This document shows, one piece after another, positions 1 to 35,830 of a stretch of 35,830 nt of DNA (its first letter is position 1; each line of letters begins with the position of its first letter). A model generated the notes under the pieces. It saw only the letters and a program-made list of their open reading frames with translations. It was not told where the DNA came from and made no database searches. Made by a program: the position numbers and the translations under genes. The stretch covers positions 7,249 to 43,078 of the forward strand of contig JAMCZK010000023.1 of the NCBI GenBank assembly GCA_023485685.1, given 5' to 3'. Source of the DNA: Chloroflexota bacterium (GTDB lineage Bacteria > Chloroflexota > Anaerolineae > Anaerolineales > UBA11579).

Positions 1-145
1 AAGTAATGATGACCACCCCCCCAACGGAAAATAGCATCCCACCTGACAAGACCATACCTAAAGAAAATGATGCCTCTAATCTTTGAAATATTGTGTGAAC
101 AAGCCAACCGCGTTTCTCCGCGTTCATCAGCGGCTTCCATGGCAT
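1..145 (-). CDS. 5' part of an unrecognised membrane protein gene, cut by the window edge
   Basis: The minus strand is open without a stop for 48 codons from the ATG at 145 to the left edge. The product begins MPWKPLMNAEKRGW, then a short amphipathic stretch, then a hydrophobic segment (about residues 28-48, rich in G, V, M and L) that looks like a transmembrane helix. A second in-frame ATG at 127 is equally usable; a weak purine-rich stretch precedes each. The gene diverges from the MFS transporter gene at 224, leaving about 78 nt for two promoters. I do not recognise the family and too little is present to name a function. It could still be a chance open frame. Confidence 0.4.
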   Translation of the reverse strand, partial: MPWKPLMNAEKRGWLVHTIFQRLEASFSLGMVLSGGMLFSVGGVVIIT

Positions 146-223
146 TTGTCCCTATCTCAAGCCGTTTAGCTGTCTTATGCTCCATTCGTTGCAATCCCCT
201 CTACTCCTAAGGAGACCTCCTTC

Positions 224-1858
224 ATGCTCAAATTGGGCTTCCTGGACAAAGAACACACCGTAGCCCGACCCGGCTTCAACCGTTGGCTGGTGCCGCCGGC
301 GGCCCTGGCCATCCATCTTAGCATCGGCATGGCTTACGGATTCTCGGTGTTCTGGCTGCCGCTCTCCAAAGCGATCGGGATCACGGCGCCGGTGGCCTGC
401 CCCGCCGACATGAGCTTCTTTGCCAAGATTTTCACCACGACCTGCGATTGGCCCATTTCGATGCTGGGTTGGATGTATACGCTGTTCTTTGTATTCCTGG
501 GCTCCTCGGCGGCCGTATTCGGCAGCTGGGTCGAGCGCTCCGGGCCGCGCAAAGCTGGCGTCGCCGCCGCCTTCTGCTGGAGCGGGGGACTGGTCATCTC
601 GACCATCGGCGTGCTCACTCACCAGATCTGGTTACTTTGGCTTGGCTCCGGCGTTATTGGTGGTATCGGCCTGGGGTTGGGATACATCTCGCCAGTCTCT
701 ACGCTGATCAAGTGGTTCCCGGATCGCCGCGGCATGGCCACAGGCATGGCCATCATGGGCTTCGGCGGAGGGGCCATGATCGGCGCGCCACTGGCCGACC
801 GTCTGATGCGGTTCTTTGCCACGCCGACTGACGTTGGCGTTTGGGCGACTTTCCTGACATTAGCCGTCATCTATTTCATTTTCATGATGGGCGGTGCATT
901 CGGTTACCGCGTCCCATCGGCGGATTGGAAACCTGCGGGCTGGAATCCTCCGGCGACCAACGGCAACCGGATGATCACCTCTCGCCATGTACACGTGGAC
1001 CAGGCAGTGAAGACGCCGCAATTCTGGTTCATCTGGGGAGTGCTGATGCTCAATGTATCAGCGGGGATCGGTTTGATCGGCATGGCATCGCCGCTGTTGC
1101 AAGAGGTCTTTGGCGGAAAATTGATCGGCCTCGTGGCGACCTTCAACGAATTGGATGTAGCGCAGAAAGCGCAGATCGCAGCCATAGCTGCCGGTTTCAC
1201 CGGCCTGCTATCTCTTTTCAATATCGGTGGGCGATTCGCATGGGCTTCACTTTCTGATTACATCGGGCGCAAAGCGACTTATATGGTGTTTTTCATTCTC
1301 GGTCTTGCTTTGTACGCCTCAATTCCGACAATAGCCCACGCAGGCAACCTCTTTCTGTTCGTGGCCTTCTTATGCATTATCGTTTCGATGTATGGCGGCG
1401 GCTTTGCCACCATTCCTGCCTACTTAGCAGACATGTTCGGAACCAAGATGGTAAGCGCCATCCACGGGCGCTTGCTGACCGCCTGGTCCACCGCGGGAGT
1501 GCTTGGACCAGTGCTGGTCAATTACATACGGGAATATCAGATCAATGCCGGAGTGCCGCGGGCGCAAGCTTACGATGTGACCATGTACATCCTGGCTGGC
1601 TTGCTGGCCATCGGTTTGATCTGCAACCTTCTGGTGAAACCTGTTGCTGAAAAATATTTCATGAAGGACGATGCGGTCAAGGATATGAAAGAAAAGAGAG
1701 AGAGCGGCGGAGCCGGGGAGCTGAGGCGCAGGGGAGCAGAGGAGAAGAAGCCTGCGACCGGATTGATTGGCGTAACTGCTGCCTGGGCCGCTGTGGGAAT
1801 TCCGCTGGCCTTCGGCTTGTGGAACACGGTGCAGCAAGCGGTGGTATTGTTTAGGTGA
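224..1858 (+). CDS. OFA-type major facilitator superfamily transporter with a fused C-terminal single-helix module
   Basis: A 544-residue polytopic membrane protein. Hydrophobic segments begin at about residue 21 (LVPPAALAIHLSIGMAYGFS), and the two halves have the glycine-rich loops of the major facilitator superfamily, including a D-R-R-G-M-A-T-G motif near residue 166. The pattern fits the oxalate/formate antiporter (OFA) branch; the substrate cannot be read from sequence. After the expected last helix comes a charged linker (about residues 475-510, encoded by GA-rich DNA), then one more helix (VGIPLAFGLWNTVQQAVVLF). That last helix resembles the separate tiny 'MFS transporter small subunit' proteins encoded next to OFA transporters elsewhere, so this looks like a fusion (recalled from family knowledge, not checked). 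AAGGAG lies 9 nt before the ATG. Confidence 0.85.
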   Translation: MLKLGFLDKEHTVARPGFNRWLVPPAALAIHLSIGMAYGFSVFWLPLSKAIGITAPVACPADMSFFAKIFTTTCDWPISMLGWMYTLFFVFLGSSAAVFGSWVERSGPRKAGVAAAFCWSGGLVISTIGVLTHQIWLLWLGSGVIGGIGLGLGYISPVSTLIKWFPDRRGMATGMAIMGFGGGAMIGAPLADRLMRFFATPTDVGVWATFLTLAVIYFIFMMGGAFGYRVPSADWKPAGWNPPATNGNRMITSRHVHVDQAVKTPQFWFIWGVLMLNVSAGIGLIGMASPLLQEVFGGKLIGLVATFNELDVAQKAQIAAIAAGFTGLLSLFNIGGRFAWASLSDYIGRKATYMVFFILGLALYASIPTIAHAGNLFLFVAFLCIIVSMYGGGFATIPAYLADMFGTKMVSAIHGRLLTAWSTAGVLGPVLVNYIREYQINAGVPRAQAYDVTMYILAGLLAIGLICNLLVKPVAEKYFMKDDAVKDMKEKRESGGAGELRRRGAEEKKPATGLIGVTAAWAAVGIPLAFGLWNTVQQAVVLFR

Positions 1859-1972
1859 GATGTCTCGAGGTTTGGAAGTCCTGATGTCTCATTGTCCACT
1901 TCCTGTCGGAAAACAACTTTGACCTCAAGACTTCAAGATCACTAGGCCCCGTCAGCGATTAGAGGATGTGAA

Positions 1973-2629
1973 ATGGGAGAATTCGTTCACCTTCAAACAA
2001 AATCTGGACCGTTGCGAGGTTACGTTGTAGGCAAAGGACCCGGTATACTGGTTTTGCCATCCTGGTGGGGGCTCAATGCATTCTTTATCGAGCTATGCGA
2101 CAGACTCGCAAAAGAAGGATTCACTGCTTTGGGAATGGATTATTACGACGGCAAAACCGCCAGCACTATTCCCCAGGCGGAAAAACTGCGCATGGGGTTA
2201 GATCGCGGTCAGATCGAAAAACAACTGGTGGAGGCCTTCGACTGGCTGATTGCAAAAACAAAAGGCGAAGCGGCTGTGATGGGATTCTCGTTGGGCTCCC
2301 GCTTTGCTTACGGGGTCTTACGAGCAAGGCATGCGCAACTGAAGGGTCTGATCTCTTTCTATGGCATTGGCGGAGGGCTCTATCCCGGCGTCAAGACGCC
2401 GGTGTTAGCACACTATGCAGAGACAGATGAATATGGCGCTCATGCGCAGGCAGCCAAGAAAATGCTGGCGCGTCTTCAAAAAGACGGTGCTAAGGTCCAG
2501 TCATTCACTTATCCGGGCACCAAGCACTGGTTCTTTGAAGCCGACCGTGCGGAATACGAGAAGAATGCTGCCGGTGATGCCTGGACACAGAGTGTTGATT
2601 TTCTGAAAAAAAACTTCACACAACTTTAA
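1973..2629 (+). CDS. Dienelactone-hydrolase-family alpha/beta hydrolase
   Basis: A 218-residue cytoplasmic alpha/beta hydrolase of the dienelactone hydrolase family. The nucleophile elbow reads GFSLGS with Ser106; Asp152 (YAETDE) and His185 (GTKHWFF) complete a plausible triad. Classical dienelactone hydrolases use Cys at the nucleophile position, so this is a Ser variant and its substrate is not necessarily a dienelactone. GAGG lies about 8 nt before the ATG. The gene is 114 nt downstream of the MFS gene on the same strand and is followed at once by a perfect hairpin, so it probably ends a two-gene transcript or has its own promoter in the gap. Confidence 0.85.
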   Translation: MGEFVHLQTKSGPLRGYVVGKGPGILVLPSWWGLNAFFIELCDRLAKEGFTALGMDYYDGKTASTIPQAEKLRMGLDRGQIEKQLVEAFDWLIAKTKGEAAVMGFSLGSRFAYGVLRARHAQLKGLISFYGIGGGLYPGVKTPVLAHYAETDEYGAHAQAAKKMLARLQKDGAKVQSFTYPGTKHWFFEADRAEYEKNAAGDAWTQSVDFLKKNFTQL

Positions 2630-2637
2630 AGGAAATG

Positions 2638-2670
2638 TAAAGCTCCCCGCGCACAGTACGGGGAGCTTTA
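2638..2670 (+). terminator. Hairpin terminator after the hydrolase gene
   Basis: Perfect 12-bp stem (TAAAGCTCCCCG at 2638-2649, complement at 2659-2670) with a 9-nt loop, 9 nt after the hydrolase stop codon. The stem ends in A/T on both sides but no long T run follows, so termination may be partial. Its symmetry means it could also stop minus-strand transcripts leaving ftsZ. Confidence 0.7.
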
Positions 2671-2706
2671 TCAATGGACCCGTGGAGGAAGGACGGGTCA
2701 GCAATC

Positions 2707-2766
2707 CAACCTTGCGAAGGTTTGAATCAGGTTAGTGAAATGCTCATTGAAACCTTCGCAAGGTTG
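2707..2766. repeat. Interspersed inverted repeat, copy 1
   Basis: Two perfectly complementary 17-nt arms, CAACCTTGCGAAGGTTT at 2707-2723 and its complement at 2750-2766, separated by 26 nt. Each arm contains its own small CCTT/AAGG near-palindrome. A second element sharing 13 nt of each arm and the same layout lies at 32201-32258, so this is a small dispersed intergenic family. It lies between the convergent 3' ends of the hydrolase gene and ftsZ. Confidence 0.75.
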
Positions 2767-2776
2767 TTGAAACACA

Positions 2777-2803
2777 TTATTTGCCTACCCGTTTGCGCAG
2801 GAA
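2777..2803 (-). repeat. Second copy of the ftsZ C-terminal tail (FLRKRVGK-stop)
   Basis: On the minus strand 2803-2777 encodes [11 protein letters not shown], the same last eight residues and stop codon as ftsZ. It lies exactly 114 nt (38 codons) downstream of the ftsZ stop and in the same frame, with no intervening stop. Five of the eight codons differ from the ftsZ copy, all synonymously. Confidence 0.8.
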
Positions 2804-2808
2804 GGCCA

Positions 2809-2870
2809 GGAAAGCTTTGCTTTCCGCAGTTGCGAGGAGGCCGCAGGCCGACGAGGCAATCCGACTCATA
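2809..2870. repeat. REP-like intergenic element with GGCC palindrome
   Basis: A hairpin GGAAAGC-TTT-GCTTTCC (2809-2825) is followed by a GC-rich segment (about 2832-2862) centred on GGCCGCAGGCC and flanked by TTGCGAGG and CGAGGCAATC. The form matches short dispersed palindromic elements I recall from Chloroflexota genomes. Only one copy is in this window, so family membership is from memory. It sits between the two copies of the ftsZ tail. Confidence 0.5.
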
Positions 2871-2890
2871 ATACTCAGTTGCCAACGAAG

Positions 2891-4006
2891 TTACTTTCCA
2901 ACACGTTTGCGCAAGAAGGTTGGGATATCGTAATCGTCGGTGTTGAACGTCGCGGGCTGCAGTTCGGCTTCGCTCATCACGCTAACACCTTGAACCGCCG
3001 CGTGAGTTTCGACATTGGTGCGCGGGTTGGTGCGCAACATGCGGCGGGGCATACCCTTGCGATCGAAGCCGGTGGCGATCACGGTGATGCGGATCTGGTC
3101 ACCCATGTCTGGGTCGATCACAGCGCCGAAGATCAGGTTCACATCGGGGTGTGCGGTCTCCTTGATGATGGCCGCGGCCGTGTTAACCTCGAACAGCGAG
3201 AGGTCTGGGCCGCCGGTAACATTGAACAGGATGCCGCGGGCGCCGTCGATGGTGATGTCGAGCAGTTGGCTGGTGATGGCCGCTTCGGCCGCCACCTGGG
3301 CGCGGTTCTCGCCGGCAGCTTCGCCGACTGCCATCAGCGCAGCGCCGCCCTCGGACATAATGGTGCGCACGTCTGCAAAGTCCAGGTTGATCAAGCCGGG
3401 GACGGTGATCAACTCAGAGATACCTTGGATGCCCTGGCGCAATACATCATCGGCTACACGGAAAGCCTCGTTGAGACTGGAGCGGCGTTCGACGATCTGC
3501 AGCAGGCGGTCGTTAGGGATCACGATGAGTGTGTCGACATGGTCCTTGAGCTTGGCAATGCCGGCGTCGGCGTTCTGGTTGCGCCGGGCGCCTTCGAAGT
3601 TGAAGGGACGCGTCACAACGCCAATGCTTAGCGCCTTGACTTCGCGAGCGATCTGCGAAACGATAGGCGCTGCACCTGTGCCGGTGCCGCCACCGATCCC
3701 TGCGGTAACGAAAACCATATCGGCACCGCCCAGTACTTCATACAATTCCTGGGCGGATTCTTCGGCAGCTTTGCGCCCGATCTCCGGGTCGCCGCCGGAG
3801 CCCATGCCGCGGGTCAGCTTATCGCCGATGCGCACTTTGGTGGGCGCATTGGAGAGCAGCAGCGCCTGGCCATCTGTGTTCACCGCAATGAACTCGATGC
3901 CGGGCATGCCCACTTCCATCATGCGGTTGACTGCATTGCAGCCACCGCCGCCCACACCCACTACTTTGATGCGGGCAAACGATTCCAACTGGTTCCTTGA
4001 CTTCAT
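2891..4006 (-). CDS. ftsZ: Cell division protein FtsZ
   Basis: Tubulin-like GTPase that polymerises into the division ring. The start at 4006 is chosen over the longer frame because GGAGGA lies 4 nt upstream, giving 371 residues starting [10 protein letters not shown]. The glycine-rich nucleotide site is at residues 18-24, the tubulin signature GGGTGTG at 106-112, and the T7 synergy loop NLDFAD at 207-212. The C-terminal conserved peptide [12 protein letters not shown] (360-371), which binds FtsA and other partners in known systems, is intact. The flexible linker is short (about 40 residues). It is the last gene of the dcw operon, 28 nt after ftsA. Its final codons are repeated downstream. 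Confidence 0.98.
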
Positions 4007-4034
4007 GACTTCCTCCAATGTTCTCCTGATTTTT

Positions 4035-5267
4035 TTACGGCAAAAATCTGCGCGCAATGTCTTTTATCTTCGGCCAATTGAATCCAGCCGGGGAATGTCC
4101 ATTTTGCTGCTGCTTCTGAGTGGTGACCTCTGTCATCAGCACCGCCCAGCGCAACAAGCCAACGCTGGTTGAATAGGCCGGGGATTGCAATTTATCTACC
4201 ATGCCGGTTAATTTTTCGGGTTTACCCAGACGAACCGGCATGCCCAGCACGCGGGTAGCCAGTTCAGGCATTCCACGCAGCGCACTGGAACCGCCGGTAA
4301 GCACCAAGCCGGCCGGCAGCAAGCCGTCATAACCAGAGCGTTTGATCTCTTGCAGCAACAGGCTGAAGATTTCTTCGGTCCGCGCTTCGAGGATCTCGGC
4401 CATCTCACGCCGGTTGATTTGCAAGTTCTGTTCTTCACTAAAGGATTTCACGGCAAAGGTTTCGCCCGGTTCGATTTCCGATGGCAGGCAATGTCCATAG
4501 CGGGTTTTTATTTCCTCTGCTTGCGAGAAGGGCAGCCGCAGCCCATGGGCGATATCGGACGTGAGGTGGTTACCACCAATCGGCAGTACCATCGTGTGCC
4601 AGACTTCACCTTCGATGAGGATGGCCATGTCGGTGGTGCCCCCACCCATGTCACAAATCACCACACCCATTTCGCGTTCGGTCGGCGTGAGCACGGCTTC
4701 GGCGGAGGCGAGCGGGTTCAGCACAAACTGGCTGACGCCGACCCCGGACTCGGCCACACACTGGCGCAGGTTGTCCACCGTGGAGGCGGCTGCAGTGATG
4801 ATGTGCGCTTCCACTTCCAGGCGGTAACCATGCATCCCAACGGGGATAGGGATGCCTTCCTGGCCATCCACGGTGAAGTTGCGCTGGATGACATGCACGA
4901 CCTCGCGGTTGTGCGGGATCGGCACGGAGCGAGCCACTTCCATGGCGCGCGCTACGTCGTTGTGGTCGATCACGCGGTCAGCGATGCCCACCGCGCCGCG
5001 ATTGTTCTGCGATTGGATATGCGAACCTGCCAGACTAACCAATGCCGAGGTGATCTCCAGGCCGGAACTGCGTTCGGCTTTGTCGATGGAGAGACCGATG
5101 GCACGCGTCGCGGCGTTGATGTCCACCACGGTGCCTTTACGCACACCCTGCGAAGGCTCTATACCTACGCCTAGCACGCGCACGCGTCCGTCTTGTTCCA
5201 CGCGCGCGACGATGGTGCAAATCTTGGTGGTGCCGATATCAATACCAACCACAATAGGCGAGCTCAT
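4035..5267 (-). CDS. ftsA: Cell division protein FtsA
   Basis: Actin-like ATPase that tethers FtsZ filaments to the membrane; 410 residues, normal for the family. The phosphate-1 motif DIGTTK is at 10-15 and the phosphate-2 motif DMGGGTTD at 206-213; a late GGSSAL motif matches the adenosine site. The SHS2-type 1C subdomain lies between. The protein ends [11 protein letters not shown], an amphipathic helix of the kind that inserts into the membrane. It starts 3 nt after ftsQ and is followed by ftsZ, the usual arrangement. Confidence 0.97.
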
Positions 5268-5270
5268 GGC

Positions 5271-6224
5271 TTAATAATCCATCCGGAAGTATGGCGCATG
5301 AAGTTGGGCTACGCTAATCAAAGTAGGCGTCAAATTGCGGGCTGACAATTCGCTTAGGATGGCCAAATACACTGCCAAACGTTGGGTCATGTTCTGCCCG
5401 TCCTGACCAAAGAAGGCTTGCCAGCCGCCGGGATCAGTCCAACCGAAACCCAGACGCGGGTCGTAGATCAGCGGTGCGCCCTGCGGCGCGATCTGGCTCA
5501 GCGCCTGGATGGCTTTCACCATCTCAGGGCGAATCAATTGATGTTGCGCATAGCTTTCGCCCAGTGTTGGCGGAGCTTCGAGCGCGGTGACCTGTATTAA
5601 TCCATCCCCGCCACCCTGCGGGATGAAAGCCATGCCCGCCGCATCAACCCAAACTGTGAGCCCGGCTTGTTCCCAGACCAGCACTGGTGCCCGCTCTTCG
5701 ACGCGTACCACTACTTTGGCAGGAAAACCGACGCTTACATTAACGGATTGCAGTTCAGGGAACTGCTCACGCAGCAAACTAAATATTTGGTCACTCTCCA
5801 CAGAAAATATCGAGGAGCCTACTACTTTGATCACGGCATCTACAGTGGCGGCATCCAAACGCTCGGCACCGCGCAAATCCACTGAGGAAACCGTGAAGGC
5901 CGAAGCGGACCACATGAAATACAGAGCAATCAGTGCCATGCCTGCAACAAGCCCCGAAACGACGCGCCAACCCACATGGACATTGGGCAGGGCGGGCAGG
6001 CGCAATTCCGCGCCGGCGTCGGCCAGTTTGAGATAGCGCCGACGGCGCAGCTCGCGTCCGGAAAGTGCGGCTAGCCGCTGCTCTACCACAGGATTCCGCG
6101 CCACCATGCGCGGGATGGCCGGCGCCTGGCTGGGCGCGCCGCGACTGAGGATAGGTTTACCCTCGCGGCGCTGCAAACGGCGCGAACGAACCTGATCTGC
6201 GCGGTTCAAGGTGCCTTCAGCCAT
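5271..6224 (-). CDS. ftsQ: Cell division protein FtsQ/DivIB with POTRA domain
   Basis: Bitopic division protein of 317 residues. A long basic cytoplasmic N-terminus (1-85) is followed by one transmembrane helix (about 86-108). Next comes a POTRA domain starting at AFTVSSVDLRGAERLD (109-124) and running to about 178, including the V-x-V-x-E-R-x-P region; the beta domain fills the rest. In known divisomes FtsQ links early and late proteins through FtsL and FtsB. It begins 2 nt after the ddl stop and leads directly into ftsA. Sequence conservation outside POTRA is low, but the architecture and position are decisive. Confidence 0.93.
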   Translation of the reverse strand: MAEGTLNRADQVRSRRLQRREGKPILSRGAPSQAPAIPRMVARNPVVEQRLAALSGRELRRRRYLKLADAGAELRLPALPNVHVGWRVVSGLVAGMALIALYFMWSASAFTVSSVDLRGAERLDAATVDAVIKVVGSSIFSVESDQIFSLLREQFPELQSVNVSVGFPAKVVVRVEERAPVLVWEQAGLTVWVDAAGMAFIPQGGGDGLIQVTALEAPPTLGESYAQHQLIRPEMVKAIQALSQIAPQGAPLIYDPRLGFGWTDPGGWQAFFGQDGQNMTQRLAVYLAILSELSARNLTPTLISVAQLHAPYFRMDY

Positions 6225-6226
6225 AT

Positions 6227-7348
6227 CTAGCCTCCCCTCGTGTATTCATGGCTGGTGGCTGCGCGTTGAGCGCGGCGCTCCAGCGCCAATTCGATCAGGC
6301 GATCCACCAGTTCTTCACCCGGCATTCCGCTAGATTTCCATAATTCGGGATACATGCTGATTTGCGTGAAGCCAGGAATGGTGTTGAGCTCGTTCAAATA
6401 AACTTCGCCGCTATCCTTATCGATGAAGAAATCGACGCGCGCCATCCCAGAGACGTCCACAGCCTTAAAAGCGCGAATCGCAAGCTCGCGGATGCGATCG
6501 GCGGTGGCGGCGGGAATCTCCGCGGGGATGGTGGCATGAGAAGCGTCGTCGTGGTATTTAGCTTCGTAGCTATAGAATTCAGCGGCGTAGCTGATCTCTC
6601 CGCAAACGGAAGCTTGCGGATCGTCGTTGCCAAGCACGGAGATCTCGATCTCGCGCACGTTGTGCCCTTTTTGCACAAGGATGCGACGATCATATTGAGC
6701 AGCGTGCATCAAGCCTTCTAGTAAGTCGGCACGGCTGTGTACTTTGCTGACACCAACGGACGAGCCAAGATTGGCAGGTTTAACAAATAGTGGATAGTCG
6801 CCCAAGCTTTCGGCTATGCGCAGAGCTGTCTCCATATCTGTTTCCATCAGGCTGCGTCTGATCAGCACATAATCAACGACAGGGATGTCGTTCGCCCGCA
6901 TAACATCGGCGAACAGGGCTTTGTCCATGCCGGCAGCTGACCCCAAAACGCCAGCGCCAACGTAGGCGACGCCAGCCATCTCCAGCAATCCCTGCAGGGT
7001 ACCGTCCTCGCCATAAGTGCCGTGCATCACTGGGAAGACCACATCCACGTTCGTTAGCGTCTCTAGCATTTCAGCGCCTTTGTTTTCCTCAATGCGTTTC
7101 AGCCCAGGGCGTGTAGGGTCCGGCAATAAGGTCACCGGTTTCAGCGCGCCAAGTTTCTCGGCTTCCAGCGCTTGCAGAACGCCCTCGCCCACCCACCAGG
7201 CACCCTGCTTGCTTACGCCGATCTGCGTGACTTCGTACTTGGCCGTATTCAACATGGACAGGACGAATTTGGCGGACACCAGCGAAACGGCATGCTCGCC
7301 GGAACGACCACCAAAGATGACTGCCACGCGCAATTTCTGCTTTACCAT
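6227..7348 (-). CDS. ddl: D-alanine--D-alanine ligase
   Basis: ATP-grasp ligase that makes D-Ala-D-Ala for the peptidoglycan stem. The preferred start at 7348 gives 373 residues beginning MVKQKLRVAVIFGGRSGEH, the usual Ddl N-terminus; an upstream ATG at 7366 adds MAGSLR and cannot be excluded. The ATP-binding loop KPANLGSSVGV, the metal-binding region RVDFFID, and LNELNTIPGFTQISMYP near the C-terminus are all intact. The start lies 2 nt after the TGA that would close an unshifted murB, suggesting translational coupling. If murB translation really ends early, this coupling may be weakened. Confidence 0.96.
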   Translation of the reverse strand: MVKQKLRVAVIFGGRSGEHAVSLVSAKFVLSMLNTAKYEVTQIGVSKQGAWWVGEGVLQALEAEKLGALKPVTLLPDPTRPGLKRIEENKGAEMLETLTNVDVVFPVMHGTYGEDGTLQGLLEMAGVAYVGAGVLGSAAGMDKALFADVMRANDIPVVDYVLIRRSLMETDMETALRIAESLGDYPLFVKPANLGSSVGVSKVHSRADLLEGLMHAAQYDRRILVQKGHNVREIEISVLGNDDPQASVCGEISYAAEFYSYEAKYHDDASHATIPAEIPAATADRIRELAIRAFKAVDVSGMARVDFFIDKDSGEVYLNELNTIPGFTQISMYPELWKSSGMPGEELVDRLIELALERRAQRAATSHEYTRGG

Positions 7349-7350
7349 TC

Positions 7351-8312
7351 TCAATGAACCGGCCATTCACCGACCAGTTCAATCTCCAATTCCAAATCAA
7401 ACCCGGAGAGCTTGCGCACAGCTGTGCGGGCCTCCTGGATAAGTTCGTAAACGTCGGCAGCTCGCGCGTCTCCCAGGTTGATAAAGAAGTTGGCGTGCAA
7501 CGGGCTGATCTGTGCATTGCCAATCCGTTTTCCTTTCAATCCAGCCGCAATGGCGCTTTCGGATTTCCGCGCTCGATCAGCCGGCCAGCGCTATCACCTG
7601 GCGGGTTCTTGAACATCGAGCCCATGCTGGCGCCGGGCGGCTGCGTAAGGCGCCGGTAGGCCAGGAAGGTATCCATCTGCGCCCGGATCTCGGCTGCGGG
7701 CTTCTTCGCCAGCGCCAAGGTGGCGCTGAGTACGATAGCCAGGCCGGGATGAAGCTTGAGCCATGAACTACGGTACTCATAGGCAAGATATTGTGCGCTC
7801 CAGTCCTTCCTACCGTCTTTACGATGCAAGATTGTTGCCATTTCAAGGACCATGGAGATGTCCCCGCCGTGCGCCCCGGCGTTGCCAGCCACAGCGCCAC
7901 CCAGGGTACCGGGGATACCGGCGGCCCATTCCAGGCCGCTGAGGCCTCTGGAGGCTGCCTGGCGGGCGATGGCACCCAACCCGGCACCGGACTCTGCCCA
8001 TACAGACGGAACCCCGCCACTCTCCTCGAAGCGCACTGCGTTAGCCTGGTTGAACAACACCACTTCGCGAACACCAGCATCGCTGATCAGCAAATTGGAG
8101 CCGCCACCCAGCACGACGAACGGCAAGCCCAAATCCCAGAGGGTTTGGGCGGCCTCAGCCAGATCGGCAGCGGTGGCAATATCCACCAGCGCATCGGCAG
8201 AGCCGCCGATGCGCGCAGAGGTGTAGCGCGCGAGGGGCTGGTTTTCGCGCAGGCGCCTGCCAAAGGCAGTGCGCAGCGATTCCAGCGGGAGATCGGGACT
8301 CATCACCTGCAT
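7351..8312 (-). pseudogene. murB: UDP-N-acetylmuramate dehydrogenase gene, frameshifted by a 23-nt insertion
   Basis: MurB reduces UDP-GlcNAc-enolpyruvate to UDP-MurNAc using FAD and NADPH. The frame opens at 8312 (AAGGA 5 nt upstream) and shows FAD-site motifs VVLGGGSNLL and GIPGTLGGAVAGNAGAHGG and the catalytic-Ser motif GSMFKNP. It then reaches GRLIE and shifts, ending after 258 residues. The missing third domain (GLKGKRIGNAQIS...HANFFINLG...) continues in another frame from about 7548 to a TGA at 7351, and holds the catalytic Glu region LELEIELVG. Deleting 7549-7571 restores GRLIE-AAGLKGKRIG and a normal 312-residue protein. As written, the product lacks the catalytic Glu and should be inactive. 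It may be a real mutation, a population variant or an assembly error. Confidence 0.9.
7543..7571. repeat. 29-nt inverted repeat, murB copy (contains the frameshifting insertion)
   Basis: The minus strand here, starting CGCGGAAATCCG and ending GCGGCT, is identical over 29 nt to plus-strand 8939-8967 inside murC. The 23 nt at 7549-7571 are the insertion; the remaining 6 nt (GCGGCT on the minus strand) belong to both murB and the donor and form a junction microhomology. Confidence 0.9.
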
Positions 8313-8485
8313 CAGATCCTTTTCACTCGATTCACAATGCGGTTCAAGACCTCGCGGGTCGCCTCCTCTTTGCTGAGGTGTGAGCCGGGTTTCTTCATGG
8401 GCCGCGTGTTGCCGTCAGTATTGGCTTGTTGCCGAGCGATAATAAAGGGTGTGACGACGACAGGTTTTTCTATGGGCTTAGGCAC
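8312..8485 (-). CDS. Small basic protein of unknown function between murC and murB
   Basis: A 57-codon frame with a GTG start at 8485, preceded by an excellent ribosome site (AAGGAGGAG, 4 nt spacing). It overlaps the last 8 nt of murC, and its TGA shares one base with the murB ATG. The product begins (M)PKPIEKPVVVTPFIIARQ, has a polar middle (NTDGNTRPMKKPGSHLS) and ends in a basic, helix-prone stretch (KEEATREVLNRIVNRVKRI). It has no signal peptide or membrane helix and I recognise no domain. The strong site and double overlap argue that it is translated as part of the operon; it could instead act mainly as a coupling leader for murB. Confidence 0.65.
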   Translation of the reverse strand: MPKPIEKPVVVTPFIIARQQANTDGNTRPMKKPGSHLSKEEATREVLNRIVNRVKRI

Positions 8486-9872
8486 GCTTCTCCTCCTTTT
8501 TCTTTAGCGAAGAAAACAGCTCGGAGCTCATTTCAATTGCATCGCCGGCGGACATCACGATCAAGACATCGCCGGGTTGCAGATCGGCCAGCAGCGCGTC
8601 GTGGGCATCGGACAGTGTCGGAATGTACCGCACTGAAGGATGGTGAATGGACTTGACGAACCCTGGCATGTCAAAACCAGCAGGTTGTTGCTCGCGAGCA
8701 GCATAGACATCTGTGACGATGACATTGTCCGCGTCATGGAACGCCTGCTCGAAATCGTTCTGCAAGGTCCGGGTGCGGCTATAAGTATGCGGCTGCCAAA
8801 CTGCGACAATGCGGCGCTTGGGATATCGCGCTCGAGCGGCAGCTAGGGTGGAGCGGATCTCAGTGGGATGGTGGGCGTAATCGTCAATAATCAGGATGCC
8901 ATTGGCTTCGCCGCGTACTTCGAAGCGGCGCTCGGTGCCGCGGAAATCCGAAAGCGCCATTGCGGCTTCAGGGAGGGAAAGACCGAGGAGATCGGCAACA
9001 GCGAGGGCTCCAAGTGCGTTCAAGGCATTATGGTGACCGGGAACCTGCAATTTCACTTCTACGAGTTCTTCAGACGCACGCATGGCGACAAACGAGATCC
9101 CCGCGGCCTCGGTTGCTTTGTTTGCTTTCATCCAATAACCGGAAAATGGGTGATTTTGGGAATAAAAGCGTGTCTGCTTGCCAATGGACTTGGCGTAAGC
9201 AAGCAATTCAGATGCACCGGAATCCTCATCGCAGGCGATTAGTGTTCCATCTGGCTGGATGCGATCGACAAACTTTTCGAACGCATGTTGAAAATCGCGC
9301 GGCGTGGGAAACAAATCCGGGTGATCATGTTCGACGTTGGTTACCAAGGCGATCTTTGGAGACAAGCCCAAGAACATGTAGTCGTACTCATCGGCTTCGA
9401 TGACAAATAGTCGCCCTGCCCCGGCTGCCGCATTGGCGCCCAGGTTTTGCGCCACGGAACCGATGATGTAGCCGGGTTTTTGGTTCAGGGCGGTCAGCAT
9501 CCAGGCGAGCATGGCGGTGGTGGTTGTCTTGCCGTGCGAGCCGGCCACGGCGATCACTTGCTGGTTGGCAAGCAATTCGCCCAAGAATTCAGAACGCTTG
9601 AAAACGGGCACGCCTTTGGCACGGGCAGCCTGTACCTCGACATTGTCCTCACCCACCGCGGACGAGCGGATCACCCGTGTAGCGCCGTTTACGTTGCCCG
9701 CGGCATGACCGATGTTCACCGTGACGCCGACCTGGCGGAGCGACTTCGCTAACGCCGAGTCCTCGCGGTCCGAGCCGGTCACGTGTTCACCGCGCTCGAC
9801 CAGGACGCGCGCGATGGCCGAGAGCCCAGTGCCACCAATGCCAATGAAGTGCGTGGTATGCCTCGCGTTCAT
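8478..9872 (-). CDS. murC: UDP-N-acetylmuramate--L-alanine ligase
   Basis: Mur ligase that adds L-Ala to UDP-MurNAc; 464 residues. An N-terminal Rossmann loop GIGGTG (11-16) binds the UDP substrate, the ATP loop is GSHGKTTT (111-118), and the central domain has EADEYDYMFL and NVEHDHPDLF. The C-terminal domain carries FRGTERRFEV and DDYAHHPTEI, both typical of MurC. Its start overlaps the CvpA-like gene by 4 nt (ATGA). The codons for ALSDFRG contain the sequence that reappears inverted inside murB; here it encodes conserved residues, so murC is the donor. Confidence 0.97.
   Translation of the reverse strand: MNARHTTHFIGIGGTGLSAIARVLVERGEHVTGSDREDSALAKSLRQVGVTVNIGHAAGNVNGATRVIRSSAVGEDNVEVQAARAKGVPVFKRSEFLGELLANQQVIAVAGSHGKTTTTAMLAWMLTALNQKPGYIIGSVAQNLGANAAAGAGRLFVIEADEYDYMFLGLSPKIALVTNVEHDHPDLFPTPRDFQHAFEKFVDRIQPDGTLIACDEDSGASELLAYAKSIGKQTRFYSQNHPFSGYWMKANKATEAAGISFVAMRASEELVEVKLQVPGHHNALNALGALAVADLLGLSLPEAAMALSDFRGTERRFEVRGEANGILIIDDYAHHPTEIRSTLAAARARYPKRRIVAVWQPHTYSRTRTLQNDFEQAFHDADNVIVTDVYAAREQQPAGFDMPGFVKSIHHPSVRYIPTLSDAHDALLADLQPGDVLIVMSAGDAIEMSSELFSSLKKKEEKRA
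8939..8967. repeat. 29-nt inverted repeat, murC (donor) copy
   Basis: Plus-strand sequence identical to the minus strand of 7543-7571. On the coding strand it specifies part of the conserved MurC segment EAAMALSDFRGTERRFE, so this is the ancestral location. Confidence 0.9.
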
Positions 9873-10384
9873 ATCACCACGATCACTACCAGCGTGAAGG
9901 CTACAGCGACAGCAAAGTAGACGGCCGGGATGCCTAACCAGGCAGGCGGCATGTACGCCAGCAAGCCCAACAGGTCCTGGCTGGGGGCGGATACCCAGGG
10001 GAATGGATATTGGAAAAGGTCCAGGTAATACAACAGCGAACCGAAAAGGAAATAGCCATTAATTGCACCCACAAGGATTCCCAAAATAGAATCCTGGATC
10101 TTCTCGCGGATTAGTGTGTCGGAAAGACGGCGCCACTTAGGCACCTGGTACCCAAAGAAACCGAAGAAAATCATGATCAAAGCTCGAATGGTGAAATGGC
10201 GACCCGGGCCACCTGCATCGAGCCAGGGTTTCATGAGTGGGACGAACTCCAAGACCACAGTGATCACAAAAATGCCGAGCACCAGGCTGAAGGTGACTAG
10301 CAATTCTTTGGACCAGCCGCGCAGGAAGCCGATGATGGCAAAGACCACCACAAGCGCGTAAAAGAGGGTGTTCAAAGCGATCAT
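9869..10384 (-). CDS. CvpA-like membrane protein inside the dcw operon
   Basis: A 171-residue integral membrane protein with four to five predicted helices. It starts MIALNTLFYALVVVFAIIGF followed by LRGWSKELL, the helix-then-R-G pattern of the CvpA (colicin V production) family, and ends in a long hydrophobic helix. CvpA proteins are poorly understood; some affect envelope integrity. It overlaps murG and murC by 4 nt each (ATGA junctions), so it is translated with cell-wall enzymes and an envelope role is likely by context. The match is on general pattern, not a hard motif. Confidence 0.65.
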   Translation of the reverse strand: MIALNTLFYALVVVFAIIGFLRGWSKELLVTFSLVLGIFVITVVLEFVPLMKPWLDAGGPGRHFTIRALIMIFFGFFGYQVPKWRRLSDTLIREKIQDSILGILVGAINGYFLFGSLLYYLDLFQYPFPWVSAPSQDLLGLLAYMPPAWLGIPAVYFAVAVAFTLVVIVVI

Positions 10385-11523
10385 ACTTGCCTCACATTCT
10401 TGCTCCGGAGGGCAGCGCGAGCCTGCCTGCCCAGGCCGCGCAACAATTCGGCGATGCGTACTGCCGCATCCGGCTTGGCTAACGCGGCCATGGCCTCACC
10501 CATCTGGCTCAGTTGGGATCTGTCGTGGAGCAAATCGAGAATGGTGTCCGCCAGGGAGTCTTGCATCCGTTCATCCGGCAAGATCACGGCCGCGCTGCGT
10601 TCTTGCAGGTAAGCCGCGTTCACGTGTTGCAAATGCTCGCGGAATGGGATGGGTACCAAAATTGCAGGCAGGCCAAATTGGGGTAGCTCGCCCAGGGTGG
10701 ACGCGCCTGCCCGGCAAACCGCCAGATCCGCGGCAGCCAATGCCGCGCCCATATCCCCATGCAAATAGGGGAAGGCGTGATAACGGGCAGCAAGGTTGGC
10801 TGGTAACTTTTCCTGCGCAGCTTTCACTGCTTCCCAATTTCCAGTTCCAGTCACATGAATGATCTGAAGCTCTGCCAACAGTTTTGATAATTCAGCAATC
10901 AAAGCCTGGTTGATTGATCGAGCTCCTTTGCTGCCACCAAACACAAGCAATATCGGTACATCTTTTTCGAGACCAAAATGCTTGATTGCATCTGCCTTTT
11001 TCCAACGCGTAATCTCCGACCGCAGCGGATAGCCAGTCGCCTTTACCCGTTCCGGCTGACGGAAATACCTGCGTGCCTCTTCGGCCACCACTGCGATTAC
11101 GTCCGCAAAACGTGCAATAAGACGCAGGGTGAAACCCGGTTGTATATCGGGCACGAAGGCCAGAGTTGGCACGCGGCTGCCGACCAGCGCTACAGGCGCG
11201 GCCACAAATCCGCCGGTAAAGAAGAGAACGTCCGGCTGGAATTCAGCCAGCAGACGGCGGGCAGCGAAATAACCGCGCAGCAGTTGCCAGAGATTGCCCG
11301 GCAACTGGGCAAGCCCAACGCCGTGCAATCCGGCAGCAGGCAGCGTGCGCATCTGGTATCCGGCGCGGCTCACCAGGTCCTCCTCCATGCCGCCTTCGCC
11401 CCCCACCCAGAGCAGCTCCAGGTCTTCATCGCCCGATGTCTTTTCATCGAACAACTCTTGAAGCACGGCGAGCGCGGGATAAACCCCACCCCCGCTCGCT
11501 CCGGCGGCCACGAGCAGTCGCAT
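10381..11523 (-). CDS. murG: UDP-N-acetylglucosamine--lipid I transferase MurG
   Basis: GT-B glycosyltransferase that converts lipid I to lipid II on the inner membrane face; 380 residues from the ATG at 11523, which has GAGAGGA upstream. The first glycine loop reads AAGASGGGVYPALAV. The position held by His in the common GGTGGH motif is Gly here. The second loop LVFGGSKGARSINQAL and the donor-site region RAGASTLGELPQFGLPAILVPIPF are typical. Its first 26 codons are overprinted by the 3' end of ftsW in another frame. It overlaps the CvpA-like gene by 4 nt. Confidence 0.95.
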   Translation of the reverse strand: MRLLVAAGASGGGVYPALAVLQELFDEKTSGDEDLELLWVGGEGGMEEDLVSRAGYQMRTLPAAGLHGVGLAQLPGNLWQLLRGYFAARRLLAEFQPDVLFFTGGFVAAPVALVGSRVPTLAFVPDIQPGFTLRLIARFADVIAVVAEEARRYFRQPERVKATGYPLRSEITRWKKADAIKHFGLEKDVPILLVFGGSKGARSINQALIAELSKLLAELQIIHVTGTGNWEAVKAAQEKLPANLAARYHAFPYLHGDMGAALAAADLAVCRAGASTLGELPQFGLPAILVPIPFREHLQHVNAAYLQERSAAVILPDERMQDSLADTILDLLHDRSQLSQMGEAMAALAKPDAAVRIAELLRGLGRQARAALRSKNVRQV

Positions 11524-12727
11524 CCAAGATCCTCTCTTCCTGTTGTTGCTGAGCGCGCGAAACGCGCGCAATGTTCATCAAAATTCCCAGAGCCACCAGA
11601 GTTGCCAGCAGGCTAGAGCCTCCATAACTGATCAGCGGTAGCGCATTCCCGGCAAAGGGCACCAAACCAACCATCACTCCCATGTTGATGAAGGCTTCCA
11701 GCGTGATCCATAGCGTGAGCCCGGCGGCCAGCAGCGACCCGAACATGTCTGGGGCGCGGCGCGCAATAGTGAGCCCGCGCCACAAGATGAAGGCGAATAG
11801 CAATATGACGAATAAAACACCCAGCAAACCGAGTTCTTCGCCGATCACGGCAAAGATGCTGTCCGTGGGCGGCACCGGCAAGCCGGTAACTTTCGTTTCG
11901 GCCTGTCCCAGCCCGACCCCGAACCAGCCACCCTTGACGAAGGCCTCATAGGCGCGTAGAACGTGGTCGTTGGCTTGAGTCAGGTTTTGGAAACCGGTCA
12001 AATAATCGCTTACGCGCGTGCGAGCTGTGAGGCTGACTTGCATCAGAACGAAAATAACAATCGGTGCGCCCCCTATCACCAGGGCAATCTGCTTCAAGCT
12101 GCCACCGGCAAGGAAGAACAAAATGCCGCCCATGATCACAATTGTGGCCGCGGCACTGATGTCCGGCTGCATGTAGATTAGCCAGGCAACACCGCCCACG
12201 ATGCCAATCAATGGCCCTAAGCCATAAGTCAGCTTGCTCAATTCCGCGCGCTTCGAATACAGCCAGACCGACAAATAAATAATCGCGACCACTTTGGCCA
12301 GCTCGCCCGGCATATAAGAGCCACCGCTTAAAGCACGCGAGGAGCCATAGCGCACTTCACCGATAATCAGCACGGCCAGCAAGGCCAGGGCAGCCAGCAC
12401 CATCATAGGAACGGCATATTTGCGGTAGAAGTGGTAATGAATCTGTGACACGACCAACGCGGCTGCTAAGGCGATGCCGATGTTCATTAGTTGGCGGAAG
12501 AACATGTAGGTAGGGTCACCGAAATTCACCAGCGAAAAGTCCGCGGATGCCGAATACACCATCAACGCACCGAAAATCAGCAGGGTAAACACCCCAAGCA
12601 GCAAGGGCACATCGAGATTGAGTTCGAGGAAAGGCCAGGTCTGTCGCTTGCGCCGGGTGCCGCGAGGACGCTCCACGCGCGGCTGCGGTTCTTCGATCTG
12701 AATGTCGTCAAAAGTCTGGTCGCTCAT
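11444..12727 (-). CDS. ftsW: SEDS-family peptidoglycan polymerase FtsW
   Basis: Polytopic SEDS glycosyltransferase that polymerises lipid II at the septum with FtsI; 427 residues. A basic cytoplasmic N-terminus (about 1-30) is followed by roughly ten hydrophobic helices. Conserved SEDS features are visible: GSYMPGELAKV near residue 130, a large extracellular loop with GWFGVGLGQAETK, DSIFAVIGEELGLLG, and GNALPLISYGGSSLLATL near the end. The strongly basic C-terminal tail (from about EERILDATARG) lies in DNA shared with the murG start, an 80-nt overlap that is long for this operon. The start overlaps murD by 4 nt. Confidence 0.96.
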   Translation of the reverse strand: MSDQTFDDIQIEEPQPRVERPRGTRRKRQTWPFLELNLDVPLLLGVFTLLIFGALMVYSASADFSLVNFGDPTYMFFRQLMNIGIALAAALVVSQIHYHFYRKYAVPMMVLAALALLAVLIIGEVRYGSSRALSGGSYMPGELAKVVAIIYLSVWLYSKRAELSKLTYGLGPLIGIVGGVAWLIYMQPDISAAATIVIMGGILFFLAGGSLKQIALVIGGAPIVIFVLMQVSLTARTRVSDYLTGFQNLTQANDHVLRAYEAFVKGGWFGVGLGQAETKVTGLPVPPTDSIFAVIGEELGLLGVLFVILLFAFILWRGLTIARRAPDMFGSLLAAGLTLWITLEAFINMGVMVGLVPFAGNALPLISYGGSSLLATLVALGILMNIARVSRAQQQQEERILDATARGRRSERGWGLSRARRASRVVR

Positions 12728-14094
12728 AGCTGGCTCACCAAGTAGCGAAAATGGCCTCCGCGTTCTTCAAAATCAACGAACTCATCGAAACTCGTGCCGC
12801 CTGGAGATAGCAACACCACGTCTCCGGGTTTTGCGGCCTTAGCGGCGTCTGCGACGGCTTCGGCCAAATTAGTGGCGATGGTTACCGGCAGCTTTGGAGC
12901 CTTACGTTGGAAAACACTACTGACCATCTCTGCCGCTTCCCCAAACACAACTACATGATGGACTCGATGCTTGGCCAACTCAGCCAGGCTTTCCCACGGC
13001 AGCCCTTTATCGCGCCCACCGAGCAAGAGTACGATAGGCCGCTTGAAGCTGCGCAAGGCAGCCTCCGTGCGCTGCGGCGCAGTGGCGATTGAATCGTTAA
13101 CCCAATCGGCCCCGTTCACTTTGCGCACCCATTCGAGGCGATGTGGCGCCCCGCGGAAACCGCGCACGCCTGCGCGCATGGCTTCGTCGGATGCACCCAC
13201 CGCGCCAGCAATGGCGCAGGCCGCCAGAATATTCTGCAAGTTGTGCTCCCCGATTAATTCGATCAATGAAAGCGGAAACACCGTCTTTTCATTTGTTTCG
13301 TTACGGAGCCATATTCCATCACCACGCACAAAACTACCTAACTCTCCAAGTGGCAAGCTTTCCCTGCCAAAAGACCATAGCGTTCCCTTGACATGAGCAG
13401 AAAGCGCCCAGGTGGCCTCATCATCGCGGTTGAGCACGGCGATATCTTCTTCGGCCTGGTAATCCAGGATGCGTAACTTGGCGGCAACGTATTTTTCCAT
13501 GGTGTGATGGCGGTCCAGGTGGTTGGGTGCGATATTCAAGACGGCGGCGACATGAGGAGAGCGAGTCATCCACTCCAATTGAAAACTGGAGAGCTCGATC
13601 ACCGCAAGATCCGTTGCCTGCATTTCATCACCACTGCCAATCAGCGGGTTGCCTATATTGCCGCCCACCCAAGCGCGGCGGATCCTATTCCCTTCCATCG
13701 CTTTCAAAATCCGACCCACCAGTGTGGTTGTAGTAGTTTTGCCCGCCGAGCCAGTGATGCCAATTACCGGGCAGGGCGCCAATTCCAAAAAGATCTGTGA
13801 ATCGTTTGACACCTGGATACCGAGCTTTTGTGCTTCGGCTACCAGTGGAATATCGTTGGGTACTCCACCAGATAGGCACAACAGATCAACTTCATCCAAA
13901 ATTTCGAGAGGGTGCCCAGCCAGCTGCCATTCCACTGGCAGACCGCTCAACCGTTGCTGTGCAGCGCGGAGTTGCCCCGCCGGCCGCATATCGGTTAGCA
14001 GCACCCGGGCGCCATGGGCGACTAGATAAGCCGCCAAAGCCGTCCCCTGTCGCGCAGCTCCCACGATCACTACTCGCCGTCCTTCCCAATCCAT
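12724..14094 (-). CDS. murD: UDP-N-acetylmuramoylalanine--D-glutamate ligase
   Basis: Mur ligase that adds D-Glu to UDP-MurNAc-L-Ala; 456 residues. Visible features are the Rossmann start VVIVGAARQGTALAAYL (8-24), SGGVPNDIPLV (75-85), the ATP loop GSAGKTTTTT (115-124), and the central-domain NIAPNHLDRH. The C-terminal domain has LLLGGRDKGLPW and LLSPGGTSFDEFVDFEERG, where MurD normally has LSPACAS-FD. It lies 4 nt after mraY and overlaps ftsW by 4 nt. Confidence 0.97.
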   Translation of the reverse strand: MDWEGRRVVIVGAARQGTALAAYLVAHGARVLLTDMRPAGQLRAAQQRLSGLPVEWQLAGHPLEILDEVDLLCLSGGVPNDIPLVAEAQKLGIQVSNDSQIFLELAPCPVIGITGSAGKTTTTTLVGRILKAMEGNRIRRAWVGGNIGNPLIGSGDEMQATDLAVIELSSFQLEWMTRSPHVAAVLNIAPNHLDRHHTMEKYVAAKLRILDYQAEEDIAVLNRDDEATWALSAHVKGTLWSFGRESLPLGELGSFVRGDGIWLRNETNEKTVFPLSLIELIGEHNLQNILAACAIAGAVGASDEAMRAGVRGFRGAPHRLEWVRKVNGADWVNDSIATAPQRTEAALRSFKRPIVLLLGGRDKGLPWESLAELAKHRVHHVVVFGEAAEMVSSVFQRKAPKLPVTIATNLAEAVADAAKAAKPGDVVLLSPGGTSFDEFVDFEERGGHFRYLVSQL

Positions 14095-14098
14095 GGCA

Positions 14099-15091
14099 TC
14101 AAACCACTGCCAACGCCACGCCTACCATAGCGAACAACAGGCTTACCAGCCAAAACCGCTGCACAATTTGGGTCTCGCTCCAACCAGAAAGTTCGAAATG
14201 CAAATGCAGCGGGGACATCTTGAAGATGCGCCGCCCGCGGGTGAGTTTGAAAAAGCCAACCTGCAAAACTACGCTGAGGATCTCGGCGGTGGGGATAACG
14301 GCGATGATTGGATAAAGAATCCAGTGCCCGGTCATCAGGGCTACCACGCCCAGCGTGGCGCCCAGCGCCATGGCGCCGGTGTCGCCCATGATCAATTGCG
14401 CTGGATGCACGTTGAACCACAGGAAACCAAACAACGCGCCAACCAGCGTAAAACAGAATTGCGCCAGGAAGACCTGGCCCTGGATCAAAGCGATACCCCC
14501 AAAGGTGGCAAACGCAGTAGCAGAGATCAAGCCTGCTAATCCATCCAAGCCGTCAGTGAAGTTTACGGCATTGGCGGAACCGACAATGATGATGATGGCA
14601 GCAGGGAAAAACAACAGCCCTAAATCGAATTCAGCGCGAAAACCTGGCAGGAATAAATGAGGCACGTGCAAAATATCGCGCAACGCATAGGCTAACAATG
14701 CAGCCAGCAAGATCTGCAGGATGAATTTATCGCGAGGGCGTAACCCTTCGCCGATTTGGCGCTGAGTCAGCTTGCGAAAATCATCCACGGACCCCAGCAA
14801 ACCGAAAGCGATCATGGCGCCCAACGGCACCAGGATGGAGCGCCCCACTCCACTGAGTCCGATCAGCGGCACTGCGTTCAATAGAATCGTGACCAGCAGC
14901 ACGGGGAGGATAAACATGACTCCGCCCATGGTGGGCGTGCCGACTTTAATCGCATGGCGTTGCGGCGCTTCCAGGCGGATACTGTCGCCGATCTTCAAGC
15001 TGCGCAAAATACGGATCAGCGGCCCACCCCATATGACAGTGAGCACGAAGCTGATGCCAGCCAGAACCAGCGCGGTAGGTCCGCCGTTCAT
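14099..15091 (-). CDS. mraY: Phospho-N-acetylmuramoyl-pentapeptide transferase MraY
   Basis: Polytopic enzyme that transfers phospho-MurNAc-pentapeptide to undecaprenyl phosphate, giving lipid I; 330 residues and about ten helices. The catalytic Asp pair is in GSVDDFRKL (103-104), the nucleotide-site motif NFTDGLDGLAG is at 177-187, and the C-terminal HLHFELSGWSE carries the His cluster of the family. The N-terminal GTPTMGGVMF is also typical. The start overlaps murF by 4 nt (ATGA). Confidence 0.97.
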   Translation of the reverse strand: MNGGPTALVLAGISFVLTVIWGGPLIRILRSLKIGDSIRLEAPQRHAIKVGTPTMGGVMFILPVLLVTILLNAVPLIGLSGVGRSILVPLGAMIAFGLLGSVDDFRKLTQRQIGEGLRPRDKFILQILLAALLAYALRDILHVPHLFLPGFRAEFDLGLLFFPAAIIIIVGSANAVNFTDGLDGLAGLISATAFATFGGIALIQGQVFLAQFCFTLVGALFGFLWFNVHPAQLIMGDTGAMALGATLGVVALMTGHWILYPIIAVIPTAEILSVVLQVGFFKLTRGRRIFKMSPLHLHFELSGWSETQIVQRFWLVSLLFAMVGVALAVV

Positions 15092-16500
15092 TGCCGTGCC
15101 TCCAATTCGGGCACGATCTTGTCCATTTGCACAGCTCTTGATCCTTTTACTAGCACAACGTCGCCTTTCACCAATGAATCCTTCAAGTAATCCAACGCCT
15201 GGTCGGTGTCTTCAAACTGCGTAATCGCTTTGGCATCTAGCCCCGCTGCTTTGGCCGTTTCTGCAATAATGCGCGCCCGAGGCCCCACAGTGATCAGGAC
15301 ATCCGCAACCTTAGCAGCCAGGGTGCCAACAAGGCGATGCCCTTGCTCTTCATAGGGGCCGAGTTCCAGCATGTCGCCCAACACTGCAACCTTGCGGCCA
15401 TCCAGCTCCTCCAGCAGATTTAGTGCCGCCACTGTAGATTCAGGCGAAGCATTGTAAGTATCGTCAAGTAGCAATGACCCATTTTTCCCCGGCACTGCCA
15501 TTAAGCGCAACTGTGGATTGCCTATGCGCAATCCTGCAAGAATTTCGCCCCAACTCAGTCCTTCTTCCAGACCAACAGCGGCTGCCCGCAAGGCAGTATG
15601 CACAGAATGCCTTCCGATCAAAGGGATGCGCACATACAAGGTCTCGCCAGCATAGTGCAGCCGGAAACGGACTCCATCCAGGCCCAGACCTTCCACCTCG
15701 TCGGCCCACAAATCCGCCTTGGGGTCCAGCCCGTAGAAGAAGACCCGCGCCTGCGTTTCACCTGCCATACGCTTGACCATCGGGTCGTCTGTGTTGAGAA
15801 TGGCTACCCCTTCCTTGGGCAACGCGCGTACTAATTCGGCCTTGCCAGTGTAAATAGCCTCCTGGGAACCTGCCCGCTCGGCGTGCACGGTGCCGATATT
15901 GGTAATCACGCCAACCACTGGCAGCGCAATATCTGCTAGTAGGGCGATCTCACCCGGAACATAGAACCCCATCTCCAGGACGGCGCGTTCGTAGTTTTCG
16001 GTAATCGATAACACGTTCAGCGGCAGGCCGATCTCATTGTTGTAATTCGCGCTGGACTTGAAAGTCAGATATCGCTGGGCCAGTACCTCGGCGGCCAGTT
16101 CTTTCGTCGTTGTTTTGCCCACGCTACCTGTCACGCCGATCACGCGCAGTTTCAATTTTCGACGCCAGAAAGCTGCCGCCCTCTGCAGTGCAACCAGGCT
16201 GTCATCCACCAGCAGGCACAAGGGATACTGCGCTTTGAATTCAGCAGGTTGGCGGCCGGCCCGCAAATCCAGCACGCGCAAATCTCCGGCAGGTTGGCGC
16301 TGCACCAATGCTAACAGCGCCCCTTTCGCAAAGGCTTCGGCCACGTAATCGTGCCCGTCGGCGTGCTCACCTTTTAAGGCCACGAACAGCATGCCGGCTT
16401 CTGCATTGCGCGAATCGTGGATGGCGCCCGTGAGCGGTTGCTCGGCTTCCGGCGGGCGCCGGCCGCTGATCGCTTCGAAGACATCGGCAATTGTCAGCAT
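15088..16500 (-). CDS. murF: UDP-N-acetylmuramoyl-tripeptide--D-alanyl-D-alanine ligase
   Basis: Mur ligase that joins D-Ala-D-Ala to the UDP-MurNAc-tripeptide; 470 residues. The substrate-binding domain has DSRNAEAGMLFVALKGEHADGH (29-50), the ATP loop GSVGKTTTKE is at 125-134, followed by ITNIGTVHAERAGS. The C-terminal domain has DDTYNASPESTVAAL and AVLGDMLELG, both MurF-specific. It starts 5 nt after ftsI with no murE between them, so the step before MurF must be encoded elsewhere in the genome. Confidence 0.97.
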   Translation of the reverse strand: MLTIADVFEAISGRRPPEAEQPLTGAIHDSRNAEAGMLFVALKGEHADGHDYVAEAFAKGALLALVQRQPAGDLRVLDLRAGRQPAEFKAQYPLCLLVDDSLVALQRAAAFWRRKLKLRVIGVTGSVGKTTTKELAAEVLAQRYLTFKSSANYNNEIGLPLNVLSITENYERAVLEMGFYVPGEIALLADIALPVVGVITNIGTVHAERAGSQEAIYTGKAELVRALPKEGVAILNTDDPMVKRMAGETQARVFFYGLDPKADLWADEVEGLGLDGVRFRLHYAGETLYVRIPLIGRHSVHTALRAAAVGLEEGLSWGEILAGLRIGNPQLRLMAVPGKNGSLLLDDTYNASPESTVAALNLLEELDGRKVAVLGDMLELGPYEEQGHRLVGTLAAKVADVLITVGPRARIIAETAKAAGLDAKAITQFEDTDQALDYLKDSLVKGDVVLVKGSRAVQMDKIVPELEARQ

Positions 16501-16505
16501 ATTTC

Positions 16506-18281
16506 CTATTGCTCCGCAGCCACTTGCCGCTGTTGGTCCGGAGGGATATCCATTAACACGACCAAGCGCTCAACAATGTCGGCGAAAACGGGAGCGGCCA
16601 CTTCCGAAGCCCAGATCGAAGTCTCCGGCCGCTCCAGCCAAACGAAGACTACGAACTTCGGATCATCCACGGGCCCCCAACCCACGAAGGATGTGTTCGT
16701 CTGATTGGGGTCATAGTTTCCGCTGGGCATGGGGATCTGCGCTGTTCCGGTCTTGCCTGCCAGGCGGTAACCAGGTACCAATGCCATCGAGGATTCGAAC
16801 TCCAGTGAATCGGCCAGGATCTGTGTCAGGGTGTGCGCAGTTTCCGCAGATATCGGCGTGCCCGCGAATTGGGGCGGGATGTTATATTGCATGCCGTTTT
16901 GCACAACACCCTTTACGATATGCGGGATCACCATGCGGCCGTCATTAATGAAAGCAGTAACCGCGGTCACCATTTGCATAGGGGTTACCGCCAACCCTTG
17001 CCCGAAAGTATTTGTGGCCAGATCGGAATCCGTCCAGGGTACTTCGCCGAGAACTCCCGGCAAGCGCAGGGTGCCCGATGCTTCATTAAACAAGTCCACA
17101 CCGGTCGGGTATCCAAAACCGAAAGCCTGCACATAGTGATAAAAATTCTCAGCGCCCAATTTCTCACCCACGGAAGCCAGGCATACGTTGAGTGAGTTCT
17201 GCAAACAGCCCAGCATGGTTTGTTCACCCCAGGCTTGCCCATTCCAGTTGCGGATAGCGATGCCGCCATAATAGAAGATGCCAGTGTCATTGAAAACTGT
17301 CTCGGGAGTCACCAGGCCCAAATCAATCGCGCCGGCCATGGTCACCACTTTGAAGATCGAGCCAGGTTCGTAGATTTGTCCGGTGGCGCGGTTGTAAGGT
17401 TTGTTCTCATCGTAAATATCGACATACTGCTGATAATCATTCAGATCCAATCGCGGCGTCGACGTCATCGCCAGGATTTCACCGGTGCGCGGGTCCATCA
17501 CGATGCCAGTGGCGGATTCGGCGCCCGTCCTTTCAAGGGCTTCATCCAAAACGTCCTCCACCATTGCCTGGATCTCACGGTCGATGGTCAGGATGAGGCT
17601 GGCGCCGGCTGGAACATCAGGTAATTCCTGCACCCGGTTGGGATCTGTGGGAACCCAGATTTCTTCGGGGAGGCCGGCCAACAAATCCTGATACTTTTGC
17701 TCCACGCCAAAGTTGCCATTGCTGTCTTGCGTAACGAAACCGAGCACATTGGAGGCCAGGTCACGCTCCGGGTAGCTGCGCGCCAAATGTGGGCGGCAAA
17801 TCAACGCGATCAGTGCAGGGTCGTTGGAACAGTGGTAAGAATCTTCTTCCTCGCGCGGCAGGTTCACGTTATAGGCTCTTAACAAGTCTATCTTCTCGGG
17901 CAATACGTAGTCATCTAAGATGCCGTAAATCGCCCCCAGGGTGCTAAAGTCATTGATTTTCTTTAAAACAGAGTTGTAATCGGTGCCCACCATATTACTT
18001 AAGGCAAATGCAATCGCCTCTGGGTCCTGCACCGATTCCAGTTCGACGCCGATTTCATAGACCGTGCGGTTGCCGGCCAACAGGTGGCCGTTGCGGTCGT
18101 AGATTTCCCCGCGTGGCGGATAAATGGTCTTGAGCAAGCGGCTGTAATATTCGCTTTGCTGCAGGAACTCCGCAGCCTCTGCGCTGCCTTGAATAAAGAA
18201 AGCTCGCCAGAAAATCAACATGCCCGCCAGGGCAAAAACGGCCGCCATGCTGATGTAGCGCCAGGTATGTTCGCGCGGCAT
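16506..18281 (-). CDS. ftsI: Septal penicillin-binding protein (FtsI/PBP2-type transpeptidase)
   Basis: Monofunctional class B penicillin-binding protein that cross-links septal peptidoglycan. The start at 18281 (MPREHTWRYI) gives 591 residues and the usual short cytoplasmic tail; longer in-frame extensions overlap the ftsL-like gene and lack conservation. The transmembrane helix spans about 11-30. The dimerisation domain begins PPRGEIYDRNGHLLA (55-69). Active-site motifs are SIFK (308-311), SLN (363-365) and KTGT (510-513). No PASTA domains follow. It starts 1 nt after the ftsL-like stop and pairs functionally with FtsW further down the operon. Confidence 0.96.
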   Translation of the reverse strand: MPREHTWRYISMAAVFALAGMLIFWRAFFIQGSAEAAEFLQQSEYYSRLLKTIYPPRGEIYDRNGHLLAGNRTVYEIGVELESVQDPEAIAFALSNMVGTDYNSVLKKINDFSTLGAIYGILDDYVLPEKIDLLRAYNVNLPREEEDSYHCSNDPALIALICRPHLARSYPERDLASNVLGFVTQDSNGNFGVEQKYQDLLAGLPEEIWVPTDPNRVQELPDVPAGASLILTIDREIQAMVEDVLDEALERTGAESATGIVMDPRTGEILAMTSTPRLDLNDYQQYVDIYDENKPYNRATGQIYEPGSIFKVVTMAGAIDLGLVTPETVFNDTGIFYYGGIAIRNWNGQAWGEQTMLGCLQNSLNVCLASVGEKLGAENFYHYVQAFGFGYPTGVDLFNEASGTLRLPGVLGEVPWTDSDLATNTFGQGLAVTPMQMVTAVTAFINDGRMVIPHIVKGVVQNGMQYNIPPQFAGTPISAETAHTLTQILADSLEFESSMALVPGYRLAGKTGTAQIPMPSGNYDPNQTNTSFVGWGPVDDPKFVVFVWLERPETSIWASEVAAPVFADIVERLVVLMDIPPDQQRQVAAEQ

Positions 18282-18282
18282 C

Positions 18283-18750
18283 TCAGTAACCCCCCAGGTC
18301 GGCGAACAGCGCCACCAGCCAATCGAACAGGGAATCAGTATAGGCCGCGGGCAGCGGCGCCACCGCGCCGAACCCACTGCCAGCACGCGGCGCCAACTCA
18401 GCTCCAGACGGCCGGCCTTGGTATTCGGGCACACTCAAATAGGTGATGGCCGCGGGGGATACGGGCTCGAAGCCCAGGTCGCGCGCTCGCTTCTGCATTT
18501 GTTCGACAGAGAGAATGAAAGCTAACTGGGTCTTCAGGTCTTCGATCCGCTGCTCTTGATCAGCTCGCTGAGCCTGGAACTGCTGAACCAGGCGGCCCGC
18601 GGTAGCCGAACGGGCAGTGATGTTGAGGTAAATGGCGGCCACCAAGGCAAGTGCCACTACACCGCTGGCGACAAAGCCGATCATTTGCATCTGGCGCCGC
18701 CAGGGAGCTTCCTTGTAAGCCTGGATGAATTCCTTCGAGCGTTTTAGCAT
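18283..18750 (-). CDS. ftsL: FtsL-like bitopic division protein
   Basis: A 155-residue protein: short basic cytoplasmic segment, one transmembrane helix (about 20-43), then a heptad-rich coiled coil (about 50-95, RLVQQFQAQRADQEQRIEDL). This is the architecture of FtsL/FtsB septum-formation initiators, and the position between rsmH and ftsI is where ftsL lies in other genomes. An unusual C-terminal extension, rich in Pro, Gly and Ala, follows from about residue 100 and ends in a hydrophobic SLFDWLVALFADLGG. AAAGGA lies 8 nt before the ATG. The symbol rests on architecture and synteny, as FtsL sequences diverge strongly. Confidence 0.75.
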   Translation of the reverse strand: MLKRSKEFIQAYKEAPWRRQMQMIGFVASGVVALALVAAIYLNITARSATAGRLVQQFQAQRADQEQRIEDLKTQLAFILSVEQMQKRARDLGFEPVSPAAITYLSVPEYQGRPSGAELAPRAGSGFGAVAPLPAAYTDSLFDWLVALFADLGGY

Positions 18751-18802
18751 ATCCGGTATCCTTTGCCATAATTTCGGTGCAAAGGGTATGCCACAGCCAC
18801 CA

Positions 18803-19747
18803 TCAATCTCCTAGGATCTTTTCTGCCACGCGAAGCCGGGCGCTTCGCGCTCTCGGGTTGGCGTCCACTTCCTGCGGCGTGGGACGAATCGGCCGCCGGG
18901 TGATTTCTTTGATGCTGGCCTTGTGCCCACAGGTACAAACCAATTGTTCGGGCGGGCAAATGCAGTCGCGGCTCTCCTGGCGAAAGAAGAGCTTCACCGT
19001 GCGGTCTTCCAATGAATGAAAGGAAATCAGCGCCAACCTTCCTCCAGGTTTTAGCGCCGCCACCGCTTGCGGCAGCGCAGCCTCCAAGGTTTCCAATTCT
19101 CGGTTCACGGCGATACGCAGTGCTTGGAAACTGCGCGTCGCCGGGTGAATGCCGCTTCGCCGTCCACCGGCTGCTTTGGCGACGACCTCGGCCAATTGCA
19201 CTGTGCTGTGCAGCGGCCGAGCTCTAACGATCGCCCGGGCAATGCGCCGGGATCTCGGCTCCTCTCCGTAGCGGAAAAGCACATCGGCCAGGTCGGCCTC
19301 CGGCCAATCGTTCACCAGGTCGGCCGCGGTCAGGGGATAACTCGGATCGAAGCGCATATCCAGCGGGCCCTCCTTTTGAAAGGAAAAACCGCGCTCAGGC
19401 CGATCGAACTGCAGCGACGAAGCGCCTAAATCCAACAACACTCCGTCCACGGCCTCCCAGCCCACTGCAGCCAGGTGTTGCGCCAGCTGCCCATAAGAGC
19501 CGTGGTGCAGGATTACCCGAGATCCGAATTCGGCGAGCCGTTGGGCCGCCAACTCCAAGGCCTGCGGGTCCACATCCAGACCCACCAACTGACCATTGGG
19601 AGAGCAGGCGTGGAGGAGACCGTGGGCATGGCCGCCCAGGCCCACAGTGCCATCCAAATAACGGGCACCAGGCTGTGGACTGAACGCTTCAAGTACTTCA
19701 TGGTAAAGAACAGGCTGATGAGCGGGAGGAGTTTCCTCGGCACCCAT
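18803..19747 (-). CDS. rsmH: 16S rRNA (cytosine-1402-N4) methyltransferase RsmH
   Basis: S-adenosylmethionine-dependent methyltransferase for the decoding site of 16S rRNA; 314 residues. The N-terminus QPVLYHEVLEAF (11-22), SAM loop GTVGLGGHAHGLL (33-45), LLDLGASSLQFDRPERGFSF and PATRSFQALRIAVNRELE are RsmH hallmarks. The C-terminus contains FHSLEDRTVK and NPRARSARLRVAEK. Its ATG shares one base with the mraZ stop (TGATG). It is the normal second gene of the dcw operon. Confidence 0.97.
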   Translation of the reverse strand: MGAEETPPAHQPVLYHEVLEAFSPQPGARYLDGTVGLGGHAHGLLHACSPNGQLVGLDVDPQALELAAQRLAEFGSRVILHHGSYGQLAQHLAAVGWEAVDGVLLDLGASSLQFDRPERGFSFQKEGPLDMRFDPSYPLTAADLVNDWPEADLADVLFRYGEEPRSRRIARAIVRARPLHSTVQLAEVVAKAAGGRRSGIHPATRSFQALRIAVNRELETLEAALPQAVAALKPGGRLALISFHSLEDRTVKLFFRQESRDCICPPEQLVCTCGHKASIKEITRRPIRPTPQEVDANPRARSARLRVAEKILGD

Positions 19748-20190
19748 CAGGATTCATTGGCGAACAAATTCACCTTGGCAAAATACTGTGCGTTATCCTG
19801 GGCCTTATCCAGGTTCGCCATTTGCTTGGTCCATTGCTGCGGAGCCCAAATCTCGAAGTAATCGCCGGAACCTTTGATGATCACTTCCCCATTCAGGGAA
19901 TGCCGTTCGCGCAGGAACTGCGGAATGAGGATGCGGCCGCTGCCGTCCCATTCAATGCGTTCGGCTTCTCCGAAAAATACGCGACTGAACTCGCGGACCG
20001 TTGGGTCCGTGATACTCTTGCGCGAGATTTGTTTTCCCAAATTCTCAAAGGAATCTTTTTGCCATACCATCAAGTTGCGGTCCAAGCCCTGTGTGATATA
20101 GCCACCGTTCTCCAGCAATTGACGATAGCGGACAGGCAGGGTGAGCCGCCCTTTTTGATCTACGGAGTGACGATATTCGCCCAGGAACAT
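19747..20190 (-). CDS. mraZ: Transcriptional regulator MraZ
   Basis: DNA-binding regulator of the dcw operon; 147 residues from the ATG at 20190 (MFLGEYRHSVDQKGRLTLP). A longer frame reaches 20274 but would run through the operator and promoter region, so it is rejected. Two tandem SpoVT/AbrB-like domains are visible, each with a D-x-K/G-R-(L/I)-x-(L/I)-P motif (about residues 11-18 and 78-86), as in the ring-forming MraZ family. It presumably represses its own promoter through the GTGG(G/C) boxes just upstream. The ribosome site is weak. Confidence 0.95.
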   Translation of the reverse strand: MFLGEYRHSVDQKGRLTLPVRYRQLLENGGYITQGLDRNLMVWQKDSFENLGKQISRKSITDPTVREFSRVFFGEAERIEWDGSGRILIPQFLRERHSLNGEVIIKGSGDYFEIWAPQQWTKQMANLDKAQDNAQYFAKVNLFANES

Positions 20191-20220
20191 AAGTTCTATC
20201 TTGCGAGTTAATGGCAGAAC

Positions 20221-20237
20221 GCCGGCCAACGTCCGGC
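20221..20237 (-). other. Small hairpin in the mraZ leader
   Basis: GCCGG (20221-20225) and CCGGC (20233-20237) form a 5-bp GC stem with a 7-nt loop in the transcribed leader, 31 nt before the mraZ ATG. The role is unknown; it may affect mRNA stability or translation. Confidence 0.4.
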
Positions 20238-20239
20238 GT

Positions 20240-20264
20240 CCCACTTTCTGCCACTTAAACCCAC
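20240..20264 (-). promoter_or_regulatory. MraZ operator: three boxes at 10-bp spacing
   Basis: Read on the minus strand the boxes are GTGGG (20260-20264), GTGGC (20250-20254) and GTGGG (20240-20244), each separated by exactly 5 nt. A degenerate GTGTC lies one period upstream (20270-20274). Repeats of this type and period are the known MraZ-binding sites in other bacteria. They begin 10 nt after the -10 hexamer, so bound MraZ would cover the start of transcription. Confidence 0.88.
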
Positions 20265-20274
20265 AATTTGACAC

Positions 20275-20303
20275 AGTATAGTATGATTCCTCCTACGGGG
20301 CAA
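20275..20303 (-). promoter_or_regulatory. dcw operon promoter
   Basis: Minus-strand TTGCCC (20298-20303) and TATACT (20275-20280) with a 17-nt spacer fit a sigma-70-type promoter. Transcription should start near 20268, inside the MraZ box array. This is the only strong promoter I see for the whole cluster. Confidence 0.75.
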
Positions 20304-20378
20304 GCAATTTTCCCCACGGCACGAAAAGTCGCCTACAACGCGTGGGGGTCATTGGTAGATCGGTTCGATATGTTGGGG

Positions 20379-20400
20379 AACCTTCGAATCTTTTAAGGTT
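20379..20400. repeat. Short inverted repeat upstream of the dcw promoter
   Basis: AACCTT (20379-20384) and AAGGTT (20395-20400) flank a 10-nt AT-rich centre. It loosely resembles the arms of the dispersed repeat at 2707 and 32201 and may be a decayed relative, but the match is short. Confidence 0.3.
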
Positions 20401-20421
20401 ACGAACTCGCGACAAAACAAA

Positions 20422-20446
20422 AAGCGCCAGGCAAAACCTGGCGCTT
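20422..20446 (-). terminator. Intrinsic terminator of the lipoprotein gene
   Basis: Perfect 10-bp stem AAGCGCCAGG / CCTGGCGCTT with a 5-nt loop. On the minus strand it is followed by TTTTGTTTTG (20411-20421), a good U tract. It lies 20 nt after the lipoprotein stop and separates that gene from the dcw promoter. Confidence 0.9.
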
Positions 20447-20465
20447 CCCCGTTTGAACCAAGATC

Positions 20466-21473
20466 TCAATAGACAGTTGGCGTAGTTTCTAACTCCGTTG
20501 ATTCTGAAACCGCAGTACCTTCCAACCGAGCGTCCATCCAATATCCGCGTGCTTCCCTCGAGGCGCCGCCGTTTTCCAGCACAACCAATACCAGCGTAAC
20601 ATTTTGCCCAGCGAGGCTGGATAAATCCACATCGATCTCGCCTGGTATATCATCGAAGACCTGTGGTGACTCAATCAAAGTGGCGTGCGTGCCATCCTCT
20701 AACTCGTAATCTAGCCGGAACAACACCGAACAATCTGGTTCTCCATCCATACAGCCCACCGTGGCCAGAAAGTGATAGCCTTCCTGGATCGTAATCGGTG
20801 GGAAGAAGCCGGCCAACCAGCCACCCTGCTGGTTGTTGGGCTTCATCTCGATCACCGGTGGGTTGCCTCGCGTGCTACCCTCAAGCGCTGGATCTGTATT
20901 CAAGCGCACATAGCCATCTAATAACCCCTCCTCATCATCCACGCCTTCACATGACAAGAACTGTGCCCTGTTGCTATGCCATTGAGCCAGGCAGATCACC
21001 TGATTGAAATCGTAAACGACGCCCTCAGGCAACTCGGGTACCACTAGTTCAACGGTCAGCGGCCTTTCGCCCTCAGGGCCCACGCCAAACAATTTGCCCT
21101 CGGCGTTGCGTAGCATCCACTCGCTGGTATAGCTACCAGCAATCGACGGAGCCGTCATTGGCACCGAAATATCCACCGTCTCCCCAGATGCCACTACGCC
21201 GGGTAAGGCCACCTCCTCGATGGCACTCATGGCCTCACCACCCGACTGCACCAAAGCATAATCTCCGGTCCACTCACATTGCCCATTATTCAACACCTGC
21301 CAAGTTTTGGTAAACAAAGTACCCGGCATTACCGTAGCGCCCTGTTGCACGGGAACATCCAAAATTACGTGATCCACAAATTGGGCATTGTCGCATACAG
21401 CGTTGGCTGGCGCCGCACTGCACGCACTTAGCAATAACCCGAGGGAGGCAATGAGGAGGATTGGTTTTTTCAT
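20466..21473 (-). CDS. Lipoprotein with an NBR1-type Ig-like domain
   Basis: A 335-residue secreted lipoprotein. The signal peptide ends in the lipobox LLSAC with the lipidated Cys at residue 18. Residues about 30-140 (TFTKTWQVLNNGQCEWTGDY...EWMLRNAEGKLFGVG) fit the Ig-like domain first described in NBR1, with its W-x-x-x-N-x-G-x-C-x-W pattern; this domain is frequent in extracellular proteins of Anaerolineae. The C-terminal half (about 165-335) is acidic and beta-rich and I do not recognise it. It is probably anchored outside the membrane; its ligand is unknown. It has its own promoter, which overlaps the start region, and its own terminator. Confidence 0.8.
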   Translation of the reverse strand: MKKPILLIASLGLLLSACSAAPANAVCDNAQFVDHVILDVPVQQGATVMPGTLFTKTWQVLNNGQCEWTGDYALVQSGGEAMSAIEEVALPGVVASGETVDISVPMTAPSIAGSYTSEWMLRNAEGKLFGVGPEGERPLTVELVVPELPEGVVYDFNQVICLAQWHSNRAQFLSCEGVDDEEGLLDGYVRLNTDPALEGSTRGNPPVIEMKPNNQQGGWLAGFFPPITIQEGYHFLATVGCMDGEPDCSVLFRLDYELEDGTHATLIESPQVFDDIPGEIDVDLSSLAGQNVTLVLVVLENGGASREARGYWMDARLEGTAVSESTELETTPTVY

Positions 21474-21481
21474 GAGCGAGA

Positions 21482-21487
21482 ATTATA
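21482..21487 (-). promoter_or_regulatory. -10 box just upstream of the lipoprotein start
   Basis: Consensus TATAAT on the minus strand lies only 8 nt before the ATG at 21473. No ribosome site lies between them and the -35 region is poor. If used, transcription would start at or next to the ATG, giving a leaderless mRNA. Confidence 0.45.
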
Positions 21488-21516
21488 TCCTTTGCAAAAT
21501 CAATCGTTTCGAACTC

Positions 21517-22389
21517 TTAACTTGTTAGTTCTGTGGCCAATTGCATAATTTTATTCTCGACATCATCCATGCGGGCGATCTCTACGATCGTGAAATGACG
21601 TTCCAGCAACTTGATCAACTCATGTCCCAGAAAATATCCTGTTTGTTTCCGCCCATAAACTTCCTGCCAAGAGCCAAAAAAAGGGCGGATATCGCCATTC
21701 GTTTTGACTCGTCTCAAGAATTCGGCCGCAAGCCATTTGGAATGTTGCCGACACCACGGCAACCAATCCTGATAGCCTGCTCCAAGTGTCATGTGCCAAC
21801 TCTCTCTACCCAAGACGAGATGCTCGCAACGCTGGGCAAAGCCTTCAGTGTAAAGCTGCCACCACGGCCCGGATGCGAAATCCTTGCCTACTTTTTCGCG
21901 CCAATGGTTGTGAATTAGATGGCCAATCTCATGTGCTATTAATCCCTCGACGGCCGCGGGTTTGGTCCAACCTTCCTCAGCAATATTTTCTAAGCCAAAA
22001 AGAATCGCGGGGCGCCCTAAATATGAGGTTGCCCAGCCGGCGCCCAGTCCCAGCCCGACGTAAATGACGAATGTAGCTGGAAAATTGATATCGAATATTT
22101 TCTCGGCAGCCAGATACACAGGCTCACAATACCGGATGAGGTGTTCATGAGCAGTATTCATTGCGGGCAATCGAGAATTCAAAAAGGGCAATATCCTTTC
22201 GCCGGCCACCTGCTTCCACTCGGTGTTCTCCTCTGCGTACGCCTTGACTTGTTTGCTCAAGAGCTCAGACCAAGTCGCCATATAAACCGAAGCCCATCCT
22301 TCTATTTGATCATCAACAGAGGAGTTCTGATAATGTATCCAGAATTTCTCAAAGGATGGGAATGTGTCTAAGATTAAAAACGGCACCAC
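21517..22389 (-). CDS. HEXXH zinc metalloprotease-like protein
   Basis: About 290 residues from the GTG at 22389 (a second GTG follows at once). Longer frames run back into the deacetylase gene and are not credible. The zinc-site motif HEIGH is at 153-157 within a hydrophobic helix (AAVEGLIAHEIGHLIHNHW). Glu182 in LYTEGFAQRCEH is a good third ligand, making this gluzincin-like. No signal peptide is seen, so the protein may be cytoplasmic. Family-specific function is not recognised. It starts 5 nt after the deacetylase stop and appears to be the last gene of a five-gene minus-strand run. Confidence 0.7.
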   Translation of the reverse strand: MVPFLILDTFPSFEKFWIHYQNSSVDDQIEGWASVYMATWSELLSKQVKAYAEENTEWKQVAGERILPFLNSRLPAMNTAHEHLIRYCEPVYLAAEKIFDINFPATFVIYVGLGLGAGWATSYLGRPAILFGLENIAEEGWTKPAAVEGLIAHEIGHLIHNHWREKVGKDFASGPWWQLYTEGFAQRCEHLVLGRESWHMTLGAGYQDWLPWCRQHSKWLAAEFLRRVKTNGDIRPFFGSWQEVYGRKQTGYFLGHELIKLLERHFTIVEIARMDDVENKIMQLATELTS

Positions 22390-22394
22390 GATAT

Positions 22395-23471
22395 TTAGGC
22401 AGGCTCTTCTCGCGCCGCCTCTTCCTCGCCTTCCCGGCGCCAACCACGCAAAGCAGCATAAGCTTCTGCGCGGTAGGCGGCATGCAGCAAGGCTCGCAGG
22501 TTGGTCTCGCGGCCGGCGTTGCGGTATGCGGATTTTTCCGCCCAAATGCGATCGACTATGAAAGGCTCATCCTGGCGCAGATCCATGGTGTCGTAGAACA
22601 GGCCCAGGAAGGGATGCCGCGTGCGGATGGACGCAAGCAGACTGCGATCGGTGCCCGACCCAGAGTACGGGAATGAAAATGGTACATGTTCCTGGGAAGT
22701 TATCGCTTGCACAGAGCGCGCCGATTCAACAATCTCTTCCTCAACCTTGTCGGCAGACAATAGACTTAATTTCGTGTGCGACACGGTATGGGCGCCAATC
22801 GTGAATCCATCTTCGTGGAGTTCCCTAATTTGCTCACGAGTTATGTACGGCTTCTGTATTTTGAGGTAATCCGGGACATCAATTCCAAACATTTTGGCGG
22901 CCATGTCTATCACTGGTTCATCTTGAGGCTCCAAGGACTTGATCCAGGCTCCGAAATCCTTGATGCTGCTCAGCTTGGTCTCTACGGCATTATTTAGACT
23001 GGTGATAACCATCCTGGCCGCGTCGCGGGGTAACTGGCGTGCGGCCTCGATACATAGAGAAACTTTGTTGCGGTAAAACATGCCGCGGTTATCTATCCAG
23101 CCGCTGGTGACAAAAAATGTGCAGGGAATTTCATACTGCAACAACAGCGGGCGCGCCACGGTGTAGCATTCAGCGAACCCATCATCGAAAGACAGGTGCA
23201 ACGCTCGGGGAGGTAGCGGCTCACCCTCCATGCGGTGCGCGAAAATTTGGGCGTCGGTCACAGGGTGGTAATGCTGTTTGATGTAGCGCAACGCGGCCTT
23301 GAAACGAGCAACGGGTTCTGGGGGATAGAGGTGTTGGATATGTGGTAGGGGCTGGTCGGACACCGAGTGATAGAAAAACCCAATCACATCGCGCCGTATC
23401 AAATACGGATAGAGACTCAAGGGCATCGAGCGGCGCATCCCCTTGGCAATCCTTCGTCCGATAGCTTTCAT
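22395..23471 (-). CDS. Polysaccharide deacetylase family protein (NodB domain)
   Basis: A 358-residue protein with a NodB-type deacetylase core. LHLSFDDGFAECY (about residue 95) supplies the Asp pair, TFFVTSGWIDNRGMFY follows, and IGAHTVSHTKLS (about residue 220) supplies the metal-binding His pair; VPFSFPYSGSG is the later motif. Such enzymes deacetylate acetylated sugars in polysaccharides or glycolipids through a divalent metal. No clear signal peptide is seen, though the N-terminus is basic with a short hydrophobic stretch. Its ATG directly abuts the GNAT stop (TAAATG), so the two are probably translated together. Confidence 0.88.
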   Translation of the reverse strand: MKAIGRRIAKGMRRSMPLSLYPYLIRRDVIGFFYHSVSDQPLPHIQHLYPPEPVARFKAALRYIKQHYHPVTDAQIFAHRMEGEPLPPRALHLSFDDGFAECYTVARPLLLQYEIPCTFFVTSGWIDNRGMFYRNKVSLCIEAARQLPRDAARMVITSLNNAVETKLSSIKDFGAWIKSLEPQDEPVIDMAAKMFGIDVPDYLKIQKPYITREQIRELHEDGFTIGAHTVSHTKLSLLSADKVEEEIVESARSVQAITSQEHVPFSFPYSGSGTDRSLLASIRTRHPFLGLFYDTMDLRQDEPFIVDRIWAEKSAYRNAGRETNLRALLHAAYRAEAYAALRGWRREGEEEAAREEPA

Positions 23472-24659
23472 TTACGTGAACGCCATGTCTCCATCGCAAT
23501 AGGTTTGCTCGATCTGCTGCCAAGCGCGCGCCATCGGACTGTCGACTGACCGCGGATGCACCTGGCAGGTACGCTGGCGCCGCACGACCAGCAGTCGACT
23601 CAACAGACCATTGCCCAATGGCGCCGCCAAGTCGGCGCTTCCCTCTATCAACTCAGCTCCCTGTTGCCTGGCAAACCGTAGAGTTAGCGCCAACAAGCGT
23701 CCTGAGTCCGCACCCTGAGCGAATTCTGCGTCCAGTGCCTTTACAACGGTTCGGTTGCGCAGTTGCGAACTCTGGAAACATATATAACCCAAGTTCGCGC
23801 CCGTCGCAGAAGAAAGTTGCCAGGCGTGCATCTTAAAACCCGCTCTCGCATCGGTGAAGCCGTAATTTAACGGCTCTGAATCTGATTTTCCTGCCGGCAA
23901 CACCCATGGGTAAGCCAGCATCCAGTTCACAACGCGGCTGTCGCGATAGAACCCGGTACGTATCCTATCTGGCTCCTCGACTTTGGATGGCTGAACTTGC
24001 TCCACAACTTCAATGTGGAGGCCTTGCAACACAGATTCCGTTTTCCTGCATGCCCACAAGTAAATCAACGGTCGCATCAGTGGACCTAAAATGGTTTCGA
24101 AGAATTTTTCGAAGGCGCGGTCTAGGGAATCGATGGGCAAACGTAAGCGAATGAAGGACGCCCATTTATGTACAAAGCGTAACAGCAAGCTCAAAGGATT
24201 GAATCGTCCGAAGACTCCAAGATCGAGTTGCACGTAATCCAAAAGGTTGAGTTCATGGAATCCGTATTTTGTCGATACCCGTCGCGCCGGCTTACTGCCC
24301 ACGATGGCGAGATCAACGTCCAGCGCTAGCGCTGCTTCCATAAGCTGCGATCCGAGACCCTTGCCCAGGAATTCGGGGGCCACCGCCCAGGTGGTAAGCC
24401 AGTGCGCTTTGTGCAGCTTGCCTTCGTGCTGCAACATCACCGGCATCACACCGAAGTAACCTACATTGCGGTCTCCTTGCTTGGCCAGTAGGAGGGCAAT
24501 GTCATCCGGGTCGGCGAGGGGATTGTGGGTCATCGCCAGGGCGCGATGCTTGGTGATGGGAATAAAGGTGCCGGGCGGCGCGCTATCCACAGCGCTGGCG
24601 GCTAGGGCAGGCAGATCTTTTAGTTTGACGCGCTCAATGCGCACAGAGTCGACAGGCAT
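23472..24659 (-). CDS. GNAT-family acyltransferase with a long C-terminal extension
   Basis: A 395-residue protein. An N-terminal GNAT fold is visible to about residue 150: the acetyl-CoA loop lies in WAVAPEFLGKGLGSQLMEAAL (V-x-P-x-x-x-G-K-G-L-G-S) and is followed by the usual AIVGSKPARRVSTKYGFHEL. The remaining roughly 240 residues include a hydrophobic patch (LIYLWAC) and a second mixed alpha/beta region of unknown role. Substrate unknown; pairing with a NodB-type deacetylase suggests opposing acyl-sugar chemistry, which is inference only. Confidence 0.75.
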   Translation of the reverse strand: MPVDSVRIERVKLKDLPALAASAVDSAPPGTFIPITKHRALAMTHNPLADPDDIALLLAKQGDRNVGYFGVMPVMLQHEGKLHKAHWLTTWAVAPEFLGKGLGSQLMEAALALDVDLAIVGSKPARRVSTKYGFHELNLLDYVQLDLGVFGRFNPLSLLLRFVHKWASFIRLRLPIDSLDRAFEKFFETILGPLMRPLIYLWACRKTESVLQGLHIEVVEQVQPSKVEEPDRIRTGFYRDSRVVNWMLAYPWVLPAGKSDSEPLNYGFTDARAGFKMHAWQLSSATGANLGYICFQSSQLRNRTVVKALDAEFAQGADSGRLLALTLRFARQQGAELIEGSADLAAPLGNGLLSRLLVVRRQRTCQVHPRSVDSPMARAWQQIEQTYCDGDMAFT

Positions 24660-24705
24660 GCTTTGGGGATGATACCAGCGATGTTGTAGGCACAGGTTTC
24701 CATAA

Positions 24706-25557
24706 CTACCGATATCTTCTCAATACCTCCATCACTTGGCCATGGTAACCGGAACCGAATAAGTTGAGATGATTCAGTAAATGATAGAGGTTATAGATGG
24801 GCAACCTGTCCCGCCATCCCGGTTCCAGAGGCCGTGTTTCGGTATATGCAGTGTAGAAGGCAGACTGGAAACCGCCAAACAGCGCGGTCATCCCCAATTC
24901 CGCTTCGGCCCAGCCGTAGTGCGCGGCGGGGTCAATGATTACGGGCTGGCCGCGCTCATCACTGATGGCGTTGCCGCCCCACAAGTCGCCGTGAATTAGG
25001 GACGCGGGCTGCGCGGGTACCAGCTCGGGCAGGCACCGCGCCAGCTTCTCGATCTCAGCCGCTTCTGCCCGGGTCAACAGTTCGTTGTCTCGCGCCAACC
25101 GCGCCTGGTAACCCAGACGATGTTCGCCGAAGAATTCATAACCATCGACGGTACAGGGATTTGGCTGAGGCGTGCTGCCCAGGTAATTGTCGTTGACAAA
25201 CCCAAATTGCTCCTTCGTCGTTTGATGCAATTGGGCAAGCTGGCGACCAAGCGTCTCCCAGTAACCCCCCGCGCGTGGCGCCGGCTTTAAATCCTCAAGC
25301 AGAATGAATTCAATGTCCCACAGGTATGGCTCAGGGACTCGCGGCCCCTTCGCTTTTCTCAGCTCGGCCAGCCCCTCGGCCTCGCGAGCGAACATATCTT
25401 CGGGGGCGTTTGTATTCGTTTTCAGAAAAAAGCTAATTTCTGATTCTGTTTCCAGCCGCGCCCCATTATTGATGCACCCGCCCCCAACCGGTTGACGACC
25501 AGTCAACTTGCCATGGCCTTGTTGCTCCAGCCAACGGCGGACAGCGTGGGGGATCAT
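24706..25557 (-). CDS. Fructosamine-kinase-family protein
   Basis: A 283-residue member of the fructosamine/ketosamine-3-kinase family, which phosphorylates sugars attached to amines so that glycation can be undone. N-terminal VGGGCINNGARLET and FFLKTN contain the nucleotide loop and Lys. The Brenner-type catalytic motif reads LIHGDLWGGNAI (about 190-201), and IIDPAAHYGWAEAELGMTALFGG holds the metal-binding Asp. LGSTPQPN is also family-typical. Its ATG overlaps the phosphatase stop by 4 nt. Confidence 0.9.
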   Translation of the reverse strand: MIPHAVRRWLEQQGHGKLTGRQPVGGGCINNGARLETESEISFFLKTNTNAPEDMFAREAEGLAELRKAKGPRVPEPYLWDIEFILLEDLKPAPRAGGYWETLGRQLAQLHQTTKEQFGFVNDNYLGSTPQPNPCTVDGYEFFGEHRLGYQARLARDNELLTRAEAAEIEKLARCLPELVPAQPASLIHGDLWGGNAISDERGQPVIIDPAAHYGWAEAELGMTALFGGFQSAFYTAYTETRPLEPGWRDRLPIYNLYHLLNHLNLFGSGYHGQVMEVLRRYR

Positions 25558-26042
25558 GGCAGTTTGCCAGCTTCTAGGGCTTCTAGCAGGCCGCGCGCGC
25601 TGCGCTCGATGATGTCGTATGCATCCTCGAAGCCGCTGGGCCCGCCGTACCAGGGATCGGGCACCGCCAATGCGCCGTGCGCCTTGGGATCGAACTCTCG
25701 CAAAAGATGGATTTTGGCGCGCTGCTCTGGCTTGCGCGCCAGCGCTTCGATATCGGTTTTATTTTCGAGATCCATGGGAATGACCAGGTCGAATTCGTCC
25801 AAATCGCTGCGTTCGATCTGTCTGGCACGGTGTGTATAGTGAAACCCGCGGCGTGCTGCTGTGCGCACCATGCGTTCATCGGGCGCCTGGCCCACGTGAT
25901 AATCGGCCGTACCGGCAGCGTCGGCTTCATACTTACCTTCCAACCCTGCTTCCTCGACCTCGCGCTCAAACAGGCGAGCAGCTAACGGGCTGCGAATGAT
26001 ATTGCCAAGGCAAACGAACAAGATTCGAACGGGTTGCGTCAT
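25554..26042 (-). CDS. Low-molecular-weight protein-tyrosine-phosphatase
   Basis: About 162 residues from the ATG at 26042; a longer frame begins with TTG. The P-loop CLGNIIRSP begins at Cys11 (nucleophile) with Arg17, and the general-acid Asp is in DPWYGG near the C-terminus, as in the LMW-PTP family. The second Cys of the common C-x-G-N-x-C-R-S loop is Ile here. In bacteria these enzymes often control tyrosine kinases that regulate exopolysaccharide; some act on arginine phosphate. It is the first gene of the run with the kinase, acyltransferase, deacetylase and metalloprotease. A run of eight A precedes the TG of the start codon. Confidence 0.92.
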   Translation of the reverse strand: MTQPVRILFVCLGNIIRSPLAARLFEREVEEAGLEGKYEADAAGTADYHVGQAPDERMVRTAARRGFHYTHRARQIERSDLDEFDLVIPMDLENKTDIEALARKPEQRAKIHLLREFDPKAHGALAVPDPWYGGPSGFEDAYDIIERSARGLLEALEAGKLP

Positions 26043-26111
26043 TTTTTTTGCGGCCAATTGTAATCAAGCAAGGGTGGATCAAAAGAAAGCGAGAGCTTGA
26101 CGTTAATAAAT

Positions 26112-26139
26112 TAGGGACGGGTTTACAAACCCGTCCCTA
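26112..26139 (-). terminator. Perfect palindrome after the malic enzyme gene, likely terminator
   Basis: Two 13-nt arms (TAGGGACGGGTTT and its complement) with a 2-nt centre. On the minus strand it lies 11 nt after the malic enzyme stop and is followed by AATTTATT, a weak T-rich tail. The same ACGGGTTT/AAACCCGT palindrome is, from memory, a dispersed element in related genomes, so it may be an exapted repeat. Confidence 0.65.
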
Positions 26140-26150
26140 TCATCTCGCGA

Positions 26151-28496
26151 TTAGCGCACTTTGCGCTTTGCTCTTCCGTTTTTTACACCCACTTTCGCAA
26201 CAGGCTTCGCTTTGCGCACCGGCTTCTTGTGGTTGCCGCCGGGTTTGCGGTCTGCTGCGTCCAGGGCGGCCACGGCAGCCATGTTCACGATATCGCGCAC
26301 CTCATCACCCGTTTGCATCACCTGGATCGGCGCCCCCAGGCCGAGGATGATCGGGCCGATGGTCTGCGCGTTGCCCAGGCGATTGAGCAGCTTGTAGCTC
26401 ACGTTGGCGGCTTCCAGCGAGGGGAAGACCAGCACGTTGGCTTCCTGCACCTTGCTGAATGGGTAGCGCTTCTCAACGATTTCGCGCACCACAGCCGTAT
26501 CGGCTTGCATCTCGCCATCCACCACCATCTTGGGGGCGCGCTGGTGCAGCAAATCCACCGCACGGCGCACCTTGTCGGAGAGTGGGTGCGGAGTGCCACC
26601 AAAGTTCGAGAAGGAGAGCATCGCCACGCGCGGCTCCAGGCCAAGCTGCTTAGCAAAATCCGCAGCCAGAATGGCAATCTCGGCCAAGTCCTCAGCTGTG
26701 GGCTCGATATTGACCGTGGCATCCGTGAATAGGTAGACGCGATCGTCCACGATCATGATGTACACACCGGAGGCGCGCTTCACGCCCTTCGCCGTGTGAT
26801 GGATCTGCAAAGCCGGGCGGATTACTTCCGGATATTCAAACGTGAGCCCGGACACCATGGCATCCGCGTCTCCCATCTTCACCATCATGGCGCCGAAGAC
26901 GTTACGGTCGCGCAAATGCTTCTGGGCATTCGCAAGGGTTCCACCACGGCGTTGGCGCTGCTCGTAGTAAGCTGCAATGTAATCTTCCAAGCGATCGAAG
27001 CGACGCAGGTCAATGATCTCGGGCTTGTAACGTAAGCCGAGCTCTTTGATCTCCTCGGCGATCAAATCAGGCCGCCCGAGCAATATCGGCTGGCCAATCC
27101 CCTCTTCTTCTACTTGGGCAGCCGCGCGGATTACTTTCGTCTCTTCCCCTTCTGGGAAGACGATACGCATCTTCTTCGGCAGCAGCTTTGCCTTGTTCAT
27201 GAAGTACTGGCGCACTTGCTGGCCCTTGCCCTGTCTCAGGGCTAAGGCTTGGCGGTATTCCTCAATATCCACTTTGACACGCGCCACGCCGCTGTGCATG
27301 GCCGCTTCGGCCACAGCTGGCGCTTCCCAAAGTAGTACACGTGGGTCAAAGGGTTTGGGAATGATGTAATCACGGCCAAATTTTAGTGACTCGATGCCAT
27401 AAGCGCGCAGCACGGAATCGGGCACGTCTTCTTTGGTCAGGTCCGCAAGCGCGTGGGCAGCGGCCACTTTCATTTCATCGTTGATATGCGTAGCGCGCAC
27501 GTCGAGCGCGCCGCGGAATATGAATGGGAAGCCGAGAACATTGTTGATCTGGTTGGGAGTGTCCGAGCGGCCGGTGGCCACAATGGCATCGGGCCGAGCT
27601 GCCTTGGCAACATCGTAAGGGATCTCGGGGTTGGGATTCGCCATGGCAAAAATAAGCGGATCCTTCGCCATCGTCTTTACCATTTCAGGTTTGAGCACAT
27701 CGGCTACCGATAGCCCATAGAAGACATCAGCGCCTTTGCAAGCGTCTTTGAGATCGCGGGCGTTGGTCTTGCCGGCAAATTCCTGCTTGTACTTGTTCAT
27801 TCCCTCGGTGCGGCCTTCATAAACCACGCCGCGACTGTCCACCAGCGTGATGTTCTCGCGCTTGGCGCCCAGCAGCACTGCCATCTTCGCGCAAGAGATT
27901 GCCGAAGCGCCTGCCCCGGAGATGACGATTTTGATCTTGCCAATATCCTTGCCGACCAGCTCCAGTGCATTCAGCAGTCCGGCGCCGGAGATAATCGCGG
28001 TCCCATGTTGGTCATCGTGGAACACCGGAATGTCCAGCATGTCTTCTAAACGCCGCTCAATCTCGAAGCACTCGGGCGCCTTGATGTCTTCCAAGTTAAT
28101 CCCGCCGAAGGTGGGCGCAATGGCGGCTACTACTTTGATGATTTCCTCCACATCGTGGGAATTTACCTCGATATCGAACACATCGATATCGGCGAATTTC
28201 TTGAAAAGAACGCCCTTCCCTTCCATCACCGGCTTGGACGCCAGCGGCCCCCGGTCGCCCAGTCCCAAGATCGCCGTTCCGTTGGAAACCACGGCAACCA
28301 GGTTTCCCTTGGAGGTGTACAAATAAGCTGTAGCGGGGTCCTTCTCGATCTCCAACACCGGTTCGGCTACGCCGGGCGTGTAAGCCAGGCCAAGATCCCT
28401 TTGGGTGTCGAGCGGTTTCGTCGGCGTAACCGAGATCTTGCCGGGTTTGTTGTTCAGATGGTGGTATTCCAACGCTTCTTTTCGCAGATCGGACAT
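26151..28496 (-). CDS. MaeB-type malic enzyme with phosphotransacetylase-like domain
   Basis: A 781-residue two-domain enzyme that oxidatively decarboxylates malate to pyruvate, normally with NADP. The malic domain shows [12 protein letters not shown], the [19 protein letters not shown] region and [12 protein letters not shown]; the nucleotide loop is [15 protein letters not shown]. From about residue 437 ([13 protein letters not shown]) it continues as a phosphotransacetylase-like domain, the MaeB architecture, where that part usually regulates rather than catalyses. The last roughly 30 residues are a Lys/Arg-rich tail ([18 protein letters not shown]), not typical of the family. AGGAG lies 5 nt before the ATG. 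It diverges from recA. Confidence 0.93.
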
Positions 28497-28655
28497 GGAG
28501 GCTCCTGTTAGGGAAATCGAAAGATAACTCGAAGAGAGATTCTCACCTCTTGTATAGTACCCGACTTGGCTGGGTTAAAAAGGTAGATTCGAACCCTAAA
28601 TCAAGGGACGTTTGGCAGAAATGAGACGTTTAACTTCCGCGATTCGGCTTTTTTA

Positions 28656-28684
28656 TTGCCCAGTTAGGAATAATCAAGTAAACT
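28656..28684 (+). promoter_or_regulatory. recA promoter
   Basis: TTGCCC (28656-28661), 17 nt, TAAACT (28679-28684). The -35 hexamer is identical to that of the dcw promoter. Transcription would start near 28691, leaving a leader of about 14 nt that includes the ribosome site. I see no recognised SOS box nearby. Confidence 0.6.
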
Positions 28685-28704
28685 GGCGCCGCAAGGAACT
28701 CCCC

Positions 28705-29730
28705 ATGGCCGAAGAAAAGAAACACGCTCTCGAACATGCGTTGGACCAGATCACCAAACGCTGGGGCGAAGGCTCCATCATGCGGCTGGGCGAATCCTCC
28801 AGCATGGCAGTGGAGGCCATCCCTACTGGTTCCTTGTCGCTCGATATGGCTCTTGGAGTCGGCGGCATTCCTCGCGGGCGGGTTACCGAGATCTTTGGGC
28901 CCGAATCTTCCGGCAAGACCACCATCTGCCAGCACATCGTGGCCGAAGCCCAAAAGCACGGCGGCACGGCTGCCTACATAGATATGGAACACGCCCTGGA
29001 TCCGAACTACGCCGCACGCTGCGGCGTAGACGTTGAGAAGCTGCTTATCTCACAGCCGGATACTGGTGAACAAGCGCTGGAGATCGCCGAAGCCTTAGTG
29101 CGCTCGGGAGCGGTCGATGTAGTAATCGTCGACTCAGTCGCTGCGTTGGTTCCGCGCTCCGAAATCGAGGGCGACATGGGGGACGCAACTATGGGCATGC
29201 AAGCACGTCTCATGTCCCAAGCATTGCGGAAGCTTTCGGGGGCCATCAAGCAGACCAATACGGCAGTTGTGTTCACTAATCAGCTCCGCCAAAAGATAGG
29301 GGTCATGTTCGGCAACCCAGAGACAACCAGCGGGGGTATGGCACTCAAGTTCTACGCCTCGGTACGTATGGACGTGCGCCGAGTGCAATCTATTAAAGAA
29401 GGGCAAGACATGGTGGGGAGCCGGACTCGAGTACGCATCGTAAAAAATAAGGTCTCTGCCCCCTTCCGCACAGCAGAATTTGACATCATGTATAATGAAG
29501 GCATCTCCAGGTCCGGCGATCTGCTGGATCTGGCAGCACAATCAGAAATCATCACCAAGCGCGGTTCCCACTACTTGTACAAGGAAGAGCGCTTGGGACA
29601 AGGACGTGAGAATGCGAAAGCATTCTTGCGCGAACATACAGAATTGGCGGCCGAGATTGAAGCCCAGGTGCGCGCCCAGGCCCAGCCGGCGGTCACCATC
29701 GGCACGGGTGAAGGCGAGCCGGAAGAATAA
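28705..29730 (+). CDS. recA: Recombinase RecA
   Basis: ATP-dependent strand-exchange protein and SOS coprotease; 341 residues from the ATG at 28705, preceded by AAGGAA at 8 nt. The longer frame from 28612 adds 31 unconserved residues and would start before the promoter. Walker A is GPESSGKT (65-72), Walker B lies in [14 protein letters not shown], and loop L2 carries [22 protein letters not shown]. The C-terminal domain is short and moderately acidic (EGEPEE). Downstream are recX and rny, an order seen in several Gram-positive and Chloroflexota genomes. Confidence 0.98.
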
Positions 29731-30011
29731 CTCAGCCGCCGGCCACTCAAATTTGGTGGCCACGGTGTTGTTTGACAAGCTGACAGAACTTGGATGGTCC
29801 AGGGGTTTGCTTACGGCAAACAGCCTGGACGCTGAAACTGACATGCGGAACCAACTGGTGCAAGAGACCTGAACGAGGATTGCGCTAGACAATTGAAAAA
29901 AGCGCCAACACATTTTCGCTGAACCCCCTGCAGGCGCTGGTTCTCGCATACCAAGATAAAGCAGCCCAACAGCCGTGGCCGTAAGGCAGACACGGCTGTT
30001 TTTGCTTAATT
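29731..30011 (+). other. Structured recA-recX spacer (3' UTR or candidate small RNA)
   Basis: No gene is visible in these 281 nt, but the plus strand can form a series of hairpins. GGCCAC/GTGGCC is at 29741-29761. A longer two-part stem, TCCAGG + GTTTGC with complements GCAAAC + CCTGGA, spans 29798-29829 with a 5-nt loop. AGCGCC/GGCGCT spans 29901-29938, and the terminator hairpin ends the region. It could be a long recA 3' UTR, a processed small RNA, or the recX regulatory leader. Confidence 0.4.
29969..30003 (+). terminator. Intrinsic terminator between recA and recX
   Basis: Outer stem ACAGCCGTG (29969-29977) with complement 29991-29999, inner GCC/GGC pairing, then five T (29999-30003). 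It lies only 8 nt before the recX ATG, so recX expression must depend on read-through or a processed transcript. Confidence 0.88.
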
Positions 30012-30650
30012 ATGGACTCGACGATCACGGCCATCAAACAGCAAAAGCGAAATCCTCAACGGGTCAGTATTTTCCTCGATGGGGCTTATGCCTTCCCCCT
30101 AGCGAAGATCGTTGCCGCATGGTTGAAGGTCGGCCAGCGCCTGAACCCTAGTCAGATCCAGGAGTTGCTAAGCAAGGACGAAGCGGAAAAAGCCTTCCAA
30201 AGGGCGTTGAATTTCCTGAGTTTCCGTCCCCGCTCGCAAGCTGAAGTCGAGCGCAATTTGCGCAAGCATGAGGTATCTGAGACTCTCATCCCAGCCATTA
30301 TTGAGCGGCTAAGGAATGGCAACCTACTGAACGATTCAAATTTTGCCCGCCGCTGGGTGGAAGACCGCTCCGCCTTTAAGCCGCGCGGCGCCTACGCCTT
30401 GCGCGTTGAACTCCGCCAAAAGGGTGTGCCCGATGAGGTAATCGGCGCGACTTTGACGAACCTGGACGAGTCTGAACTCGCCCGCCAGGCGGCTCAGCGC
30501 AAGTTGCGCCAATGGGTCCAGCTCGAATGGCCTGACTTTCGAAATAAACTTTCTGCCTACCTATCCCGCCGCGGGTTTCGCCACGAAGTCGTGGTCGAAA
30601 CCTGTAGAGAATTATGGCATCAAATGAAAGAACCACAATCGTCCGATTGA
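30012..30650 (+). CDS. recX: RecX family regulator of RecA
   Basis: A 212-residue RecX protein, known to bind RecA filaments and limit their activity. The start MDSTITAIKQQKRNPQRVSIFLDGAYAFPL fits the N-terminal extension of Chloroflexota-type RecX. The core of three-helix repeats includes AFQRALNFLSFRPRSQAEVERNL, NDSNFARRWVEDR and RGAYALRVELRQKGVPDE. No ribosome site precedes the ATG, which follows a terminator by 8 nt, so translation is likely weak or leaderless. It is 20 nt upstream of rny. Confidence 0.9.
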   Translation: MDSTITAIKQQKRNPQRVSIFLDGAYAFPLAKIVAAWLKVGQRLNPSQIQELLSKDEAEKAFQRALNFLSFRPRSQAEVERNLRKHEVSETLIPAIIERLRNGNLLNDSNFARRWVEDRSAFKPRGAYALRVELRQKGVPDEVIGATLTNLDESELARQAAQRKLRQWVQLEWPDFRNKLSAYLSRRGFRHEVVVETCRELWHQMKEPQSSD

Positions 30651-30670
30651 TCCGAATTGAGGAAGCGAAC

Positions 30671-32194
30671 ATGGAAAATAGTCAATTGATTTTGCTGGGA
30701 ACCGCCATCTTGGCGGTCATCGTGGGATATGCGATCAAACATTTCCAGGTGGAGGGCGCCAAGCGCCGCCAGAAAGAGGAAGCCGATCGCATCATCCTTG
30801 AGGCCAAAGAAGAAGCCAAGACGATCGAACTAAAAGCAAAGAACGAGGCTCTGGAAACCCGCCAACGCGCCGAAGCCGACATCGACCGCAAACGCAAGGA
30901 CCTAAGCCGTGAAGATGACCAGTTGCGACAACGCCGCATCGAGCTGGACAAGCGCACGGAAAAACTCGAAGAGCGTGATCAAAGCCTCAACAGGCGCCAA
31001 AGTGCACTGGATAAACGCGACAATGAACTGGAAGAGAAACGCAAAGAAATTGTTGCCCGCTTGGAGTCCGTCTCCTCGATGACACGGGCAGAAGCGCGCA
31101 AGGTGTTGATGGACGAAGTCGAGCGCGAATCACGCGCCGATATGGCGCGCATTATGCGCCAAATCGAAGGCGAAGCCCGCGAAGAAGGCGAGAAGAAAGC
31201 ACGCAACATCATTTCGCTGGCCATCCAGCGTGTGGCTTCTGAGCACGTGGCCGAAAGCACCACTTCGGTAGTGGCACTCCCTTCCGATGAGATGAAGGGC
31301 CGCATCATCGGCCGCAATGGCCGCAACATCCGCTCCTTCGAACAGGCAGCCGGTGTAGACGTGGTGGTGGATGACACCCCCGAAGCGGTCACCATCTCCA
31401 GCTTCGACCCAGTACGGCGCGAAGTCGCTCGCCGAGCACTGGCCAAATTGGTAGTGGATGGACGTATCCACCCTGCCAGCATCGAAAAGACTCTGCAAAA
31501 GGAACAGCAAGAAGTTGACAAGGCCATCGTCGAAGCAGGCGAACAAGCCGTTTATGATGCAGGAGTGCCGAATCTAAATAAAGAGATCGTAAAAATGCTG
31601 GGCCGTCTGCAGTTCCGTACATCCTACGGCCAGAACCAGCTGCATCATGCGGTGGAGACTTCCCGTATCGCGGCTGTGCTAGCCGCTGAGTTGGGCGCCA
31701 ACATCGAACTTTCCAAAGTAGGCGGCCTGCTGCATGACCTAGGCAAGGCCATGGACCACAATACCGAAGGCACACATGCAGCCATCGGAGCAGAATTTGC
31801 CCGCCGCTATGGCGTAAATCCTGCGGTGGTGAACGCCATCGCTTCCCACCATCACGAGGTGGAGCAGGAAGGCGTGGAATCGGTCATCGTGGAGGCGGCG
31901 GATGCCATCTCCGGCGCCAGACCCGGCGCCCGCCGCGAAAGCCTGGAGCAGTACGTCAAGCGCATCAAAGCGCTCGAGGATCTGGCCAACTCTTACAAGG
32001 GCGTGGTGCAAAGCTATGCTTTGCAGGCCGGGCGTGAAGTACGCATCATTGTGAAACCCGAAGATATCGATGACCTGGAAGCTGCCCGCATGGCCCGCGA
32101 CATCGCCAAGCAGATTGAAGAGACCATGCAGTATCCCGGCCAAATTAAGGTAACTGTATTGCGAGAAACTCGTGCGTCGGAATTTGCCAAATGA
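30671..32194 (+). CDS. rny: Ribonuclease Y
   Basis: Membrane-anchored endoribonuclease that starts mRNA decay; 507 residues from the ATG at 30671 (GAGGAAG upstream). The 19-residue longer frame overlaps recX and is rejected. The N-terminal helix LILLGTAILAVIVGYAI (about 5-21) anchors it. A long charged coiled coil runs from about 30 to 190, a KH domain with GRIIGRNGRNIRSFE from about 209, and an HD domain with HAVETSR (about 325) and LLHDLGKAMDH (about 353), plus ASHHHEVE. The C-terminus ends YPGQIKVTVLRETRASEFAK, standard for the family. Confidence 0.97.
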   Translation: MENSQLILLGTAILAVIVGYAIKHFQVEGAKRRQKEEADRIILEAKEEAKTIELKAKNEALETRQRAEADIDRKRKDLSREDDQLRQRRIELDKRTEKLEERDQSLNRRQSALDKRDNELEEKRKEIVARLESVSSMTRAEARKVLMDEVERESRADMARIMRQIEGEAREEGEKKARNIISLAIQRVASEHVAESTTSVVALPSDEMKGRIIGRNGRNIRSFEQAAGVDVVVDDTPEAVTISSFDPVRREVARRALAKLVVDGRIHPASIEKTLQKEQQEVDKAIVEAGEQAVYDAGVPNLNKEIVKMLGRLQFRTSYGQNQLHHAVETSRIAAVLAAELGANIELSKVGGLLHDLGKAMDHNTEGTHAAIGAEFARRYGVNPAVVNAIASHHHEVEQEGVESVIVEAADAISGARPGARRESLEQYVKRIKALEDLANSYKGVVQSYALQAGREVRIIVKPEDIDDLEAARMARDIAKQIEETMQYPGQIKVTVLRETRASEFAK

Positions 32195-32200
32195 ATTAAC

Positions 32201-32258
32201 AGCCTTGCGAAGGTTGGATTAGATCCTGCTAGATTTCAAGACCAACCTTCGCAAGGCT
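32201..32258. repeat. Interspersed inverted repeat, copy 2
   Basis: Perfect 17-nt arms, AGCCTTGCGAAGGTTGG at 32201-32217 and its complement at 32242-32258, with a 24-nt centre. It starts 6 nt after the rny stop. It shares CCTTGCGAAGGTT with copy 1 at 2707-2766; the centres are unrelated. Confidence 0.75.
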
Positions 32259-32268
32259 AAAAAAGGTG

Positions 32269-32296
32269 CGGGCAGCCAACTCGGCTGCCCGTTTTT
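32269..32296 (+). terminator. Bidirectional intrinsic terminator between rny and the hydrolase gene
   Basis: Stem CGGGCAGCC (32269-32277) with complement 32283-32291, 5-nt loop, then TTTTT (32292-32296). Six A at 32259-32264 give a shorter U tract for minus-strand transcripts. It serves two convergent genes. Confidence 0.9.
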
Positions 32297-32327
32297 CATT
32301 AACGATTCCTATTGCTAGCCAGGCATT

Positions 32328-32966
32328 TCACTCTTGCAAAAAAGGATTAAATTCGCGCTCTTGCCCCACCGTGGTCTCGGGGCCATGTCCGGGTAGCAAC
32401 CGCGTTTCATCCGGCAGGCTCAATACTTCGCGGTAGATACTATCGATCAGTGTGCGGTGGTCGCCGCGGGGCAAATCGGTGCGGCCGATGCTCATCTGGA
32501 ATATGACATCGCCACAAAACATCAGTTTTTCACCGGGGCAGTAAAACATTATGTGCCCAGGCGTGTGCCCGGGCGCGTGGCGCACCTCGAACTCGTGCCT
32601 ATCCAGGTAGAGTTTCTGGCCATGGGTAAGCTCAATTGTGGGTTCAGGCCCCGGATCGAAGGTCAAACCGTAAGCTGCAGCGCCGCCGTTTTCCCGCCAC
32701 AACCAATAATCATCGGGGTGCAGCGCTACCGGGGGCGGCGGGCTGCTGCCGTCTGCTACCGCGGCCGCCCCACCGAAATGATCGAAGTGTGCATGAGTGA
32801 GCCAAATGTTAGTGATGCGCCAGCCGCGCTGCTTTGCGGCATCCAGAATCAAATGACCATCCCACGAAGGATCGATGGACACTGCCTCCTTGCTTCCGAC
32901 GGCGGTAATCAAATACGAGTTGGTCTGCGCCGGGCCGAGTGTGAATTGAACGATTTCGAGGTGCAT
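32328..32966 (-). CDS. Metallo-beta-lactamase-fold hydrolase (glyoxalase II-like)
   Basis: A 212-residue MBL-fold enzyme. The metal motif is THAHFDH (57-63); the later ligands are visible as HAPGHTPGH (His in the third motif), FCGDVIF (bridging Asp) and LLPGHGPETTVGQE (last His). The length and the PGHGPxTTxGxE ending match small glyoxalase-II/YcbL-like hydrolases that act on thioesters. The substrate is not determined by sequence. The gene has no ribosome site but a consensus -10 box lies 9 nt before the ATG. Confidence 0.88.
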   Translation of the reverse strand: MHLEIVQFTLGPAQTNSYLITAVGSKEAVSIDPSWDGHLILDAAKQRGWRITNIWLTHAHFDHFGGAAAVADGSSPPPPVALHPDDYWLWRENGGAAAYGLTFDPGPEPTIELTHGQKLYLDRHEFEVRHAPGHTPGHIMFYCPGEKLMFCGDVIFQMSIGRTDLPRGDHRTLIDSIYREVLSLPDETRLLPGHGPETTVGQEREFNPFLQE

Positions 32967-32975
32967 ATCAAGCGG

Positions 32976-32981
32976 ATTATA
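32976..32981 (-). promoter_or_regulatory. -10 box just upstream of the MBL hydrolase start
   Basis: TATAAT on the minus strand, 9 nt before the ATG at 32966, with no ribosome site between and a poor -35. The overlapping plus-strand TATACT (32978-32983) could serve the divergent cupin gene, so the two promoters may share this short spacer. Confidence 0.45.
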
Positions 32982-33029
32982 CTTTTAAGAAGACTATCAC
33001 CATCCTGGTAATTGGAGTTAGGAGAGGCT

Positions 33030-33404
33030 ATGCCTGAGCTTTATCCCTATGTAACTAAGCTTGACGTTAAGTTCCAACACCTCGAGGTAATCGATATTCC
33101 AACTATTGTTAGGGAATGTAAAGATCAATGGTTCAATCAAACCCTCACCAGAGTGAACGACAGTGTAGTGCGGGTTGGCATCGTTCGGGGAGAGTATCAT
33201 TGGCATAAGCATGACAACGACGATGAATTCTTTTTCGTGCTTGACGGGCAATTGTTGATCGACCTTGAGGGCAGGACGATTGAACTGAATCCGAACCAGG
33301 GTTTTACGGTTTCCAAAGGAGTCTTGCATCGCACACGCGCTCCTCAAAAGACCGTTATGCTTATGGTGGAAACTAGCATGATCCAACCAACTGGCGATCA
33401 ATAA
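33030..33404 (+). CDS. Small cupin-domain protein
   Basis: A 124-residue single-domain cupin from the ATG at 33030, which has GGAGAGG just upstream; an in-frame TTG at 33012 is less likely. Motif 1 is visible as YHWHKHDNDDEFFFVLDG, giving the metal-binding His pair and Glu, and motif 2 includes the later His in FTVSKGVLHRTRAP. Cupins of this size can be isomerases, oxygenases or ligand sensors; which one cannot be read here. It precedes the tryptophanase gene by 61 nt on the same strand. Confidence 0.82.
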   Translation: MPELYPYVTKLDVKFQHLEVIDIPTIVRECKDQWFNQTLTRVNDSVVRVGIVRGEYHWHKHDNDDEFFFVLDGQLLIDLEGRTIELNPNQGFTVSKGVLHRTRAPQKTVMLMVETSMIQPTGDQ

Positions 33405-33465
33405 AACTGATTTATCAAATCCGTTTGCACGCGACACTTTGAGCAAGATTATTCAAGGAGACCTA

Positions 33466-34836
33466 ATGCCCAAATACATCCCCGAGCCTTTCCGCATCAA
33501 GATGGTTGAACCTATTCGCCTGATCGAAAAATCTGCCCGACTGGCCGCGCTACAGCGTGCCGGATACAACGTTTTCGGCTTGCGCTCAGACGAAGTTTAC
33601 ATCGACCTGATGACGGACTCCGGTACCGGGGCAATGAGCCAGGAACAATGGTCCGCCCTGATGTTGGGGGACGAATCCTATGCAGGAGCGCGTTCATTTT
33701 TTCGCCTTAAGGAGGTCATCGATCAAATCTTTGGCTTTAAACATTTCGTGCCTGTCCATCAGGGCCGCGCTGCCGAGAATATTCTCTGCGCGGTGCTGTT
33801 GAAGCCGGGACAGAAAGTGCCTTCAAACATGCACTTCGATACCACCGAAGGAAACATACGCGCCCGCGGTGGGCAGCCTGTGAACCTTGTGAACAAGGCT
33901 GCTTATGATCCGCAGGCTATCCTGGATTTCAAAGGCGACATGGATGTGGAAGCCCTGGAGAAATGGATCGAAGAAACCGGCGTCGAAAACATACCCTTCG
34001 GAATGATGACGATCACCAATAACGCCGGCGGCGGGCAACCCGTTTCCATGGCAAACATCAGGGCTGTCTCAAAGGTGTATCGCCAGCATGGCATCCCCTT
34101 CTTCATCGATGCTTGTCGTTATGCGGAGAATTCCTACTTCATCAAGCTGCGTGAGAAGAGTTACGAGAATAAATCCCCGCTGGAGATCGCCCAAGAGATA
34201 TTTTCGCTGGCCGATGGCTGCACGATGAGCGCCAAGAAGGACGGCTTGGTGAATATGGGCGGCTTTCTGGCGATGAACGACGATGATTTGTTCGTCCGTG
34301 TCAAAGCCGAACTGATTTTGCGCGAAGGGTTTCCTACCTACGGCGGACTCTCTGGCCGCGACTTGGATGCACTGGCCGTTGGGCTCAAAGAAGCCCTAAA
34401 CGTAGAATACCTCGCCTATCGCCTGTCGCAGGCCGAATATCTGGCTGGCCGCCTGCGCGATGTTGGCGTTCCCATCATCGAGCCGCCGGGCGCACACGCC
34501 ATCTACATCGATGCCGCCGGCATGCTGCCCCATCTCAACCGCGAGCAACTTCCGGGCCAAGCCCTCTCCATCGCACTGTATCTCGAAGGAGGTATTCGCG
34601 GAGTCGAACTCGGCACCGTGGCCTTTGGGAACCAAGTGAACGGCCATTGGGAGTATCCATCACTCGAGTTGGTTCGGCTGGCTTTGCCGCGGCGCGTCTA
34701 CACACAGAGCCATCTGGATTACGTAGCCGAGGTACTGGGAGAAATTAAAGCGCAAGCCACGAGCATTAAGGGAATGCGCATGACCTACGCGCCAGAATTA
34801 TTACGGCATTTCACAGCTCAATTCGAAATCGCATAG
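33466..34836 (+). CDS. tnaA: Tryptophanase (tryptophan indole-lyase)
   Basis: PLP-dependent beta-eliminating lyase of 456 residues; tryptophanase converts Trp to indole, pyruvate and ammonia. The ATG at 33466 has AAGGAG 7 nt upstream; an in-frame TTG at 33439 is less likely. The PLP Lys is in CTMSAKKDG (Lys258), with NNAGGGQPVSMAN at 185-197 and FFIDACRYAEN upstream. Three positions that separate tryptophanase from tyrosine phenol-lyase favour the former: Asp125 (HFDTTEG; Thr in the phenol-lyase), Leu382 (GVELG; Arg in the phenol-lyase) and His448 (LLRHFTA; Phe in the phenol-lyase). The overall length is closer to phenol-lyase. No TnaC-like leader peptide or tryptophan permease is nearby. Confidence 0.88.
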   Translation: MPKYIPEPFRIKMVEPIRLIEKSARLAALQRAGYNVFGLRSDEVYIDLMTDSGTGAMSQEQWSALMLGDESYAGARSFFRLKEVIDQIFGFKHFVPVHQGRAAENILCAVLLKPGQKVPSNMHFDTTEGNIRARGGQPVNLVNKAAYDPQAILDFKGDMDVEALEKWIEETGVENIPFGMMTITNNAGGGQPVSMANIRAVSKVYRQHGIPFFIDACRYAENSYFIKLREKSYENKSPLEIAQEIFSLADGCTMSAKKDGLVNMGGFLAMNDDDLFVRVKAELILREGFPTYGGLSGRDLDALAVGLKEALNVEYLAYRLSQAEYLAGRLRDVGVPIIEPPGAHAIYIDAAGMLPHLNREQLPGQALSIALYLEGGIRGVELGTVAFGNQVNGHWEYPSLELVRLALPRRVYTQSHLDYVAEVLGEIKAQATSIKGMRMTYAPELLRHFTAQFEIA

Positions 34837-34851
34837 TCAAACTGGTAACAA

Positions 34852-35745
34852 ATGGAAATTAACCAATCGATTTGGCTAACCAAAGTTATCGACTTTCGAA
34901 AAACCCGGGAAGGAAACCTGCGCCGCGAGTATGGCTGGCTCTCGCTGGCCGGGCTGTTTTGGCTGCGGGAGGGCGACAACACCTTCGGCAGTGCCGCAGA
35001 CAACCCGATCCGTTTGCCGGAGCGGGCGCCAGCGCAAGCTGGCGTTTTCACACTTCACCATGGACACGTGACGATAACCAAGGCTCCCGATGTTTCTATT
35101 CGGCTTAACAAAGACGAACTGGGCAACGTCAGCGCTGCCCTCAAAGTGGACACCAGCGGAGACCCGGACTACCTGTTCCTCGACGATCCCTCGTCGCCCC
35201 ATTCGCTCCGCTCAGGGCAAGCTCCAAGCGGCTTGCTCGGGACAAGCCTGCGCATGATGGTGATTGAGCGGGCGGGCAAGCTTGCAATCCGCGTCTGGGA
35301 CCCGCAAAGCCCGGTGCGCGGCGACTTCGCTGGCTGCATCTGGTACGAACCGGATGCTCGATTCCGCGTAAACGCCAAAATCGAGACCTACCCCCAACCG
35401 CGCCAGTTCATGATCGATGACATCGTAGGCATCCAGCGGCCGGTCACCATGCACGCCGCTTTGGCCTTCGAACTCAATGGCAGGGAATATCGCTTGGATG
35501 CCGAACGTCAAGACGACAACTCATACGACATCATCTTCAAAGACACCACTGCAGGTAAGTCCACATATGCCGCCGGGCGCTACCTGACCACGGAGGTTGC
35601 AGAAGGCGACCAGGTGATTGTCGATTTCAATTACGCCTACAACCCGCCCTGCGCCTTCACCGCCTTCGCCACCTGCCCGCTGCCGCTGCCGCAAAACATT
35701 TTGCCGGTGGCGATCGAGGCGGGGGAAAAATTTGATCAGCGCTAG
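34852..35745 (+). CDS. DUF1684 domain protein with an in-frame repeat insertion
   Basis: A 297-residue cytoplasmic protein of the DUF1684 family, recognised from the start (DFRKTREGNLRREYGWLSLAGLFWLREGDNTFGS) and the C-terminal FNYAYNPPCAFTAFATCPLPLPQN. The family has no established biochemical role that I know of. The start is 15 nt after the tryptophanase stop, with only a weak ribosome site. Between DYLFLDDP and RMMVIERAGKLAIRVWDP there is an extra stretch (about residues 115-131, SPHSLRSGQAPSGLLG), encoded by a palindromic intergenic-type repeat. The rest of the frame is intact, so the insertion seems tolerated. Confidence 0.85.
   Translation: MEINQSIWLTKVIDFRKTREGNLRREYGWLSLAGLFWLREGDNTFGSAADNPIRLPERAPAQAGVFTLHHGHVTITKAPDVSIRLNKDELGNVSAALKVDTSGDPDYLFLDDPSSPHSLRSGQAPSGLLGTSLRMMVIERAGKLAIRVWDPQSPVRGDFAGCIWYEPDARFRVNAKIETYPQPRQFMIDDIVGIQRPVTMHAALAFELNGREYRLDAERQDDNSYDIIFKDTTAGKSTYAAGRYLTTEVAEGDQVIVDFNYAYNPPCAFTAFATCPLPLPQNILPVAIEAGEKFDQR
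35193..35247. repeat. REP-like palindromic element inside the DUF1684 gene
   Basis: ATTCGCTCCGCTCAGGGCAAGC followed closely by GCTTGCTCGGGACAAGC includes perfect 6-nt arms (35217-35222 and 35231-35236) and an approximate longer palindrome. In the reverse strand it gives the ACPERSEW-type peptide that marks a widespread class of dispersed repeats. Only one copy lies in this window. It keeps the reading frame open. Confidence 0.55.
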
Positions 35746-35774
35746 GCGTCTCTAAGGCAGCAAGCTGCTAACAG

Positions 35775-35830
35775 TTACTCCACGGTCACGCTCTTCGCCA
35801 AATTACGCGGCTGGTCCACGTCGAGGCCGC
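35775..35830 (-). CDS. glmS: 3' end of glutamine--fructose-6-phosphate aminotransferase gene
   Basis: The minus strand from the right edge reads GLDVDQPRNLAKSVTVE followed by TAA at 35775-35777. This is the highly conserved C-terminus of GlmS, which makes glucosamine-6-phosphate for UDP-GlcNAc and so for peptidoglycan. Only the last 18 or so codons are present. It is convergent with the DUF1684 gene, 29 nt apart. Confidence 0.93.
   Translation of the reverse strand, partial: GLDVDQPRNLAKSVTVE

Follow-up and report, generated by a model that had tools for sequence, protein, structure and literature searches.

The window analysed here is a stretch of 35,830 nt (positions 7249-43078 of contig C16) from G000, a 1.71-Mb draft genome of 56 contigs with a completeness of 76%. 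Near its end, at 34852..35745 on the plus strand, lies an open reading frame of 297 amino acids, the carrier of the insertion described below. Its product scores 142.4 bits against PF07920 (DUF1684), for which the curated cut-off is 25 (E 1.4e-41), and thus belongs to this profile. The protein has a single full-length match in its own genome, and its nearest homologue is 62-67% identical. The contig ends 85 nt beyond the gene. A mechanically called reverse-strand ORF at 35169..35378 (minus strand) is not thought to be a gene; it reads ACPERSEW, which agrees with the original prediction of a PERSEW-type peptide in the reverse frame.

A 60-nt in-frame insertion in the DUF1684 gene

The insertion occupies 35188..35247 on the plus strand and is read as PSSPHSLRSGQAPSGLLGTS, 20 amino acids (residues 113-132), with the codons for FLDD before it and those for LRMMVIERAG after it. 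It is N-terminal to the Pfam DUF1684 domain, which follows intact at 35323..35730 (plus strand, residues 158-293), and the frame stays open throughout, so that the claim of an open frame and an otherwise intact protein is borne out by the same Pfam match. To place the insertion among homologues, we aligned 32 homologue rows, from which seven short or partial rows were excluded, leaving 25 full-length sequences, 23 of them from related genomes and two (L061 and L103) from other phyla. The insert columns were empty in 24 of the 25 and held one residue in the remaining one (L036). The alignment proposed as a check on the original prediction therefore upholds the insertion, as 0/25 homologues, including both from other phyla, carry the loop; its size, however, had been put at about 16 residues (35193-35247), in place of the 20 residues found here.

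Using the insert alone as the query, we found two further copies in the genome that match it end to end, one within a peptidase gene (C46:12712-12771, 56/60 identical) and one intergenic (C11:44076-44135, 54/60 identical). Their alignment scores were 100 and 90, as against a maximum of 27 in 300 trials with shuffled inserts. By eye, likeness ended at the insert edges, the DNA flanking both copies being unlike that of 35188-35247 on either side, and no clear target-site duplication was seen. Full-length matches to the insert were absent from 60 related genomes, where all matches at E<=0.01 were of 32 nt or less among the candidates scored (at most 15 per genome in the most repeat-rich genomes). 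These two copies, with the 35 places of the core repeat described below, substantiate the proposal that the DUF1684 gene contains a dispersed repeat in its reading frame; the suggested count of genomic copies thus gave a positive answer. The two findings named in advance as speaking against the proposal, namely the same loop in homologues from unrelated bacteria or a lack of further genomic copies, were not made, because such copies exist and 0/25 homologues have the loop. That the family had an ancestral loop resembling the repeat by chance is almost certainly the wrong explanation, being refuted both by the lack of the loop in all 25 full-length homologues and by the 90-93% DNA identity with other copies over 60 nt.

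The repeat had also been described as palindromic, and in this respect the original prediction was not supported for this copy. It folded no better than its shuffles, either as RNA (z -0.62) or as DNA (z +0.92 and +0.89), and no signal of a palindrome or stable hairpin was obtained for insert or core. The 60-mer is open in five of six frames, which mononucleotide shuffles equal in 29% of cases. We considered selection for readability of the repeat and rejected it, since, by these mononucleotide shuffles, short G+C-rich sequences commonly have as many open frames.

In two structure predictions of the DUF1684 protein the C-terminal domain was modelled well and the N-terminal half poorly. Placing the loop on a model, which had been suggested as a further check, was accordingly informative in part: pLDDT was below 50 across most of the insert, and the second predicted structure hints weakly at a strand at residues 134-140, directly after it. 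The nearest solved relatives, 2lnu and 2lok, cover barely more than the C-terminal domain. The predicted tryptic peptide of the protein is SGQAPSGLLGTSLR.

Nested structure of the repeat

The insert can be divided into a 36-nt outer repeat and a core repeat, nested within it, that adds 24 nt. The left part of the outer repeat lies at 35188..35198 (plus strand, CCCTCGTCGCC) and occurs elsewhere in the genome in a core-free form, whereas the right part lies at 35225..35247 (plus strand, CAAGCGGCTTGCTCGGGACAAGC). Between them is the core, 27 nt at 35198..35224 (plus strand, CCCATTCGCTNCGCTCAGGGCARGCTC; C16:42446-42472 in genome coordinates, E 2.3e-8), the exact junction between the left part and the core being ambiguous by a few bases.

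The same difference in length recurs where the outer repeat occurs with and without the core. Measured from CCTCGTCG to CGGCTCGCTCGGG, the core-free outer repeat was found at 11 distinct places and is 29 nt long at eight of them (28, 31 and 34 nt in the others), while the core-bearing form spans 53-54 nt in 4/4 distinct places, a gain of 24-25; three rows are excluded from this tally, two as second readings (of L021 and of the window) and one because it takes in only part of L195, a diverged copy with the core. A second family of the form CCTTGCGAAGG...CCTTCGCAAGG, hereafter the TGCGAAGG repeat, behaves alike, with 55-59 nt in nine of ten distinct core-free places (87 nt in one) and 80-82 nt in all six core-bearing places. 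These span counts are no census, most loci having been fetched for holding the core and duplicates of the same place having been removed by hand. Two core-free repeats of the second family, which holds the core elsewhere, lie in the window itself at 2709..2763 and 32202..32256 (no strand assigned). Both have conserved outer arms, AACCTTGCGAAGGTT and AACCTTCGCAAGGTT, which enclose a variable stretch of some 30 nt, and more such repeats are present in the fetched loci. By these lengths, the core acts as a unit that contributes about 24-26 nt. The host repeats give no direction for the change; in MalQ, comparison with relatives shows that exactly 8 residues were gained.

The core is abundant in this genome. 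A 21-nt core pattern was found with up to three mismatches at 35 places in the 1.71 Mb, and the reversed pattern at none; within the window the feature was its sole match, where 0.01 would be expected from shuffling. With up to two mismatches there were 31 places in G000, as compared with 0-5 in each of the 60 relatives, and the expansion of the core looks, on these counts, particular to the G000 lineage. A model built from 30 copies found no fewer than 84 matches at E<=1 in G000, no fewer than 45 of them at E<=0.0013; as 150 of 1433 candidates were scored, both counts are lower bounds. Shuffles of the core are, like the core itself, open in five of six frames in 73% of cases. Column 11 of the core varies freely and sits, on the reverse strand, at the centre of GCGNAGC, which we take to be a DNA mini-hairpin motif and which, to our knowledge, the standard energy model does not credit.

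Copies within other genes

To locate copies relative to genes, we applied a gene caller that uses codon scores and had been trained on the window to 49 copies (E up to 0.0127) out of the 84 matches at E<=1, a set that omits C37:22453, which was assessed apart, and C4:8944-8961. Seven of the 49 lay wholly in coding sequence with the frame open, as compared with 37 expected by position. Besides DUF1684, they are found in MalQ, a fatty-acyl-AMP ligase, an M28 peptidase, a CPBP-ABC protein and a hypothetical protein, and at the panE-panC junction. Five candidates (L004, L005, L011, L017 and L028) were rejected as coding copies, the gene caller having placed the repeat upstream of the start. That the whole pattern is an assembly or binning artefact of the draft genome might be argued from its 56 contigs and 76% completeness and from the end of contig C16, which lies only 583 nt beyond the insert. 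We consider this highly improbable, because the frame is open at seven separate places, unlike what misjoins would give; moreover, a usual read would be longer than the unit, which lies inside the contig.

The MalQ insert has 8 residues, which are absent from 21/21 relatives and from three aligned solved 4-alpha-glucanotransferases. The M28 peptidase insert amounts to 31 residues (93 nt), judged against one usable homologue, and the CPBP-ABC protein is 19 residues (57 nt) longer than 11/11 relatives. These two additions, and the 88 nt at the panE-panC junction, are each longer than the recognisable repeat. The inserts in the fatty-acyl-AMP ligase and the hypothetical protein lie in linkers or loops that already vary in length among relatives. 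The hypothetical protein, of 197 amino acids (L195:1654-2244, that is, G000:C50:23099-23689), contains a diverged long repeat whose reading corresponding to the DUF1684 insert is PSSPRSPSLRSGSGQAPGGSLGTGS; of 24 relatives, 11 gave a match to this protein. In the genome itself, a single match was obtained for each of MalQ, the ligase and PanE-PanC.

The seven coding copies are read in three different frames and on both strands. Three of them use a forward frame giving HSLRSGQA (SLRSGQA or SLRSGSGQA) and one gives PFASLRAG; a reverse frame giving EPALSxANG or similar is used in three, and the reverse frame that contains a stop in none, as is necessarily so. Strict exaptation, in which the inserted peptide would be a selected new property of the DUF1684 protein, shares the insertion itself with the explanation we favour. 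It could draw on the open frame and on the recurrence of the SLRSGQA or SLRSGSGQA reading in three of the seven; yet three frames and both strands are represented among the same seven, the insert is no more open than its shuffles, and 0/25 full-length homologues carry it. The precedent of the Rickettsia gmk insert, judged neutral or slightly harmful in PMC2229807, also speaks against exaptation, which we regard as very unlikely.

In the CPBP-ABC protein, fusion of the two parts by the repeat was ruled out, because 11 of the 24 relatives searched are fused and full-length, and all 11 are without the insert; the repeat is, to judge from these relatives, an addition to the linker. The coding linker of this gene also has a parS-like site, TGTTTCACGTGAAAC, at L003:1465 (contig C15), which is read as VSRET and which we take to be a ParB site. 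A second such site (L003:506) lies about 930-970 nt away, near the start of the gene. Two parS-like sites (<=2 mismatches) were present in 11/11 relatives fetched (L310-L320). In four relatives the codons were read, and these agree in the synonymous bases of the linker site. The G000 repeat insertion is directly downstream of this linker site.

Separately, a ptsI-like gene at L021 (G000:C37:22453) keeps its first domain, PEP-utilisers_N, alone, followed by an array of outer repeats. Downstream of this remnant is a gene that by eye resembles pyruvate phosphate dikinase.

The panE-panC junction

In 10/10 relatives of the same genus, the stop codon of panE and the start codon of panC overlap, as seen by eye, in ATGA or GTGA, with the two genes in different frames. 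The corresponding place in G000 carries an extra 88 nt, counted by eye, that include the core and produce a single frame of 612 amino acids; about 23 of the added nucleotides, again by eye, are recognisable as core. Compared with these relatives, the joined frame is new, and we infer that the repeat region may have fused PanE to PanC at the protein level, while translation of a separate PanC may still begin at the ATG of panC.

Origin and persistence of the insertions

Cumulatively, we consider it very probable that the 20 extra residues of the DUF1684 protein are the insertion of a mobile repeat whose copies survive in genes as tolerated in-frame spacers. Copies would land at many places and be retained chiefly between genes, and those within genes would persist where they add a multiple of three nucleotides, introduce no stop and fall in a linker or loop, so that the protein would tolerate a neutral or mildly harmful spacer. 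No gained function needs to be invoked for the in-frame copies, because survivorship of in-frame insertions suffices.

It is also conceivable that the DUF1684 gene had already been inactivated and that its open frame is transient, as the truncation of the ptsI-like gene at such repeats in the same genome might suggest. This account likewise shares the insertion with ours, and the likelihoods given here for decay and for exaptation are for that reason not exclusive of the one given for the tolerated insertion. Against decay, the DUF1684 domain scores 142 bits with neither a stop nor a shift, and like events occur in MalQ and at panE-panC, each with a single match in the genome, and that every one of these genes is dead is unlikely. 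We therefore hold decay to be improbable, if somewhat less so than exaptation.

As for the mover of the proposed tolerated repeat, a REP-associated tyrosine transposase (RAYT) is a candidate, which would move the units as single strands. Six Y1 transposase matches were found in G000. Three Y1 genes scored with the RAYT model NF047646 reached 66.4, 72.7 and 78.5 bits, all under its cut-off of 80. The RAYT-like gene scoring 72.7 bits (L144:1270-1836, contig C31) has TGCGAAGG repeats on both sides, one of them with the core, and the locus looks, from this arrangement, like a REPtron or TIRtron. A second Y1 locus, cut by the contig end, has one repeat arm at 116 nt, and at the remaining four of the six no arm or core was found within 1 kb. 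Movement by a RAYT as single strands is accordingly offered as a tentative suggestion, one we would rate somewhat below even. Doubtful, and less probable still, is the fuller scheme in which a mobile element of 24-26 nt nests in repeats, travels as composites of 36+24=60 nt, acts as a portable peptide linker, is moved by a RAYT and could create fusions such as panE-panC.

Considered more widely, these observations illustrate, beyond Rickettsia and the REP-rich species of the literature consulted, the way in which short selfish repeats add peptides to apparently working enzymes. Core-free and core-bearing examples are available both in genes and in the host repeats, and the nested structure shows that a composite repeat can lie in a gene as a single unit. 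MalQ, with its 8-residue insert and solved relatives, would be well suited to gauging what such an insert costs.

Comparison with known repeats

In the open-licence literature, including that on repeats of Chloroflexi and Anaerolineae and judging by its listings, we found no account of this repeat family. The closest precedents are the Rickettsia palindromic elements (RPEs) and intragenic REPs. RPEs, according to PMC2229807 and PMC3767692, are in-frame insertions at solvent-exposed positions of conserved proteins, and the RPE-bearing guanylate kinase of Rickettsia (gmk) is described in the former as active with altered affinity. The present repeats are likewise dispersed and in frame in conserved protein genes, with seven coding copies, and have CGTC near one end of the outer repeat, much as CGTC is the reported terminus of RPEs in R. 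conorii (PMC3733652). They differ in size, RPEs being 105-146 bp with a long stem-loop, as against 60 nt or about 24-27 nt here; in fold, as neither the insert nor the core has a stable one; and in host, which here belongs to the Anaerolineae (Chloroflexota).

The GTAG and CGTC REPs, as set out in part of PMC3733652, are 20-40 bp long, mostly intergenic and in some cases intragenic, and occur in several species; GTAG repeats are reported there from Chloroflexi, an intragenic Chloroflexi case not being seen in that part. Core-free outer copies resemble CGTC REPs in having, by reading, CGTC at the foot of a GCCGC/GCGGC inverted repeat (CTCGTCGCCGCAAAGCGGCTC). The stems of CGTC REPs are nevertheless given in the same part as 8-9 bp long, beginning with A-T pairs and closed by a loop of 4-5 nt, whereas the outer repeat has a stem of 5 bp and a loop of 3 nt, as read from the sequence and not from folding. 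By the features tested, the present repeat belongs to neither the RPE nor the CGTC families.

Nesting is also a feature of the cyanobacterial SDRs. The present repeats are like these in their small size and dispersed occurrence, to go by a second-hand description in which SDRs are dispersed repeats of about 20 nt that are possibly mobile (PMC2884548). The enterobacterial RU-1/RU-2/RU-3 repeats (ERIC, YPAL) are small repeats described, in a review and in PMC2759123, as fused in frame with proteins, but their units measure 103-168 bp. We thus regard the insertions in G000 as a new example of a phenomenon already known, with close precedents in the RPEs of Rickettsia and in intragenic REPs; what sets them apart from the known systems is their size, their sequence, the lineage in which they occur and their nested make-up.
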